Source: Pontiellaceae bacterium B1224 (GTDB lineage Bacteria; Verrucomicrobiota; Kiritimatiellia; Kiritimatiellales; Pontiellaceae). Taken from it: 64,000 nt of DNA. The position numbers and the translations under genes are program-made. Below are positions 1 to 64,000 of this stretch, in pieces (positions within the stretch are counted from its first letter, which is position 1; each line of letters begins with the position of its first letter). Below the pieces are notes generated by a model. The model saw only the letters and a program-made list of their open reading frames with translations, was not told the DNA's origin and ran no database searches. The stretch is from NCBI GenBank assembly GCA_029432815.1, contig JAROBA010000023.1, positions 1-64,000 on the forward strand, written 5' to 3'.

Positions 1-32
1 CGACGGAGCGTCGCCCTCCAAACTTTAACCCA

Positions 33-1430
33 TCAGAAGATACTCATGCCCGTCGTTTCGCCCCACCAGGCGGAAAACTTGCGCCACCAATTGCCGTCTT
101 TATAGGTTTCGTAATCCACCGTAAAGATCCGGTTGGGCTCATTGTTCCACCACCGATCGAAGGCTTCGCGGGCACGCACAAGGTTTGGATCGTCCAGCGG
201 TGCGGTCAGCGCCAGATTCGCCTCGCAGTTAAAATTATTCATATTGCGCCGCGTATAATTACACGATCCCAGCAGAAGCGTTCCCGTTCCATCGGACCGT
301 TCAACATACAGCATTTTCACGTGGCTCTGTTCGCCATGCGTATCCGTCCAACGTAACGGAATCCCGGCTTTCACCAACTTGGCGGCCGACTGCCGATTCG
401 GCACCCCGTTCTTCGTCCGGCCGAATGAATCCTTGCTCGGGTCCAGAATCACCCGCACATCCACGCCCCGTTTTTTGGCTTTTCCGAACGCCTTAATCAC
501 ATCCTTTTCCGACATATAAAACATGCATAAATCCACCCGATCCCCGGGCTCGGCCTGATCTAAAAGTTCCAAGACCTTCTCTCGAATCTTAATTTCCGAA
601 AGCAACTCCACGCGGTTTCCAACCATTGGAACGCCCTCCGAAACTTCCAAGGGTTGGAAGGCGTCAGAGCCGGAAAATTGCAGCACGGCCGATTCCATTT
701 CGCACGTCATCGCCATTCCCGCTCCATTCACACGCAAGGCCACATTCCAATGCGCCGAGCTGGCGCTGTGCGGATTGGCGCTGGTGAGCAGTAGCGATTT
801 ATCCGTGACGACCACCTTCCGATGGTTCGCCTTAAAATTGAGCAACTTCATGATGCTGCGCATCGAAACGCGCCCCTCGCCCATCGGATTTTTCACCATA
901 CTCCCCGGCCCAACGCCAAAGGGCTTGGCCAACAGTCTCCAGGGTTTGGAATAAATCGGGTTGCTGTCCGGCATTTTATTGAGATCGGTATAGACCACCT
1001 GAATCCCCACATTCGTCATGGCCGAAAACTGCGGCGACTCCAACGAGCCATACATCGTGTTCACCGAATCGGTAATGAAGATGATTTCAACCTCCGGATT
1101 CGTTTTGCGTTTTTCCAGCAGCTTATCCGTCAACTCCTGCGTCAGCGGCCGCATGCACGGCCCCGGCTCATAGCCGAAATCGTTCATCAGAAAAAGATCC
1201 AGCAAAATAAACTGCTCCGCCTGATCGATCATTTCATAGACCGAATCAAAAATTTCCTGATCCACATGGCGGACCCCGTTGGTATCCACCCACGTTTCAT
1301 CCACCAGAAACTCAACATCCTCCGCGCGCGTTTCCCCCGAATACGCCAGCCCCAGCTTTTCCGGGCTCGAAACGCAACCGCCAAGTAAAATGCTAATCAA
1401 TAAAACAGGGATGATTTTCCAAATGGGCAT
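33..1430 (-). CDS. Phospholipase D-like lipoprotein (cardiolipin synthase-type)
   Basis: Probable envelope lipoprotein of the PLD superfamily, which transfers or hydrolyses phosphatidyl groups. The N-terminus is a lipoprotein signal ending LLGGC with the lipidated Cys at about residue 19. Two PLD half-sites are visible: NHRKVVVTD (HxKx4D) mid-protein and SHVKMLYVE (HxKx4E) near the C-terminus, followed by GSCNYTRRN. I place the start at the ATG at 1430 because GGAG lies at a good distance before it; a TTG at 1442 is also in frame but would sit on that Shine-Dalgarno. Length (465 aa) suits the bacterial cardiolipin synthase group. The gene carries three copies of the 15-bp palindrome or close variants. 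Substrate is not determinable; a nuclease or other phosphodiesterase role is possible. Confidence 0.82.
   Translation of the reverse strand: MPIWKIIPVLLISILLGGCVSSPEKLGLAYSGETRAEDVEFLVDETWVDTNGVRHVDQEIFDSVYEMIDQAEQFILLDLFLMNDFGYEPGPCMRPLTQELTDKLLEKRKTNPEVEIIFITDSVNTMYGSLESPQFSAMTNVGIQVVYTDLNKMPDSNPIYSKPWRLLAKPFGVGPGSMVKNPMGEGRVSMRSIMKLLNFKANHRKVVVTDKSLLLTSANPHSASSAHWNVALRVNGAGMAMTCEMESAVLQFSGSDAFQPLEVSEGVPMVGNRVELLSEIKIREKVLELLDQAEPGDRVDLCMFYMSEKDVIKAFGKAKKRGVDVRVILDPSKDSFGRTKNGVPNRQSAAKLVKAGIPLRWTDTHGEQSHVKMLYVERSDGTGTLLLGSCNYTRRNMNNFNCEANLALTAPLDDPNLVRAREAFDRWWNNEPNRIFTVDYETYKDGNWWRKFSAWWGETTGMSIF
617..659. repeat. Two 15-bp palindromes (TTCCAA-N3-TTGGAA)
   Basis: Two perfect copies at 617-631 (centre CCA) and 645-659 (centre GGG), 13 bp apart inside the PLD-like gene. 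A one-mismatch copy lies at 937-951 in the same gene. Confidence 0.9.
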
Positions 1431-1463
1431 GCAATTCTCCAAAGACTGGAAACCCTAGTTATT

Positions 1464-1478
1464 TTCCAAGGCTTGGAA
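1464..1478. repeat. 15-bp palindrome
   Basis: Perfect copy with centre GGC between the PLD-like gene and the ahpC terminator. A looser half-conserved copy (TCCAAAGACTGGAA) overlaps the start region of the PLD-like gene at 1438-1451. Confidence 0.9.
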
Positions 1479-1481
1479 AAT

Positions 1482-1518
1482 AAAAAAAGGCCCCCCTCGC
1501 TGGGGGGCGAGAGGGGCC
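1482..1518 (-). terminator. Rho-independent terminator of the peroxiredoxin gene
   Basis: GC-rich hairpin with arms at 1489-1500 and 1507-1518. Read on the minus strand it is followed by seven T (1482-1488). It lies 30 bp past the peroxiredoxin stop codon. Confidence 0.85.
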
Positions 1519-1548
1519 GGGGTGGGGGTGTTAACTAACCAGGGGAAG

Positions 1549-2136
1549 TTAGATTTTTCCTACGAGGTCGAGACCCGGAGTGAGGGTGTCGGCTCCCGGT
1601 GTCCAGTTTGCAGGGCAAACCTGATCACCGTTTTCGTGTACAAATTTTGCGGCTCCGAGCTTGCGGAAGGTTTCCGCTGCACTGCGGCCGATACCGAGGT
1701 CGTGAATTTCAGCGGTCTTCAGAACGCCGTTGGGGTCGATGATAAACGTACCGCGCAGGGCCAGTCCTTCGTCGTCGATATAAACATCGAACAGCTGGCT
1801 GACTTCGCCAGTCGGATCGGCACCCATCAGATAGTTCACTTTTCCAATGGCTTCGGAAGAGTCGTGCCATGCTTTGTGAACAAAAGCGGTGTCGGTGGAA
1901 ACGGAGATGACTTCGGCGCCGGCTTCCTGGAATTTAGGGTAGAGAGCGGCCATGTCTTCGAGCTCTGTCGGGCAGACAAAGGTGAAGTCGGCCGGGTAGA
2001 ACATAAGCACAACCCATTTTCCTTTCAGATCGGAAAGGCTGATGTCTTTAATTTCATCATTCTGGAACGCCGCCATTTTAAATTCGGGCACTTCCTGTCC
2101 AACTTTTACTACTTCAAAATCGAATAGTTCTTCCAT
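1549..2136 (-). CDS. ahpC: 2-Cys peroxiredoxin, AhpC type
   Basis: Thiol peroxidase that reduces hydrogen peroxide and organic peroxides in the cytoplasm. The peroxidatic Cys55 lies in FTFVCPTE and the resolving Cys in GDQVCPANW near residue 173, so this is a typical 2-Cys enzyme; 195 aa fits AhpC (about 187). The start at 2136 is preceded by AGGAGAG with 7-nt spacing, so the longer in-frame extension upstream is not needed. No ahpF or thioredoxin reductase lies next to it, so the electron donor must be encoded elsewhere. It is monocistronic with a strong terminator at 1482-1518. Confidence 0.93.
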   Translation of the reverse strand: MEELFDFEVVKVGQEVPEFKMAAFQNDEIKDISLSDLKGKWVVLMFYPADFTFVCPTELEDMAALYPKFQEAGAEVISVSTDTAFVHKAWHDSSEAIGKVNYLMGADPTGEVSQLFDVYIDDEGLALRGTFIIDPNGVLKTAEIHDLGIGRSAAETFRKLGAAKFVHENGDQVCPANWTPGADTLTPGLDLVGKI

Positions 2137-2263
2137 TATTTCTCTCCTGGTTTCAGTTATTGTTTCCCAAACAACGGGCCAAACAGTACCATTACCGTTC
2201 CGTTTGTAAACAGGAATGTTCATACTTTTTTAATGGTTTTACAAAACCCCTGTTTTTACTGGG

Positions 2264-3079
2264 TTATACGACCTGACAAGCGGGACAAAAAGTGGTTCCG
2301 CGTTGAGCCACCACGGTTTTTTTCAGTGTTTTTTTGCAGCGTTCACACGATTTCCCAGAGCGGCCATATGCTTTGACCTCATCCCGATGCCCGCCGGACT
2401 CCCCATCCACCTGTCGATAGTTGGTTTTTCCATCCCCTAATGAGGTGCCTCCATTTTTGATTCCGACCTTCAAAACATGTTTAATGGCTTTAAAAAGGGC
2501 CGCCAGTTCGGCATCTGAAAGCGAATCCGATAAACGTTCAGGATGAACCATCGCTTCCCACAGGGCTTCATCGGCATAGATATTTCCAAGCCCGGCCACA
2601 ATCGACTGATCAAGAATCAGCGGTTTAATCATCCGATGCCGCTTTTTCATGGCGTCACTGAAATAGGCCAGCGAAAATCTGCGGGTCAAGGCGTCCGGTC
2701 CCAGTTTGAATAGAATGGTCTGCGGATCATCCACCAGCTTCCAGCGTCCAAATTTGCGGGTATCGCGATAATAGAGCGTCTGGCCCTCCGAAAGTTTCAT
2801 CACAATACGGTCGTGACTCCCCTTCACCATCGAAAAGGAACCGGCCATGCGCAGGTGAATCATCAACGTTTGTCCGGAACTGAGGGAAAAAAGCATCCAT
2901 TTCCCAACCCTGGAAATTTTCTCAATGGTCGTACCTTTTAGCGCTTTTGAAAATTGCGCCACGGAATACGGCTCAATGGTCGGGGCCCAGTTCACCTTCA
3001 CGGAGAGGATCTGCTTTCCCTCCACTCCCCTGCCCCGCAGCTGCGATGCAATCGTTTCAACCTCTGGAAGTTCGGGCAT
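2264..3079 (-). CDS. mutM: Formamidopyrimidine-DNA glycosylase
   Basis: Base-excision repair enzyme that removes 8-oxoguanine and formamidopyrimidines and nicks the strand. The start at 3079 gives the family N-terminus MPELPEVET, where Pro2 is the catalytic nucleophile and Glu3 the partner acid. The C-terminal zinc finger is intact (CERC, then CPAC about 16 residues later). Length of 271 aa is normal. It is the last gene of a leftward run and begins 10 bp after the M50-like membrane gene. Confidence 0.95.
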   Translation of the reverse strand: MPELPEVETIASQLRGRGVEGKQILSVKVNWAPTIEPYSVAQFSKALKGTTIEKISRVGKWMLFSLSSGQTLMIHLRMAGSFSMVKGSHDRIVMKLSEGQTLYYRDTRKFGRWKLVDDPQTILFKLGPDALTRRFSLAYFSDAMKKRHRMIKPLILDQSIVAGLGNIYADEALWEAMVHPERLSDSLSDAELAALFKAIKHVLKVGIKNGGTSLGDGKTNYRQVDGESGGHRDEVKAYGRSGKSCERCKKTLKKTVVAQRGTTFCPACQVV

Positions 3080-3089
3080 ATTTTTATTC

Positions 3090-4055
3090 CTAAAATGCTG
3101 TAGAACAGATTTGTTCAATTATCGGCATCGACATGAAGCATATGAGCATCAGGACATACATTGCCAACACGATGATCATTTCAGGTAAGGTAGCTGGCTC
3201 TTCCCAAGCATGATCCCAAACTTCTCGTAATAGTCCGGCAAGATGCTCCTCGTTTTCCACATCGAACAAGTTCAGGGAAAATTCCATGCGCTTGACTGTT
3301 TGTAGACGATAGCGCCCTAACCTGTAGTCCACCACACCTTCTTTTCTTAAACGAACTACCATGTCCGCCATATTATCCGCTTTCTTGGCGCCTCCAAACA
3401 TACAACCGAGGAGTGCCATGAAAAAAAGACTATAGAGTGCATGTTTATCCACATCTAATGAGCGAATGAATATTCCAAAAACAAAAAGTCCGGCGAGAAT
3501 CAGATATGCGAGTTCTATCTTGGGATGCCGCAAAAACACAAGATGATCAACCACTGCATACCCATCAAAAGGCTTGATGGGCAGCAGGTTCAGCGCAGAC
3601 ACAAAAATAACAGCATTCGCAAAATGCAGGAGAGCCGCATTATCCAAAGCTGAATTTATTACGAATAGAGCGGCCGAAAAAGCCAGACCGGCAATTGAAC
3701 CTGACAGCGCAACGAGCGCTTTACGACCGGCAGCCAGCCCCTCGGCCCCGATTGCCAGCGGGCCGAAAATTCCAATCGTATACGACGCGGTTTCACTGCG
3801 CGTCACGATCATTCCTAAGTAATGCCCGAATGCATGAACAAACAGAGCTGCTATAACCCATCCAACCACAACCTGATTATATCCAAGAAGATTCATGCAG
3901 AGAACCAACAGCACAGTCAGAAAATTGGCTCCAACCTTACTCATTTGAGACGGCGATAAAAAACCTGCATGCACCTTATCTATTACGCTGTCAGCCGAAT
4001 AGAATCTGCCGGAAATCCGCAGGCTCAATCCCATATCTTTTTCACCAACAGCCAT
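3090..4055 (-). CDS. M50 (site-2 protease)-like membrane protein lacking the catalytic Glu
   Basis: Polytopic membrane protein of about 321 aa with several hydrophobic segments. Its core resembles a site-2 protease: a transmembrane HxxxH motif at residues 74-78 and, about 80 residues later, NLLPIKPFDG (156-165), which matches the NPxDG element holding the third zinc ligand. The usual HExxH is HAFGH here, so both histidines and the aspartate are kept but the general-base glutamate is missing. I infer an inactive or non-proteolytic relative. ATG at 4055 is taken as start; an in-frame TTG at 4070 would overlap the mvaD stop. It sits between mvaD and mutM in the same orientation and is probably co-transcribed with both. 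Confidence 0.65.
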   Translation of the reverse strand: MAVGEKDMGLSLRISGRFYSADSVIDKVHAGFLSPSQMSKVGANFLTVLLVLCMNLLGYNQVVVGWVIAALFVHAFGHYLGMIVTRSETASYTIGIFGPLAIGAEGLAAGRKALVALSGSIAGLAFSAALFVINSALDNAALLHFANAVIFVSALNLLPIKPFDGYAVVDHLVFLRHPKIELAYLILAGLFVFGIFIRSLDVDKHALYSLFFMALLGCMFGGAKKADNMADMVVRLRKEGVVDYRLGRYRLQTVKRMEFSLNLFDVENEEHLAGLLREVWDHAWEEPATLPEMIIVLAMYVLMLICFMSMPIIEQICSTAF

Positions 4056-4062
4056 TTCCAAA

Positions 4063-5052
4063 TCATCCAAACGGTTGAATCACCTGAAGGCGGGGGAACG
4101 CTGCGGCAACCTGGCTTTCATTTTCTTCGAGGAACAGCAGTTTGATGTTCGGGCCGGCATCGATGGTGAGATACACCTCAAGCCCTTCGGCCCGGACGCG
4201 TTGAACCTGATGAATCATTTCAATGGATTCGGGCTGAAGATATAGGAGCGGCGGCCAGGCGGACATCATCGTGGCATGCATGGCCAGGGCATTATTTTCG
4301 GCGGCTTTTCCAAGGGTTGGAAAATCCTGCGTATGAATGGCGGTCCGGATCGTTTCGATATCGCGATTCGCCTGCGCCGGCCAGCTCTTATAGAGCTCCG
4401 AGGTTTGGACGGTGCGGTTCATGCCATCGCGTGAACCGACCGGTTTCCGAGCATTGGAAAGTTCGAGAATACCAATCCGGAATTCGTTCCAGGGTTTGGA
4501 AAACGGTTCAGCAAAGGAATCGGATCCATCGTCGCAGTTCCCGGCATGCCACTGAACGAAACCTTCGAAAATGGACCGGGAAGCGCTGCCACTGCCGAGC
4601 CGGGCCAGCATGGAGAGCATTCGCCCGCCCAGCTCCCACCCCGCCAGATCATTCAGCGCCAGCACCAGCGCGGCAAATCCAGACGCGGACGATGCCAAAC
4701 CTGCGGCCGTGGGAATATTGTTTTCGGTCCGTACCTCAAAGTGAGTTCCAACCATTGGAAACAATTTAAGGAATTCCAAGGTTCGGATAGCAAAGCCGTC
4801 GTTCAGGTCCACCGGGGTTCCATTCAAGCTCACAGAATCCGCATCGGCCAGCCGTATTTTAGTTTTGGTACCCAGATTGCCGAGGGAAATGGAAAGACTC
4901 GAGTTGATGGGAAGATTCAGTTCCGGGTCGCGTTTCCCCCAGTATTTGGAGAGTGCAATATTGGATGGAGCAAAGGCGGAACCCGAATCTTTCAGGGATA
5001 ATCCGGCACCTTCGAGTACGTTTTTCACAAATTGGGTTTGAATGTCGATCAT
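4063..5052 (-). CDS. mvaD: Diphosphomevalonate decarboxylase
   Basis: GHMP-superfamily enzyme that converts mevalonate 5-diphosphate to isopentenyl diphosphate in the mevalonate pathway. Visible signatures are NIALSKYWGKRD near the N-terminus, the phosphate-binding loop PTAAGLASSASGF (about residues 113-125) and the C-terminal TIDAGPN with the catalytic Asp. At 329 aa the length is normal. The gene contains a cluster of the 15-bp palindrome at 4308, 4445 and 4487 (variants) and 4746. No other mevalonate gene is in the window. Its first codons and leader are duplicated at 7400-7500. Confidence 0.92.
   Translation of the reverse strand: MIDIQTQFVKNVLEGAGLSLKDSGSAFAPSNIALSKYWGKRDPELNLPINSSLSISLGNLGTKTKIRLADADSVSLNGTPVDLNDGFAIRTLEFLKLFPMVGTHFEVRTENNIPTAAGLASSASGFAALVLALNDLAGWELGGRMLSMLARLGSGSASRSIFEGFVQWHAGNCDDGSDSFAEPFSKPWNEFRIGILELSNARKPVGSRDGMNRTVQTSELYKSWPAQANRDIETIRTAIHTQDFPTLGKAAENNALAMHATMMSAWPPLLYLQPESIEMIHQVQRVRAEGLEVYLTIDAGPNIKLLFLEENESQVAAAFPRLQVIQPFG
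4308..4322. repeat. 15-bp palindrome
   Basis: Perfect copy with centre GGG inside mvaD, read there as DFPTLGK. Confidence 0.9.
4445..4501. repeat. Two variant 15-bp palindromes
   Basis: TTCCGAGCATTGGAA at 4445-4459 and TTCCAGGGTTTGGAA at 4487-4501, each with one arm mismatch, inside mvaD. Confidence 0.75.
4746..4760. repeat. 15-bp palindrome
   Basis: Perfect copy with centre CCA inside mvaD (encodes LFPMVGTH). A decayed copy begins at 4775. Confidence 0.9.
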
Positions 5053-5151
5053 GAATTCCTTGCGATAATTAACTTCTAAAGGAATACATTTCTATCGCGC
5101 GGAAAGCAACGCCACTTTCATTGATCCAGCAGCGATGCCCTCGCGATACCG

Positions 5152-5748
5152 TCATCCATTGTTCGTTGGTGAGCCTGCATTCTCCACAAGGTTGTCGAGC
5201 GTTTCGCCGAGCACATAAAGCAAATCACTATGCTTCAGCGAAGTGCGGAGATATTCAACCATACCTTGCGTATTTCCATTGGTTGGCAATTGCTGCCAAA
5301 CGCGTTCATGCCAACCGGAACGGGACTCGCCCTCCTGAGGCATTGGAATGGGTGACTGAGCGGAAACCACGGCGAGTAATTGCGCAATTTTTTCGCGTAC
5401 CTCTTCAAAACGGTGGTCGATATGCTCGATTGTTTGCTGAAGCCGCTCCTGCACGTTTGCCACCCCCAGCGCTGCAGTTGCCTGCCGATTTCGCCGGGAG
5501 CTGCGCCCCGATCCAGCGGGCTGTATATACGGGTCGCAATAGCCATCAACCGAAGCAATAACTTTTCCCCGCTCGGCGGCAACAAATCCGGACAATGGGC
5601 TGCGCAATTTCCCCAGTGTTTCTTCAAGATCCTGCATCCATTGGATTACTCGGATCGGATAGTCCACGGACCGCTCTTTATAGAGGTTGCTCAGTTCTGT
5701 CAAACCCTGCAAGTGGCTTAACAGCTTTTCCCTGGTATAGGCCTGCAT
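5152..5748 (-). CDS. Unknown helical protein, third gene of the DUF2589 cassette
   Basis: I do not recognise this 198-aa protein. It is rich in predicted helix (an N-terminal helix with LQGLTELSNLYKER and a mid-protein helix with HRFEEVREKIAQLLAVV) and shows no signal peptide or membrane segment. It starts at an ATG with AAGGA upstream, 15 bp after the second cassette gene, so it is likely co-translated with it. The next gene downstream is mvaD, 100 bp away. A partner or chaperone of the two DUF2589-type proteins is one guess from position only. Confidence 0.65.
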   Translation of the reverse strand: MQAYTREKLLSHLQGLTELSNLYKERSVDYPIRVIQWMQDLEETLGKLRSPLSGFVAAERGKVIASVDGYCDPYIQPAGSGRSSRRNRQATAALGVANVQERLQQTIEHIDHRFEEVREKIAQLLAVVSAQSPIPMPQEGESRSGWHERVWQQLPTNGNTQGMVEYLRTSLKHSDLLYVLGETLDNLVENAGSPTNNG

Positions 5749-5763
5749 GATTGATTGTCCTTT

Positions 5764-6456
5764 TTATTCAGGTGTCAAACGCCGGGTAACCGAACCGTCT
5801 TCATGCGTGTCGACGGTCCATTCAAGCCCCTCTTCCCGCAGTGTTACTTTCAAGCGGGTCACATTTTCCGGCCCGGAGCGTTCTTTGACTTCATTCGTCA
5901 GCATGGTTGCCTTTAAACGTGGTGCCTGCGCCTCGCTCAACTGGGCAAGCTCAACGGCTTTCTTCTGCACGGCTGCTGTCAGTATTTTTTTTTGTGCTGC
6001 CGTGATCGGAGATCGGGTTGCGATCTCAAGAACCGGTTTGTTCAATGATTCTGCAACCATGCTGGAGACCGCCTCTTTAGAAGCGGTTCTGCCAACCCCC
6101 GCTTCGGACTGAAATTTTTCCGCTCTCACTGCCAGCTCCCGCTTGAACGCAGTGGAAACGGTGGCCGGAAGTGCTATATTTTTTTGTTTAGCCACTAATT
6201 TCAGTTCGTTGTGAAGCCCCGTTACAAACCCGGCTGGATTTGCCAGTTTCGCACGGTTTCCGCCTTCGTATTCCTCGATAACCACCGGAATATCCACGGT
6301 CATCTCCGGCACACGGATTCGAGGAACCGTAATCCCGTCCAACAAGGGATTCTCCCGATACTCTTCGGCGATGGCCGCCGTCTCTTCATCAGCCATCTGC
6401 CGGGCCCGGGCCAATCCGGCCATAACCGTTCCAAGCAATTCACCAATATCCGCCAT
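5764..6456 (-). CDS. DUF2589-companion protein
   Basis: Unknown 230-aa protein, second gene of the cassette. Its layout parallels the DUF2589 protein next to it: an N-terminal amphipathic helix (MADIGELLGTVMAGLARAR), then a proline-rich beta segment (ITVPRIRVPEMTVDIPVVIE), then a helical middle and a C-terminal beta segment with VTRLKVTLREEGLEWTV. That shared layout suggests two related subunits of one assembly, but this is inference. Good ribosome-binding site (GGGAGA) before the ATG at 6456. No signal peptide or membrane segment. Confidence 0.65.
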   Translation of the reverse strand: MADIGELLGTVMAGLARARQMADEETAAIAEEYRENPLLDGITVPRIRVPEMTVDIPVVIEEYEGGNRAKLANPAGFVTGLHNELKLVAKQKNIALPATVSTAFKRELAVRAEKFQSEAGVGRTASKEAVSSMVAESLNKPVLEIATRSPITAAQKKILTAAVQKKAVELAQLSEAQAPRLKATMLTNEVKERSGPENVTRLKVTLREEGLEWTVDTHEDGSVTRRLTPE

Positions 6457-6490
6457 AACATCTCCCGTTCATCAGTTAATAAAGTGGAAT

Positions 6491-6517
6491 CCAGACCGGT
6501 CCTTCCAACCGGTCTGG
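6491..6517 (-). terminator. Hairpin between DUF2589 and companion gene
   Basis: Perfect 9-bp arms CCAGACCGG (6491-6499) and CCGGTCTGG (6509-6517) with a 9-nt loop, located in the 77-bp gap between the first and second cassette genes. There is no T-run, so it is more likely an mRNA processing or attenuation element than a full terminator. Confidence 0.5.
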
Positions 6518-6533
6518 GGACCGATTGTGTGGA

Positions 6534-7115
6534 CTAGCTGTTTGCCGCAGGAACTTCCGTGATGCTGTTCTCGAGGATACCCAGCAAACGCTCCGTACCC
6601 GCAGGCAGCTCATCCTGCACCGCTCTCACATGCACGGCCATGGAATAGGTGCGCTCGGTTTTCGACCCCGAGGACGACGTTTTTTTATAGGAATAACTCA
6701 CCTTAAGTTTCGCTGAGAATGGTCCCCATCCCGCCTTGGCAGTCAGCGAAGAGTCCAAGGCATGCGAGCTGGCGGTCTTCGACTCCTGCACCGAATTAAT
6801 CTTTGCATTGAAGTCGATCGTGGTTTCCTCCACCCGAATAAACGGGATAGGAAGCATGGTGAGGATCGGTACCGTGAGGCTGTAAGGAGTCGGCACAAAG
6901 TTACCTGTACCGACACCATCTACTTTTTCTTCGACCGGTTTATCGTAGTTAAACGACACCATGGTTGGTTTTCCATCATCCTCATCAAATCCAACAGATT
7001 TGATGAAGTCAACTGAGGTCTGAGCAGACTGCGCTTGTGCGCGGATCACAGCGGTCAAGGGGCCGCCGATCATTGATTCAAAGTCCAAACTGGACAGTTC
7101 GTCTCCAATTGCCAT
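6534..7115 (-). CDS. DUF2589 family protein
   Basis: Matches the DUF2589 family from memory: a short N-terminal helix that includes SMIGGPLTAVIRAQAQSA, then the hallmark stretch VPILTMLPIPFIRVEETTID (about residues 82-101), a linker, and a Ser/Lys-rich beta strand (KVSYSYKKTSS) followed by MAVHVRAVQDELPAGTERL. Length is 193 aa. The biochemical function of the family is not known to me. It is the first gene of a three-gene leftward cassette with a strong Shine-Dalgarno (AGGAG) and an AT-rich upstream region (7195-7275) that may hold its promoter. Confidence 0.78.
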   Translation of the reverse strand: MAIGDELSSLDFESMIGGPLTAVIRAQAQSAQTSVDFIKSVGFDEDDGKPTMVSFNYDKPVEEKVDGVGTGNFVPTPYSLTVPILTMLPIPFIRVEETTIDFNAKINSVQESKTASSHALDSSLTAKAGWGPFSAKLKVSYSYKKTSSSGSKTERTYSMAVHVRAVQDELPAGTERLLGILENSITEVPAANS

Positions 7116-7507
7116 TTGATTCTCCTATTTAGGATTATCCACATTTCACGGGAGGTACCCCCTCCCCTAACTGAGACAAGCCTAGAGAGGTCCTTTATGA
7201 TATCAATAATTTTTAGCGACTTTTAACGAAGTTGAAACTGCAAATAATAATATTATAAAACTATATGCATTTTGACGCAGACATTGATTGCTCTGGAATG
7301 ATGCACAATGTCGCCGTGTTCAAATGACTCTATCAGGACTTGTTTTGTTCTGAAATTTTTCCCGTGAAATGCCGGAATAGGCAAAGCGAAACAGGTTTCT
7401 TAAAGAGAGTATTCGGTAGCTCCGAATACATTTTTCACAAAATGGGTTTGAATGTCGCGCATGAATTCCTTGTGATGGTCGGCTATTAACAGGAATACAG
7501 CTCTAAT
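7116..7507. other. Intergenic: AT-rich promoter region plus mvaD duplication
   Basis: 392 bp with no complete gene. The part next to the DUF2589 gene (7195-7275) is strongly AT-rich with TATAAT-like strings on the minus strand. The part from about 7360 to 7505 is a decayed copy of the mvaD start and leader. Confidence 0.7.
7400..7462 (-). pseudogene. Decayed copy of the mvaD 5' end
   Basis: Read on the minus strand from an ATG at 7462 this gives MRDIQTHFVKNV followed by FGATEYSL and a stop at 7400. The real mvaD begins MIDIQTQFVKNV, so 10 of the first 12 residues agree. DNA similarity continues into the leader (7463-7500 against 5053-5090, including ATGAATTCCTTG and GGAATACA) and more weakly upstream to about 7360. 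I infer a partial duplication that now brackets the DUF2589 cassette. Confidence 0.85.
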
Positions 7508-8650
7508 ATGAAGAAAAGTAACGTCACATTCATTGCCATCGGCATCATCGTTCTCCACATTTTTATCCTAATCTTTTTGGTCGGAACCAAAGGCGATAAG
7601 AAAGAAACTGAAAATCGCCAGTCCGCTCCCGCTCAGCAAACTGCGGAGCTCTTTTCATCATCAGCCGCGTCAGAATTCCCGATACCCGAAGTCAGCATTC
7701 CAGCCGCGCCGGAAATTGCTCCGATGCCCGAACCGGTGGCTATGCCGGTGGAGCTGGTGGAAATCAAACCCGCCGCACCGCGCGAAACCATTGCCACCAC
7801 CAGCAATCTGGCCGGATACCTGCGGGCCGACCGACCGATTAACCGCACGCGACAGGTTTTCCCCGAGCTCAAGAACGATCCCTATCAAAGCGCCATCGTT
7901 GTGGATGCCCGGACCGGAAAAATACTCTATGAAAACCGCGCGGCCGTTTATTCCTATCCGGCCAGCATCACCAAACTGATGACCATGCTGATTGTGCTCG
8001 AACAGATTGATGCCGGGGTTGTTCACCTGGACGACAAAGTGGCCATCACGCAGGATGTTGCCGGCATTGGCGGTTCCGGCGTCTATCTAGATGTGCGTGA
8101 ATCGGGAAACTTCACGGTCGAAAACATGCTTGAAGCGCTGATGATTCATTCCGCGAACGATGCCGCAGCCGCGCTTGCCATCCATGTGGCCGGTTCAACG
8201 GATGCCTTCGTGGACATGATGAATCAGAAAGCCCGGGAACTCGGCATGAACTCAACGACCTATCATTCACCCCACGGACTTCCGCCGGGCGACGGAAAAC
8301 AACCGGATATCAGCACGGCCTACGATGTGGCCATCCTCAGCCTGGCCGCTCTGCGCCACCCGCAAACGCTGAATTACACCAGCACGAAACTTACGTATCT
8401 CCCCCTTTCGTCAATCCGCAATGAAGAATTCATGCTCGCGAATCGAAATGCACTGGTTGGCAAAAAGCCCTATCAAGGCTGTGACGGGCTGAAAACCGGG
8501 TATCACTCTGCCGGCGGCTCGTCGCTTACCGCCACCGCAAAACGCGGCAACAATCGCGTTGTAGCCGTGGTACTGGGATGCCCGAATAAAAATGTGCGCG
8601 ACACTGAAATCCGCAAACTGCTTGATAAAGGTTTTGACGCCGTAAATTAG
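7508..8650 (+). CDS. dacA: D-alanyl-D-alanine carboxypeptidase (S11, PBP5-like)
   Basis: Peptidoglycan enzyme that removes the terminal D-Ala from stem pentapeptides in the periplasm. All three penicillin-binding motifs are present: SITK (Ser153, Lys156), SAN (215-217) and KTG (329-331). The N-terminus is a membrane anchor (about residues 5-27) followed by a Pro/Ala-rich linker of some 80 residues, so the catalytic domain is tethered outside the inner membrane. The C-terminal anchoring domain of PBP5 is missing, as in short S11 members. Divergent from the DUF2589 cassette and convergent with rnfD, 24 bp away. Confidence 0.92.
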   Translation: MKKSNVTFIAIGIIVLHIFILIFLVGTKGDKKETENRQSAPAQQTAELFSSSAASEFPIPEVSIPAAPEIAPMPEPVAMPVELVEIKPAAPRETIATTSNLAGYLRADRPINRTRQVFPELKNDPYQSAIVVDARTGKILYENRAAVYSYPASITKLMTMLIVLEQIDAGVVHLDDKVAITQDVAGIGGSGVYLDVRESGNFTVENMLEALMIHSANDAAAALAIHVAGSTDAFVDMMNQKARELGMNSTTYHSPHGLPPGDGKQPDISTAYDVAILSLAALRHPQTLNYTSTKLTYLPLSSIRNEEFMLANRNALVGKKPYQGCDGLKTGYHSAGGSSLTATAKRGNNRVVAVVLGCPNKNVRDTEIRKLLDKGFDAVN

Positions 8651-8674
8651 GGAATGCTCGCCGGAGCCTGATTT

Positions 8675-9634
8675 CTAGTCTCTTGCCGATTGACGCATAC
8701 GCCTTTGCAACTGCTTTCCACGCACCTCGAAGGCAAGGTGATCGAGTAAAGGAGCGCAGAGATTTCCAAGCAGGACCGCATAGACAATCGCTTCGGTGTA
8801 AAACGTAAACTCGCGGATCAGCGCATTACTGATTCCGATAATGAGACCGCAGATCATCTGCCCGCTTTTGCTCATGGGTGTGGAGACTGGATCGGCCACA
8901 ATAAAAACCGCACTGAACAGGATCGCAGCGGAGAGCAGATTGAAGAGCAGCGAGTTTCCAAAAACGGCGGAGGTAATGCTGAACGAAAGCAGGAAAAAGA
9001 GCGGTATGCGCCAGCCGATGATGCCCTTCCAGCAAAGTAGACCGCCGAGCAAGAGAATCAAAAGCGGGAAGGTTTCCCCGGGGCTGCCGGGCACGAGCAA
9101 AAACAGGCCTTCCCACGTTCCGTCAATTTTACTGAACAGCCATTCCGACCACTCGAGCGGGAAGCCTTCGGAGCGATACAGCTCCTGCGGCGTGGCCGTG
9201 GAAATAACGTCCACCGTCGGCGTGCCCCAATTTACAGTCTGCGCCGGATAGACCAGCATCAGAAAAAGCCGCCCGACCATGGCGGCATTGAACCGCAGCG
9301 GACTTCCAACCATTGGAAGTTTCACAATCCAGACGGCAATCAGAATAGAAAACAGCATCGGAAGAAACGGCATCGTGGGCGGGACGCTAGCGGCAATCAG
9401 CGCCGCAGTAAAACCGGAACCCATACAGACGAGTCGGCGCTTTCGTTTCACGATCAGGGTATAAACGGTTTCAGCCATCATGCCGAGCAGGGCATAACCA
9501 ATCAGCCGCCACACAAATGTGGAATCGTAGAGCGCACTGTATATTGAACAGGGAACCAGCAACGCGAGCATCGCCCACGCGGCCATGGCCGATGAACGGG
9601 ACCCGATTCGGATGAAAGGGCTTTGCACGCTCAT
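8675..9634 (-). CDS. rnfD: RnfD/NqrB-like membrane subunit
   Basis: Polytopic membrane protein (319 aa) of the RnfD/NqrB family, a flavin-bearing subunit of ion-translocating ferredoxin:NAD oxidoreductase. It has the expected run of hydrophobic helices and the conserved FNAAMVGRLF. The region VISTATPQELY holds a Thr in the position where RnfD is flavinylated, though the motif is not the canonical SGAT. It follows rnfC after a 97-bp gap that contains a REP hairpin. A 15-bp palindrome lies inside at 9304. Confidence 0.88.
   Translation of the reverse strand: MSVQSPFIRIGSRSSAMAAWAMLALLVPCSIYSALYDSTFVWRLIGYALLGMMAETVYTLIVKRKRRLVCMGSGFTAALIAASVPPTMPFLPMLFSILIAVWIVKLPMVGSPLRFNAAMVGRLFLMLVYPAQTVNWGTPTVDVISTATPQELYRSEGFPLEWSEWLFSKIDGTWEGLFLLVPGSPGETFPLLILLLGGLLCWKGIIGWRIPLFFLLSFSITSAVFGNSLLFNLLSAAILFSAVFIVADPVSTPMSKSGQMICGLIIGISNALIREFTFYTEAIVYAVLLGNLCAPLLDHLAFEVRGKQLQRRMRQSARD
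9304..9318. repeat. 15-bp palindrome
   Basis: Perfect copy with centre CCA inside rnfD (encodes KLPMVGSP). Confidence 0.9.
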
Positions 9635-9652
9635 TTTTCTCCTCGCCAGGAA

Positions 9653-9676
9653 CGCGATGAGGGCGTCGCGTCTACG
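9653..9676. repeat. REP-like hairpin (GCGAYGAGGGCGTCGC type)
   Basis: Inverted arms CGCGA (9653-9657) and TCGCG (9666-9670) followed by TCTACG, in the rnfC-rnfD gap. The same sequence occurs twice more as an inverted pair at 38100-38176. Confidence 0.8.
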
Positions 9677-9731
9677 CTAGCAGTCATACCCGACCGACCA
9701 ATCGGAAATCGGAAATCATCAATCAAAAATG

Positions 9732-10760
9732 TCAGAGACATTGTTTCCCCTTTTCCAATGTCTGGACGAGCGGGATGCCGGAGGGGCAGACGGCCGAGCA
9801 GACGCCGCAGAGAAAGCATTCGCTCATTTGTCCTTTAAAGGCATTGCCCCCTGTTTTTCCTTTTCTGATTTTTTCCGTGAGCGTGAACGGATGTAAACCG
9901 AGCGGACAGGCGGTGTTGCAGACTCCGCAGCGGGTGCAGGGGCGCTCTTCCCGAAAGGCTACATCGCGTTTGAGAATAAAAATGGAAATTGTGGTTTTTT
10001 CAATGGTCGATGATTTGGAGATCTCTTTGCCCATCATGATTCCGGAGTCGGAAATCAGATGTATACCGGAATCGTATGGGAGCTTGTAGAGGTCCAGCAG
10101 TTCGCTCACAGAAATGCCAACCGGTACGATAATGTTTTTATAGAAACCGGTGGAAGGCATAGCGAGCGTGAGCGGGCGTTCGACCACGGGAATACCATCG
10201 ACGATGGCGCGGCCGACGGCGCGCAATGACACCACATTCTGAATGAGAAATCCGAATTCGTAAGGTCGGCTGCCGGGCGGAGGGCATTTTCCGGTCAGTC
10301 TTTTCAGGATGAGCTTTTCCGCACCGGCCGGATATTTATCGGGAAAGGAGAGGATCTCGAACTCGCTATAGAGTTTATTCACCTCAGCGACAAATTCAGG
10401 ATTGTGCTGCACAGCTAGTATGACTTTGGTTGCGCCGACGACTTTAGCGCAGGCGGCAGCTCCGGCGGCAACCCAGAGCGAATCGTTCAGCAACACTGAT
10501 TTATCGATACTGCTGCCCGGCTCACACTCGACTCCATTGATGACGAGTGTATGTGAATGACGATTGGCCCACAGTTTTTCCGAGGCGGGGAAACCGCCGC
10601 CCCCCATGCCAATCAGGCCAATTTCGTCGAGGAAGGCAGGAAAGGTTTTCGGATCGATTTCATCGATGCCGGAATAGATTCGTTCGGGCCGGGGAAACGG
10701 GGTTTCCAAGGTCCGGAAATCGGCAGGAATCTTCCAGTCAATCTTGATGGTTCGCAGCAT
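9732..10760 (-). CDS. rnfC: RnfC-like iron-sulfur/flavin electron-transfer subunit
   Basis: Cytoplasm-facing subunit that accepts electrons from NADH or passes them from ferredoxin in the Rnf complex. The glycine-rich nucleotide-binding stretch GLIGMGGGGFPASEKL is near residue 50 and INGVECEPG follows. Two [4Fe-4S] motifs close the protein: CTRCGVCNTACP (about residue 273) and CFLCGVCSAVCP (about 315). At 342 aa it is shorter than typical RnfC (about 440 or more), lacking most of the N-terminal domain and any long C-terminal tail. Three bases separate it from rnfG. Palindrome variants at 9753 and 10704 lie inside. Confidence 0.88.
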   Translation of the reverse strand: MLRTIKIDWKIPADFRTLETPFPRPERIYSGIDEIDPKTFPAFLDEIGLIGMGGGGFPASEKLWANRHSHTLVINGVECEPGSSIDKSVLLNDSLWVAAGAAACAKVVGATKVILAVQHNPEFVAEVNKLYSEFEILSFPDKYPAGAEKLILKRLTGKCPPPGSRPYEFGFLIQNVVSLRAVGRAIVDGIPVVERPLTLAMPSTGFYKNIIVPVGISVSELLDLYKLPYDSGIHLISDSGIMMGKEISKSSTIEKTTISIFILKRDVAFREERPCTRCGVCNTACPLGLHPFTLTEKIRKGKTGGNAFKGQMSECFLCGVCSAVCPSGIPLVQTLEKGKQCL

Positions 10761-10763
10761 AGC

Positions 10764-11273
10764 TTATTTTTGTTCGGCCCACTTGGGCACGGTTTCCATC
10801 TGCAGAGCTATATGGCGCGCCATATAGTTCAGATAGCCGGATGTTTTTATTCCATATCGGGTGGCCCCCGACAAGGCGTCGACCGCCGACTTTTCTGCAT
10901 GGGGATCGAAGGGAATGTTCTGGAACTGCTCCAGCACGGAAAGGATCTGCTTGCGGTCTTTTGCGTTTTTAATCTTTCCAATGTCTGGAAACGCGGCCTC
11001 GCGCAGGATGTAGCCGCTATCGATTTTATCGACCACCACGACACCGGTGATAGTTTTAAACGATTCAATTTCGCGATAAGCCACACCGGTTTTCGGGGCG
11101 CCGTTTTCATCAAATCCGAGATAGACACGTTTGATTACGCGGGAATAGGGATCCTCCGATTCGGCAATCGAAAGGCCGGACAGAGCCTGATCAATCGTCT
11201 GCTGCAGCTGCGCATCAGTTCCAAAGGAAAGGACCGGCATCAACAGGGCTAATGTGAGGGTGTGCTTTAGCAT
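10764..11273 (-). CDS. rnfG: RnfG-like FMN-binding protein
   Basis: Periplasmic subunit with covalently bound FMN. A signal or anchor helix (MLKHTLTLALLMPVLSFG) is followed by an FMN-binding domain, and the flavinylation motif SGAT occurs in VDALSGATRYG. The 169-aa form starting at 11273 is preferred because GGAG lies 8 nt upstream; a longer in-frame extension is unsupported. First gene of rnfG-rnfC-rnfD. An ApbE flavin transferase, needed to attach FMN, is not in the window. Confidence 0.87.
   Translation of the reverse strand: MLKHTLTLALLMPVLSFGTDAQLQQTIDQALSGLSIAESEDPYSRVIKRVYLGFDENGAPKTGVAYREIESFKTITGVVVVDKIDSGYILREAAFPDIGKIKNAKDRKQILSVLEQFQNIPFDPHAEKSAVDALSGATRYGIKTSGYLNYMARHIALQMETVPKWAEQK
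10976..10990. repeat. Variant 15-bp palindrome
   Basis: TTCCAATGTCTGGAA inside rnfG (encodes FPDIGKI); Y10 is C. Confidence 0.8.
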
Positions 11274-11340
11274 ACAAGTACTCCATAAATAGGAACGACA
11301 CAGGATAGGGTCTTCGAAGGAAGGCATACAGGATTAATTA

Positions 11341-11355
11341 TTCCAAAGTTTGGAA
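11341..11355. repeat. 15-bp palindrome
   Basis: Perfect copy with centre AGT in the 278-bp region between the divergent rnfG and gap genes. Confidence 0.9.
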
Positions 11356-11472
11356 ATAAAAACAACGGACCTAACCGGATCGAAATATTAATGCAACCTG
11401 TTGGACAGGAATTTGAAAGAGGGGCTTCTCTCTAATCGGTATTTTTAGAGCGAAAAAGGCCTCTTAAGGAGG

Positions 11473-11501
11473 TTGACGGGGAAAAACAGGTTGGGTATTG
11501 T
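11473..11501 (+). promoter_or_regulatory. Sigma70-type promoter of gap
   Basis: TTGACG (11473-11478), 17-bp spacer, TATTGT (11496-11501), 50 bp before the gap start codon. Confidence 0.6.
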
Positions 11502-11545
11502 TCGCGCTCATTTTAACAGAAACACCAGTTTCTAACCTAAAATAA

Positions 11546-12556
<1,011 letters not shown>

Positions 12557-12577
12557 CCCCAATCGATTCTTCGATTC

Positions 12578-12612
12578 AAAAGGCGTCCCGCTCGCGGGGC
12601 GCTTTTTTGTTT
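12578..12612 (+). terminator. Terminator of gap
   Basis: Hairpin GCGTCCCG / CGGGGCGC with a short CTCG loop, followed by TTTTTTG. It lies about 25 bp after the gap stop codon. Confidence 0.88.
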
Positions 12613-12657
12613 TCGAATGGTTTTATTTCGTCGGAGGCAGCTCGGGCTGTATTGATT

Positions 12658-13251
12658 TTAAAATCCAGCGCCAACACCGATGCTGAAGAAGGGTTGCCAG
12701 TCGTCGTAGGGCGAGCTGTCGTCCTGCCACACATCAAACAGGATCTGGACATTCACCCAGGTTCGTTCACTGAGGGGTTGGATAAGACCTCCGCCCATAA
12801 ATACAAATGGAACCCATTCACGTTCTGAGCTGCCGTTGAGGTAGAACGATTCATAGTTATAGGTAGCCGCTTCCACCTGCGCATAGAACTTCGGCGTGAC
12901 AAGATATCTCCCGAAAACGCTGCCGCCATACGTGCTGGTGGTATAGCTCCTGTTCGCATAGCGGTCATCCTGAATGTAATTGTACTGAAGCTTGATACCG
13001 GCCGCAAATTTGGGCGTCACTTTATAACCGATCATGGGTTCGATGCCGATTACCGTATAACTTCCGAAAGACAGGTTGATATACCCGCCGTAAAAGAAGT
13101 TGTCTCTGATGTCGGCCTTAGGTTTTGACGTGGTTCGCTTACTCTTTACAGCGGTCGTTTCTTTAGTTGCGGGCTCTGCAACATCTTCAGCGAATGCATG
13201 CAACCCGCCAGCCAGTACCAATACAAACAGCGTGCTCATTATTTTTTTCAT
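12658..13251 (-). CDS. Outer-membrane beta-barrel protein
   Basis: Secreted protein of about 197 aa. A signal peptide (MKKIMSTLFVLVLAGGLHAFA) is followed by a Lys/Thr-rich linker and then alternating hydrophobic strands rich in Tyr, Gly and Phe (for example YGGYINLSFGSY, FAAGIKLQYNYIQ, FYAQVEAATYNYES), ending in GVGAGF with a terminal Phe, the usual beta-barrel signal. This resembles OmpA-like or OmpW-like small porins. The start at 13251 has AAGGAG 10 nt upstream; an ATG at 13260 is nearly on the Shine-Dalgarno. Role unknown. Confidence 0.8.
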   Translation of the reverse strand: MKKIMSTLFVLVLAGGLHAFAEDVAEPATKETTAVKSKRTTSKPKADIRDNFFYGGYINLSFGSYTVIGIEPMIGYKVTPKFAAGIKLQYNYIQDDRYANRSYTTSTYGGSVFGRYLVTPKFYAQVEAATYNYESFYLNGSSEREWVPFVFMGGGLIQPLSERTWVNVQILFDVWQDDSSPYDDWQPFFSIGVGAGF

Positions 13252-13372
13252 CGAATCCATTCTCCTTTTCCCGGCTTCCATTAACCCAAAGCAATACCAA
13301 GTTCTCGGCGTAATGTTAGACCACATTCTTACGAAAGCTTCCCGAACGTGAACTTTCATTTTTCGAATCCGC

Positions 13373-13398
13373 AAAAAAAAGGCGCCCCGAAGGACGCC
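13373..13398 (-). terminator. Terminator of pnp
   Basis: GGCG-CCCC-GAAG-GGA-CGCC type hairpin at 13381-13398, followed on the minus strand by eight T (13373-13380), just after the pnp stop codon. Confidence 0.85.
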
Positions 13399-13406
13399 CT
13401 TTGCAG

Positions 13407-13421
13407 TTCCAGGGTTTGGAA
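13407..13421. repeat. Variant 15-bp palindrome
   Basis: TTCCAGGGTTTGGAA between the pnp stop codon and its terminator. Confidence 0.8.
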
Positions 13422-13422
13422 C

Positions 13423-15531
13423 TTATTCGCCGGCTTCAGCAGCAGCGTCGTTCAGCGCAGCCTTGCGGCTGAGGCGTACACGACCCTGGTTGTCGATGTC
13501 GATACACTTGACCGTCATCGCATCGCCCGGCTTGCAGATTGAATCGACAGAATCGATTCGCTCATTAGCCATTTCGGAGATGTGAACCAGACCTTCTTTG
13601 CCCGGCATACATTCAACAAACGCACCGAAGTCCTTAACCGCAATCACCTTACCCTGATAAGTACGGCCGATTTCGATTTCAGCGGTCAGTGCATTCACTT
13701 CGCGGATCGCGGATTCCATGGCTTCCGCATCAACGGCGAAGATGTTAACCGTTCCGTCTTCCTGAATGTCGATCTGTGCACCGGTGCTTTCGGTGATCGC
13801 ACGGATGTGCTTTCCGCCCGGTCCAATCAGGGCACCGATCTTTTCAGGATCGATCTTAACGGTGGTGATGCGCGGTGCCGTTGCAGCCAGCTCCTCACGC
13901 GGAGCTGCAATAATCTGCTCCATCTGGTCGAGAATATCGCAACGTCCCTTGCGGGCAATTTCGAAGGCTTCCGCAACCTGATCCCAGTCCATACCGTGTA
14001 CTTTCAGGTCAACCTGGAAACCGGTAATTCCTTTACGGGTACCGACTACTTTGAAGTCCATGTCGCCGCAGTGATCTTCAACACCGAGGATGTCGATAAC
14101 CTGTGTGGATTTTCCCTTTCCGTCTGTAAACAGACCGACCGAGATTCCGGCAACCGGAGCTTTCAGCGGAACACCGGCATCCATCAGTGCCAGACAGCCG
14201 CCGCAGGCCGAGCCCATGGAAGAGGAACCGTTGGAGCCCATCACTTCTGAAACCACACGTACGGTGTAGGGGAATTCGTCCGGCATAACCGGAGCAATGG
14301 AGCGTTCAGCCAGGTTACCATGGCCGATTTCGCGGCGGCTGGTCATTCCGAGGCGACCACACTCACCCACCGAGTAAGGCGGGAAGTTGTAGTGCAGGAT
14401 AAAGTTCTTTTCGTCAACGCCGCCGGTGACGGCATCAAAGCGCTGAGACTCTTTGGTGGTACCGAGGGTAACCGTACAAAGGGTCTGGGTTTCGCCACGG
14501 CCGAATACGGCAGAACCGTGCAGCTGCGGGAGAACGCCGACCTGACAGTCGAGTTCGCGGATTTCGAGCATGCCGCGGCCACCGATACGGGTTTCGTCGT
14601 CGAGTACGTTCAAGCGAACGGTTTCGATTTCCAGATCGTGGAACGCGTGGAAGAATTCATCTTCGGTCATTTCTTCGAAAAGCGCTTCCATCTGCGGTTT
14701 CAGTTCTGCTTTCAGCGCATTAACAGCGTCCTGACGCTCGAGCTTTCCACCGATTTTCATCAGTTCTTTGAACTTTTCGCCAACGAGCTCGCGGGCTTTG
14801 TCCAGCAGGGTGGTGTCTTTCGGCTCCGGAGAATAAACCTTTTCGGGCATTCCGAGTTCAGCGCGAAGCTTCAGCTGTCCGTCGATAATTTTAACGACTT
14901 CAGCGTGGGCTGTTTTCATCGCTTCAATAAATTCGGCTTCCGGAACTTCTTTAGCAGAACCTTCAATCATCATGACTTTATCGCGGGCGCCGCAATAGGT
15001 CAGATCCAGATCGCTGGCAGCCAGCTGATCGTGGTTCGGGTTGATGATCCATTCGCCGTCGTTGCGGACGATACGAACAGCACCGATCGGTCCGTCAAAC
15101 GGAAGGTCGGTCAGAGTCAGAGCAGTAGACGCCGCATTCACACTGAGGACGTCGGTGTCGAGCGTGCCGTCGCAGCTGACGAGCATGTTGTTGATCTGAA
15201 CTTCACGGTGGAAGTTGTCCGGGAACAGGGTCCGGATCGGACGGTCTGTTACACGCATGGTGAGGATTTCCTTCTCGGAAGGACGGGCCTCACGCTTAAT
15301 GTAGCCCCCTGGGAAACGGCCGGCTGCATAAAACTTTTCACGATATTCCACCTGCAACGGGAAGAAGTCGCATCCTTCGCGCGGTTCGTTGGCTGCAGTT
15401 ACGGCGGAGAAAACAATGTTTTCGCCGATGCCACAGGTTACGGAACCCGCGGCTTGTTTGGCCAGAAGGCCGGTTTCGAGCGTCATGGTTTTTCCACCGA
15501 CCTCGAATTCTACTTTGGTTGTACCCTTCAT
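13423..15531 (-). CDS. pnp: Polyribonucleotide nucleotidyltransferase (PNPase)
   Basis: Phosphorolytic 3'-5' exoribonuclease of the mRNA degradosome. At 702 aa it holds the full set: RNase PH-like domain 1, helical linker, RNase PH-like domain 2 with TSRREIGHGNLAERS, a KH domain with IGALIGPGGKHIRAI (about residue 565) and a C-terminal S1 domain with DFGAFVECMPGKEGLVHIS. It lies downstream of rpsO on the same strand with a 158-bp gap, the classic rpsO-pnp arrangement in which PNPase regulates its own leader. Palindrome and terminator follow the stop. Confidence 0.97.
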   Translation of the reverse strand: MKGTTKVEFEVGGKTMTLETGLLAKQAAGSVTCGIGENIVFSAVTAANEPREGCDFFPLQVEYREKFYAAGRFPGGYIKREARPSEKEILTMRVTDRPIRTLFPDNFHREVQINNMLVSCDGTLDTDVLSVNAASTALTLTDLPFDGPIGAVRIVRNDGEWIINPNHDQLAASDLDLTYCGARDKVMMIEGSAKEVPEAEFIEAMKTAHAEVVKIIDGQLKLRAELGMPEKVYSPEPKDTTLLDKARELVGEKFKELMKIGGKLERQDAVNALKAELKPQMEALFEEMTEDEFFHAFHDLEIETVRLNVLDDETRIGGRGMLEIRELDCQVGVLPQLHGSAVFGRGETQTLCTVTLGTTKESQRFDAVTGGVDEKNFILHYNFPPYSVGECGRLGMTSRREIGHGNLAERSIAPVMPDEFPYTVRVVSEVMGSNGSSSMGSACGGCLALMDAGVPLKAPVAGISVGLFTDGKGKSTQVIDILGVEDHCGDMDFKVVGTRKGITGFQVDLKVHGMDWDQVAEAFEIARKGRCDILDQMEQIIAAPREELAATAPRITTVKIDPEKIGALIGPGGKHIRAITESTGAQIDIQEDGTVNIFAVDAEAMESAIREVNALTAEIEIGRTYQGKVIAVKDFGAFVECMPGKEGLVHISEMANERIDSVDSICKPGDAMTVKCIDIDNQGRVRLSRKAALNDAAAEAGE

Positions 15532-15622
15532 AATAATAATTGCGCCCTTGCTTTTTTATGTTCTGAAGAGCGCACCTTTCCTTGTTTTTTGCCACCCCAA
15601 TGGCGGCGTTTATAAACGAAGC

Positions 15623-15649
15623 AAGCCCTTTACTTGTGATAAAGGGCTT
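15623..15649 (-). terminator. rpsO-pnp intergenic hairpin
   Basis: Perfect 10-bp arms AAGCCCTTTA (15623-15632) and TAAAGGGCTT (15640-15649) with a 7-nt loop. No long T-run follows on the minus strand, so it may be a partial terminator or the RNase processing hairpin known at this position in other bacteria. Confidence 0.7.
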
Positions 15650-15689
15650 ACATACGAATTACGGATTTTCGAGCATCCGTTTCAAACGA

Positions 15690-15953
15690 CTATTTACGCA
15701 GGCCGAGCTTAGCAATCAGCTCTTTATAACGTGCATCGTCCTTTTTCTGCAGATAAGTCAGCAATTTCCGGCGCTTGTTAACCATCATAATGAGGCCGCG
15801 ACGTGAACTGTGATCTTTACTGTGACTCTTAAGGTGCTCGGTCAATTCCTTGATACGTGAAGACAGAAGTGCAACCTGAACCTCTACGGAACCGGTATCC
15901 TGCTCGCCGCGCTTGAATTCGTTTTTAATTTCAGCTTTTACTGCTTGATCCAT
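15690..15953 (-). CDS. rpsO: 30S ribosomal protein S15
   Basis: Binds 16S rRNA helices near the platform early in 30S assembly. 87 aa with the family signature [20 protein letters not shown] and the C-terminal [20 protein letters not shown]. Located directly upstream of pnp. Confidence 0.97.
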
Positions 15954-16062
15954 CTGTGTGGACTCCTAGTTATTATAGTTCTCTCTCAAAAAGTAAGAGC
16001 GGGACTATACGGACCGCCCCACTCCATGTAAAGCACTGTTTCTTCAGCTTTTTACGCTCAAT

Positions 16063-16077
16063 TTCCAATGCCTGGAA
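16063..16077. repeat. Variant 15-bp palindrome
   Basis: TTCCAATGCCTGGAA between rpsO and the Gre-domain gene. The identical 15-mer recurs inside that gene at 16528. Confidence 0.8.
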
Positions 16078-16104
16078 ACCAATTTTTCAGGGATTAAAAA
16101 GCAA

Positions 16105-16572
16105 TCAACTCACACCGTCGATCCGCCCCTCCATCCCCGGTCGAAAAGAATAGGTCTCGCCCACCGCCTTTCCCATCAGCGCACCGCCGACCGGCGATTC
16201 CGGGGTGATCACCGTAATTTCCCGGCCATCGACCTCAACCTCCGTGCCTCCTCCGCAATACAACAGAAAGAAAACATCCTTAAATCCATCGGTCTCCGTT
16301 TCAATCAGCGCGCCGACATCGATGGCTCGCCCGGCATAGTCCGCTGGCTTGAACGTACGCAGGTCATCCACCTGGCCCGCCAGCTTTTCAAACTGCTTCG
16401 CCAGACCGCGCGCCAAATACGACTGCTCCAACCCGCAGGTATCCCACTTCGTCTCCGCCTTCGCCTCGGCATGCGTCGCCCCTTCGGCCGCCGTCTCCTG
16501 CCCTTTCAACTGACGCCGCAACTCCTCTTCCAATGCCTGGAAAACCGCTTTCAGAATTTTCTTCTTATCCAT
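16105..16572 (-). CDS. Small GreA/GreB C-terminal-domain protein
   Basis: 155-aa protein with a short helical N-terminus and a C-terminal domain resembling the FKBP-like domain of GreA/GreB/Rnk. The recognisable part is GREITVITPESPVGGALMGK with VGETYSF after it, which in Gre factors contacts RNA polymerase. The N-terminal coiled coil with the acidic tip that drives transcript cleavage is not clear, so this may bind RNA polymerase without cleavage activity. The motif copy at 16528 encodes FQALE. Stands alone between rpsO-pnp and the EF-hand gene. Confidence 0.7.
   Translation of the reverse strand: MDKKKILKAVFQALEEELRRQLKGQETAAEGATHAEAKAETKWDTCGLEQSYLARGLAKQFEKLAGQVDDLRTFKPADYAGRAIDVGALIETETDGFKDVFFLLYCGGGTEVEVDGREITVITPESPVGGALMGKAVGETYSFRPGMEGRIDGVS
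16528..16542. repeat. Variant 15-bp palindrome
   Basis: TTCCAATGCCTGGAA, read as FQALE at the N-terminus of the Gre-domain protein. Confidence 0.8.
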
Positions 16573-16749
16573 TAGCGAATCCTATTCTGCCGGAACCCTC
16601 GGCGTCAATCCGCAGGAAGCAAAAGGGTTCTTCTCGTAATGACAGAACTGTAATGCAACAACGCCCAATAATTTATCAGATCCCGGCGTTTGGCATATAT
16701 CGATACGAAATCGATCAGGACATTAACCAAAATACCAGGAGGCAGAATC

Positions 16750-17052
16750 ATGAAAAAATTAATTGCACTCGCAGTCGTTCTATCCTCAGTTGCATTTGTT
16801 CAGGCGCAGGACGCCGAACAGAAAGAAAAAGGCGGTCCGCGCGGCCCTAAAGGCCCGATCACCGAAGAGCAGTTTGTCGCGCAGGGTCAGGCCCGAGCCG
16901 AACAAGAAGGCATTGAATTCAACGAAGCCGATGCCCGCGAAAAATTTGCAGAGCTCGATGCTGACGGCGACGGCGAACTCTCCAGAGAAGAAATGCCCAA
17001 ACGCGGCGAAAGAAAAGGACCCAAACAAGGTGACGAAGCTCCTGCTGAATAA
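16750..17052 (+). CDS. Small secreted EF-hand protein
   Basis: 100-aa exported protein. Signal peptide MKKLIALAVVLSSVAFVQA is followed by a charged, Gly/Pro/Lys-rich segment and a single canonical EF-hand loop, DADGDGELSREE (about residues 74-85), preceded by the helix AREKFAEL. Probably a periplasmic calcium-binding protein, perhaps functioning as a dimer. AGGAGG stands 7 nt before the ATG. A strong terminator follows, so it is transcribed alone. Confidence 0.85.
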   Translation: MKKLIALAVVLSSVAFVQAQDAEQKEKGGPRGPKGPITEEQFVAQGQARAEQEGIEFNEADAREKFAELDADGDGELSREEMPKRGERKGPKQGDEAPAE

Positions 17053-17070
17053 TTCCACCTTTTCTAACCC

Positions 17071-17099
17071 ATCCGGGATAGTACATCCCGGATTTTTTT
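17071..17099 (+). terminator. Terminator of the EF-hand gene
   Basis: Perfect 9-bp arms ATCCGGGAT (17071-17079) and ATCCCGGAT (17085-17093), 5-nt loop, followed by seven T. Confidence 0.93.
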
Positions 17100-17161
17100 A
17101 TATCAACCAAACCCAGCCCTGCCGCACCCCATTACGAAACCGCAATCAACATTTGAATATC

Positions 17162-17176
17162 TTCCAGGGATTGGAA
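17162..17176. repeat. Variant 15-bp palindrome
   Basis: TTCCAGGGATTGGAA in the intergenic region before the GH28-like gene. Confidence 0.8.
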
Positions 17177-17378
17177 CTGCTCGATGTACAGCATGAACAT
17201 GCTCGGGGTTGAAGACGAACAGAAGATTTCCTGTGCAGCTTTCCGGCCGATACGAAACGGACCGTTTGATTTACAGTCCACCCTCCTTCCTCTCACATTT
17301 ATCTTTTATACCGGCATATCCGGATGCATTCTAATCGCTGGCAGGACGCATCCGCAACCCAACCGCTGGATATCAGCT

Positions 17379-18893
17379 ATGAGAAAGAATACATCTAAAC
17401 AGATCACAATCCTCCTCGCACTTGGCACTGCATTTTTGAATGTCGTGTGCTCGCAGGTCTCAGCAGCCCCCGCGTGCATCGTGCATCCCGCGCCCGACGG
17501 GATTGAACTTTCCACCGCCTTCAGCGTGAACGTGGAAGGCCAGACCGTTCCGGTCTACAAAACCAAGGTTCCGCCGGGCGACCAGATTCCGCGGCTCAGC
17601 GGCTCCCGAAAAGAGTTTGGGTTTACCTCCCTCGCCTCCTTCGATATGGCCTCCCCCGTTGAAATCACCGTCACCAGCCCCGACCCCGTTGAATCGGTGA
17701 AAATTCTGCCGACCTCGTTTGCGACCGTTCCGAAAGTGGACGGACATAAAATCACCTTCACCCTCAACGAACCCAGACATCTGACCGTCGAAGTGAACGG
17801 CGACTGGAGCGAGTCACTCCACCTCTTTGCCAATCCTTTCGAGAAAAATATTCCGGACCCATCGGATCCAAACGTCATCTATTTCGGCCCCGGAATCCAC
17901 GAAGTCACCAATCTCACGGTCAGCAACAACACGACGATCTATCTCGCGGGCGGTGCCTACGTGCGCGGCGTTATGCAGCCCGATGAAGAGCCCGGCCCCG
18001 TCGGCCTCCGGACCATGCTGCAGCCCACCTTCACACTCAGCGGAACCAACATCAGCTTTCGCGGCCGCGGCATCGTCGATCAGGCCGAAATCGCCCCGCG
18101 GTCCAAACGCCGCTACTCGCTCATCGTACACGATTCGGAAAACGTCGAAATCGAGGGCGTCATCTTCCTCGATCCCAGCCGCTGGACCGTTCCGATCAAG
18201 CGCTCCTCAAACGTGCACGTGGACAACATTAAAATCATCGGATGGCGCGGCAACTCGGATGGCGTGGATATTTCAAGCAGTCAGAATGTACTCGTCGAAA
18301 ACTGTTTCCTGCGCACCCTCGACGATCTGGTGGTCGTTAAATCCCGTACCGGGCAGGGCGAATCCAAAAATATTCACGTGCGCAACTGCGTCCTCTGGAA
18401 CGAGCTGGCCCACGCACTCAGCATCGGCGCCGAGCTGCGCGAAAACGTAAGCCAGGTGCTCTTCGAGGATTGCGACATCATACACGACGTCGGCCGCGAA
18501 ACCGCGCTGCGCATCTACCACTGCGACTCTGGAACCGTCAGCGACATCACCTTTCAGAACATTCGCGTCGAAGAAGCCCGCCGCCTGATCTCCTGCTGGA
18601 TCGGTACAACCCGCTGGACCAAAACCCCCGAGCGCGGACACATCAAAAACGTGCTCTTCAAAGATATCACCGCCACCTCCGCCCCCATCGATCCCTCGTT
18701 GACCGGGTTTCAGGACGGCACCGACTGGAAGCCCTACGTCATTAAAGATCATGCCAGCATGGAACTCATCGGATACGACGCCGATCACCTCGTGGAAAAT
18801 GTGGTATTCGACAACGTCGTGCTCGACGGCAAAAAAGTCGAAGCCCACAACGTCACCACCAATGCATTCGTCAAAGCGGTCGAGTTTAAATAG
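17379..18893 (+). CDS. Secreted GH28-like beta-helix glycoside hydrolase
   Basis: Exported protein of 504 aa with signal peptide (TILLALGTAFLNVVCSQVSA). An N-terminal beta domain is followed by a right-handed beta-helix of polygalacturonase type: TIYLAGGAYVRGVMQ, ISFRGRGIVD, then NSDGVDISSS and LDDLVVVKS where GH28 has NTD and DD. The GHG motif region is AHALSIGAE and the RIK region is ALRIYH, so the catalytic acids are kept but the His and Lys positions differ. Acts outside the cell or in the periplasm on an unknown polysaccharide. Start at 17379 chosen for the signal peptide. Convergent with the DUF1080 gene, 22 bp away. Confidence 0.75.
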   Translation: MRKNTSKQITILLALGTAFLNVVCSQVSAAPACIVHPAPDGIELSTAFSVNVEGQTVPVYKTKVPPGDQIPRLSGSRKEFGFTSLASFDMASPVEITVTSPDPVESVKILPTSFATVPKVDGHKITFTLNEPRHLTVEVNGDWSESLHLFANPFEKNIPDPSDPNVIYFGPGIHEVTNLTVSNNTTIYLAGGAYVRGVMQPDEEPGPVGLRTMLQPTFTLSGTNISFRGRGIVDQAEIAPRSKRRYSLIVHDSENVEIEGVIFLDPSRWTVPIKRSSNVHVDNIKIIGWRGNSDGVDISSSQNVLVENCFLRTLDDLVVVKSRTGQGESKNIHVRNCVLWNELAHALSIGAELRENVSQVLFEDCDIIHDVGRETALRIYHCDSGTVSDITFQNIRVEEARRLISCWIGTTRWTKTPERGHIKNVLFKDITATSAPIDPSLTGFQDGTDWKPYVIKDHASMELIGYDADHLVENVVFDNVVLDGKKVEAHNVTTNAFVKAVEFK

Positions 18894-18915
18894 ACCGCTC
18901 TGCAAAAAGAAAAGG

Positions 18916-19611
18916 TTATAACGGACGGACGCGGATGTTGCGGAACTCCACTTTCATGACGGTTCGATCATGAATCTGAAAACCGATGATACCCTCGCGC
19001 GAACCTTTCGGATCGGGATCCTCGAAGTCCATAATTTTGATGCCGTTGATCCAATATTCCAACCGATTGCCCCGCGCCCGGATGGTCATCCGGTTCCAAT
19101 CTTCGGAACGATAGACTTCATTGATGATCTTCTGATCCGGAAGAATACGTAGCGACGGACGGGCATACCAATCGCCCAGCGAGCCCCGATTATTCCGCTT
19201 GCCCGGCTGATGGAACGCCGCGTCGAACTCATAACCCGAGGGTGCCTCATAGGAAGCCTTTCCTCGCTTGAACGGAAAGGGTTGTGCGCGATAGTAAATT
19301 CCCGTATTCCGGCTTTTGTCGCCCGTCAGCAACATCTCGCAGGTAAACTCGAAATCACCGAACGATTGTTTCGTATAAATCCACTCCGGGATTTTGATCT
19401 TCTCACCGCCCGTATCGCCAACAATACACCCATCTTCCAAAGACCACCGTTCCGACGCCTCACCCCACGCATCCAGCGTCCCGCCCGCCAGCAGATCAAT
19501 CGCTCCCTCTCCCGAAACAGCCGGCTCTACCGACTCATTTGCATTCTGCGCAAGCGCCAGACCCGGTATAAGAAGACTGGCACATAAATATAAATTTAAT
19601 CTGAGTTTCAT
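18916..19611 (-). CDS. Secreted DUF1080 (3-keto-disaccharide hydrolase-like) protein
   Basis: 231-aa exported protein with signal peptide MKLRLNLYLCASLLIPGLALA. The DUF1080 concanavalin-like domain is clear: LAGGTLDAWG, DGCIVGDTGG, FGDFEFTCEMLLTGDKSRNT, GIYYRAQPF, EDWNRMTIRARGNRLEYWIN and the ending GIIGFQIHD with VEFRNIRV. The family is linked to glycan degradation, some members cleaving 3-keto sugars. Substrate is not known. Adjacent and convergent with the GH28-like gene, so the two may serve the same glycan. Confidence 0.85.
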   Translation of the reverse strand: MKLRLNLYLCASLLIPGLALAQNANESVEPAVSGEGAIDLLAGGTLDAWGEASERWSLEDGCIVGDTGGEKIKIPEWIYTKQSFGDFEFTCEMLLTGDKSRNTGIYYRAQPFPFKRGKASYEAPSGYEFDAAFHQPGKRNNRGSLGDWYARPSLRILPDQKIINEVYRSEDWNRMTIRARGNRLEYWINGIKIMDFEDPDPKGSREGIIGFQIHDRTVMKVEFRNIRVRPL

Positions 19612-19710
19612 CGTGTGGCTCCTTTGCTTTTTATCATTTAAGTCCGTGCGAATGATTTTATGGAAAAGCTAATCCATCAATCCGAGGAACGACCACACCA
19701 CTTGATATAT

Positions 19711-21000
19711 TTATTTCCCGATTAATGCTTTTATGGAATCCAGAGCAAGCTCAAGTAGATTCAATGCTGATTGAGTGGTTTTCTTTGATTCCTTTGAGCC
19801 CATGACATCATGTTGAGCAAACATTTTCATCGCTAAATCTGTTTTTATTTTTCGGGCTTCTTCTTCTGGAAATTCATGTAAATAAGGGGCAATTGAAGCC
19901 AGCTCTAATTCCATCTTGCGATGAAGACGCTGAACCCGTTCATGCTTATCCGCTTGCTTTGCGGCATAACCCGCAAGGATACCAACTGCAACTGCAACAA
20001 AGCCACGAGTGAGGGTTACTGATGCTGTAACGACAAAGCCCTCCTTCATAGAAACAACAAAGAGTGTGATTGCAAACCCTACAAGGACAATTAGAGAGAT
20101 AAAGGCGACAACACGCCAGAAGAGGGCCGAGGTTTTCTCTGAATTTGCAATCCTCTGATACCCCCCAATCATTCCCGTATCCGTGATAACACCAACAATT
20201 TTTTCTGCGTCAATCAGCCGCTCCTGCATTTCATCAAGTACTGTATTCGATGCGTCTTTAAACTTGGTTTCAAGGGCATCTAACCGATAATTAATAGACT
20301 CGTAAAGCTCATCATATTCATTCTGCTTTTTGGTAATAATCTCCGTCCACTCTTCCCTCTTGGCATCGAGCAGGTCTTGGGTTGATCGGTGAAATTCGTC
20401 TTCTTTTGATGTGAAATTTTCCTGCCGACTTTCTTCAGCGGACTCAAACTGCTGTTCAAATTTTTGAAGCAATGCGGATGTTTCTTCGGAATGCCGCTCA
20501 ACAACGGACTGTAGGTTAGAGACATTACCCTCAAGGGTAGTCACTTGAGTTAGAGCACCACGTGCTTCGTCTTCTAGATGTCTCAAATGTTGTCCAACAG
20601 AACGGCGTAGCCCGATGGCAGCTTCACGAATTGCATCCATATCACTAGATGTAATTGGAACCGGAATTTGACTTAGATGGACAAGAATATTCTCTATTTG
20701 GTTATGAGCATTTTGGATATGCCCTTCATTTTTATTACTCTGGAAATTAGATAAATGAGACGATATCTGCGTTAGTGGTGCCTGAAGTTTATTTAGTGGA
20801 TTAATAGGAACAAGTAGCGGATCTGTAATTCCTAATCGGCGTTGCATTTCAGATAACACAAAAGATATTCGATCAATCCTTTCAATTGCGTCAGGGGTGA
20901 GGCCTTCAGAATTGGATTTTATTTCCTCTGTTGGAGTGATAGCGGAACGAAGGTCATCATGGACCTGGTGATTCTCAAACTGATTTATCAATTCCGGCAT
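19711..21000 (-). CDS. Coiled-coil protein with two membrane helices, unknown function
   Basis: 429 aa, no family recognised. Residues 1-170 are mostly helical; about 140-270 form a long coiled coil rich in Glu, Gln and Lys; two hydrophobic helices follow (LFWRVVAFISLIVLVGFAI and LTRGFVAVAVGILAGYAA, about residues 295-350); a charged helical tail ends the protein. The layout implies an inner-membrane hairpin with large cytoplasmic parts on both sides. The DNA is visibly more AT-rich than the flanking genes, which suggests recent acquisition. GAGGGGAAG precedes the ATG. No neighbour gives a functional hint; a phage-defence effector is possible but unsupported. Confidence 0.7.
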   Translation of the reverse strand: MPELINQFENHQVHDDLRSAITPTEEIKSNSEGLTPDAIERIDRISFVLSEMQRRLGITDPLLVPINPLNKLQAPLTQISSHLSNFQSNKNEGHIQNAHNQIENILVHLSQIPVPITSSDMDAIREAAIGLRRSVGQHLRHLEDEARGALTQVTTLEGNVSNLQSVVERHSEETSALLQKFEQQFESAEESRQENFTSKEDEFHRSTQDLLDAKREEWTEIITKKQNEYDELYESINYRLDALETKFKDASNTVLDEMQERLIDAEKIVGVITDTGMIGGYQRIANSEKTSALFWRVVAFISLIVLVGFAITLFVVSMKEGFVVTASVTLTRGFVAVAVGILAGYAAKQADKHERVQRLHRKMELELASIAPYLHEFPEEEARKIKTDLAMKMFAQHDVMGSKESKKTTQSALNLLELALDSIKALIGK

Positions 21001-21970
21001 TTATCTTCCCCTCATTTATTTTTCGTACTTCTACATATGCATTATGAGTTAAAGGTTCCTATGAAATAATTTTTCCAGCATTTGCTGGATGATCCAGAAG
21101 AATTTCCACTTAAAACATCCTTTTTGAAACAATGCGGAATTGTATACATATTTTTATCCATGAGCTAGAAATGGTGTGAAAGATTTCCTCCTTAGCCAAA
21201 GGCATCCGCCGCCGCGATGGCTTCTGACCGTTTTCCAAGGCTTGGAAGTCGAAGCCTAACGGTTGAGCGCTGAGCTTTTGCTTCCACGGTTAAAAAAAGT
21301 GAAGCGGGCGTAGAATGGTCCTCCGGGCCGTTTGCTTTTTGCGTTGGGTGAAACGGCGCGACTTGTAGAGAGTCTGAATACCTGGAAGACAACCACCGTT
21401 CTACGGGCGTGCGGCGTGGTAGGCAAGATGCCTGCGGTACGCGCCCTTGTATCGCAGGCGGCTCGCCTGCCCTCTGCGGAGGAAAGCGGTGCGACGGGCG
21501 GACGGTTCGTCGAACCTTCCCTACCAAACTCATTATCACGTAAATCTGCGCCATCTGCGGGCCTCATAATAATGTTCCAAGGATTGGAAGCTGGGGGATG
21601 ATCTTGCCGAACGGGGCTCTGAGGCGTCTCCCTGCTCCGTGCAGGGCGCTGTTGCTGCGGGCGGTGCGGCGGACGGACGGCTGGGACAGCCTTCCCTACC
21701 AAAACATAATCTGCGCCATCTGCGGGCCTAAAAATACCTTTCCAATGATTGGAAGTCAGGGATGCTTTAGTCCACGGAGTGATACTATTTCCGTGTTTCC
21801 GACTGAACAATCCGCCCATTAACAACATTTTTGTCTATTATAATTCCATTAACACACATTTGATTATCATTTATTCACTTCATCATATTTGTATTTTAGA
21901 AGCTTGTCGGGCCCGTCTGGATGGGGTACTAGATTTGACATTGAAAAAAACTAATGCAGGGGGATTTAAA
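21001..21970. other. 970-bp non-coding region rich in repeats
   Basis: No credible gene on either strand. 21001-21200 is AT-rich with a CCAGCA-TT-TGCTGG inverted repeat at 21075-21088. 21230-21755 is a patchwork of 15-bp palindromes, REP hairpins and a direct repeat. 21760-21970 is AT-rich and leads into the rubredoxin-like gene. Confidence 0.75.
21233..21754. repeat. Composite repeat array
   Basis: Three perfect 15-bp palindromes lie at 21233-21247, 21575-21589 and 21740-21754. Between them are a REP hairpin unit at 21498-21524 (GGTTCGTCGAACC core, identical in reverse complement to 37440-37466), a related GGCTGGGACAGCC hairpin near 21678-21691, and a GCAGGCGGCTCGCCTGC hairpin near 21454-21470. 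The string ATCTGCGCCATCTGCGGGCC occurs twice (about 21543 and 21710), each time between a CCTTCCCTACCAAA end and a palindrome, so two composite units stand in tandem. Confidence 0.8.
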
Positions 21971-22084
21971 ATGAAAACTTGGGTCTGTTCGATTTGTGGT
22001 CATGTGCACGAGGGAGAGGAACCACCGGCATTTTGTCCGGTATGCAAAGCAAACGGTTCCAAATATATCAGCTCGACGGTCTAG
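21971..22084 (+). CDS. Rubredoxin-like mini-protein
   Basis: 37-aa protein equivalent to the C-terminal rubredoxin-like domain of rubrerythrin, as a separate gene. CSICG and CPVC supply the four cysteines for one iron, with the family spacing and GHVHEGEEPP between. GGGGG lies about 8 nt before the ATG. It may carry electrons to a rubrerythrin or other oxygen-protection enzyme. It lies upstream of two nitrogenase-associated genes but 268 bp away. Confidence 0.8.
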   Translation: MKTWVCSICGHVHEGEEPPAFCPVCKANGSKYISSTV

Positions 22085-22229
22085 CGTTTCCATTAGAAAG
22101 CTACGCTGGAATGTCGGAGCATTAGTTCCGACAAACCAACCGCTTTAGATCTCTATTCAAATCCAATCATATAGAGCCGCGTCTCATGTCTCTTCCCATG
22201 TGGCGAAGGGTTTTAGCAAAACCGGATTA

Positions 22230-22288
22230 GGCAGAAATATGAAATATGAGGCGGAGGACTGGATATTTCTGCCGACCATTTTTCTGCC
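22230..22288 (+). promoter_or_regulatory. Leader inverted repeat before nitrogenase-associated gene
   Basis: Perfect 11-bp arms GGCAGAAATAT (22230-22240) and ATATTTCTGCC (22263-22273) with a 22-nt loop, and a second TTTTTCTGCC (22279-22288) that could pair with the same left arm. The elements lie 60-120 bp before the next start codon. Another hairpin, TGTCGGA / TCCGACA, lies at about 22113-22134. Confidence 0.5.
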
Positions 22289-22351
22289 TTAAATTCATTA
22301 AGGTTTCGGCTCTGCCAGATTAGATCTTAAGAAACTTCAGGAGTAGGTCAG

Positions 22352-22753
22352 ATGAAGAAAATTGTATTTTATGAAAAAACGGGCTGTAAGGGGAACGCCC
22401 GTCAAAAAGCCATGCTGGAAGCAAACGGCTACACCCTTGTGGTGAAATCAATTCTGGAAGAGCCTTGGGAGAAAAGTTCGCTGCGCCCGTTTTTTGGCGA
22501 TCTCCCGGTCTCCGACTGGTTCAACTGGAAGGCACCGGCCGTCAAACAGGGCGAAATTGATCCATGCTCTTTCCTGCCGGAAGACGCGCTCGAGCTGATG
22601 CTGCGCGAACCGATTCTAATTCGCCGGCCGCTGATTGAAATCAATGGCCGGAAAGCCTGCGGATTTGATAGTTACGTGCAGACCATGCTCGGTCTCAATA
22701 CTCAGGCCGAAGGAATGGAAGCCTGTCAGAATTCCAAAGAGCGGTGCGATTAA
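22352..22753 (+). CDS. Nitrogenase-associated ArsC/Spx-like thioredoxin-fold protein
   Basis: 133-aa protein of the ArsC-like family that includes the nitrogenase-associated protein group (TIGR01616 type, from memory). Diagnostic stretches are MKKIVFYEKTGCKGNARQK, then SLRPFFGDLPVSDWFNWKAP and REPILIRRPLIEINGRK, then GFD. Only one Cys sits in the redox position (TGCKGN), so it is not a CxxC disulfide enzyme. The following gene overlaps nothing but starts 18 bp later and is also nif-linked in other genomes. No nif structural gene is within the window. Confidence 0.82.
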   Translation: MKKIVFYEKTGCKGNARQKAMLEANGYTLVVKSILEEPWEKSSLRPFFGDLPVSDWFNWKAPAVKQGEIDPCSFLPEDALELMLREPILIRRPLIEINGRKACGFDSYVQTMLGLNTQAEGMEACQNSKERCD

Positions 22754-22770
22754 CCACCGGGGAAAAGCGT

Positions 22771-22980
22771 ATGAACACAGAAGAAACCAAAGCTCTCGAA
22801 AAGCAGATTGCCAAACTGAAATTTATCGCCGGTCAAAAAGCCAGCGAACTACATGATCTGGTTGAAGATCGATTGTGGGGCGACTTTGAAGATATACCGG
22901 CTGTTGCGGAAACAACCTACAAAGCCTGCCGAGCCTGGAAGGACAAAGTGGATGAGTTGAAAGAGAAAACCAGCGCTTAG
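22771..22980 (+). CDS. Rop-like/CCE_0567-type small metalloprotein
   Basis: 69-aa helical hairpin protein resembling the DUF683/Rop-like (CCE_0567) family found in nitrogen-fixation clusters. The recognisable core is QKASELHDLVEDRLWGDFED followed by IPAVAETTYKACRAW; the ELHDLVED stretch carries the His and acidic ligands. Start chosen at 22771 with GGGGAA upstream. It pairs with the preceding nitrogenase-associated gene, so the two are probably one transcript. Confidence 0.75.
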   Translation: MNTEETKALEKQIAKLKFIAGQKASELHDLVEDRLWGDFEDIPAVAETTYKACRAWKDKVDELKEKTSA

Positions 22981-23026
22981 CCTAGCAGTCTGTCGGAGGG
23001 AGCAGAAAGAAGGTCGTCGGACTTTT

Positions 23027-24073
23027 TTAGAGGGTTAGTACGATTTTCCCAACGTGTTTCTTTTCTAAAAACAGGGTTTGGGCTGCTGCGATTTGTTCCA
23101 AGGGAAAGACGTGGTCGACGAGCGGCACAATTTTGCCCTGCTCGATGAGCTTTACCAAATTCCCAAACACGTTTTTTTCAAGAATGGTGCACCCGAAAAA
23201 GCTAAGGTCTTTGAGGTATAGGGTTCGCACATCCAATTCGACGAGCGGTCCGCCAATGGCTCCCGAAACAGCATATCGGCCCTTTGGGCGCAGCACCTCC
23301 AGCAAATTGGGCCACTGTTTCCCGGCAACAAGATCAATCACGACATCGACACGCTCCTTGCCCAGTTTCTCCAACAGATCGTCGTTTCTGAAAACCACTT
23401 CATCTGCGCCGAGATCAGCAATCAGTTTCGCCTTCTTCTGACTGGTCACAGCAATCACATATGCCCCGCGGGCCTTTGCCAACTGGAGAGCGGCGGAACC
23501 GACGCCTCCCGATGCGCCGGTAATCAGAACGGTATCGGTCGATTTAACATGGGCGCGCGTCAGCATGTTTTCAGCGGTTGAATAGGAACAGGGAAAGGTG
23601 GCGAGTTCAACATCGGTAAGATCGCATTCCACACGATACGCATGCCGACTGGCAACAACGGTATATTCTGCAAAACCGCCATCACATTCGGAGCCGAAAT
23701 AGCCCGGAGTACTGAGTTCTTTCCCGGCGATTTCTGTGAGGCAGGGTTCAATGAGTACGCGTTCGCCGAGACGGCTGGAATCGACCAGATCTCCAACCGC
23801 AACAATATGGCCGCAAACATCTGCACCCTGAATCCGCGGAAAAGTTAATTCACTCCCGGTCCACGTTGCATCAGAAGCATCGTCGTCATTTTTTGAATAC
23901 CACCCGATTCGCGTATTTATATCGGTGTTGTTCACCCCGGCCGCAGCAACTTTGATCAAAACATCGGTCGAGCCCGGCGAAGGTACAGACAGATTTTCAT
24001 TGAGTATGAGCTGCTCCGTTCCGCCGTGACCGATCAACTGAACTCCGCGCATGGTTTTATTAATCGACTTCAT
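23027..24073 (-). CDS. Zinc-independent MDR alcohol dehydrogenase/quinone reductase
   Basis: Medium-chain reductase of about 348 aa that uses NAD(P)H. The Rossmann motif [17 protein letters not shown] is near residue 180, and the N-terminal GroES-like part contains [15 protein letters not shown] and [12 protein letters not shown]. Structural zinc ligands are not evident, which fits the quinone oxidoreductase or crotonyl-CoA reductase-like side of the family; substrate unknown. The ATG at 24073 overlaps the bioA end by 14 bp and is preceded by GAGGAA, so translation is probably coupled to bioA. A role connected with biotin is not implied. Confidence 0.85.
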
Positions 24074-25391
24074 TATTGAGTTCCTCTTCGCTCTGTTTTG
24101 CGCGCGAATTGCCGAGTTCTTCAACAATTTCGCGGACGGCCTTGCCAAGTTTACTTAATTCATCCGTTTTGATGATGAAGGGCGGCATGAGATAAATCAG
24201 TTTTCCAAAGGGACGCACCCACACGCCTTTTTCCACAAAGCGCGGTTGGATGGTGGCTAGGTCGACCGGCTTATTGAGTTCGACCACACCGATAGCCCCC
24301 AGACAGCGGACCTCTTTCACCCCCGGCAAACTTGCACATGGAGCAAGTTCTGCGGTCAGCTGTTTTTCAATGGCATTCACGCGTTCCTGCCACGGGGATT
24401 CCAACAGCAGATCAATGCAGGCATTCGCCACCGCGCAGGCCAGCGGATTGCCCATGAAAGTCGGGCCGTGCATAAAAACGCCGGGCTCGCCCCTGCTGAT
24501 CGTTTCGCCCACATGATCGGTGGTCAGCGTGGCGGCGAAGCTCATATAGCCGCCGGTGACGGCTTTACCCAGACACAGAATGTCAGGAGAAATTCCGGCG
24601 TGTTCGCAGGCAAACAATTTTCCGGACCGACCGAAGCCGGTGGCAATTTCGTCAACAATCAGCAACACATCAAACTGATCGCAGAGCGCACGCAGTGCTT
24701 TGAGATATTCCGGCGAATAAAACCACATTCCCCCGGCCCCTTGCACCACCGGCTCAAGAATGACGGCGGCCAGCTCGTCAGCGTGTTGTTCCAGAATCGA
24801 GCGCATCGATTCAATATCTGTTTCGTCCCAGACATCGCCGAAACGAATGCGCGGTTGATCGGCAAAAAAGTGAATCGGCAGGCTGCCCTTAAACATTCCG
24901 TGCATGCCGGTGACCGGGTCGCAAACCGACATGGCGTGCCAGGTATCGCCATGATAGCCCGACCGGATTGTGGCGAATTTATTTTTTCCGCTCAGCCCTT
25001 TGGCCCCCCAATACTGCATCGCCATTTTCATGGCCACTTCAACCGATACCGATCCCGAATCGCAAAAGAATACTTTCTGCAAAGGCTCCGGAGTCAGGAT
25101 TACCAGTTTCCGGGCGAGAGCGACGGCCGGCTCATGGGTCAGCCCGCCGAACATGACGTGCGCCATTTTCTGGAGCTGGTCTTCGATTGCTTTATTCAGA
25201 CGCGGGTGATTATAGCCGTGAATAGCGGCCCACCAGGAGGACATACCATCGATCAGTTTCCGTCCGTCCGAGAGATAAAGGGAACACCCTTCCGCGCGCT
25301 CCACCGGAATAAAATGCTGATCTCCGCACATGGAGCTGTAGGGATGGCAGATGTGCCGCTGGTCAGTTTCAATGAGTTGTTTTGTGTTCAT
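24060..25391 (-). CDS. bioA: Adenosylmethionine-8-amino-7-oxononanoate aminotransferase
   Basis: PLP enzyme of biotin synthesis that transfers the amino group of S-adenosylmethionine to KAPA, giving DAPA. Family marks are the N-terminal [46 protein letters not shown] and the PLP-lysine region [16 protein letters not shown]. Length 443 aa is normal. The start at 25391 fits the family; the in-frame extension upstream does not. No other bio gene is nearby. It is followed, with a 14-bp overlap, by the MDR reductase. Confidence 0.95.
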
Positions 25392-25459
25392 GCGGGATCG
25401 CTCAAATTCGTGCTTCGCAAAAACATATGGGAACAGAACGAGCTGACCCTGACAATTAA

Positions 25460-25483
25460 AATCCGGAGCACTCACTCCGGATT
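25460..25483. promoter_or_regulatory. Hairpin in the bioA-porin divergent region
   Basis: Perfect 9-bp arms AATCCGGAG (25460-25468) and CTCCGGATT (25475-25483). On the minus strand it is followed by TTAATT, giving a weak terminator or attenuator 70 bp before bioA. No BirA-like operator is evident. Confidence 0.5.
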
Positions 25484-25650
25484 AATCCGGCTGTTCCCTT
25501 GCGTCACCTTCTGCAGTCCGATACGTTTTTGTGCTTAATTTCTGAGGAAAATTAAATTTTTCCTCTTTCCCACTGCGTGTGAAGTCATTTTACACGAGTC
25601 TGTTACCCCTGATTTCCAGGCGGTTGAATGATAACAATAAGGAGCATGGT

Positions 25651-26874
25651 TTGCGTTTATTTGAACGTGCAGGAATAAAGACACTATTAACAATTATAAT
25701 TACAACAGGAAGCCTGGCGGCTTATGGCGGAATTCCGGTCGGCGAGGTAATCAAGGATACCACCGGAGTCGACATCGGCACATTGGATATCGGGGGCGCC
25801 ATACGCGTCAACTATATCTACGGCAGCGATTACGGCGATTCCCCCGGCCCTTCCCGCGGCGACCACGGCGGCAATTTCGAGATGGATACATACCGCATTA
25901 ATCTCGACTGGAAAAAAGACGACTGGGTCAGCAAGTTTGAATACCGCTGGTACAATGGATTAAACTTCATTCACACCGCCTGGCTGGGCTACAACTTCGA
26001 AGAAGCAACACAACTTCAGGTTGGCATCAACCGCGTCCCCTTCGGCGTTGGAGACTACGGCGCCTCCCAGAGCTGGTTCTTCGATATGCACTATTACGTG
26101 GGACTGTCCGACGATATGGATCTCGGGGTTAAATACAGTCGGACCATGAACAATCTCCGGTTTGACCTCGCCTATTATCTCATGCCCGAGCCGAACGGCA
26201 ACGGCACCTCCGCTCAGAGTGCCCGCTATTCCTATGATGTGGTGAACGACGGCTCCGTTAACGGTCAGTATAAAGAACGCAATCAGTTCAACGGCCGGAT
26301 GATTTATTCCATCTTTCCGGATTCCGTTCCAACGGATATCGGATTTTCGCTACAGGCGGGCCAGTTGATTGCAAATGATAATTCAACGGCAGACGACACC
26401 TGGGCCTTTGCCGGAGCCATACACAGCTCCTCAACCTACGGGGCCTGGAAATTATTGATGCAGCTCTCGCACTATGACTACGGAGCAGACTTCAATAATC
26501 CGGCCGCCTCGGATGATCTGATCACCATGGGGGCTTACGATTATTCCGCGCCGGTCGCAACCGTCGGAACCATCCCGGCCATATCTGTGGGATATGTGTG
26601 GGATATTGAACGCTACGACTGGATCGATTCCGTTACGTTCTTCGGAGAAGCCAGCGCCATCCTCAAGAATGGCGAAAGCAATTCCGGCGTATCGCTGAAC
26701 GACAGCTTCATGAACACCTTCGGTGCGGCAATCGCCTCGGGCGGCTGGTATTCCTACGTTGAATATGCCCACGCCAGCGGAAACTATTTCATTGGACCGG
26801 ACGGCGACTTCGGTGCCAACACCGATGACCAGTGGCAGGGACGTTTCAATATTAACATCGGCTACTACTTCTAA
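25651..26874 (+). CDS. Outer-membrane porin (OprO/P-like)
   Basis: Exported beta-barrel of about 407 aa. A hydrophobic signal (LLTIIITTGSLAAYGG) precedes a porin body with repeated amphipathic strands and family-like phrases: DIGGAIRVNYIYGSDYG, WVSKFEYRWY, LQVGINRVPFGVGDYGASQS, and a terminal aromatic in NIGYYF. It resembles phosphate-selective porin O/P. The likely start is the TTG at 25651, which has AAGGAG 6 nt before it; a GTG at 25579 is also in frame. It lies 20 bp ahead of proV and is probably in the same operon, so it may admit osmoprotectants. Confidence 0.8.
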   Translation: MRLFERAGIKTLLTIIITTGSLAAYGGIPVGEVIKDTTGVDIGTLDIGGAIRVNYIYGSDYGDSPGPSRGDHGGNFEMDTYRINLDWKKDDWVSKFEYRWYNGLNFIHTAWLGYNFEEATQLQVGINRVPFGVGDYGASQSWFFDMHYYVGLSDDMDLGVKYSRTMNNLRFDLAYYLMPEPNGNGTSAQSARYSYDVVNDGSVNGQYKERNQFNGRMIYSIFPDSVPTDIGFSLQAGQLIANDNSTADDTWAFAGAIHSSSTYGAWKLLMQLSHYDYGADFNNPAASDDLITMGAYDYSAPVATVGTIPAISVGYVWDIERYDWIDSVTFFGEASAILKNGESNSGVSLNDSFMNTFGAAIASGGWYSYVEYAHASGNYFIGPDGDFGANTDDQWQGRFNINIGYYF

Positions 26875-26894
26875 ACCGCACCGAGGGAAATATA

Positions 26895-28157
26895 ATGAAT
26901 ATTATAGAAGTCAGGGGGCTCTACAAAGTCTTCGGAAAAGAACCCGCCCGGGTTTTTCCGTTGCTGGAACAGGGCCTCGACAAAACCTCCGTGCTGAAAA
27001 AAACAGGCTGTGCGGTCGGCATTAATAATGCCTCATTTGAAATCAGCAAAGGCGAAATCTTTGTGTTGATGGGATTATCCGGCAGCGGAAAATCAACCGT
27101 GATTCGCTGCCTCAATCGGCTGATCAACCCCACCCGCGGCGAGATTCTGATTGATGGGCAGGACATCGCAAAAATGGATAAAAGCGCATTATTGGAAGTG
27201 CGGCGTTCCAAGCTTTCGATGGTCTTTCAGCATTTCGGATTGCTGCCGAACCGATCGGTGGTCCGCAATGTGGAATACGGGCTGGAAGTGGCCGGCACCA
27301 ATGCAGAGCAGCGGCGCGAGCGCGCAATCAATGCACTTGAGCTGGTCGGACTTAAAGGATACGAACAAAGTCTGCCGAATGAACTGAGCGGCGGCATGCA
27401 GCAGCGCGTGGGATTGGCCCGCGCGCTGGCGAGTGATCCGGAAGTGTTGCTGATGGACGAAGCCTTTAGCGCATTGGACCCGCTCATCCGCACGCAGATG
27501 CAGGACGAACTGCTGGAACTGCAGGCACGGATGCATAAAACCATCGTCTTCATTACCCACGATCTGGATGAAGCCCTGAAACTGGGCGACCGCATCGCGA
27601 TTATGAAAGACGGTGAAATTGTCCAGACCGGAACCCCGGAGGAGATTCTGACGGCTCCGGCGGATGACTATGTGAAACGCTTTGTCGAAAATGTGGACCG
27701 CAGCAAGGTGATTACCGCCGGGTCGGTCATGCGTAAAGCGCGTACGATCCAACTGCCAAAGGATGGTCCTCGCGTGGCTATCCGGGCGATGGAAAAACAG
27801 GGAATCTCCTCTATTTTTGCAATCGATTCCGAGCGCCGCCTCCAAGGTTTGATGCGCATCGACGATGCCATCAAACTGGAGCGACGCGGGAAATCCGACC
27901 TTTCCAGCGTGCTCGAAACCGACCTCTATGTCGCTTCGCCGGAAACCCCGATCGGCGAACTGCTGGTATCGGCCATGAATGCGCGCTATCCCATCACGAT
28001 TCAGGATGATGAAGGGCGACTGATGGGCTTATTAGACCGGGCCATCATTATTGCTGAAATGTATGATGAAGATGAGGAGGCGTCGGTTACTCCGCTTGAT
28101 GAAGTGCTGGCGGAAGCGGACGATGCCGCCCCCGAAACGAAGGAGGAACTGATATGA
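26895..28157 (+). CDS. proV: Glycine betaine/proline ABC transporter ATPase
   Basis: Cytoplasmic ATPase of a type I osmoprotectant importer (ProV/OpuAA). It has the family N-terminus with a KKTG segment ahead of the Walker A GLSGSGKST, Q-loop FQHFGLLP, signature LSGGMQQRVGLARALA and Walker B VLLMDEAFSALDP. A C-terminal pair of CBS domains (about residues 280-400) would sense ionic strength. Length 420 aa is normal. The stop overlaps the proW start by ATGA. Confidence 0.96.
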   Translation: MNIIEVRGLYKVFGKEPARVFPLLEQGLDKTSVLKKTGCAVGINNASFEISKGEIFVLMGLSGSGKSTVIRCLNRLINPTRGEILIDGQDIAKMDKSALLEVRRSKLSMVFQHFGLLPNRSVVRNVEYGLEVAGTNAEQRRERAINALELVGLKGYEQSLPNELSGGMQQRVGLARALASDPEVLLMDEAFSALDPLIRTQMQDELLELQARMHKTIVFITHDLDEALKLGDRIAIMKDGEIVQTGTPEEILTAPADDYVKRFVENVDRSKVITAGSVMRKARTIQLPKDGPRVAIRAMEKQGISSIFAIDSERRLQGLMRIDDAIKLERRGKSDLSSVLETDLYVASPETPIGELLVSAMNARYPITIQDDEGRLMGLLDRAIIIAEMYDEDEEASVTPLDEVLAEADDAAPETKEELI

Positions 28158-28990
28158 ATATCCCCCCCCTGCCCGTTGGCTCCTGGTTTGAAACTCTCAT
28201 CAACTGGCTGACGGATCATCTGGAAGTTTTTTTTGACGGAATCGGAACAATGGTCACGGCCATTCTGGATGCAACAGAGTTCATTTTGATGTTCCCGCAT
28301 CCGTTGGTTCTGATTCTGATATTCACCACACTGGCCTGGTTTGCCGCGAAGCATGGTGTTGCCATTTTCACCCTGCTGGGCATGCTCTTGATTTATAATA
28401 TGGGCTATTGGCCGGCAACGATGGAAACGTTATCGCTGGTACTCGCATCGGTGCTGATTGCACTGCTGCTGGGTGTTCCGCTTGGAATCTGGAGCGCAAA
28501 AAAACCGGTAGTTGAAAAGGTGATGCGGCCCATTCTGGACTTTATGCAGACCTTGCCGGCTTTTGTTTATCTGATTCCGGCGGTGCTCTTCTTCAAACTG
28601 GGTCCGGTGCCGGGCGTGATTGCCACGCTGATCTTTTCGCTGCCGCCGGCTGTGCGTCTGACCAGCCTGGGCATTCGGCAGGTTCCGGAAGAGATTCGTG
28701 AAGCTGCGATTTCTTTCGGTTCGAATCCGCGGCAGCTGTTATTCAAAGCGGAGCTTCCCGTGGCCCTGCCGACCATTATGGCCGGCGTGAACCAAACCAT
28801 CATGCTCGCCCTTTCAATGGTCGTGATCTCCGGCATGATCGGTGCCGGCGGACTGGGTAACGAAGTCCTGAAAGGGATCACCCAACTAAAAATTGATGTC
28901 GGTTTTGAAGCCGGCATTTCGATCGTGATTCTTGCGATCTTTCTCGACCGGGTAACCCAGCGACTGGGCCGAAAATCTAACAACAATTAA
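28154..28990 (+). CDS. proW: Glycine betaine ABC transporter permease
   Basis: Inner-membrane permease of 278 aa with six or more hydrophobic helices and the BPD_transp_1 coupling region EEIREAAISFGSNPRQLLFK. The N-terminal region before the core is short compared with ProW of E. coli. Overlaps proV by 4 bp; proX follows 21 bp downstream. Confidence 0.95.
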   Translation: MNIPPLPVGSWFETLINWLTDHLEVFFDGIGTMVTAILDATEFILMFPHPLVLILIFTTLAWFAAKHGVAIFTLLGMLLIYNMGYWPATMETLSLVLASVLIALLLGVPLGIWSAKKPVVEKVMRPILDFMQTLPAFVYLIPAVLFFKLGPVPGVIATLIFSLPPAVRLTSLGIRQVPEEIREAAISFGSNPRQLLFKAELPVALPTIMAGVNQTIMLALSMVVISGMIGAGGLGNEVLKGITQLKIDVGFEAGISIVILAIFLDRVTQRLGRKSNNN

Positions 28991-29011
28991 TTAAACGAAG
29001 GAAACATATAA

Positions 29012-29890
29012 ATGAAAACACATATCATTTCGATACTGACCGCAATCACAACGGTTACAGGACTTACGGGCTGCAACCCGAACAGTGGAAAAACCAATGC
29101 AGATAAAACCGCAAATCTCGTTTATGTAAACTGGGCTGAAGGTGTGGCCTACACCCATCTGGCCGAAGCCGTATTACGCGACAAAATGGGGTTTGACGTT
29201 GAACTGACCGCCGCCGATGTTGCGCCGGGTTATATTGCCGTTGCCCAGGGAAGCCACGATGCATTCATGGAATGCTGGCCCAGCCTGCACAAAGATTATA
29301 TCGACCGATACAGCGATAAGCTCGTCAGCCTCGGAACCGTTTATGAAGGAACTGAAACCGGACTGGCCGTTCCTTCATATGTCACCATCGATAAAATCTC
29401 CGAGCTCAATGACTATGCCGATCAGTTTGGCGGAAAGATTACCGGCGTTGATGCCGGAGCCGGTATGATGAAAAGAACCGAAGACGAACTCATTCCGCAG
29501 TACGGTCTGGATAAAATTGAATTGATGGCCTCCAGCGGCCCGGCAATGACGGCGGCGCTGGCGGATGCCATTAAACACAAAAAGTGGATCGTGGTCACGG
29601 CATGGAAACCGCATTGGATGTTCGGCCGCTGGGACCTTAAATTCCTGCAACAGGACGACGACAAGATTATGTGGGAAAGCGGCAATATTGAAATCATCGG
29701 ACGGAGCGATCTTGAAACAGACAAACCCGAACTGGCCGCGTTTCTTAAAGCGTTCCAGCTCACCGATGCTCAACTCTCCGACCTGATGCTTAAGGTCAAT
29801 GATTCCGACGAAAGTGTCTCCGAAGTCGCCCAACAGTGGATGCTCGACAACGAAGACGTTGTGGCGCAATGGCTGCCTGCTGCAGAATAA
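29012..29890 (+). CDS. proX: Glycine betaine-binding lipoprotein
   Basis: Substrate-binding protein (OpuAC family) of the ABC importer. It has a lipobox, TGLTGC, so it is anchored to a membrane. Domain marks are LVYVNWAEGVAYTHLAEAVL, DAFMECWPSLHKDYID, GIDAGAGMMK-like GVDAGAGMMKRTEDEL and VVTAWKPHWMFGRWDLKFL; the Trp and Tyr residues would form the aromatic box for quaternary amines. Last gene of porin-proV-proW-proX. Confidence 0.94.
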   Translation: MKTHIISILTAITTVTGLTGCNPNSGKTNADKTANLVYVNWAEGVAYTHLAEAVLRDKMGFDVELTAADVAPGYIAVAQGSHDAFMECWPSLHKDYIDRYSDKLVSLGTVYEGTETGLAVPSYVTIDKISELNDYADQFGGKITGVDAGAGMMKRTEDELIPQYGLDKIELMASSGPAMTAALADAIKHKKWIVVTAWKPHWMFGRWDLKFLQQDDDKIMWESGNIEIIGRSDLETDKPELAAFLKAFQLTDAQLSDLMLKVNDSDESVSEVAQQWMLDNEDVVAQWLPAAE

Positions 29891-29937
29891 ATAAGAACCG
29901 GGAATGGCGGCCGGTCTCAGCCTGCCGCCTTTTCCCT

Positions 29938-29952
29938 TTCCAATCATTGGAA
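29938..29952. repeat. 15-bp palindrome
   Basis: Perfect copy with centre TCA between the convergent proX and beta-helix genes. A near copy ending GGAT lies at 30044-30058 inside the beta-helix gene. Confidence 0.9.
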
Positions 29953-29965
29953 GGGCGACCGCGAC

Positions 29966-31492
29966 TCAGTCTTTTGTCGTTACGGTTACGCTTTTTTGAA
30001 CTAGGGGATTCGGAGAGATGCGGGGCGCTTTACCGCTGGCGGTTTCCAATCCCTGGATAGAAAGGGTTTCGGTCAGCTGATACGGAAAGGGTCGGTCGAT
30101 CTCCGGCTTTTTAGCATCATGATTGGAGAAGAAATACATCCCGGCATAATCCTTCGGCACATGCGAATCCTCCACGATCAGATTCTCGATCAGGATTTGG
30201 CGCGGCATAAAACAGGGATAGCCGAAATCGTGCATGCCGTCATTGCTCACTCCAATCATATGCGGCGTAACCGTTGACCCGCCGGCAGGAATCCATCGGC
30301 AGTTCCGGATCACCAGATCGCCCTCCCACGTGCTGCCGTAGTCGCTGCGGAAATTGACGAGGTTCCGGCCGTAGAGCGTGGAATCCTCCACGGTTAGCAG
30401 GCCGCGGCCAATGGCATTGAGCCCCATATGACCCAGCTTGCACCGCCGAATGGTATAGGTGCCGGAGACGCCTTGATGCACATCCATGCGGGAGAGCTCG
30501 CAGTCTTCCAGCAAAATGTTTTTACAGAAGTTTGATCCAATAACGCCCCAGCGCGATCGATCCAGAATATGATTCATCCGGCAGCCCAGCATCCGCAGGT
30601 TCACGACATTGCTCAGATTGTAGTCATACGATCCCATGCTCACAGGCTTTCCGGCGGAACCGATGGTGGAATATTTTTTATGCCCGGTGGCGAAACAGTT
30701 TTTCAGGGTGATCTCAGCACATTCCCGCACATTGATAAACCCGGAATACGGATGCCCCACACTCGTCTCGCCCGCCACATAATGCGTCAGGTCTTCGATG
30801 GCGGTATTGGAGCGGGAAATGACGATATTCCGGGCCCAGTAGTTATAGCCTTTCTCCTGTTTCATCCGGTTTGCAATCGTCGTAAAAACACCGCCGCGCA
30901 GCGTCAGCGTGTGTTCATCAATCGGCCGGGCCACGACCTTGGTGATCGCGGAATAATCCCAATCGATGGGCGATGCAATGGAACCGTCTTTGCGTAAAAT
31001 GAAGCAGTCGTGCTGGGGACTGCCGCTGTTTTGGTTGAGACCCCGGCGAATATAAACCCGCTTGCTCTTGTTTTCCACCATCACAAAACAATCCTGCTGC
31101 GGGTGCACGTTCAGCTGCTTTTGGTCTCGCTTCAACTGCTCGATCTTAATCTTCTCCGGTTTCAGCAGGGAGCGCACTTCGAAGAGTGGTTTTTTATGGT
31201 TTTCCACATCGGTGTCATCAATCGTGAAACGGGAGGTGTTCCAGTCGGTATCGGTCGCAATGATGACCGTCTTTGCTGTGCGCCCGAGATGATAGGTGGC
31301 GCTCGGGTTTGAACGAACCGGCAGGCCGTGCTCGTTGGCATACGCATGGGCGGCGCAAATCGCCGGAAGATCATCCGCAACGCCATCCCCGACGGCGCCG
31401 TGGGCCTCATAGGTGACTACCTCGCGCGCGGCCTCTTTTGAAAAGCTGTCGCACCCCAACAGCAACAGCAGAACAGACAGTATCGTTTTCAT
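29966..31492 (-). CDS. Beta-helix lipoprotein (pectate lyase-like)
   Basis: 508-aa exported protein. The signal ends LLLLLGC, suggesting a lipoprotein with Cys14. The first domain opens with YEAHGAVGDGVADDLPAI, the start of the Pectate_lyase_3 / GH28-like beta-helix fold, and the rest contains repeated beta-helix rungs such as ITLKNCFATGHK, ILLEDCELSRMD, TYTIRRCKLGHMG and LTVEDSTLYGRN. No catalytic set is obvious to me, so lyase, hydrolase or binding roles are all possible. Convergent with proX. Confidence 0.72.
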   Translation of the reverse strand: MKTILSVLLLLLGCDSFSKEAAREVVTYEAHGAVGDGVADDLPAICAAHAYANEHGLPVRSNPSATYHLGRTAKTVIIATDTDWNTSRFTIDDTDVENHKKPLFEVRSLLKPEKIKIEQLKRDQKQLNVHPQQDCFVMVENKSKRVYIRRGLNQNSGSPQHDCFILRKDGSIASPIDWDYSAITKVVARPIDEHTLTLRGGVFTTIANRMKQEKGYNYWARNIVISRSNTAIEDLTHYVAGETSVGHPYSGFINVRECAEITLKNCFATGHKKYSTIGSAGKPVSMGSYDYNLSNVVNLRMLGCRMNHILDRSRWGVIGSNFCKNILLEDCELSRMDVHQGVSGTYTIRRCKLGHMGLNAIGRGLLTVEDSTLYGRNLVNFRSDYGSTWEGDLVIRNCRWIPAGGSTVTPHMIGVSNDGMHDFGYPCFMPRQILIENLIVEDSHVPKDYAGMYFFSNHDAKKPEIDRPFPYQLTETLSIQGLETASGKAPRISPNPLVQKSVTVTTKD

Positions 31493-31552
31493 TGCTCTCC
31501 TAAATCTATTTAACCGACATCAAGCCCAATGCGCATCGAAACGTCTGCAGCG

Positions 31553-32011
31553 TTATTTGCGAAATCGGGAATTTGAGAAACGGGATTTGAAGGTGCTTTC
31601 CTGTGCAGGAGCTTCCGGATCTTCGTACCGCGGAGGCCTTTTCTGCGGTTTGGGTTCGGGGATATCCTCGGCCCGCTCGGCCATCGCCGTTTTCACCGTC
31701 AGCGGCTTTGGCTTCTTCGGCTGAACACCGACTGGGAACCCGCGTTCGCGCGGCTTCAGTTCCTGCTCTTCTGCACTGGGTTTCGGCATTTGTTTAAACT
31801 GATAGAGATAAAAATCTTCCACCCGGTTGCGCGCCCATTCGGCCTTTTTCAGAAAGGTCAGGCAACTGGGAATGGTCGGCTGAATCCGCAAACACTTCAG
31901 GTCGATGGCGGCATCGAGCACCTCCCATCCGTAAAACTCCACCAGCTCGGTCAACATGGTCTCGGCGGACAAACCGTGCAACGGGCTGTTTTGCAAATTT
32001 TCTTTGGGCAT
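31553..32011 (-). CDS. VF530/DUF2132-like DNA-binding protein with C-terminal extension
   Basis: 152 aa. The first 70 residues match the VF530 family: NSPLHGLSAETMLTELVEFY, GWEVLDAAID, PTIPSCLTFLKKAEWARNRV, EDFYLYQ. VF530 itself is a short protein with double-stranded-DNA-binding predicted. Here a Pro/Lys/Glu-rich tail of about 80 residues follows, likely disordered and basic at its end. The ATG at 32011 has GAGGAAAG upstream. Stands alone. Confidence 0.78.
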   Translation of the reverse strand: MPKENLQNSPLHGLSAETMLTELVEFYGWEVLDAAIDLKCLRIQPTIPSCLTFLKKAEWARNRVEDFYLYQFKQMPKPSAEEQELKPRERGFPVGVQPKKPKPLTVKTAMAERAEDIPEPKPQKRPPRYEDPEAPAQESTFKSRFSNSRFRK

Positions 32012-32090
32012 ACTTCTTTCCTCGCTTATTTCCAATAAGCCGCAGAGTATACAAAGGTTTTCTGCGGAGGGCAGGGTTTAAGCGATATTT

Positions 32091-32105
32091 TTCCAACCCT
32101 TGGAA
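32091..32105. repeat. 15-bp palindrome
   Basis: Perfect copy with centre CCC, 26 bp before the -35 box of the giant exoprotein promoter. Confidence 0.9.
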
Positions 32106-32130
32106 ACCGCTTCAGTAAATTTGCATCATC

Positions 32131-32158
32131 TTGACTGAAATGCATGTTCCGCTATGAT
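32131..32158 (+). promoter_or_regulatory. Sigma70-type promoter of the giant exoprotein gene
   Basis: TTGACT (32131-32136), 16-bp spacer, TATGAT (32153-32158), 77 bp before the start codon. Confidence 0.65.
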
Positions 32159-32235
32159 TTACACATTCGTTCGGAAAATAAAACCACTCCCAGACGCATC
32201 TCAAACAAGACCTTTTTTGAAGCAGGCAGATTAGT

Positions 32236-35200
32236 ATGAGCAAATTGATTCTTTTAATCGCCATAACCGTCGGCGCGGCGGGTTTGCAACCGGTGGTTGC
32301 CGCCCCGGTGATCAACGAGTTCATGGCATCCAACCAGTCGGTCTATCCCGACAACTGCGATTTCGATGACTATTCCGACTGGATCGAACTCTACAATCCT
32401 GCCGCCACCAATCTGCCGCTCATCGATTATTATCTCTCCGACGACCTGACCCTGCCGCTCAAATGGAAGATTCCTGCCGGCACAACCATCCCCGCGCACG
32501 GATATCTGATGGTGCGGGCCGACGGATTTAATGCAGCCCCCGGCGAAACATTTGTTCGCGGCTACTATCCATGGGGCAGCACGTTTGATACGCAGCGCTT
32601 TCATGCAACATTCAAGCTAAGTGCGGGCGGCGAATCGCTTGGTATCTATCGGGTATCCACTCCTCCTGCCGATGTAACCCTGATTGCCGACAACGCCACC
32701 TGGAAATACCGGGATTTAGGCACAGATCCCGGTGCGGATTGGATGCTCCTGACCTACGACGACACCGACTGGGCTTCCGGCGCAGCGGAACTGGGTTATG
32801 GCGACGGAGATGAAGCCACGGTCGTCAGCTACGGTCCTAGCAGTAGCGATAAATATCCCACGACCTATTTCCGGCATGCTTTTAATGTGACCGACCCCTC
32901 CATGCTGGCAGACATCCGCTTTAACGTGAACGTGGATGACGGTGCGATCTTTTACCTGAACGGAACCGAGGTTGCCCGTTTACGCATGAGCGACAGGACA
33001 ACAACCTATCTGGACTATGCCGGGGAGAGCAGTCCGGAAGACGGCTTCGAACCGCTCGACATTCCGGTGAGCGAATTCCGAGCCGGGAATAACATATTGG
33101 CGGTGGAAGTACATCAAAGCAGTGCGAGCAGCAGCGACATCAGTCTGGGTGCCGAACTGGTGGTTTCGGAAATCATTCCGTCCAGCATTATGCTGATTGA
33201 TTCCATCAGCAACTATCCCGCCCAGCTGACTGACGTCTCCTACGGCCGCGATCCGGCTTCCACCAACGGCTGGTCGTTTTTCGCGGAACCGACGCCCGAA
33301 GGCACCAATGCCACCGAATCGCTTTCCGAGTTTGTGACAGCCAGCGCAGTTGCGGCCTCGCTCGATAGCGGATTTTACGCTGGCACGCAGTCGGCCACTC
33401 TAACGAGCGGCGGCGGGGAATCGATCCGCTACACGCTGGACGGTTCCATACCGACCTCCGACTCACCGGCCTATTCCGTCGCACTTTCCATCGGCACAAC
33501 CACCGTGCTGCGGGCCCGCTCGTTTGCGACCGGCCAGATTCCCGGCCCCGTCCTGACCCGCACGTATTTTGTGGATGAAATCTCCAGCCTGCCCGTTTTC
33601 TCGTTGGTGGCTGATCCGGACACGTTGTTCGACGACACCATCGGCATTGTCGAGAACGGTTCGTCCTATCCCTATAAAGGCCGCGAGGTTCCCGTCCGGA
33701 TCGAGCTGTTTGAGAGCGATCAAAGCCCGGCCTTTGCGGTCGGCGCCGGTATACGGATTGCCGGGGAGAACATCTGGACGAAGGCCCAGAAGCCGTTCAA
33801 CATTTACATGCGTTCGAAATATGGCGACGACCTGATTAACTATCAGCTTTTTCCCGGCCAGCCGGTGGCGACCTTCGGCGAAATGAATCTGCGCAACGGC
33901 GGCGACGACTGGGAGGAAACCCTGCTGCGCGATGCAATGATTCCATCGTTCGTCAAGGGGCAGATGGATGCAGGCCTCTACAGCTATCGACCGAGCGTCC
34001 TCTTCCTGAACGGGCAGTTCTGGGGCATTTACAATATCCGCAAGCGGTTCGATGAAACCTATTTTGCAAACGAACATGCCTTTTCCGAGGGCGAATATGA
34101 CCTGGCCAAATGGGCTCACGATGAAAGCGGAACCACAATACTCCAGGCGGAGGCCGGCACCACCGAAGCCTATGAAGCGTTCCGTTCTTTCTGCATCACC
34201 AACGACACATCTGATCCCGCGATCTACAGCCAGATCGAGGAGCAGATGAACATCGATTCCTTCATCGACTATGTGGTTGGAACCGACTACGCAGTCAACA
34301 CGAGTTGGTCGCACAACCGCGAGTTCTGGTGCGGCCATGCGCCCGGTTCGAAATGGAACTGGATCGTGAACGACTTCGACCGAGGATTCAACGACAGCAA
34401 TATCTCGGGCTCCATCATCGATGATTTCCGAAACAGCTACACCCTCTTCCAACGGTTGGATAATAATACAAATTTCGTAAACCGTTTGATCCAGCGCTAT
34501 GCCGCCCATCTCGGCAGCACGTTCAATGCGCAGCGAATCAGCGACAAGCTGGATATCCTTACCGCCGAACAGGAAGCCGAGGTGGCGCGCCACCGGTCAC
34601 GCTGGTCCGGTTCCATGCTATATCGCTCCGATCAAATTTCTGAGATCAAACAGTTTGCCGTCGACCGTCCGGCCTATGCCCTGAGCCGTCTGCAAAGCGA
34701 GCTCGGACTGAACCTGAGCATGGCGGATCTGACCGTCAACCAATCTCCCGCCGGTGGCGGTTCCATCCGCATTGCCGGGGTGCCGATGACGCCCGAATAC
34801 AACACCGTGGTCAGCCTTTTCCGGGACACCCCCGTTGAACTGACCGCCGAACCCGCTCCCGGATATGCCTTCACCAGTTGGAGCACCGGAAGCACCAACA
34901 CCACCATAGAAATCACGCTGATCGGGGCGCAGAGCATTACCGCCCATTTTGCCGCCGGCGCGGAGACCATTATTCCATCCACGATCGCGGCCGACACCAC
35001 CCTCGCCCTCTCCGGCTCGCCCTACTCGGTGACGAACGACCTGGTCGTCGAAGCCGGAACAACCCTCACGATTGAAGCTGGGGCAAAGCTGCTCATGCCT
35101 GCGGGAAAAAGCATTACCGTATACGGAACACTGAACGTGAATGGTACCGAGTTCCAACCGGTGGAAATTATTTCGCGCACGCACAAGCCGTGGGGCAACC

Positions 35201-37443
35201 TGAGCTTCGTCGAAGCCACCGGAATCTCGACGCTGACCTATGTCACGATTCGCAATGCCACCCCCAGCCGCCATGATCCACTGAACCTGAAGGCGGCCGT
35301 CTCCGGCTATAACTCAACGATCACGCTCGACCACGCCGACATTGAAGCGCTCCAGCCAATCTTCGCGCGCTACGGCTCAACGATCCTGCGCAACAGCACC
35401 ATCCACATCCTTTTCACGGGCGATGGCATCAACATTAAATCCGGCGACGGACTGGTGGAAAACAGCACCTTCCTCGGCAACGAATCGCCCGATACCGACG
35501 CCATCGATTTCGATGACGTGGCCGGCGGTGTCATACAGGGAAACCGAATCTATGCGTTCCTCGGTCCGAACAGCGATGCCATTGATATCGGCGAGGGCTG
35601 CCAAAATTTGATGGTGGTCAGTAACCGCATCTTCAACATTACCGACAAGGGCGTTTCCGTCGGTCAGGCATCGGTGGCGCACATCGAACGGAACCTAATC
35701 GTCGACTGCGATCTCGGCGTGGGCGTCAAGGATACCGGCTCCACGGCCTACATCGATCAGAACACCTTTGCGCGCGTCAAAACCGGTGTGGCCTCGTTCG
35801 AAAAAAATGAGGGTAACGGTGGCGGCATCGCTTATATTGGCAATTCCATTTTCTACCGGTGTAAAGATGAGCCGGTTTTTGTGGATGCACTTTCCACGCT
35901 GACGGTCGACTATTCCCTGTCCGACACCCTGCCGCTGGCCGGCACGGGCAACCTGCTGACCGATCCGCTCTTTACCGACGCGGGCTCGTACGACTTTTCG
36001 CTGACGCCGGAATCGCCGGCGATCGATGCGGGCGATCCCGGCCATGCGCTGGATGCGGATGACTCGCGTGCGGACATGGGCGCCTATTACACCTTCGATC
36101 CGGAGGACTATCCCTACTTTATTCCCAACCTGGTGGTGATTAATGAAGTGCTGGCGCACTCGCACGATATTGCTCCCGACTGGATCGAGTTGTTTAATTC
36201 CAGTTCAAAGGATGTGGACCTCGGCGGATGGTATCTCAGCGACGATCCCGACGTTCCGTATAAATACCGCATCGCCGAGGGCACCACCCTGCCCGCCAAT
36301 GGATTCATCGTCTTCCACGAGGATTTAAACTTTGGCTTTGAAAGCACCGATCCCGGCTCACTCATTCCTTTTGCCCTGAGCGAAAACGGCGATACGGTCA
36401 GCGTGTTCGGCCCCGGCGACGATCTGCGGCCCGACTATACCGAAAAGGAAACCTTCGGCGCGTCGCTGCGAAACGTCACCAAAGGCCGCTACTATAAAAC
36501 CAGCACCCGCACCTTTAACTTCGTTACGATGGAAATGCCCACTCCCGGGGCCGCCAACAGCCTTCCACAGGTTGGACCGGTGGTCATCAGCGAAATCATG
36601 TATCACGCCCCCAACGGCGAGGCGGACTATCTGGAGCTGACAAATATCGACGACACCTCAGTTACGCTCTACGATTCGGAGATTGACGAGCCCTGGCAGA
36701 TGACCAAAGGCATTAATCACGTTTTCCCATCGGCCGAGCCGGTTATACTGGCCCCCGGCGAAAAGCTGCTGCTCGTGCGCAATGCCGCCGTGTTTGCCAC
36801 CGAATACGGCGCGCCGGCCGGCACGCAGATTTATCAGTGGGATTCCGGGGCACTCGACAACGGCGGGGAAACCTTGGAGATCTCGCTTCCGGGGGATACG
36901 AACCAGCTGGGCGAGCTGCAGTTTATTCGCGTGGACCGGGTCGATTACAGCGATGAAGCTCCGTGGCCCATCGGCCCCGACGGCGATGGAGCGGCGCTCG
37001 TCCGCATCGATGAACGCGCCTACGGAAACGACGTTGCCAACTGGCGCGAGTCCACCGCCTCGCCCGGCCAAACCGACTACCAGCAATGGATGGCAGACAA
37101 AAACTTCCCGGCGGGACAGAACCAACCCGAAGACGATCCCGACGGCGATGGCATCGTTACCGCCTGGGAATATGCCACCGGCACCGATCCTTTGGCATTC
37201 TCCGCGCAGGAAGGCACCTATACCCTGCTTTCCAACGCAAATACCATTGCATTCACCCTGCCGGCAGTGCATTCAGATCTGGGCTACATTGTTCAAAAGA
37301 CAACCCAGTTGATTTCGCCGGAATGGACCGATCTAACCACAATAGTAACGGTCGAGAACGGACAGACCACAATCACCGCGCTCGATCCGAATGAACAGCA
37401 GGAAGGCTTCTACCGTATGGTGCTGATTCTTTACAACCGGTAG
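32236..37443 (+). CDS. Giant secreted CotH / lamin-tail / beta-helix protein
   Basis: 1735-aa exported multidomain protein. Order, with rough residues: signal peptide (1-23); lamin-tail domain (24-130, PVINEFMASNQS and DWIELYNP); galactose-binding-like beta domain (150-310); chitobiase C-terminal-like domain (385-445, IRYTLDGSIPTSDS); CotH kinase-like domain (450-800, LRNGGDDWEETLLRDAM, WGIYNIRKRFDETYF, WNWIVNDFDRGFN); InlB-type repeat (830-905); right-handed beta-helix (915-1260); second lamin-tail domain (1298-1400); third (1448-1570); calcium-binding DPDGDGIVTAWEYATGTDP (1630). CotH kinases phosphorylate extracellular protein substrates in spore formers. The final domains could attach or scaffold. 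The stop codon TAG lies within a REP element. Confidence 0.85.
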   Translation: MSKLILLIAITVGAAGLQPVVAAPVINEFMASNQSVYPDNCDFDDYSDWIELYNPAATNLPLIDYYLSDDLTLPLKWKIPAGTTIPAHGYLMVRADGFNAAPGETFVRGYYPWGSTFDTQRFHATFKLSAGGESLGIYRVSTPPADVTLIADNATWKYRDLGTDPGADWMLLTYDDTDWASGAAELGYGDGDEATVVSYGPSSSDKYPTTYFRHAFNVTDPSMLADIRFNVNVDDGAIFYLNGTEVARLRMSDRTTTYLDYAGESSPEDGFEPLDIPVSEFRAGNNILAVEVHQSSASSSDISLGAELVVSEIIPSSIMLIDSISNYPAQLTDVSYGRDPASTNGWSFFAEPTPEGTNATESLSEFVTASAVAASLDSGFYAGTQSATLTSGGGESIRYTLDGSIPTSDSPAYSVALSIGTTTVLRARSFATGQIPGPVLTRTYFVDEISSLPVFSLVADPDTLFDDTIGIVENGSSYPYKGREVPVRIELFESDQSPAFAVGAGIRIAGENIWTKAQKPFNIYMRSKYGDDLINYQLFPGQPVATFGEMNLRNGGDDWEETLLRDAMIPSFVKGQMDAGLYSYRPSVLFLNGQFWGIYNIRKRFDETYFANEHAFSEGEYDLAKWAHDESGTTILQAEAGTTEAYEAFRSFCITNDTSDPAIYSQIEEQMNIDSFIDYVVGTDYAVNTSWSHNREFWCGHAPGSKWNWIVNDFDRGFNDSNISGSIIDDFRNSYTLFQRLDNNTNFVNRLIQRYAAHLGSTFNAQRISDKLDILTAEQEAEVARHRSRWSGSMLYRSDQISEIKQFAVDRPAYALSRLQSELGLNLSMADLTVNQSPAGGGSIRIAGVPMTPEYNTVVSLFRDTPVELTAEPAPGYAFTSWSTGSTNTTIEITLIGAQSITAHFAAGAETIIPSTIAADTTLALSGSPYSVTNDLVVEAGTTLTIEAGAKLLMPAGKSITVYGTLNVNGTEFQPVEIISRTHKPWGNLSFVEATGISTLTYVTIRNATPSRHDPLNLKAAVSGYNSTITLDHADIEALQPIFARYGSTILRNSTIHILFTGDGINIKSGDGLVENSTFLGNESPDTDAIDFDDVAGGVIQGNRIYAFLGPNSDAIDIGEGCQNLMVVSNRIFNITDKGVSVGQASVAHIERNLIVDCDLGVGVKDTGSTAYIDQNTFARVKTGVASFEKNEGNGGGIAYIGNSIFYRCKDEPVFVDALSTLTVDYSLSDTLPLAGTGNLLTDPLFTDAGSYDFSLTPESPAIDAGDPGHALDADDSRADMGAYYTFDPEDYPYFIPNLVVINEVLAHSHDIAPDWIELFNSSSKDVDLGGWYLSDDPDVPYKYRIAEGTTLPANGFIVFHEDLNFGFESTDPGSLIPFALSENGDTVSVFGPGDDLRPDYTEKETFGASLRNVTKGRYYKTSTRTFNFVTMEMPTPGAANSLPQVGPVVISEIMYHAPNGEADYLELTNIDDTSVTLYDSEIDEPWQMTKGINHVFPSAEPVILAPGEKLLLVRNAAVFATEYGAPAGTQIYQWDSGALDNGGETLEISLPGDTNQLGELQFIRVDRVDYSDEAPWPIGPDGDGAALVRIDERAYGNDVANWRESTASPGQTDYQQWMADKNFPAGQNQPEDDPDGDGIVTAWEYATGTDPLAFSAQEGTYTLLSNANTIAFTLPAVHSDLGYIVQKTTQLISPEWTDLTTIVTVENGQTTITALDPNEQQEGFYRMVLILYNR

Positions 37444-37535
37444 GGAAGGTTCGACGAACCGTCCGCACATACCATCGCTTGCGCACATGCCGGCAGCCTC
37501 TCCTCCGAACGGCGCTTTCATCGAAAGCGCCCTAC
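37440..37535. repeat. Paired REP-like element
   Basis: Bounded by GTAGGG (37440-37445) and CCTAC (37531-37535). It holds two hairpins, GGTTCGACGAACC (37448-37460) and GGCGCTTTCATCGAAAGCGCC (37511-37531, quoted arms GGCGCTTTC/GAAAGCGCC). The first 27 bp are identical to the reverse complement of 21498-21524. The giant gene stop codon (37441-37443) is part of the GTAGGG end. Confidence 0.8.
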
Positions 37536-37594
37536 CCCATCTCGAACTCTGAAGCACCTGTGCGGTGACACTAATCGGAAATAAGCAAAACACT

Positions 37595-37609
37595 TTCCAG
37601 GGGTTGGAA
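37595..37609. repeat. Variant 15-bp palindrome
   Basis: TTCCAGGGGTTGGAA between the REP element and the next gene. Confidence 0.8.
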
Positions 37610-37677
37610 GATTGCGCGGTAAAATTCACATTGGCATCCATGTTGCTATTACTCCTGTATCCATAAGGAGCAGAACG

Positions 37678-37998
37678 ATGAAGAAAGAGAATAAAAATGC
37701 GAACCGAGAGAACAAAACCGTATTGGAATGTGCGGGAGTTCATGAGCTGCTTGATTGGCAAATCATTCAATATCGTCGTGAAGTGGATCAGCACCGCATC
37801 GATCTTTCCAAAGCCGAAGGCCGTTGTATGCCGTGGCAGGATGCTGAACACGACTACAATGCCTCCGACCGCGCCGTTTTAGGCGAAAAGTCGCGGGTGG
37901 AATATTGCGGCATTATTTGCCCGGAACGGGAAAACTGCTTGGTCGCACTTCATTTCCTCAGTTCGAGGCATGTTGCATGCGTTCCGAAATTCGGCTGA
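37678..37998 (+). CDS. Small Cys-containing protein of unknown function
   Basis: 106 aa, no family recognised. It has a helical core (VHELLDWQIIQYRREVDQHR) and a conserved-looking second half with AEGRCMPWQDAEHDYN, RVEYCGIICPERENCLVAL. Five cysteines follow residue 50, four of them in YCGIICPERENC and nearby, which could bind a metal or FeS cluster. AAGGAG precedes the ATG at 7 nt. Located alone between two REP/palindrome blocks. No signal peptide. Confidence 0.6.
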   Translation: MKKENKNANRENKTVLECAGVHELLDWQIIQYRREVDQHRIDLSKAEGRCMPWQDAEHDYNASDRAVLGEKSRVEYCGIICPERENCLVALHFLSSRHVACVPKFG

Positions 37999-38099
37999 TT
38001 CTACCTGATAAAATGTGATGAAAGCGTTCGGTTGATCGACCGGCCCGTCCGCAAAAAGGATCATGTCCATCTGCGGGTACAGGCATGGAGGACCCGAAT

Positions 38100-38176
38100 G
38101 TAGACGCGACGCCCTCGTCGCGGTCCGTGGGCCAGGAGCCGAGCAGGAGAAAAAGCGACGAGGGCGTCGCTTCTAC
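38100..38176. repeat. Inverted pair of REP-like hairpins
   Basis: Left arm 38100-38121 and right arm 38155-38176 are 22-bp inverted copies with one mismatch, GTAGA(C/A)GCGACGCCCTCG plus TCGC. Each arm also folds on itself (GCGAC-GCCCTC-GTCGC). A third copy lies at 9653-9676. Confidence 0.85.
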
Positions 38177-38200
38177 GTTTCAGGGTATGAACCCAAAAAC

Positions 38201-38240
38201 AACGCCGGCTTCCAAGGTTTGGAACCGGCGTTTATTTTTT
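38201..38240. terminator. Bidirectional terminator with a 15-bp palindrome inside
   Basis: Arms AACGCCGG (38201-38208) and CCGGCGTT (38225-38232) enclose a perfect palindrome TTCCAA-GGT-TTGGAA (38210-38224), so the stem reaches 14 bp with one bulge. T-runs follow on both strands. A second perfect palindrome (38239-38253) lies directly next to it, ending 3 bp before the cysK stop. Confidence 0.88.
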
Positions 38241-38255
38241 CCAAGGTTTGGAATA

Positions 38256-39182
38256 TTATGCGTCTTCGAAGAGCCAGGTGGAGAGATAGCGCTCGCCGGT
38301 ATCGCAGATGACCGTAACGATTACCTTGCCGGCATTTTCCGATTTTTTAGCGAGCTCAACAGCGGCGTGCACGTTACCACCCGCAGAGATTCCGCAAAGG
38401 ATTCCTTCTTCTTTGGCCAGACGACGGGCCATGGCTCCGGCCGCATCGCCATCGATTTTAACGATGTCGTCGATCAGCGCTGTATCGAGGTTGTTCGGTA
38501 TGAAACCGGCGCCGATACCCTGGATCTTATGTGGTCCGGGTTTGCCGCCGGAAATTACCGGTGACTGAATCGGCTCAACAGCAATAATCTTCACGCCGGG
38601 TTTCTTTTCCTTCAGCGCATTTCCAACCCCTGTAAGGGTTCCGCCTGTTCCAACGCCGGCAACAAAGACATCAACGGCACCATCGGTGTCGGCCCAGATT
38701 TCTTCGCCGGTCGTGGCACGGTGAATCGCCGGGTTTGCCGGATTGTCGAACTGCTGCAACATGATGGCATCAGCATGCTCCTCCACCATTTTTTCAGCGG
38801 TGGAAATGGCTCCGGGCATTCCGTTTTCGGCGGGCGTCAGCACCAGTTCCGCGCCGAGCACCTTCAGGAGACGGCGGCGTTCAATACTCATGCTTTCCGG
38901 CATGGTGAGAATGAGTTTATAGCCTTTGGCAGCAGCCGTGAAGGCCAGCGCAATACCGGTATTGCCGCTGGTCGGTTCGATGAGTGTTGAGCCGGGCTTG
39001 ATGAGCCCTTTAGCTTCGGCATCTTCAATCATGGCAACGCCGATACGGTCTTTTACGCTACTGAGCGGGTTGCTGGATTCCATTTTAACCAGCACGGTGC
39101 CCGGCAGGCCTTCCGTAATGCGGTTGAGTTTAACCAGCGGCGTATTGCCGACTGTTTTAGTAATATCTTCATAAATAGGCAT
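38256..39182 (-). CDS. cysK: Cysteine synthase A (O-acetylserine sulfhydrylase)
   Basis: PLP enzyme that makes cysteine from O-acetylserine and sulfide. The PLP lysine is in [11 protein letters not shown] (about residue 44), the substrate loop is TSGNTGIAL and the phosphate loop is [10 protein letters not shown]. Length 308 aa fits CysK. The ATG has GGAGA upstream and lies 13 bp after the Rrf2-family gene, so the two are likely co-transcribed. Confidence 0.95.
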
Positions 39183-39195
39183 AGTTTGTCTCCGT

Positions 39196-39633
39196 TTAGA
39201 TGTTGAACATGATCGGCTGGTCGGCCGTGCGCTTTACATAGTCTTCGTGCAGTTCCTGCAGGGTAATCTTCGAGAAATATTCACGAAGCACATCGCTGGC
39301 CCCCTGCCACACGCGCTGAACCACACAGGAATCGGATTTGCTGCAGCCCTCTGCCAGACAACCGACGAGATTAATGTCGCCTTCAGATGCGGACAGGATG
39401 TCATACACCGTGATATCTGCCGGCGACTTCGCCAGGCGGAATCCGCCGCGCAGGCCGCGTACACTGTTCACCAATCCGGCATTTTTCAACGGAACAATGA
39501 TCTGCTCGATGTAATCAGTGGAAATACCTTCCTGCTCGGAAATACGTTTTTTCGGGACCGGCTGATCCCCCTGCAGTCGGGAAATACATAACAGGATGCG
39601 AGTCGCGTAACGCCCCTTTGTAGATAGTTTCAT
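39196..39633 (-). CDS. Rrf2-family transcriptional regulator (IscR/CymR-like)
   Basis: 145-aa winged-helix regulator. Rrf2 signature [15 protein letters not shown], then [20 protein letters not shown] for the recognition helix region and [19 protein letters not shown] for the wing. Three cysteines in [13 protein letters not shown] (C-x4-C-x5-C) match the spacing type that holds a [2Fe-2S] cluster in IscR. Position directly ahead of cysK suggests control of cysteine or FeS supply, as with CymR or IscR. A good sigma70 promoter precedes it. Confidence 0.87.
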
Positions 39634-39679
39634 GCTGAAATCTCCAAATTATACCGTGAATTGTTTATAGTTTTTATCA

Positions 39680-39708
39680 TGTATAATGGTGAGTTTATTA
39701 CCCGTCAA
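39680..39708 (-). promoter_or_regulatory. Sigma70-type promoter of the Rrf2-cysK unit
   Basis: On the minus strand: TTGACG (39708-39703), 17-bp spacer, TATACA (39685-39680), about 47 bp before the start codon. Confidence 0.65.
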
Positions 39709-39781
39709 GGGGATTGTTGGAAAAAGCAGTAAGGGTTTTATGGAATAAGACAACAGCCTTATTACACAGGCGGATCAGAAC

Positions 39782-42439
39782 CTAATAGTCGTTCCGCCAA
39801 TTCACCCCTATTCCAGGGCGTAATTCGGGCCCGGTATAGGTTTCCACCGAAAAATGACGGGTCACTTCCAGTTCGGCCATCATTTCAGTATCGCTGTCCT
39901 TGTCCAGCGTCTGATTGAGCTCCACATAAAGGCCGGACGTAATATACTTTCCGGCCGCCACCGATGAAGCCTCCCCGGCGGCTGCGGCCTCGCGCCACTC
40001 CAACGTATCAATCCCGATGGCTTTCCGGACCTGATACATAAATCCGGGTCCGTTCATCCCGCCCGAGAGCTGGCGCGCCGCCATGGCAATCTGAACGGCC
40101 TGATAGGGAGAAATCGAACTGGTATCGCGATTAAAGAGCACATGCGAGAGCACTTCATCTTCCGGCATGGCCGGGGTTGATTCGAGCCGGAAACTCGGAT
40201 CGGTCACCGGCCCGTTCAGGACCAGACGCGCGGTTACATCCCGCCGGGTATATTCCGCCGTGAGCTCATCCAGCGTCGCGAGGGTCGGCACGGAACCATC
40301 CAACCGGATGCTGCCATCGGTGAAACGAAACTTTTTACCGATAAAATCTACATAACCACGCTTGGGTTCAATCTCCCCTTTCACCGAGAGTCCGGCGAGT
40401 GTATCCGTTATATGAAGGTTTCCGCCGAGCACGGCATCAATCATCGATGCATTCACAAAAATCTGATCCGGCATCAGCACTTTCACATCGAGCCCGACCG
40501 GGAATGCGCGACGCTTTTTCTGCTGCACCGCTCTGGGCGCGGCGTTGGTTGCATTTCTATCGAACGAAGTTAACACCGGCGGCGGGTCAGCGGCCGCATT
40601 ATCGAGCAGCAGCTCCGCACGGTTAATCGTGAGCTCTCCGGAAATATCCGGGCGCAACGGCGATCCGCTCACATTCAGCTGTCCCGAAACTTCGGCATCC
40701 AGTTCCTCTCGCCGCAGTACCCAGGCGTTGGAAAGTGCCAGATTCAGCCCCAATCCGGATCGGCCGAGACCGCCGGTCATGGTGAGCGTACCCTCCCCGC
40801 CATCAGAGGCCGTTGCATGGTTAATCACAAACCCGCCATCGGTTGCAGAGAGGTCTGCATCGAACCCGCGAAAAACGACCCCCCAGTTATAGTGTTCATA
40901 ACGCCCTTGCTGAATCCGCAGATAGCCGGATGGTACGCGATCTGTAAATGCAACCTTCGACTGAAGCTTTCCACTGATAAACTGGTCCTGAAAAATCGCC
41001 AGCTGATTAAAGATCGTCAGATCCAGGTTCGCATCCACGTTTGCATCAAACCCGTCCGGCGCCGGTTTGTAACGAAACGGGAGCAGTGAAAATGTACAGG
41101 GCATGTTGAAGTCGGCTTTCAAATGCCCGCTGGTGTATTTGGTGATGGACGTTTTTCCATAAATTTTTCCATCTGAAACACCGCCCGTGATGCTGAAATC
41201 GAGTTCAGGCAGTTCGTCGAGCGCCTGCTTGGTGCTGGCAAACTGCTCAATGGTCAGACTCGCCAGCACCTCGGGATTATCCAGCGGCCCCGTAACGTGC
41301 ACCGATCCGTTCACCTGGCCGGTAAAATTAGAACTTCCGGCCACGGGGATTTTCCCTACATCCACTTCGGCCAGCGTTCCAGAAAGCGCAGCCTGATTCG
41401 GATTCAGCTGACCCGCCAGCGTGAAAGACAGTGCATCCCAACCGCGTATTTCCAAGGCCGGGACCGCCACGTTCCAGGTTTTATTACTTCGCGAATAAAC
41501 GGCATGACCCAGCACATCAAACTGGTTGGTGCTGACATCAACAAAAGTTGAATCCAGCGCCACCTCAATGGTGTGGTTCGTGAACCCAAGCGAGAGGTCG
41601 CCAGACAACCCGAAATCGTCGGTGCTGAGCTGAAGCTGCTGCAAACTCAACTGCTGTTTCTCATAGTGCAGACGGGTCGCCAGACGCCCCGGTTGCCCGG
41701 CGTACTCCAGGTTTGCCGTAATCACCGCATTCACTTTGCCGGACTGGATGACAGCCTCACCGCGGCCGGACAGCTGATCAAGCCCGAACGTCGGATGCGT
41801 CAGTTCATCCAGTTCCACCTTAATGGCCAGCTGATCCTTAACGCTTCCCGTCAGCAACGCATCGAGTTCCACCCGGCCGGTTGCATCGCCGCTGACCAAC
41901 AGTTGGCCGGTCAATTCCCCGGACGTGAGAAAGTGGACCTCCCCCGAGTGAACCGCATAGTTAAGCGGAATGCCCGCCACTGCTTTCTCTAGCGTCAGCA
42001 TATTCACGTTCAGGCCATCCAGCACCAGTTCAAAGGGTTCGAAACCGGAGGGCTCTTTCTTCTTTTCCGTATCACTTTTTCCATAGCTTGGAAACCGATG
42101 CCAAACCACCTGATCAGCACTCAGCTTGCGGAAACGCACCCGACTATGACGCAGCTCCTCCACCAGCCAGCGGCAATGCAGCTCACGGATCGAAATCCAG
42201 ATGCCTTCCGCATCCCCCACTTCCAGTTCGCTGATCGTTACCCGCATGGGAAGCCAACCCGTAATTTCTCCAATCCGGATTTCCATGGTGCCGGACCGGC
42301 TGAGCGCGGTCGACAGGCTCTTTGCCAGCAACGTTTTTCCGAAAGGGGTCTGCAGAAAAGCAAACAGGAGCAGCGGTGCCAGCAACAGTAGCACCACAAA
42401 CCATTTCCAAACTCTGAATCGTTTCCGTTTCATACTCAA
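39782..42439 (-). CDS. tamB: TamB-like translocation and assembly protein
   Basis: 885-aa periplasmic beta-taco protein that bridges the inner and outer membranes in outer-membrane protein or lipid export. An N-terminal membrane anchor (FVVLLLLAPLLLFAFLQTPFG) is followed by repetitive beta structure and the conserved DUF490 C-terminal domain with RGYVDFIGKKFRFTDGSIRL, ATLDELTAEYTRRDVTARL, EDEVLSHVLFNRDTS and the final GVNWRNDY. E. coli TamB is about 1260 aa, so this is a short form. It overlaps tamA by ATGA. A near palindrome lies at 42079. Confidence 0.88.
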   Translation of the reverse strand: MSMKRKRFRVWKWFVVLLLLAPLLLFAFLQTPFGKTLLAKSLSTALSRSGTMEIRIGEITGWLPMRVTISELEVGDAEGIWISIRELHCRWLVEELRHSRVRFRKLSADQVVWHRFPSYGKSDTEKKKEPSGFEPFELVLDGLNVNMLTLEKAVAGIPLNYAVHSGEVHFLTSGELTGQLLVSGDATGRVELDALLTGSVKDQLAIKVELDELTHPTFGLDQLSGRGEAVIQSGKVNAVITANLEYAGQPGRLATRLHYEKQQLSLQQLQLSTDDFGLSGDLSLGFTNHTIEVALDSTFVDVSTNQFDVLGHAVYSRSNKTWNVAVPALEIRGWDALSFTLAGQLNPNQAALSGTLAEVDVGKIPVAGSSNFTGQVNGSVHVTGPLDNPEVLASLTIEQFASTKQALDELPELDFSITGGVSDGKIYGKTSITKYTSGHLKADFNMPCTFSLLPFRYKPAPDGFDANVDANLDLTIFNQLAIFQDQFISGKLQSKVAFTDRVPSGYLRIQQGRYEHYNWGVVFRGFDADLSATDGGFVINHATASDGGEGTLTMTGGLGRSGLGLNLALSNAWVLRREELDAEVSGQLNVSGSPLRPDISGELTINRAELLLDNAAADPPPVLTSFDRNATNAAPRAVQQKKRRAFPVGLDVKVLMPDQIFVNASMIDAVLGGNLHITDTLAGLSVKGEIEPKRGYVDFIGKKFRFTDGSIRLDGSVPTLATLDELTAEYTRRDVTARLVLNGPVTDPSFRLESTPAMPEDEVLSHVLFNRDTSSISPYQAVQIAMAARQLSGGMNGPGFMYQVRKAIGIDTLEWREAAAAGEASSVAAGKYITSGLYVELNQTLDKDSDTEMMAELEVTRHFSVETYTGPELRPGIGVNWRNDY
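42079..42093. repeat. Variant 15-bp palindrome
   Basis: TTCCATAGCTTGGAA inside tamB (one arm mismatch). Confidence 0.7.
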
Positions 42440-44205
42440 AATGCCTGCCCCAGACTGATGTAAAACTGGAGCCGGTCCGCCTGCGTGGAGTCTGGGTTGA
42501 GCGGATAGGCCAGATCAAATCGCAACGGCCCGATGGGCGTAAACCACCGCACACCGACCCCGGCGCCATAGCGCATTAAATCGTTCATCGATTCTTCCAC
42601 CAGATCGTTGTAAACGGTGCCGCCATCCACAAAAAGCACATAGCCCAATCGTCTACCCGGTTGCAAACGCAGCTCTGCAGAAAATTCCAGCAGCTTATTC
42701 CCTCCGGTCGGTGTGCCGTCCAGCTTCGGGCCAACCTGCTGATATTCATAGCCCCGAATCGAACCGCCCCCGCCCGCATAATACCGCTCATCGGCCGGCA
42801 CGGATTCAATACTCGTCCCATCAATGCTCCCCAGCGCCAGACGGACCGCCGTGGAGAGGCGGTAGCGATCCCATAGCAAATGATAATCGCGCCCTTCGAC
42901 ATAACTTTTCAGATAGTTTTCCGTCCCCATCGTATCCTGATTCCAGGAAGTCAGACCGAAAAACTGCCGCCCTTTGACGGGATTCAATCGGTCGTTCCGG
43001 AAATCCAAATCCACCTGCAGGGGAAAAAACACATAGGAATATTCGTCCTCATCGCCAAACTGCTCCACCAGCGAATAGTTATATCCGGCCCCGACGCCCC
43101 CTTGAATTTTCGGCGTGAAATCGCGCAGCACCATCGCCGAGCCCTTCACCTTTTTAGACTCGTAGGCATCGGGGGTTTCATAACTGAGTTCAAGATTCAG
43201 CACGAGCGACTGGTTCGCATCGAGAAAACCCGCCCGAGTCAGTTTTGAATCCCATATCAGCTCGATCGGACTGCCTTCAAGCGAGGTTTCGAAACGTTCT
43301 CCGCCACCGAATATATTCCGATTCTCCCAGAACACTTTCGCGCCCGGCCCGACATCGGAATAGTTGACCCCCAGCCTGATCGTACGGAGACTTCGTTCGT
43401 TTAAACGAATTCGTATCGGGATGGAATTCGTGTTGCTCGCGGCCTCTTCCGGCTCCACGCGGGCCGAGCCAAACTGCCCCGTTCCCAACAAACTGGTCTC
43501 AAAATCGCGCACCAGCTGTGAATCGTATCGCGCGCCGGTTTTCCATGGTATCTGCCGATCAATATATTTCGAGGGCAGTGTTTCCAGCCCCTCAATCTGC
43601 GCCGGCCCGAAAAAGGAGAGCTGCCTCTGGTCAAACTCCAGCAGGAGATCCACCACTTTTGCTTCGCGGTCCACCGTAATCTCCCGACGGTTCAGCACCG
43701 CGAACGGATACCCCCGCCGATTCAGCTGCTGAATGATGCTTTTCTGTTCCTCAAAAACATTGGCCGCAACCACCTTTTGCTTACGCCGTACCACCGGTTT
43801 AATTTTATCCAGCTTTTCATCCGGATCCCCGACGAAACGAACCTCCACATTCCGGAAGCGGTACTGCTCGCCCAGCTCCACCCGCAAAGTTACACGCATC
43901 GGATCGCGAGCGGTATCAATGTCAAACGCAACGGTTCCATCATAATAACCGCTTGATTCAAGAATCGCTTCGATCAGCGGAATATCCTTTTCAATCCGGC
44001 GGCGGAGCTGCCCCTCCGTCGAGGGCGGACGCTTGCGCATTTTGACCGACCGGGCCGTATTCTTGATCGACCGCTCCACAGAATTATCCGAAGCCCCTTT
44101 AATCTTTATCTTGTATTCAACCCCTTCCGGTTCCGCAAACACGAACACGACCGTGCATAACCATGCAAAACCAATCCCTGTCGCTCGCTGTAACCATCTG
44201 TTCAT
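42436..44205 (-). CDS. tamA: TamA/Omp85-family outer-membrane assembly protein
   Basis: Omp85 protein with N-terminal POTRA domains and a C-terminal 16-strand barrel, the outer-membrane partner of TamB. Signal peptide GFAWLCTVVFVFA; POTRA segments with RRRIEKDIPLIEAILESSGY, PVVRRKQKVV and IIQQLNRRGYPFAVLNRREI; the barrel holds GGGGSIRGYEYQ (the lid motif RGY) and ends in YISLGQAF. Start taken at 44205; a second in-frame ATG at 44229 is also possible. Divergent from the sugar isomerase gene. Confidence 0.9.
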   Translation of the reverse strand: MNRWLQRATGIGFAWLCTVVFVFAEPEGVEYKIKIKGASDNSVERSIKNTARSVKMRKRPPSTEGQLRRRIEKDIPLIEAILESSGYYDGTVAFDIDTARDPMRVTLRVELGEQYRFRNVEVRFVGDPDEKLDKIKPVVRRKQKVVAANVFEEQKSIIQQLNRRGYPFAVLNRREITVDREAKVVDLLLEFDQRQLSFFGPAQIEGLETLPSKYIDRQIPWKTGARYDSQLVRDFETSLLGTGQFGSARVEPEEAASNTNSIPIRIRLNERSLRTIRLGVNYSDVGPGAKVFWENRNIFGGGERFETSLEGSPIELIWDSKLTRAGFLDANQSLVLNLELSYETPDAYESKKVKGSAMVLRDFTPKIQGGVGAGYNYSLVEQFGDEDEYSYVFFPLQVDLDFRNDRLNPVKGRQFFGLTSWNQDTMGTENYLKSYVEGRDYHLLWDRYRLSTAVRLALGSIDGTSIESVPADERYYAGGGGSIRGYEYQQVGPKLDGTPTGGNKLLEFSAELRLQPGRRLGYVLFVDGGTVYNDLVEESMNDLMRYGAGVGVRWFTPIGPLRFDLAYPLNPDSTQADRLQFYISLGQAF

Positions 44206-44270
44206 AATCTTCCAGAGAGCGTATGTCATTCACCTTGAAATTTACAACTTAAAGCTCAACACTTGATCCC

Positions 44271-45020
44271 ATGAAAATTGGTATCTGCGAATGGAATATT
44301 CCCCACAAAGAAACCGCCGCCCGCTTCGAATGGGCCGCACAGGCCGGTCTCCAGGGATTGGAAATCGACCTTGAAAACGCCGGCGGTAACGAAGCCCGCT
44401 TCCGCGATCTTTCCAACCATTGGAACCTCGAACTTCCAACCCTTGGAATCAATGCCTGCTGCAACCACAGTATGTGCGATCCCGCTGAATTTGAGTTTCT
44501 GAAAAGTGAATTCGAAAGCGCCGTTAAAACCGCCGTCGAACTGGGCATCCCGAAACTGCAGGTGCCGAGCTTTGTCAAAAGCTTCATCGAAACCGACGCC
44601 GATTTTGAACAAACCGTGCAGTGTTTTCAACAGCTCTGCAAACTCGCCGAAGGCACCGGCCTCCTCATCGGCACCGAAAACGCCCTCTCTGCCGAAAAGC
44701 AGCTTGAACTGCTCGACCGCGTCGACTCCGACCAGCTGAAAATATATTTCGACACCCGCAACGCCTTTGCCATGAGCAGGCTCGACTCCGCCGAAATTCT
44801 CGAAACGCTCTATCCCCACATTTGCGAAGTGCACATTAAAGACGGGACCGACAACGGCCCCTCCCAACCATTGGGCAAAGGCAACTCCGGATTTTTCCAA
44901 TGTCTGGAAATCCTCGCCGCCAAAAACTACACCGGCTGGCTCCTGCTCGAAAACGAATATACCACCCTCCAAGCCTGCCAAACCGATATTCAAACCACTC
45001 GATCGGCACTTAACATTTAA
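44271..45020 (+). CDS. Sugar phosphate isomerase/epimerase (TIM barrel)
   Basis: 249-aa AP-endonuclease-2-like TIM barrel. Family marks: start MKIGICEWNIP, ETDADFEQTVQCFQQL, TGLLIGTENAL with the conserved Glu, IYFDTRNAFAMS, HICEVHIKDG and TGWLLLENEY as metal and substrate ligands. The exact sugar is unknown. The gene holds four motif copies: 44349, 44411, 44434 and 44895, read as GLQGLEI, SNHWNLE, LPTLGI and FFQCLEI. Confidence 0.85.
   Translation: MKIGICEWNIPHKETAARFEWAAQAGLQGLEIDLENAGGNEARFRDLSNHWNLELPTLGINACCNHSMCDPAEFEFLKSEFESAVKTAVELGIPKLQVPSFVKSFIETDADFEQTVQCFQQLCKLAEGTGLLIGTENALSAEKQLELLDRVDSDQLKIYFDTRNAFAMSRLDSAEILETLYPHICEVHIKDGTDNGPSQPLGKGNSGFFQCLEILAAKNYTGWLLLENEYTTLQACQTDIQTTRSALNI
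44349..44448. repeat. Cluster of three 15-bp palindromes
   Basis: One near copy (44349-44363, centre after CTCCAGGGA) and two perfect copies (44411-44425 centre CCA; 44434-44448 centre CCC), the last two 8 bp apart, all in the sugar isomerase gene. Confidence 0.88.
44895..44909. repeat. Variant 15-bp palindrome
   Basis: TTCCAATGTCTGGAA (Y10 is C), read as FFQCLEI; same 15-mer as at 10976. Confidence 0.8.
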
Positions 45021-45030
45021 AACTGATCCC

Positions 45031-45504
45031 ATGAAACTACACATCGGAGTGCTCGGTCCGAACACCACCACCGACGAGCAATATCAGCTTGGGCTCGAAG
45101 TTGGAGCCGCGATTGCCGAAGCCGGGGCCGTGCTGTTTTGCGGCGGACTCGGCGGAATGATGCGCGCCGCCGCCGAAGGCGCAAAGTCTGCCGGCGGCCA
45201 AACCGTCGGCATGCTTCCAGGCATTGAAAAAGAAGACGCCAACGAATTTATCGACATTGCCATCCCCACCGACCTCGGGGCCTACCGCAACGCCCTGCTC
45301 GTCCGTGCGTGCGATGCCGTCATCGCCGTGCACGGCGAATACGGCACCCTCTCCGAAATCGCCTTCGCCCTGCGCCTCGGCGTCCCCGTCGTTGGCCTCC
45401 ACACCTGGTCCGTTTCCAAAGACGGCACCCCCGACCCCGGCATCCGCGTTGCGAACTCCGCCGAAGAAGCCATCCGGCTTGCAACCCAACTGGCGAAAAC
45501 ATGA
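45031..45504 (+). CDS. LOG-like Rossmann protein (TIGR00725 type)
   Basis: 157 aa of the lysine decarboxylase-like/LOG superfamily. Visible marks are AEAGAVLFCGGLGGMMRAAAEG (the nucleotide-binding glycine region GGLGG), AVIAVHGEYGTLSEIAFALR (PGGxGTxxE equivalent is HGEYGTLSE) and a short length typical of TIGR00725. Function possibly nucleotide 5'-monophosphate phosphoribohydrolase, but the first Gly pair differs (GEYGT rather than GGxGT). The next gene overlaps by ATGA. Confidence 0.8.
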   Translation: MKLHIGVLGPNTTTDEQYQLGLEVGAAIAEAGAVLFCGGLGGMMRAAAEGAKSAGGQTVGMLPGIEKEDANEFIDIAIPTDLGAYRNALLVRACDAVIAVHGEYGTLSEIAFALRLGVPVVGLHTWSVSKDGTPDPGIRVANSAEEAIRLATQLAKT

Positions 45505-45767
45505 ATCTTCTGATCTACATTACGCTCACCGCCAACCTCGTCGCTTTTGTTCAGATGGCGATCGACAAGCGGCTGGCGGTTAAACAAAAGAGCCGCATCT
45601 CCGAAGCCCAGCTGATTGCCCCCACCCTGTTCGGCGGTTTCCCGGGCGTCCTGCTCGGCATGCTGGTATTCCGACATAAAACAAAGAAGACCAGCTTCCA
45701 GCTCAAGCTGGCACTGGCCCTCTTTCTATTCTTCGGAATCGCGTATTTTGTTGTGAAACGGGTGTAG
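45501..45767 (+). CDS. DUF1294 membrane protein
   Basis: 88 aa with two membrane helices. DUF1294 signature: MAIDKRLAVKQKSRISEAQL, TLFGGFPGVLLGMLVFRHKT and TKKTSFQLKL. Function unknown. Start overlaps the preceding stop codon (ATGA), so the two are translationally coupled. Confidence 0.85.
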   Translation: MNLLIYITLTANLVAFVQMAIDKRLAVKQKSRISEAQLIAPTLFGGFPGVLLGMLVFRHKTKKTSFQLKLALALFLFFGIAYFVVKRV

Positions 45768-45778
45768 CGGATTCAAAA

Positions 45779-46756
45779 TCACTCTGAATCCACAAACCGA
45801 TAAACCGCCGTTCGGCGGTCGCCGGTGCGGAGGAGCAAACCCGCGTCCGTTCCCCACTTCAGATCCCGGCTGGCGGTGACAGGGGAGATGGTTTTGAAAA
45901 GTTGGAGATATTCCTTGCGGGTAAAGGTTTCTTTTCCAAGCTGTTGTTTTGCTAAGTCCAGTCGCTCTTCCACTGTGTTTGTGGTAGACCAATCGGCTTT
46001 CCAAAGGTTGGAAATAGAGCGTTGGATTTGCCGGAGGATGAATTCCACAAAACAGGCGCTGTTGCCCGAGTCCTGAGCTTCGCGGATGCAGGCATAGTAT
46101 TCCGGCCGATGTTCAAAGATCATCGATTCCACATCGAGGAACTCAAAGACAGGGTGGTATTCCATCAGCAGCCGGGTTTGCCAGAGGCGCGCCGTTCGAC
46201 CGTTTCCATCGCCAAAGGGATGGATATTCACAAACTCAAAATGGAAACGGACGGATTTCAGCAGAGTAGAATCATCACTTTCGCGCAGGTAAGTAAATAA
46301 ACCCTCCATCAGCTCAGGAACCAAATCCTGATGAGGCATCAGACGGGTTCGGTTTTCAGAAACATACACCTCGACCGGTCCCTTTCGGAAATGGCCAGGA
46401 TTAAGGATCAAACCGTGCCCCATCAGCTGAGCGTGAGCAGATAACAAGGATTCAATGGAAGCGTGATCAAAGGATGCAAGCGAGGCGTAGGCCTTCAGCG
46501 CATTTCGAACCTCAATCTGCTCCAGCTCGGAAACGGGAACCCGCTTCCCTTCAGCGATGGCATCCACCTGAGCCACGGAGCACGTATTGCCTTCAATCCC
46601 CACCGACCCCTGAATCGTCCGCACCCGGTTATTATGACGCAGCTTCGGCGAAGGATTGGCCAAGGCCAATCCTTCCACCCGCCCCACCAACCCGGAAATT
46701 TCCATCATCAAATTAACAATGGAAGGACTCAGTTCGCATGGAAGCATTTCTTTCAC
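45779..46756 (-). CDS. fic: Class II Fic protein with C-terminal winged helix
   Basis: 325-aa Fic enzyme, which AMPylates target proteins. The catalytic motif is intact: HPFGDGNGRTARL (about residues 185-197). An inhibitory helix motif SVGIEGN ([S/T]xxxE[G/N]) lies at the N-terminal side, as in class II Fic proteins whose activity is held down in cis. A C-terminal winged helix (RKEYLQLFKTISPVTASRDL) suggests DNA binding. The start is GTG at 46756 or ATG at 46747. No antitoxin gene is adjacent. Ahead of it lie repeated ATCAAATGATA elements that could be a self-bound operator. Confidence 0.87.
   Translation of the reverse strand: MKEMLPCELSPSIVNLMMEISGLVGRVEGLALANPSPKLRHNNRVRTIQGSVGIEGNTCSVAQVDAIAEGKRVPVSELEQIEVRNALKAYASLASFDHASIESLLSAHAQLMGHGLILNPGHFRKGPVEVYVSENRTRLMPHQDLVPELMEGLFTYLRESDDSTLLKSVRFHFEFVNIHPFGDGNGRTARLWQTRLLMEYHPVFEFLDVESMIFEHRPEYYACIREAQDSGNSACFVEFILRQIQRSISNLWKADWSTTNTVEERLDLAKQQLGKETFTRKEYLQLFKTISPVTASRDLKWGTDAGLLLRTGDRRTAVYRFVDSE
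45999..46013. repeat. 15-bp palindrome
   Basis: Perfect copy with centre AGG inside fic (encodes SISNLWK). Confidence 0.9.
46650..46675. repeat. 26-bp perfect inverted repeat in fic
   Basis: Perfect 12-bp arms GAAGGATTGGCC (46650-46661) and GGCCAATCCTTC (46664-46675) with a 2-nt centre AA, in the 5' part of fic (encodes EGLALANPS). Confidence 0.8.
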
Positions 46757-46770
46757 ACCCCGCTTATAGC

Positions 46771-46816
46771 ATCAAATGATACTATCATGTCAATTAGTAT
46801 CAAATGATATTATCAT
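46771..46816 (-). promoter_or_regulatory. Direct-repeat operator candidate of fic
   Basis: ATCAAATGATACTATCAT (46771-46788) and ATCAAATGATATTATCAT (46799-46816) match in 17 of 18 bases, 28 bp start to start, 15-60 bp before the fic start codon. Each contains the palindrome ATCATTTGAT-like core ATCAAATGAT. Confidence 0.65.
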
Positions 46817-46830
46817 TCAGTTGATGCTAA

Positions 46831-46856
46831 AAAAGCGGAGCCGGGGCCCCGCTTTT
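46831..46856. terminator. Terminator downstream of pgi
   Basis: Arms AAAAGCGG (46831-46838) and CCGCTTTT (46849-46856) with a GC-rich interior. On the minus strand a T-run follows, so it ends the pgi transcript. It lies past the REP element at 46862-46925. Confidence 0.78.
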
Positions 46857-46861
46857 CCTGA

Positions 46862-46925
46862 GTAGGATGAAGGCTCCAGCCTCGTCCATTTCTGTCGAAT
46901 GGTCGGAGCTGGAGCTCCAACCTAC
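46862..46925. repeat. Paired REP-like element
   Basis: Bounded by GTAGG (46862-46866) and CCTAC (46921-46925). Inside are AGGCTCCAGCCT and GGAGCTGGAGCTCC hairpin cores. The pgi stop codon (46922-46924) is inside the CCTAC end. Confidence 0.72.
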
Positions 46926-48535
46926 TTATTCGCGCGGAAGTATTCGATGAGCGCGTTGGTGGAGGAGTCGTGCTTGAGCTCGCTGTTGCCTTCGAGCTCG
47001 GGGAGGATTTCCGCCGCGAGGATTTTTCCAAGCTGCACGCCCCATTGGTCGAAGGAATAAATATCCCAGATGATGCCCTGCACGAAGATCTTGTGTTCGT
47101 AGAGCGCAACGAGCTGACCGAGCACGGACGGCGTGAGCTTTTCAGCCATAATGCTATTGGTCGGGCGGTTGCCTTCGAAGGTTTTGTGCGGGATCAGTTC
47201 TGCGGGCACGCCATCCGCTTTCAGCGACTCGGCAGTTTTTCCAAACGCCAGCGCTTCGGTCTGCGCAAAGAAGTTGGCCATCAGTTTCACATGGTGATCG
47301 CCGATCGGATTCTGCGATTTGCAGAAGGCGAGGAAGTCGCACGGGATCAGTTTGGTGCCTTGGTGGATCAGCTGATAGAACGCGTGCTGGCCATTGGTGC
47401 CGGGCTCGCCCCAAATGACCGGGCCGGTCTGCCATTCCACTTTTTCGCCGTCGCGCGTGATGTATTTGCCGTTCGATTCCATGTCGCCCTGCTGGAAGTA
47501 GGCTGCAAAACGGGAGAGATATTGATCGTACGGCAGAATGGCCTGCGATTCCGCGCCGAAGAAATTGTTATACCAGATGCCGAGTAGCGCGAGGATGACC
47601 GGCATGTTTTCAGCAAACGGAGCGGTACGGAAGTGCGTGTCCATTTTATGGTAGCCGGCAAGCAGCTCGGTAAAGTTTTCCGGGCCGATGGCCAGCATGT
47701 TCGGCAGACCGATGGCGGAAGTCAGTGAATAGCGACCGCCCACCCAGTCCCAAAAGGCGAACATGTTGGCGGTGTCGATTCCGAATTCGGAAACCGCATC
47801 GGCGTTGGTGGAGAGCGCCACGAAATGTTTAGCAATGGCCGCGTCGTCCTTCAACGATTCCAGACACCAGGCGCGCGCGCTGTGCGCATTCGTCATGGTT
47901 TCCTGGGTGGTGAAGGTTTTGGAGGCGACGATGAAGAGGGTTTCGTCGGCTTCCAATCCATGGAGGGCTTCAGCGATGTGTGTGCCGTCGACATTGGAAA
48001 CAAAGACAAAATTGAGGTCGCGCTGGCTGTAGGCTTTGAGGGCTTCGTAGGCCATGACGGGGCCGAGATCGGACCCGCCGATGCCGACGTTTACGATATT
48101 TTTGATCGGCTTGCCCGTGTAGCCTTTCCATTCGCCGGAGCGGACTTTATTGGAAAATGCGGCCATTTGGTCGAGCACGGCGTGCACTTCAGGAATAACA
48201 TTTTCGCCATCAACTTCAATGACCGCATCTTTCGGAGCGCGGAGGGCTACGTGGAGCACAGAGCGGTCTTCGGTGGCGTTGATCTTTTCGCCGGTAAACA
48301 TGGCTTCGATCCATTTCTTCAGATCGGCCGATTCGGCCAGTGCCACCAGTTTTTCCATTGTTTCGGCGGTAATTCGGTTTTTGGAGTAGTCCAGCAGCAG
48401 GTCTTCGGCCTTGAGAGTAAACGCGGCAGCACGGGCTTTATCCCCAAAAAGATCGCGCAAATGTGTGTCTTTTATTTCGGAAAAGTGGCTTTCGAGTGCT
48501 TTCCATTCTGAACGTTCTGTCAATTTAGTGGTCAT
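46922..48535 (-). CDS. pgi: Glucose-6-phosphate isomerase
   Basis: Glycolytic enzyme that interconverts glucose 6-phosphate and fructose 6-phosphate. Family marks: [70 protein letters not shown] and [20 protein letters not shown] with the catalytic residues. 537 aa is normal. The ATG at 48535 has CAGGAG 7 nt before it, which rules out the longer in-frame extension. The REP element follows. Confidence 0.96.
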
Positions 48536-48694
48536 AAAATACTCCTGGTTCCTCGGTTTAGGTTGCGCAAAATTACAGGCATTCGAACACGGGTTGAAGG
48601 GAAAAACAAAGGAATCTATGCCTTGTTGCGGCTTGTTTTGGAAATGGCCACCCGATATGGTATTTGTTCCTATATTGCGACAAAAAGGATTTCT

Positions 48695-50836
48695 ATGAGA
48701 GTTAAGACAACGTTGACAGTCCTCCTCCTGGCGGCTCTTCCAATGATTGGAACCGCCGAACTGGAAAAAAGCGACCTGGATGTAAAGAAAATCAGCCGGA
48801 CGGTGGCCTATTCCCTGCCGGTCTTTCACCTCAATGAGTGGGAGATGAATGAGGGCATCTCAACCAATGCGTTCAATCTGTTTATCAATTCGCTCGATCC
48901 CGCGCGCAGCTATTTCCTGCAATCGGATATCGATGCGTTCAGCGAAGACGCCGACAGCCTGCACAAACGCCTGCGCAAAGGGGACATCGAATTCGCCCGC
49001 CAGGTCTACGAAGTTCTGATGGAGCGCATTGAAAACCGCATCGTTTTTGCGGAGCAGCAACTGGAAAAAGGATTCGACATCAACGTCCAGGAAGATTTTC
49101 TATGGGACCGCAAGAACGCTCCCTGGGCCCAGAATGAAGCAGAGTGGGATGACATCTGGCGCAAGCGTCTTAAAAACGAATATATCGCCCGTCTTGTCTC
49201 GAAAGAAGTGTACGATTCCGAGGAAACCAATGCCGTTGAAACAGTTTCCAGCAATGCGGTGGCTACGGCTGAAACAGAATCCTCCAACACCGTGGCAGAA
49301 GTGGAATATGACGAAGAGCTGGAAGATGCGAATCTCAGCCCCGAAGAGTTTATTCTCCAGCGCTATAAGCAGTTTCAGCTGACGATGGAATCGTTCGATG
49401 AAGAGATGCTGCTGCAACGCTACCTCTCCTCTTTCTCGCTCGTATATGACCCGCACTCCGACTATATGTCGCCCAGCAGCGTGGAAGATTTTGATATCAA
49501 CATGAAACTCTCGCTGGTGGGTATCGGCGCAATGCTCCGCCCCGACGAAGGCACGGCACGCATTGTCCGCATCATTCCCGGCGGTCCGGCCGATCAGGAT
49601 GGCCGCCTGAAAGCCGGCGATAAAATCGTGGCGGTGGCACAGGGCGATGAAGAGCCGGTGAGTATTCTGCACTGGCCGCTGTATAAGGCCGTACGCCTCA
49701 TCCGCGGCGAACTCGACACCACCGTGGTGCTGACTGTGATCCCGGCCTCCGACCGCTCCGGCTCGCGCACGAAAAAGATCGATATTGTTCGCGACGAAGT
49801 GAAACTCGAAGAGCAGGCCGCCAAGAGCGAAGTGAAGGAGCTCGATCTGGGCGACGGCCAAATGCGCCGACTCGGCGTGATTACGCTGCCCGACTTTTAT
49901 GCCGACTTTAATGCGACCAGCAAAAACATGAAGGATGCCCGCCGGGCCTCGACCGATGTCCGCAATCTGATCCGGGACCTGATGCGCGAAGGTATTGAAG
50001 GATTGATTCTAGACCTGCGCAACAATGGCGGAGGTTCGTTGGTTGAAGCCATTGAAATTTCAGGCCTCTTCATATCATCCGGCCCGATCGTGCAGGTGAA
50101 AGAGAACAAAGGTGTTCAGGTGCTGCCCGATGCCGACCCCACCGTTGAATATGACGGACCGATGATTGTGCTCGTTAACCGCCTCAGTGCATCGGCTTCG
50201 GAAATTCTCGCCGCCGCACTGCAGGATTATAAACGAGCCATCATTGTCGGCGACAGTCAGACTCACGGCAAAGGCACCGTTCAGACCCTGATGCCGCTGG
50301 GCGACCGCAAAGGATCGCTCAAACTGACCACGGCCGGCTTCTATCGCATCAACGGCGGCTCCACGCAGCTGAAAGGTGTTACGCCGGACATCATTATCCC
50401 GTCCTACCTGGATGTCATGGATCTCGGCGAAGATTCGCTGGAACATGCCCTGCCTTGGGATAACGTTCGCCCCGCCATGTATCGCGCCGGAAAAGGATTT
50501 GAAAAACAGATTCCGGTCCTTAGCGAACAATCGACCGAACGCCTGGAAGCCAACGAAGAGTTTCAGGTTTTTCTAACCCGTCGCGACCGGCTGAAAGAGC
50601 GCTTCGAAACCAAAACGGTCTCGCTCTCTCTGGCCGACCGACTGGCCGAAGCTGAAGCTGAAAAAGAGCTGGATGATATTCAATCCGGCGCTTTCCTCGC
50701 GGACGAAGATGAGGATGAAGCTGCTGCCCCGGATCTGATCCTCGATGAGACGCTCGCAATTCTTTCCGATATGATCGACATGAACAGGCTCGGCACTGAA
50801 TCAGAAATGCTGGCACCCAACCTCAGCGAAAACTAA
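48695..50836 (+). CDS. prc: Tail-specific (C-terminal processing) protease, S41
   Basis: Periplasmic serine protease of 713 aa, Prc type. Signal peptide [22 protein letters not shown]-terminal helical domain with [21 protein letters not shown] domain (about 270-370) with GIGAMLRP; catalytic core with [13 protein letters not shown], then [19 protein letters not shown] holding the catalytic Ser and [13 protein letters not shown] holding the catalytic Lys; a C-terminal helical tail. The ATG at 48695 has AAGGA 6 nt upstream. A palindrome at 48738 lies within the signal peptide (ALPMIGTAE). Confidence 0.93.
48738..48752. repeat. 15-bp palindrome
   Basis: Perfect copy with centre TGA in the signal-peptide coding part of prc. 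Confidence 0.9.
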
Positions 50837-50840
50837 ACCT

Positions 50841-50908
50841 CAGCATTCGAATGCTGTAAACATGAGGCAAAATGATTTCTCCCATCCTGTATAGGAAAAT
50901 CATTTTGC
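50841..50908. terminator. Bidirectional terminator between prc and mscS
   Basis: Perfect 12-bp arms GCAAAATGATTT (50867-50878) and AAATCATTTTGC (50897-50908) between convergent prc and mscS genes. A perfect 16-bp palindrome CAGCATTCGAATGCTG precedes it at 50841-50856. Confidence 0.75.
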
Positions 50909-50916
50909 GAAACCGA

Positions 50917-51999
50917 CTAAACCTGCTCGCTTAATGCTCCTTCCAGTCCGTTCACATAGAGCGTCTGGGTCGGGAAGGCGAACTCGATTCCGGCATCGTT
51001 GTAGCGTTTGAGCAGTTCCATATTCAGCCAGTTGGCATGTTCCATATACGTCCAGTATTCCGGCGGGTGATACCAATAAATCACCACAATTCCTAACGAG
51101 CAGTCGTTAAAATCGCTAAAGAAAACGCGCGGCGGCAGCTCCTCTTTCATTCCTTCGTGGTTATCCAGCAGCTCTTTCAGAATATCGATGGCCTGCTGCA
51201 CTTTTTCCGGAGGTGTGTCGTAGGTAATCGTCACATTCATCACCCGCTTGATGAAGGGGCGTTTCGACACGTTCTGAATCATCATATTAGCCAGTTCACC
51301 ATTCGGTATAGTAACGAGGTGCCCGTCCAGCGTCCGGATACGGGTTGAGCGGAAGCCCACCTCTTCGATATTACCATCGTGCCCGCCGATTTTAATGCGC
51401 TCCCCGAGCTCGAAGGGTTTATCGGCAAAAATCACCAGCGATCCGAAAAAGTTCTTAATGGTTTCCTGAGCAGCCAACGCAACCGCCAAACCACCGACGC
51501 CCAGCCCCGTGATGATGGTCGTGATCGGTTTATCACTCAGAATCTGAGCAATCTGAACCAGACCGAGCACCACCACAACCACACGCAAACTTTTGCGAAT
51601 CACCGGCGCCATCAGGTCGTCCATCTTGGTTTCCGTCTTGCTCGTGATATGCACGATGATGTAGTCGAGCACATCGACCAGCGAGTAGATAAAATAGGCC
51701 ACTGCAACGGTGAACAGCACATCGAATCCGTCTCGGATAATACCATCAATCGATTCGCTGAACTCCAGGCCATTCAGTCCATACAGCAGACCGATCGCCG
51801 AAAAAAGAAATGGAATCGGCCGACCGACCGCCTTCAGCGTCACAAGAATCAGCGGTCGTCCTTCAAAGCGTTTTGCTTTCCCCAGATTTGCCAGAATAAG
51901 CTGCACCACCTTACCCAGCAGCATCGCTCCCAAAATCCACCCCAGCAATATCAGGATTTGTCCCCAGGTGATTCCGGCAATAGCTTCGTTACTTAACAT
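50917..51999 (-). CDS. mscS: Small-conductance mechanosensitive channel
   Basis: MscS-family channel of 360 aa that opens under membrane tension and releases solutes on hypo-osmotic shock. N-terminal membrane helices, the pore helix with GLGVGGLAVALAAQETIKNFFG and the beta domain with FEIGDRI-like PFELGERIKIGGHDGNIEEV, followed by a cytoplasmic cage domain. Start placed at 51999 because GGAG is 8 nt upstream; an in-frame ATG at 52005 is too near it. Confidence 0.93.
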   Translation of the reverse strand: MLSNEAIAGITWGQILILLGWILGAMLLGKVVQLILANLGKAKRFEGRPLILVTLKAVGRPIPFLFSAIGLLYGLNGLEFSESIDGIIRDGFDVLFTVAVAYFIYSLVDVLDYIIVHITSKTETKMDDLMAPVIRKSLRVVVVVLGLVQIAQILSDKPITTIITGLGVGGLAVALAAQETIKNFFGSLVIFADKPFELGERIKIGGHDGNIEEVGFRSTRIRTLDGHLVTIPNGELANMMIQNVSKRPFIKRVMNVTITYDTPPEKVQQAIDILKELLDNHEGMKEELPPRVFFSDFNDCSLGIVVIYWYHPPEYWTYMEHANWLNMELLKRYNDAGIEFAFPTQTLYVNGLEGALSEQV

Positions 52000-52058
52000 C
52001 TGCATTTCTCCATTCGAATAATGACGATGAAGATAAATACTACGGACAGAATGCCAAG

Positions 52059-52090
52059 TTCCAATGCTTGGAACTTTCCAATGGTTGGAA
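52059..52090. repeat. Two 15-bp palindromes in the DUF3160-A leader
   Basis: Perfect copies at 52059-52073 (centre TGC) and 52076-52090 (centre TGG), 2 bp apart. The equivalent place in the DUF3160-B leader (54438) has only one copy. Confidence 0.92.
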
Positions 52091-52144
52091 ATGGCTTCGC
52101 AAGAACGAGACGTGTTAGCCTATAACCTTTACCGGGGGACGTTG

Positions 52145-54385
52145 ATGAAATACCTATTGATTGTATGGGCGCTCTCAGCCGCCGCAACCGCATTTTCCAA
52201 CGATTGGAAAACCGCCGCCACCCAAAGCGGTCTTTCCCTTGAGGCTATTGAGCAACTGCAACGGGATGGTATCCTGATAACTGACGAAGCCTACAAACAG
52301 GTTTTCTCGGCATACACCAGCGACAAGAAAAATCCGGTATTCATCACGTCTGACTCTCTGCTCAACGCCTACCACGTGCTCTATGAAGAAACTATTTTTC
52401 AAATCGAAAACACCCGCGCCTCCGAGTTACCAGAATTCCTGCGCGCCCTGCTCAGCCATCTTGATCAGGCGGCCAAAGAGGTAACCGGCAATCCTGAACT
52501 GCTCGCAGCCGCCCGGACACGTGCAGAACTGGTAATAGGTATCGCCCTGCGGTTGTTGGACGAATCGTACCGTCTCGGCAATCAGGAACTTGATTTGATT
52601 ATCGGAAACGAAGTGCAACACATCGAAAAGGCCGAAGGCCAGATGATGCCGCCCCCCGCATGGCTGGGAGAACCCTCCGTATCGTTCGTTGGCATTGACT
52701 ACAATCGATACAAACCGCGTGGTTTCTACGCCCGCACCGAAAAACTTACCCGCTATTTCCGCGCCCTTTCCTGGCTACAGTCGACCCCCTTCCGAGTCAA
52801 CAACGACACGGAGCTGCTCAGCATGTATTTGATGAGCAATGCGATGGATGAGATAACGTACTCCGATGAAGTCCAGCTGATCGATTATTCTTTTTTTCTG
52901 GGAAAACCGGACAATCCCGACCTACCCCACACACAACGAGCGATCCACACCATCGACTTCAAGAACTACGACATGGCACACCTCCGAAAAGAGACGCTGG
53001 ATGACTGGGAAGAAAGTAAGATTAATGACAAGGAACCCAGCTACCGCATTCTTTCCGCCTACTGCACCCCCAGCGCCATCCTCTTCCAGCAAACGATGGA
53101 TCTCGAAGGAGTGGAACGTGACCTGCCCTCCGGACTCGAAGTAGCAGCGGCCCTCGGTTCCTCTCATGCAAAAAACCTGCTCGACCCAGCCGTACAGGAA
53201 GCCGTCGAATCGACAGCATCGGAATTCAAAAGTTACGGCTATACTTTGGGCGACTTCGGACCGGTAAATAGAACGCTGTATCCCATCTATCTCCATCTCT
53301 TGAAAACGTTGTTTAATCCCCCCGAACCGGATGCGCCGGATTTTATGAAAGGCGTGCCTTGGCAAACTAAAAGCCTCAACACGGCACTCGGAAGCTGGGC
53401 ACAGATGCGGCACACGTGGGCCCTGCAAGCCAAGCAAGCAATCGCGTGGAGCTGCGCAACCAGCGCTCCAGAAGGATTTGTTGAGCCCGACCCCGACTTT
53501 TTCGCCCAAATGGCCAACCTGGCCTATGCCACCCATAGCACCCTTGATCGCTTTGGGGCGCTGGAACCGGATTACACACAATCGATCAAGGACATCCGCA
53601 CCTTCACCGCTTTTGCAAAACCGTTTAAAACAGACGACGAAATGGACAATGTATTCCATAAGCTGCCGGAGAGCGAGCAGGCCCCGCTTCTATTGGGTTA
53701 CGGCCTGCAATATTCTGCACCTTCCCGTGAATTTCCTCGGGTGGTTGAATGGTTGAACAAACTGGCCGAAGATGTCGAGGCGGGGAAGATCGAAGACTAT
53801 CCCCAGATCAAACAGTGGCTTGACCAGCCCGTCACCAGTTTAATGAGCAAATGGGAAGACCTAGAGCGTATCTGCTATCACCTTGAATCCATCGCCCACA
53901 AACAGTTGCGTACGATTCCACTCACGGAAGCCGATGTTCAGCTCATCGACCTCTTCGGGAAAACCCTCTCCGATCTCATGCTTTACGAGGGGCATGCCTT
54001 TATGCACCCGCGCGACGACGCCCCGCGGATTGTTGATGTCTATTCCAATATCAACCAAGGACAACACCTGCAGGTCGGGATTTCCAGAGCCCGGAAAATG
54101 TATGTGCTCTATCCATGGCAGGGCGAAACCATTCTATGTGAAGGGGCCGTGCTGCCCTACTACGAATTTGCGCACCCGACCCGCCTGAACGATGCAGAAT
54201 GGATATTGATGCTCGGCTCAAGAAAACCGGAACCCAAACGTTCGATGCTGGAAAAAATTCGGAACACATTCAAATACCGATCTCGCAAAGAGGCTGAACA
54301 GCCAAATACGAGACCCGAAGTCCCCGAGTGGCTCAAGCCGATCCTTGATGATGATAATCTCACTGCGCCACAATTCATCGACTAA
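52145..54385 (+). CDS. Secreted DUF3160 protein A
   Basis: 746-aa exported protein with signal peptide MKYLLIVWALSAAATAFS. The DUF3160 N-terminal region is clear: QVFSAYTSDKKNPVFITSDS then LLNAYHVLYEETIF. The C-terminal third includes DDAPRIVDVYSN and LQVGISRARKMYVLYPWQG. The family has no known activity to me; it is mostly helical and found in secreted proteins of PVC and related bacteria. GGGGGACG precedes the ATG at 52145. Its ends are near-identical at DNA level to those of copy B, while the middle is divergent. Confidence 0.82.
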   Translation: MKYLLIVWALSAAATAFSNDWKTAATQSGLSLEAIEQLQRDGILITDEAYKQVFSAYTSDKKNPVFITSDSLLNAYHVLYEETIFQIENTRASELPEFLRALLSHLDQAAKEVTGNPELLAAARTRAELVIGIALRLLDESYRLGNQELDLIIGNEVQHIEKAEGQMMPPPAWLGEPSVSFVGIDYNRYKPRGFYARTEKLTRYFRALSWLQSTPFRVNNDTELLSMYLMSNAMDEITYSDEVQLIDYSFFLGKPDNPDLPHTQRAIHTIDFKNYDMAHLRKETLDDWEESKINDKEPSYRILSAYCTPSAILFQQTMDLEGVERDLPSGLEVAAALGSSHAKNLLDPAVQEAVESTASEFKSYGYTLGDFGPVNRTLYPIYLHLLKTLFNPPEPDAPDFMKGVPWQTKSLNTALGSWAQMRHTWALQAKQAIAWSCATSAPEGFVEPDPDFFAQMANLAYATHSTLDRFGALEPDYTQSIKDIRTFTAFAKPFKTDDEMDNVFHKLPESEQAPLLLGYGLQYSAPSREFPRVVEWLNKLAEDVEAGKIEDYPQIKQWLDQPVTSLMSKWEDLERICYHLESIAHKQLRTIPLTEADVQLIDLFGKTLSDLMLYEGHAFMHPRDDAPRIVDVYSNINQGQHLQVGISRARKMYVLYPWQGETILCEGAVLPYYEFAHPTRLNDAEWILMLGSRKPEPKRSMLEKIRNTFKYRSRKEAEQPNTRPEVPEWLKPILDDDNLTAPQFID
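52195..52209. repeat. 15-bp palindrome in DUF3160-A signal region
   Basis: Perfect copy with centre CGA, encoding FSNDWK at the end of the signal peptide; identical to the copy at 54557. Confidence 0.9.
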
Positions 54386-54407
54386 CCTCCGTTCAAATAA
54401 TACCGCT

Positions 54408-54506
54408 GGAGATAAATACTACGGACAGAATGCCAAGTTCCAAGGATTGGAAATGGCTTCGCAAGAACGAGACATGTTAGCCTATAGCCTTTACCGGGGG
54501 AAGTTG
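54408..54506. repeat. Duplicated leader of the DUF3160 genes
   Basis: About 100 bp before copy B matches 52031-52144 before copy A nearly base for base (AGATAAATACTACGGACAGA onward). The similarity continues through the signal peptide. The main difference is that A has two palindromes and B one. Confidence 0.85.
54438..54452. repeat. 15-bp palindrome
   Basis: Perfect copy with centre GGA in the DUF3160-B leader. Confidence 0.9.
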
Positions 54507-56657
54507 ATGAAACATCTATTGCTTGTATGGGCGCTCTCAGCCGCCGCAACCGCATTTTCCAACGATTGGAAAACCGCCGCCACCCAAAGCGGCCTTACCG
54601 CTGCGGACATCCAGACCCTGGAAGCCAACCGCCTGCTGATCAGCAACGAATCGTATAAACAGGTCTTCTCGGCCTATATCGACCAAGCGGAAAACCCGGT
54701 CTTCATCACCTCCGACTCTCTCCTGAACGGCTTCCATGTTTTGTTCGAAGAAACGGTTTTCCATCTGGAAAATACCAACGCAGGTAAGTTGGAAAAATTC
54801 CTGAAAAAGCTGATCACCAACCCCGATTCCGGCAACCCTGATTTCAAGGGCGATGAAAAGGTGCTGACCGCCGCGCGAACCCGCGTGAAATTAACGCTGG
54901 GCGTTGCCATACGCTTGTTGGACCCTTCCTTTCGTCTGGGCCAACCGGACCTCGATTCTATTATTGCACTGGAGGTCGCACGCATCGAAGCGGCGGAAGA
55001 AATCATCAGTCCGCCCCCGCAATGGCTCGGCCCGCCCTCCGACGATTTTCCCGGCATTGAATACAACCGTTACAAACCGCGCGGTTTTTACACGCGCTCG
55101 GAAAACCTTTCCCGCTATTTTCGAGCCCTGGCCTGGCTCCACTCCATCCCGTTCCGAGTCAACAACGATGTTGAGCTGCTGGGTATGATCCTATTGAAGG
55201 AAGGCGACGAGCGATGCTATGACGAAGAACCAATCGGCATAACCGACCTCTATTGGCTCTTCGGGCTTCCGGACAATCCCGACTTTTTTACCGGCGCGGT
55301 AACATCATCCGATATCAACTATGAAGACGATGGTTTAAACAAAGAACGTTCCGAGGTATTGAAACGTAATGACTGGGGGCTGATTAATGACGAGCAACCC
55401 AACTATCGTATTATCTCCGCAGCGCGCACACCGAGTGCCTTGCTTTTTCAACGGACCATGGAACTTACAGCTGCCGACCGCGATCTCCCGACCGGCCTGG
55501 AAATTGCGGCGGCATTGGGCTCAACAAAGGCGGTCGCACTTCTGAACGAACAAGGGTATAACGGATTAATCCCGGCCCTTCATGAAATGAATCATCTGTT
55601 CCCTCAAGCCTCTTACATCAAGTTGTACAACGGCCCTAGAATGTTTATTGAACTGCCAGACCTTTATTACCGCGCGTTAGCCCTCCTTCTCGATGCCCCA
55701 CCGAGCGATGCTCCGGACTTTATGAGCACACCCGCCTGGCAGCTCAAGAGCATCAACACCGTCCTCGGCAGTTGGACGCAAATGCGGCACACGACCGCTC
55801 TTCAGGCCAAAAATTCGGCGTATTGGCTGTCCAAAGTGGAGATGCCGGCCGGTTTCGTGGAACCCGACCCGGAATTTTTTGAACAGATGGCCAGCCTGGC
55901 ACTTGCTGTCCGTTCAAAACTGAGTAAGCAAACCTTGATTACTGACTATACTGCGGTGGCTGAAGATATACGTTCATGTATTGCCTTTACTAAACCATTT
56001 AAAACAGAAGAGGAAATTCAATATGCATTCCTGCTGATACCTCCAGAAAGACAGGATGCCCTTTTATTAGGCGAGGATCTACCATCTTATGATCCGGAAG
56101 ATCTTCAGTGGCTGTCTAAACTGGCCGATGATATCGAAGCCGGGAAAATCGAAAAACATCCGAGGATAAAGAAGTTGCTCGATGAGCCGAGGGCTTCTTT
56201 GCATCAAAGGTGGGAACAACTGGAACAGATCAGCCAGAAACTGGAAAACATCGCTCACAAACAGCTGCGCAACATTCCGCTCTCTGAAATTGATACCTTT
56301 TTTGTAAAGTCCTATGGAGCGGAACTGGCGAGAGTCATGTTGTACGATGGAAACTCCTATCTTATTCCGCGCGACGATGCGCCACGGATCGTGGACGTCT
56401 ATTCCAACATCGACAAAGGGAAACACCTGCAGGTCGGAATTTCCAGAGCCCGGAAAATGTATGTGCTCTATCCGTGGCAGGGCGCAACCATTCTGTGCGA
56501 AGGGGCCGTACTGCCCTACTACGAATTTGCGCACCCGACCCGCCTGAACGATGCTGAATGGAAACAGATGCTCGATTCAAAGACGCGCCCGTCCTTGCCG
56601 GACTGGCTCGAGCCGATCGTCAGCGGTGGAAACCTGAGCACGCCGAAATTAAAATAG
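54507..56657 (+). CDS. Secreted DUF3160 protein B
   Basis: 716-aa paralogue of the preceding gene, with signal peptide MKHLLLVWALSAAATAFS and the DUF3160 body (QVFSAYIDQAENPVFITSDS, LLNGFHVLFEETVF). About the last 90 residues and the first 30 are almost identical to copy A, but the middle has many substitutions and indels, and the A-specific C-terminal insert with a basic RKEAE tail is missing here. It stops 2 bp before the convergent hemF stop. The start at 54507 has GGGGGAAG upstream; longer in-frame extensions overlap the end of copy A and are not supported. Confidence 0.82.
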   Translation: MKHLLLVWALSAAATAFSNDWKTAATQSGLTAADIQTLEANRLLISNESYKQVFSAYIDQAENPVFITSDSLLNGFHVLFEETVFHLENTNAGKLEKFLKKLITNPDSGNPDFKGDEKVLTAARTRVKLTLGVAIRLLDPSFRLGQPDLDSIIALEVARIEAAEEIISPPPQWLGPPSDDFPGIEYNRYKPRGFYTRSENLSRYFRALAWLHSIPFRVNNDVELLGMILLKEGDERCYDEEPIGITDLYWLFGLPDNPDFFTGAVTSSDINYEDDGLNKERSEVLKRNDWGLINDEQPNYRIISAARTPSALLFQRTMELTAADRDLPTGLEIAAALGSTKAVALLNEQGYNGLIPALHEMNHLFPQASYIKLYNGPRMFIELPDLYYRALALLLDAPPSDAPDFMSTPAWQLKSINTVLGSWTQMRHTTALQAKNSAYWLSKVEMPAGFVEPDPEFFEQMASLALAVRSKLSKQTLITDYTAVAEDIRSCIAFTKPFKTEEEIQYAFLLIPPERQDALLLGEDLPSYDPEDLQWLSKLADDIEAGKIEKHPRIKKLLDEPRASLHQRWEQLEQISQKLENIAHKQLRNIPLSEIDTFFVKSYGAELARVMLYDGNSYLIPRDDAPRIVDVYSNIDKGKHLQVGISRARKMYVLYPWQGATILCEGAVLPYYEFAHPTRLNDAEWKQMLDSKTRPSLPDWLEPIVSGGNLSTPKLK
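54557..54571. repeat. 15-bp palindrome in DUF3160-B signal region
   Basis: Perfect copy with centre CGA, encoding FSNDWK, same as at 52195. Confidence 0.9.
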
Positions 56658-56659
56658 CT

Positions 56660-57682
56660 TTACCGATGGTTGTCGACGGTCGGCGGGGTAGTGTTGCCGG
56701 AGGCCTGCAGATTCAGGGCTTCGGGGAATTGCTGATAATGCGCCCGTACGGCATCGGCGAGCTTTTGTTTCGTCGATTCGTCGATCGTGCAGGTCCCCAT
56801 GTTTGGAAGTGCGCGAAGGAGTTTATCGAGCAGACGGTCCTGCGGTTCGGGCATGCGCGACTGCCAGGAGGCCAGTAGGTTTTTATCAATGCGCGGCGGA
56901 AGCGATCCAAGGATTCCGACATCGTTCTGCGCGTGGACCATCAGGCCGGTGGTGGTTCCGCGGTCGAGCGTGAGCACCTGAAAAAAGTATAGCGTGTGAT
57001 AGGCCAGCTGGGCGGCGCGCTGTTCTTCCGATGCCTGGAAACCTTCCTGTTTTGTTTCTTCCAATAGTTGGAGATAGGTATCGATGGCGGCTTCGCCCAC
57101 GCTGCGGGCCAGCTGAAGGTCGGCCTCAAAGTTGCCGGTGTTAAACTCTTCCAGATAGAAGTGCGTGATGCCGCGGTGACGCCCGAGGGCCGGGATGAAG
57201 AAGTAGCGATCGCCCTGCTCCGCCGCAGCTGGATACACATCCGGTGCGGCCTGTTTCAGGGCCGAAGCAAAGAGGTCGGCGTTTCCAGGGTTTGGAAGCG
57301 CGGGATTCAGGTCCGCCATCATACGCCAGTAGCCGGGCCCGTTTTTCATTTCAGTCCAGCTGATGTGAATATGCACCGAGGGCATGAGCGGATTGGCTGG
57401 ATGAACGATGGTGGAAATGGCAGAGGCCGAGCCGAGCTTGCGGTCGGGATCATCGTCGTAGTGCACCTGCGAAACATTAACGGATGCTCGGCCGAGCAAT
57501 TGCGTATCTTCGACCCCAAAGCGTTTCCCGCCGCCGTGCCGGCCTTCATCGCGCAGCCATTCCAACCTTTGGAATGTTGCGCCGCCTGTTTTTTCCAATC
57601 CCTGGACAAAACGGGATTGCAGCGATTCGACGAGGGCCAGTGCCTGCGTCGCCTGAGTGGATGAAGCGGAAGTCGGGTGCAT
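56660..57682 (-). CDS. hemF: Oxygen-dependent coproporphyrinogen III oxidase-like protein
   Basis: 340-aa protein of the HemF family, which converts coproporphyrinogen III to protoporphyrinogen IX with O2. Visible family elements: WLRDEGRHGGGKRFGV, ASVNVSQVHY, PSVHIHISWTE and GYWRMMADLNP. The C-terminal half is less typical than E. coli HemF. Its start lies 2 bp after the kinase stop codon, so translation is probably coupled. The gene carries five copies of the palindrome or close variants (57026, 57059, 57283, 57560, 57593), the densest in the window, read for example as FQRLEWL and NPGNAD. Confidence 0.82.
   Translation of the reverse strand: MHPTSASSTQATQALALVESLQSRFVQGLEKTGGATFQRLEWLRDEGRHGGGKRFGVEDTQLLGRASVNVSQVHYDDDPDRKLGSASAISTIVHPANPLMPSVHIHISWTEMKNGPGYWRMMADLNPALPNPGNADLFASALKQAAPDVYPAAAEQGDRYFFIPALGRHRGITHFYLEEFNTGNFEADLQLARSVGEAAIDTYLQLLEETKQEGFQASEEQRAAQLAYHTLYFFQVLTLDRGTTTGLMVHAQNDVGILGSLPPRIDKNLLASWQSRMPEPQDRLLDKLLRALPNMGTCTIDESTKQKLADAVRAHYQQFPEALNLQASGNTTPPTVDNHR
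57026..57073. repeat. Two variant 15-bp palindromes
   Basis: TTCCGATGCCTGGAA (57026-57040) and TTCCAATAGTTGGAG (57059-57073) inside hemF. Confidence 0.7.
57283..57297. repeat. Variant 15-bp palindrome
   Basis: TTCCAGGGTTTGGAA inside hemF; same 15-mer as at 4487 and 13407. Confidence 0.8.
57560..57607. repeat. 15-bp palindrome and near copy
   Basis: Perfect copy at 57560-57574 (centre CCT, read as FQRLEW) and a near copy ending GGAC at 57593-57607, both at the hemF N-terminus. Confidence 0.85.
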
Positions 57683-57684
57683 AA

Positions 57685-60252
57685 TTATTTCGAAATTTCC
57701 ATTACATATCTAAAGCCGACATCGCTGGGTACGACCGGGGTGTCGGAGGAGTTACTGCAGGGCAGGAAGTTATCCGGTGTGGAAGCACTGCCACCTTTAA
57801 TCTGGTAGAGATCGGTACTTTCCGGCAGCAGCGTCGAAGTCATTTCCCGAACATTACCGGCCATGTCGTAAGCATTGTAGACCGTAACATCGCGTTTAAA
57901 ACTTCCGGGCGGTGCCCAGAAAGGAAAAATCTCCTTCCCCTGAACATTATATTTGGTGAGGGTCAGGTTTAAATTTTTATTATACCCATTGCCCCAGACA
58001 TACGTGCGGCCATCCACCCCGCGCGCGGCTTTTTCCCATTCCTGCGCCGTCGGAAGCCGAACGGTTGCTCCAAACTGCCCGCTTTTCCATACACAAAATG
58101 CTTCCGCCGCATCCACGGTGATTCCAACCACCGGATATTCAGCCTTCAGACGCGGATCTTCGATTTCGCCATTCGCTGTCCAGGCATCTGTATATTTACG
58201 TTCACTGCGGCTGAACCGAAGTCGGCTCATATATTCTTCCTTCTTTTTCACGTCCGTCAGCGTTTTCCAAAATGCCAGATACTCCCCCACGGTGACTTCA
58301 GTTTCCTTGATGAAAAAGGCGGAAAGATCTACTTCGTGCTGGCGATAGAAACGTGAAAACGGGCCGCCGTATACGAATTTTCCGCCCGGAACAAATGCCA
58401 TGCCGGCGGGAATTTCATCCGGAATATCCGGAGAGATCTCAACTTGTTCTCCATGCAGGATGTTGACGGGGTAAGGAAGAGACTGCCCATTCTTAAGCGT
58501 TAGCTGGAGCAAATAAGATCCTTCCGAAATGCTCTCTATTGTAATCGGGAATTCAGTCTCCTTTATAAGTGGATCACCCGTCAGCAGCATCCCGTCATCG
58601 TTTATATAGGGCATAACAACAACTTCATCTACATTCTCAGACCCGTTGATCACTAAACTGCCCATGCTCTCGATAATTTTCTGAACGTCATTCAGATACG
58701 CCTGATCTTCAGCATTTAACGGGCGCTTCCATGATTTGACTTTCTCGCTGCTCCACTGATGCCACAGCCGCGCGGTTTGGTAATCCTCGCGATACAGCGC
58801 AAAACCAATGAGATCCTTAATGGCGGTATGATATCCATCCACAACCGGCTGCCTTCTGCTGAATCGTGGAGGGACCGCTTCATAAAAACTGGTCGCAAGC
58901 TGATAATTCACATTCATTTCAGTAATGAGGTTTTCCAGCTGCTCTTCGAGATCGGTCTCTTTTTCCGAGCGCTGAATTGCAACAGTCGATACACGAAGAG
59001 ATTTGAGCGCATCATAGGTCGCCCAGGCTTCATCCCGCAGCGCTTCTGCGATCTTCAGTTTCGCATTTCCATCTTCCAGATTCCCTTTGTATTCGCCGTA
59101 CAACGCAGAAACCTGCACCGTACGAAGCAACAGGAGGGCAATAAGAACGGCACCGACTGCACTGGATTTTATCGGATTTCGCCGCATGGTCTTCCAGTAG
59201 CGGACATGCCGCGGCGCTTTATAAGCACTCACCTCTCGGTGCGCGATGTAGTTGCGGATATCCTCGGCAAAGTGTTCGACGGTTTGATAGCGGTTTTCCG
59301 GCAGATGCGCCATTGCTTTCATACAAATGGCATCGAGTTCACGCGGAATCTTCAGCTCCGGCCTGCGGTGGCGCGGGCGGATGAACCGCCCGTTTTTTAC
59401 ATTTTCCAGCAGCTTGCGAAGCTGCGTTCTCTCGAAAGGGGGAAGAAAGGTGAGTATGTGGTAGAGAATGGCGCCGAGACTGTAAACATCGCTCTGAAAA
59501 TTAATGGCATCAATCTTTCCGTTCGCCTGCTCCGGCGACATATAATTCGGGGTGCCGGAAATGGCGCCGTCGAGTGTATTGGTCCCAACCTCAAACTCAT
59601 CCATCCGCAACTGCACCGCGCTCTGGGTACCGTCTTGTTCATTCAGGCTCTTGACCAGCCCCCAATCCAGAATCAGTACCTCACCGTATGCACCGGCCAT
59701 AATGTTCGCCGGTTTCAGATCGCGGTGAATGACGCCTTTACTATGTGCGTAAGCAACTCCGTTGCAAACGGCCAGAAAAACTTCCAGCAACACATTCATG
59801 GTATATTTTTTAAGATAGAAAGAGGTGTTGGATTCAAGCCGGTCAAGAATCTCTTTCAGCGTATCCCCTTCAATCTTCTTCATTGTGAAAAAGATTCCCA
59901 GCTCATCCATCACACCCATTTCATGCACCGGCATAATATTCGGATGTTCCAGCTGTGCCGTTCCGCGCGCTTCTTTGAGAAAACGGTCTACCACTTCCTC
60001 TTCTTCTCGAAACTGCTTTTTCAGCGATTTAATGGCCACTTCCCGGCCCAGCAGGGTATCAAGCGCGCTGTGAACTTCGCCGAAGGAACCTTTGCCAAGA
60101 GGCTTGATAGAGGAGTAATGCCGGCCCGGCTGTTCTATCTTCACTGAAAGGATCTTCTTTACATTTCCAAGTTCCAGCGACGAGCCAAGCCCGACTGTTT
60201 CGGCGGATGTATCGGTGAGCGAGTGATTCTGATCCGGGGCGGAAGGTTCCAT
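57685..60252 (-). CDS. Membrane Ser/Thr kinase fused to a SUMF1-like domain
   Basis: 855-aa kinase with an external sensor-like domain. Kinase motifs: GKGSFGEVHSA (P-loop), VAIKSL (Lys), HRDLKPANI (catalytic loop), LDWGLVK (DFG as DWG) and GTPNYMSPEQ (APE as SPE), at residues 50-330. A membrane helix (SSAVGAVLIALLLL, about 375-395) is followed by helices, a short beta domain and a SUMF1/FGE-like domain from about residue 615 with FVPGGKFVYGG, VRLPTAQEWEKAARGVDGRT and GNVREM ... IKGGSAST. FGE catalytic cysteines are not evident. The start at 60252 has GGAG upstream. It shares its outer half with the next gene upstream. Confidence 0.9.
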   Translation of the reverse strand: MEPSAPDQNHSLTDTSAETVGLGSSLELGNVKKILSVKIEQPGRHYSSIKPLGKGSFGEVHSALDTLLGREVAIKSLKKQFREEEEVVDRFLKEARGTAQLEHPNIMPVHEMGVMDELGIFFTMKKIEGDTLKEILDRLESNTSFYLKKYTMNVLLEVFLAVCNGVAYAHSKGVIHRDLKPANIMAGAYGEVLILDWGLVKSLNEQDGTQSAVQLRMDEFEVGTNTLDGAISGTPNYMSPEQANGKIDAINFQSDVYSLGAILYHILTFLPPFERTQLRKLLENVKNGRFIRPRHRRPELKIPRELDAICMKAMAHLPENRYQTVEHFAEDIRNYIAHREVSAYKAPRHVRYWKTMRRNPIKSSAVGAVLIALLLLRTVQVSALYGEYKGNLEDGNAKLKIAEALRDEAWATYDALKSLRVSTVAIQRSEKETDLEEQLENLITEMNVNYQLATSFYEAVPPRFSRRQPVVDGYHTAIKDLIGFALYREDYQTARLWHQWSSEKVKSWKRPLNAEDQAYLNDVQKIIESMGSLVINGSENVDEVVVMPYINDDGMLLTGDPLIKETEFPITIESISEGSYLLQLTLKNGQSLPYPVNILHGEQVEISPDIPDEIPAGMAFVPGGKFVYGGPFSRFYRQHEVDLSAFFIKETEVTVGEYLAFWKTLTDVKKKEEYMSRLRFSRSERKYTDAWTANGEIEDPRLKAEYPVVGITVDAAEAFCVWKSGQFGATVRLPTAQEWEKAARGVDGRTYVWGNGYNKNLNLTLTKYNVQGKEIFPFWAPPGSFKRDVTVYNAYDMAGNVREMTSTLLPESTDLYQIKGGSASTPDNFLPCSNSSDTPVVPSDVGFRYVMEISK

Positions 60253-60346
60253 TTCATTCTCCAAGTCCGGGATTTTAGGCAAAACAAATCCCGGGGTCAC
60301 GGATTAAAAATCGCTATGTTTCAGGATCGTACAGCCGTTGAATCGG

Positions 60347-61882
60347 CTAACGCGGGGAGACGTCCATCACATACCGGAAGCCGACATCCGTTGGGAATAC
60401 ATCCGTATCGGATGAGATAACAGTGCACGACGAAAAAGATGCCGGTGTTGAAGCGCTGCCGCCACGGATCTGGCAGGTTCCGTTCGCCGTTGAAACATAT
60501 TCGCGAACATTGCCACCCATATCGCGAACATTATAGACGGAGATATCCCGGCTGAATGCACCCGGCGGTGCCCAGAAAGGATACGCTTCCTTTCCTTTCT
60601 CATTTTCCAGCGTCAACGCCAGATTTTCTGACGCATCAAACCCATAGCCCCATGGATAGGTGCGTCCATCCACGCCCCGGGCCGCCTTTTCCCATTCAAA
60701 CTCCGTCGGTAGCCGGATGATTTCTCCGGTCTGGCGGCTCTTCCATTCACAATAGGCCGCGGCCGCTTCGCAGGTAATTCCAACCACCGGATAGTCAGGC
60801 TTCAAGCGAGCATCCATAAGATTACCGTCTGCATCCCAGGCATCCATTACGGCATCCTCTTCTGAAAAACGAATCCGGCTCATCATGCTCGATTTTTCTT
60901 CCGGATCAAACAGGCTTTTCCAGAACTCAAGATAGTCTGCAACCGTGACCTCCCCTGTTTTGATATAGAAGGACGGCAGTGTTCGTTCATGCTCACGATA
61001 CAGAGGCGATTCCTCCCCCCCGCAGATAAACGGTCCGCCAGGCACAAAGGCCAACCCCGGAACCATCCGCGGCGGAATTTCCAGCGTCACCACCTTCTCT
61101 TCACCCGGCGCAATGTGAACCGGATACGGGAAAAATCCGCCTTCCGAGCCGGTAATCATGATCAGATACGACCCTTTTTCAATGTCGGGAATACTATATG
61201 GAAACGTACTGGAGCGTCCGGCATGATTCGCCAAAACCAGCCGCGAACCATCCAGCTTCAACGCCCATACAATGATCTCATAAACATCGTCCCCGGCATT
61301 AATTTCAAGCTGTCCGCTGCCTTTAATGAGCGGCTTCATCTCAAGAAGCAGTGCATTTACGTGGGAACTGTTAAACCAGCGGCGGGCCTGTTCGTAGCTG
61401 TTGCGCTCCAAAGCCGCTTCAAAACTCGCGCGCGCGGCATCCACAAACCAGGTTTGAACCGAGTCTATGGAGCGGTATCGATAGGCGATGGTGCTGAAGC
61501 AATTATTCAATGCAGCGAAGCACGCATCCAGCTCTCCGGACACGACACTCAGCTGATCCCTCAGCGCCTGTTCTTCCTCCGACACCTCAATGCCGACCGC
61601 ATCGCCGAACTTGGTCTGAAGATTCGTATAAATCTGCAGCGCCTGCGCATTCAGCGCATTCATTTCAACGCGCAGCTCTCTGGCATACGCTGTGGTCTCG
61701 TCAAATACCTGTCGATCCTTGAAACGGTCAATCACCACAGAGCCGACGAATGAAACGAGAGCAATGGCAATGATGCCGATTTGGAACGGATTACGCCAAT
61801 GCTTCGCCACACCCAAAGTGATACGGCGCTTGCTTTCGCGCGTTTTCACTTTTTTCCGCCACTTTTTGGGGGTCAGATCCAC
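60347..61882 (-). CDS. Membrane-anchored SUMF1-like protein, kinase-less paralogue
   Basis: 511 aa. An N-terminal membrane helix (IGIIAIALVSFVGSVVI, about 34-50) is followed by helices, a beta domain and a SUMF1-like domain from about residue 280: FVPGGPFICGGEESPLYREH, YPVVGITCEAAAAYCEWKSR, IRLPTEFEWEKAARGVDGRT and GNVREYV with IRGGSASTP. It parallels the post-membrane half of the kinase protein downstream, so the two arose by duplication. GTG start at 61882, weak Shine-Dalgarno. Likely same operon as the kinase and greA. Possibly binds a ligand shared with the kinase; this is inference. Confidence 0.87.
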   Translation of the reverse strand: MDLTPKKWRKKVKTRESKRRITLGVAKHWRNPFQIGIIAIALVSFVGSVVIDRFKDRQVFDETTAYARELRVEMNALNAQALQIYTNLQTKFGDAVGIEVSEEEQALRDQLSVVSGELDACFAALNNCFSTIAYRYRSIDSVQTWFVDAARASFEAALERNSYEQARRWFNSSHVNALLLEMKPLIKGSGQLEINAGDDVYEIIVWALKLDGSRLVLANHAGRSSTFPYSIPDIEKGSYLIMITGSEGGFFPYPVHIAPGEEKVVTLEIPPRMVPGLAFVPGGPFICGGEESPLYREHERTLPSFYIKTGEVTVADYLEFWKSLFDPEEKSSMMSRIRFSEEDAVMDAWDADGNLMDARLKPDYPVVGITCEAAAAYCEWKSRQTGEIIRLPTEFEWEKAARGVDGRTYPWGYGFDASENLALTLENEKGKEAYPFWAPPGAFSRDISVYNVRDMGGNVREYVSTANGTCQIRGGSASTPASFSSCTVISSDTDVFPTDVGFRYVMDVSPR

Positions 61883-61900
61883 CGTTATAATCCGCGACTC

Positions 61901-64000
61901 TTAGCCCGCAATCCAGGCGCGAACATCGTCGGAAAGCGGGAGGACGGATTCAACCACACATTTTCCTTCCGGAACCTCCACTCGATCGCCTGCGCCATGT
62001 CCCATCAGCGCTTTGGCCAAACGGGTTTCACTCGATATAATCGAAAGCTCCTCATCCTGATCCCATGAACCGAGAATGTAGTAGGTTTCAACGGTGTCGG
62101 ACCCTTCATAGCTGAGTTCAACACCAACTCCTGCTGTAACGACTTCCGAAGATACCGTGACGAAGTCAGTCGGCTTCACTTTTTCGAGATCTTCCGCCAG
62201 CTGCGCTCCCTGAGCCATCAACAGACCCTGACGTTCTTTGGCATATTTAAACTCGGCATTTTCGCGAAGGTCGCCATGGCTGCGCGCCACTTCAATTTCC
62301 TTCGAGTTTTCCGGAATCTCAACCGTCATGATCTTCTCAAGCTGTTTCTGGCGTTGCGTGTAGCTACGAGTCGAAGTCTGCAGCACCTCTCTCTTGGAAG
62401 CGGCAGCCGCCTGACCGGCCGTCGGCAGGATGATATCCTGCAGTTCCGGGAATTTACGCAGAATCTTAGCGATCACAGACTTGCGATCCAGTGCATCCCA
62501 GCCCTGCCCTTCATGCGTCCGGCGCATGAAGTCGCGGCGTTGCTGTTCCGTCATAGCGCCCATCACATCGTGGAGCCACTCTTCGGTCTGGAACCGTTCG
62601 CGCAACTGGTTCTGAGCCCGGAGCATGGCCCCGGCAACATTCACTTCCAGCGCTTCCTGAATACGGAAGGCCAGATCGCCTTTGGAGATCAGGTTCCACT
62701 TTTCAACATAATCGGGCGAGCGCTGACACCACAGCAGCATCGGTGCGCTGGCTTTACGGCGGGCAACGGCGGAGGTCATGATCTGCTTCACATCCTCTTC
62801 CACATCGTTGGCAATCAAAGCCGCCATAATTTCATTCAGAACCGGGTGGCTCACCACCGGAATCACTTTGCTCAGCGTCGCCGTGACCGCTTCCTTGTCA
62901 TTCTCAATCAGAATGGTGAGCAGCGCCTGCAGCTGGCGCGAAGGCAGCCGGTCCAGCGTATCAACCAGATTGTCGGCAATCAGATCATGAATCAGCTTTT
63001 CGGTATCCAGATCCGTCGGTTCAATCTGGAAGGTCCGGGCATAAATAAAGCCTTCCGCTTTCCATTCCGGACGAGCTGATGGAGCCCCGTTGATGATGAA
63101 CGAAAGCCGGTTCGCCAGTGTTTCCTGAGCAAATTCAGAAGAGGTATCGATCCCCTTTTCGATGATTTCCTTAAACCGTTCGAAGAGCCCTTCAATATCC
63201 CGCTCCTGACCGATCATTGCGAACCACTCGTCATCGTAGGCAAGACCGCCTTTATGGAAGACAATATTATCAGAGCGTTTTTTGGGAATCTCAACCGAAG
63301 CATCATTTTTCAGACCTTTTCGCGCCGCTTCCCAGAATTTTTTCCACTTCGCTTCCGGCATGATGGAAGGCACCATTTTTTCCATCAATCGGGTAATGGA
63401 CATATTGCCATAGCTGCTCAGGGTGGCTTTCACCACTTCGGCCGGTTCCTCTTTGAGCATACGCTTGAGCTCATCCGGGTTATTGTGCTTGATCGCCATG
63501 ATGTGATCATCATCCAGCAGCTCGAGTGCTTCAGCCGCATAGCTGAACGCCATTTCGTGCTCACCCTTGCGCTCAAAATCAATTTCAAGCATGGCGTAAA
63601 AGTGGTCAATATCGTCGATAATACCGAAGCCCCAGGTTTCGTTATAACAAAGCAGGCCGGTTTTCAGGGAACGGAGAAACGCGAGACGCTCGAAACATGT
63701 TGCGATCGGAAGGCTTCCGCCAAAACCCGCAGGTTCAATCATACGAACTGCGTTCCGGTTTTTGGAAAGTAATTTTTTCAGCGTTTCAGGAATATCCTCG
63801 ATTTTACCTCGGGCTCCCAGCCAGGAGAGCACCACCAGCGCATCGTCAATCTTTTCGGCTTCCACCAGCTTCTGATACAGCTCCATGGCCCCGTTATCCG
63901 CTTCAACCGGGCGTTCAGCTTCCACCAGCCCGTTCAGCGCCTCTAACAGCTCAACCTTCTTAATTTCGCCGTCAGCCAGCCCGACAATCCACTCTTCGTT
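61901..64000 (-). CDS. greA: Long GreA-type transcription factor (5' end beyond the window)
   Basis: Partial: the frame is open through 64000 and the true start lies outside. At least 700 aa. The C-terminal 150 residues are a complete Gre region: coiled coil with KIMTVEIPENSKEIEVARSH then GDLRENAEFKYAKERQGLL, followed by the FKBP-like domain ending in VESVLPLSDDVRAWIAG. The large helical N-terminal extension is the arrangement known for GreA of Chlamydiae. Function: rescue of backtracked RNA polymerase. First gene of the run to SUMF1, kinase and hemF; SUMF1 starts 18 bp after its stop. Confidence 0.85.
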   Translation of the reverse strand, partial: NEEWIVGLADGEIKKVELLEALNGLVEAERPVEADNGAMELYQKLVEAEKIDDALVVLSWLGARGKIEDIPETLKKLLSKNRNAVRMIEPAGFGGSLPIATCFERLAFLRSLKTGLLCYNETWGFGIIDDIDHFYAMLEIDFERKGEHEMAFSYAAEALELLDDDHIMAIKHNNPDELKRMLKEEPAEVVKATLSSYGNMSITRLMEKMVPSIMPEAKWKKFWEAARKGLKNDASVEIPKKRSDNIVFHKGGLAYDDEWFAMIGQERDIEGLFERFKEIIEKGIDTSSEFAQETLANRLSFIINGAPSARPEWKAEGFIYARTFQIEPTDLDTEKLIHDLIADNLVDTLDRLPSRQLQALLTILIENDKEAVTATLSKVIPVVSHPVLNEIMAALIANDVEEDVKQIMTSAVARRKASAPMLLWCQRSPDYVEKWNLISKGDLAFRIQEALEVNVAGAMLRAQNQLRERFQTEEWLHDVMGAMTEQQRRDFMRRTHEGQGWDALDRKSVIAKILRKFPELQDIILPTAGQAAAASKREVLQTSTRSYTQRQKQLEKIMTVEIPENSKEIEVARSHGDLRENAEFKYAKERQGLLMAQGAQLAEDLEKVKPTDFVTVSSEVVTAGVGVELSYEGSDTVETYYILGSWDQDEELSIISSETRLAKALMGHGAGDRVEVPEGKCVVESVLPLSDDVRAWIAG

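Follow-up and report, generated by a model that had tools for sequence, protein, structure and literature searches.

A three-gene DUF2589 cassette inside a duplicated mvaD-dacA junction of a Pontiellaceae bacterium

In published conjugation experiments with Escherichia coli, incoming linear, non-replicative DNA was trimmed, circularised and integrated by a single crossover, with duplications of 109-950 bp in the sequenced integrants (PMC3240628). Homology-facilitated illegitimate recombination (HFIR), known from naturally competent bacteria, is another recombinase-free mode of foreign-gene capture, with homology on one side, illegitimate joining on the other and, typically, a deletion of target DNA. 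Transposons and integrative elements insert between direct target repeats (target-site or att duplications) and rebuild the ends of host genes, and the integron gene cassette consists of an attC site and usually one gene. Here we describe a locus of Pontiellaceae bacterium B1224 (GenBank assembly GCA_029432815.1, G000 in our sample) that can be compared with each of these systems. The window, that is, the whole stretch of DNA that was analysed, covers 64,000 nucleotides (positions 1 to 64,000 of contig JAROBA010000023.1), and in it a cassette led by a DUF2589 gene lies within a direct duplication of the junction between mvaD and dacA. As in the E. coli integrants, foreign DNA sits within a direct target duplication and no dedicated recombinase is involved, and the duplications seen here (155 bp, and 500 bp at a second locus, L065) fall within the E. 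coli range; however, homology in E. coli was supplied by the plasmid, whereas the copies compared here have diverged to 71-88% identity and no donor fragment is known. In contrast to HFIR, target DNA was gained. The location between direct target repeats, with rebuilt ends of host genes, is reminiscent of transposons and integrative elements, but the cassette has no transposase, integrase or terminal inverted repeats, and its target duplication is at least 10 times longer than is typical of transposons and spans a whole gene junction. Unlike an integron cassette, the DUF2589 unit comprises three genes.

The direct repeat consists of positions 4970-5123 and 7381-7535, ~155 bp at 71-74% identity, and brackets the genes DUF2589, orf2 and orf1. 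Its local alignment score is 75, which neither 1000 dinucleotide-preserving shuffles (maximum 21) nor random window pairs (maximum 29) approach, and BLAST gives an E-value of 5e-17; relaxed scoring lengthens the alignment to 4953-5170 versus 7364-7581, the added tails being weak. The original prediction was that the bases preceding dacA echo the start and leader of mvaD, and the peptides MRDIQTHFVKNV and MIDIQTQFVKNV as well as the words ATGAATTCCTTG and GGAATACA are indeed present, with an alignment score (75 versus 29 or less by chance) that bears out this similarity at 7.4 kb. The predicted repeat was confined to the mvaD end, which is correct as far as it goes, but the copy continues through the start of dacA, so that both copies contain the mvaD 5' end, the spacer and the dacA start, i.e., the whole mvaD-dacA junction. 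In the left copy, the intact mvaD 5' end (4970-5052) and the spacer (5053-5095) are followed by a decayed dacA start (5096-5123, approximately the first 10 dacA codons); in the right copy, a remnant of the mvaD 5' end (7381-7462) and the spacer (7463-7507) are followed by the intact dacA start (7508-7535). Both flanking genes are intact, namely, mvaD for diphosphomevalonate decarboxylase (4063..5052, minus strand; Pfam MVD-like_N, E = 4e-49) and dacA for an S11 D-Ala-D-Ala carboxypeptidase (7508..8650, plus strand; Pfam Peptidase_S11, E = 1e-63). The mvaD remnant still harbors a 20-codon open reading frame (7400-7462, MRDIQTHFVKNVFGATEYSL) with an intact Shine-Dalgarno (SD) sequence and ATG, directed towards the cassette. 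A terminator-like hairpin, GTATTCGGTAGCTCCGAATAC (7409-7429), also lies in this remnant, between the cassette leader and the dacA promoter region, and is one of a set of such sites whose number is near chance.

Comparison with the family reveals the state of this site without the cassette. The sample included 29 genomes, that of B1224 and those of 28 relatives, and mvaD was found in 27 of the 29. The two genes are divergent neighbours in 22 of the 23 relatives with an assessable neighbourhood, and the gap between them is 40-82 bp in 20 of these 22; these relatives have one uninterrupted mvaD-spacer-dacA junction that equals a single copy of the repeat. DUF2589 is absent from all 28 relatives, and none of them carries a duplicated junction without the cassette. 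The locus thus shows the two traits of insertion-duplication, an insert within a direct target duplication of ~100-1000 bp and an empty site in relatives that corresponds to one copy. The adjacency in 22 of 23 genomes, together with the absence of DUF2589 from all 28 and the empty site in relatives, upholds the earlier proposals that the ancestral order was mvaD-dacA and that the arrival of the cassette was accompanied by a junction duplication. Since DUF2589 is found in no relative, the insertion is lineage-specific and is placed most simply on the branch leading to B1224. The genome nearest to B1224 is G020, whether judged by PNP (96%), mvaD (79%) or dacA (79%), and both flanking genes thus appear native; the junction of G020 is simple. 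Two relatives, G028 and G026 (loci L005, 2493-2676, and L031, 1311-1501), have an unrelated insertion of ~145 bp in common; it is foldable, occupies the middle of the mvaD-dacA gap, between the two promoter-like elements, and has ends that are not duplicated.

Exactly three genes, all leftward and including DUF2589, lie between the two copies, just as predicted. The first and most conserved one (6534..7115, minus strand) encodes the DUF2589 protein of 193 amino acids, which matches the Pfam family PF11655 over its full length and above the curated cut-off (103.2 bits versus 23; E = 2e-29; profile positions 2-154 of 154). It is followed by orf2 (5764..6456, minus strand, 230 amino acids) and orf1 (5152..5748, minus strand, 198 amino acids), neither with a significant match to a known family in Pfam, NCBIfam, PADLOC or PHROGs. 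The A+T-rich leader of the cassette (7116..7380, minus strand, 38% GC) contains a sigma-70-like TTAAAA-18-TATCAT element at 7226-7197, a match to the consensus only. Both the G+C content and the third-position G+C of the cassette equal those of the host, with no compositional sign of transfer, so that the acquisition was probably not recent. In the literature consulted, DUF2589 has received one passing mention (PMC3949148), and the family entry describes one protein only, whereas in the present case DUF2589 leads a conserved three-gene module. The protein is 70-79% identical to its homologs in several phyla and, with this level of identity between phyla, must be under strong constraint.

DUF2589 contains an N-terminal helix and a conserved proline-rich motif, VPxLTMxPIPFIRxEE, and the N-terminal helix of orf2, with its PLLxxMxVPRxRVPE motif, bears a weak likeness to DUF2589 (hhalign E = 5e-4, probability 32%). 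Given these features, we tentatively raise the possibility that the two proteins co-assemble, with DUF2589 as the constrained main subunit. When the AlphaFold models of DUF2589 (pLDDT 69) and orf2 (pLDDT 85) were compared with the PDB using Foldseek, and that of DUF2589 also with viral structures, there was no match at E<=0.001; VIA-align returned only middling helical-bundle matches for the orf2 model (Z ~8), and a PDB sequence search with the profiles of all three genes yielded nothing credible. The models of DUF2589 and orf2 thus produced no fold match in support of a specific function of the trio, and matches of DUF2589 to pore and ring structures were not significant and were discarded. 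A role as a defence system was set aside as well, there being no PADLOC match and the flanking genes, named by eye, looking like housekeeping ones. Long forms of DUF2589, with a repeat domain of the GYTSAPTVTI type inserted in the loop between the first strands, were observed at five loci (L116, L119, L124, L126 and L128).

The three-gene arrangement is by no means limited to B1224. In a scan of bacterial and archaeal genomes, DUF2589-orf2-orf1 was present in the same order and on the same strand in ~60 of the 80 loci fetched, and the carriers include Pseudomonadota, Thermodesulfobacteriota, Bacteroidota, Chloroflexota, Bacillota, Methanoperedens and Bathyarchaeota; the recurrence of the cassette elsewhere in the same gene order, which the original prediction left to be looked for, is thus seen in both bacteria and archaea. 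No fourth conserved neighbour was detected in the ~60 loci beyond generic ABC ATPases, nor do the loci have a recombinase or a terminal repeat in common. The evolutionary distances of the three genes correlate pairwise (Mantel r of 0.875, 0.823 and 0.883; p of 0.001), and DUF2589 is by far the most conserved, with a median pairwise identity of 54%, compared with 25% for orf2 and 21% for orf1. By these comparisons, the trio is a real module, with genes that co-evolve. The carriers are scarce, 10 of 388 genomes in the host phylum and 3 or 4 of ~293 genomes in each of three other groups, or ~1% overall, and in the tree of DUF2589, the phyla are intermixed, with several well-supported cross-phylum pairs. 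Taken together, the preserved order, the correlated distances, the scarcity and the intermixed tree indicate that the trio has been repeatedly transferred horizontally as a unit. In the mobile-DNA collections, we found one phage, five plasmid and one viral-contig record, all of them distant (<60% identity), and carriage by phages or plasmids was rejected given this near absence. Of the suggestion that the cassette is a mobile or modular unit, then, the modular part stands, with the order kept and no conserved fourth gene, but mobility in its own right is not supported, considering the lack of a recombinase, of terminal inverted repeats and of a short target duplication, the near absence from plasmid, phage and viral collections, and a junction duplication in only one of 58 other cassettes. 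In two related gammaproteobacteria (L117 and L054), the trio is located near gatB, but a small SnoaL-like ORF is upstream of the trio in one genome and downstream of it in the second. For the Thalassolituus cassette, the empty site was sought through one chosen flank gene, of which no orthologue was found.

The scenario that we consider probable is that the trio was horizontally acquired once into the mvaD-dacA junction by recombinase-free, duplication-generating recombination, after which the promoters were split between the two copies. The DUF2589-orf2-orf1 module would have entered the junction a single time on the lineage of B1224, through generic recombination that adds DNA and replaces none. 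This could have occurred by a single crossover of a circularised fragment that carried a piece of the junction, for which the E. coli integrants are the best precedent, or foreign DNA could have been joined in between staggered breaks on the sister chromosomes, for which homology is not needed; either route would yield a direct target duplication, in this case, one of ~155 bp that covers both gene starts. The two routes are inseparable because no donor with a junction fragment was found, the cassette being present in 0 of the 28 family relatives. As for dedicated machinery, searches of Pfam, NCBIfam, PADLOC and PHROGs matched none of the three genes to a recombinase, the ends of the cassette are not paired by any listed inverted repeat, and there is no short target duplication of fixed length (~155 bp here, 500 bp at L065, none at most other loci).

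The persistence of the duplication might be explained by the layout of the junction. The start codons of the divergent genes mvaD and dacA are ~45 bp apart, and each promoter-like element reaches into the coding sequence of the neighbour. On the mvaD strand, 16 of 18 relatives have TTGCTT in an identical position within the dacA codons, separated by 17 bases from TATTCC, TACCAA or similar sequences; on the dacA strand, most relatives have TTGTAT or TTGAAT at a distance of 17 bases from TGTGAT or TGAGAT, within the mvaD start and immediately beyond it. By pattern matching, we assign a putative mvaD promoter, TTGCTT-N17-TATTCC, to 5081..5109 on the minus strand, with the -35-like half inside the dacA remnant, and a putative dacA promoter, TTGAAT-N17-TGTGAT, to 7448..7476 on the plus strand, inside the mvaD remnant, where the surrounding conserved columns are unchanged in the right copy; a generic promoter scan listed neither site. 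The former element is kept in the left copy and reads TTACTT-N18 in the right one; TGTGAT is kept in the right copy and is TGCGAT in the left one. Decay was scored at the columns in which at least 12 of 14 relatives agree: in the dacA part, 10 of 31 such columns, including the start codon, are changed in the left copy versus 1 of 31 in the right copy, and in the mvaD start and SD sequence, none of the 15 is changed in either copy. Around the -35-like AAGCAA of the left copy, 0 of 9 columns are changed, compared with 10 of 22 other dacA columns (hypergeometric p ~0.015, calculated by hand, post hoc and on small counts). Such reciprocal decay would look like the division of a duplicated divergent promoter. 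Selection would have retained the duplication of the whole junction, which kept a start and a promoter for both genes; subsequently, each copy would have shed what it no longer needed, so that in the left copy the dacA start codon was lost and the -35-like element of mvaD retained, and in the right copy the reading frame of mvaD was lost and the promoter region of dacA retained. Because the whole junction is duplicated and the promoter-like elements overlap the neighbour's coding sequence, each flanking gene keeps an intact start and, probably, a switch of its own, the putative promoter. We infer from this layout that the duplication persisted since the promoter of each gene lies in the 5' end of its neighbour.

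A variant that seems possible, albeit on balance doubtful, is that the cassette came together with a junction fragment from a related species of the same family, so that one copy is foreign; this is a sub-case of the single-crossover route and is compatible with the favored scenario. The identity between the left and right copies is close to the between-species distance, and the right copy is as similar to other species (0.73) as it is to the left copy (0.71), so one copy may be donor-derived; moreover, a weak tree places the right copy with L006 and L008 (support 82). However, DUF2589 was found in no sampled member of the family, the complete mvaD and dacA are both closest to G020, so that no large flank was replaced, and a region this short gives no firm tree. 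The event could not be dated from the tree of the junction copies, which lacked the necessary strength. An order of events that we regard as rather improbable is that replication slippage or unequal crossover first duplicated the junction in tandem, with the cassette inserted later between the copies. The final structure would be identical, and paralogous tandem repeats are common in B1224, but two independent events at one spot are required, and the intermediate, a duplicated junction without a cassette, is seen in no relative.

The possibility that the trio is an autonomous mobile element, with proteins of its own that make long target duplications, can be assessed at the other loci. For 58 other complete cassettes, 800 bp upstream was compared with 800 bp downstream, and a clear junction duplication was absent at 57 and present at one, L065 from a Bipolaricaulota MAG. 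At this locus (genes named by eye from sequence), a segment comprising the fdhD end and the mobA start (7050-7548) recurs at 9992-10491, with 88% identity over 500 bp, and the two copies bracket the cassette (8001-9866); the downstream copy consists of a frameshifted remnant of the fdhD end and then a second complete mobA, and a single adjacent fdhD-mobA pair is found in at least 9 relatives of this genome. Within mobA, the identity of the copies drops from 88% to ~57% in the last third of the gene, which hints at a one-sided homologous join. The repeats around the cassette L092 (Bacteroides pyogenes) are lipoprotein paralogues with 54% amino acid identity and were rejected as a junction duplication. 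Altogether, 1.04 Mb around cassettes contains ~8 spaced direct-repeat events, of which two (L065 and L092) bracket a cassette; this exceeds the rough chance expectation of ~0.3 but is suggestive only, and the newly fetched cassettes L209 and L212 lack flanking repeats. In 504 kb of the B1224 genome, the other close direct repeats that were examined, a few having been left out of individual inspection, turned out to be genes that are paralogous or repetitive, plus a single vsr fragment. We favor a reading of the junction duplication as a side effect of generic recombination over one in which it marks the module. The very patchy, cross-phylum spread of the trio, the further, independent junction duplication at L065 and the presence of two proteins of unknown family would be expected of an autonomous element; yet no recombinase family was matched, clear fold matches are lacking (in itself weak evidence), there are no terminal inverted repeats, most copies of the trio lack a duplication, and the placement beside sbcC is stable in three Vibrionaceae genomes. 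We therefore hold autonomy to be very unlikely, and the same applies to the idea of a dedicated, recombinase-free mode of spread in which one of the trio's own proteins, orf1 or orf2, drives insertion into gene junctions with a long target duplication; if this were true, the trio would represent a new type of minimal mobile module. That the repeat is a product of chance or misassembly is hardly credible even for a fragmented draft of 204 contigs because the copies differ at about a quarter of the positions, which collapsed or duplicated reads would not produce, and the score of 75 is far from the chance maximum of 29.

Several other repeated sequences were observed in this genome. The palindrome TTCCAA-N3-TTGGAA is present in 127 copies in the 504 kb, and in none with spacers of 2, 4 or 5; 24 of the copies are in the window (617, 645, 1464, 4308, 4746, 9304, 11341, 21233 and 16 more), none of them in the cassette. 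Several copies lie within coding sequences, the motif is found in relatives too, and its dispersal is reminiscent of HIP1 or uptake sequences. At G000:C117 (~21700-22480), a complete vsr-like endonuclease gene has a duplicated, diverged fragment of itself alongside, and positions 52064-56657 of the window contain two tandem paralogues of ~770 amino acids with DNA ~72% identical over long stretches.

The present analysis brings out a three-gene module that is conserved in bacteria and archaea and almost undescribed. The mvaD-dacA locus of B1224 is a natural case in which the scar of acquisition remains readable: the junctions of relatives are empty, that of B1224 is present in two copies, and these show reciprocal decay, suggestive of a divergent promoter pair split between them. 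If this split is true, it would account for the entry of foreign genes into very tight divergent junctions with neither neighbour being silenced.
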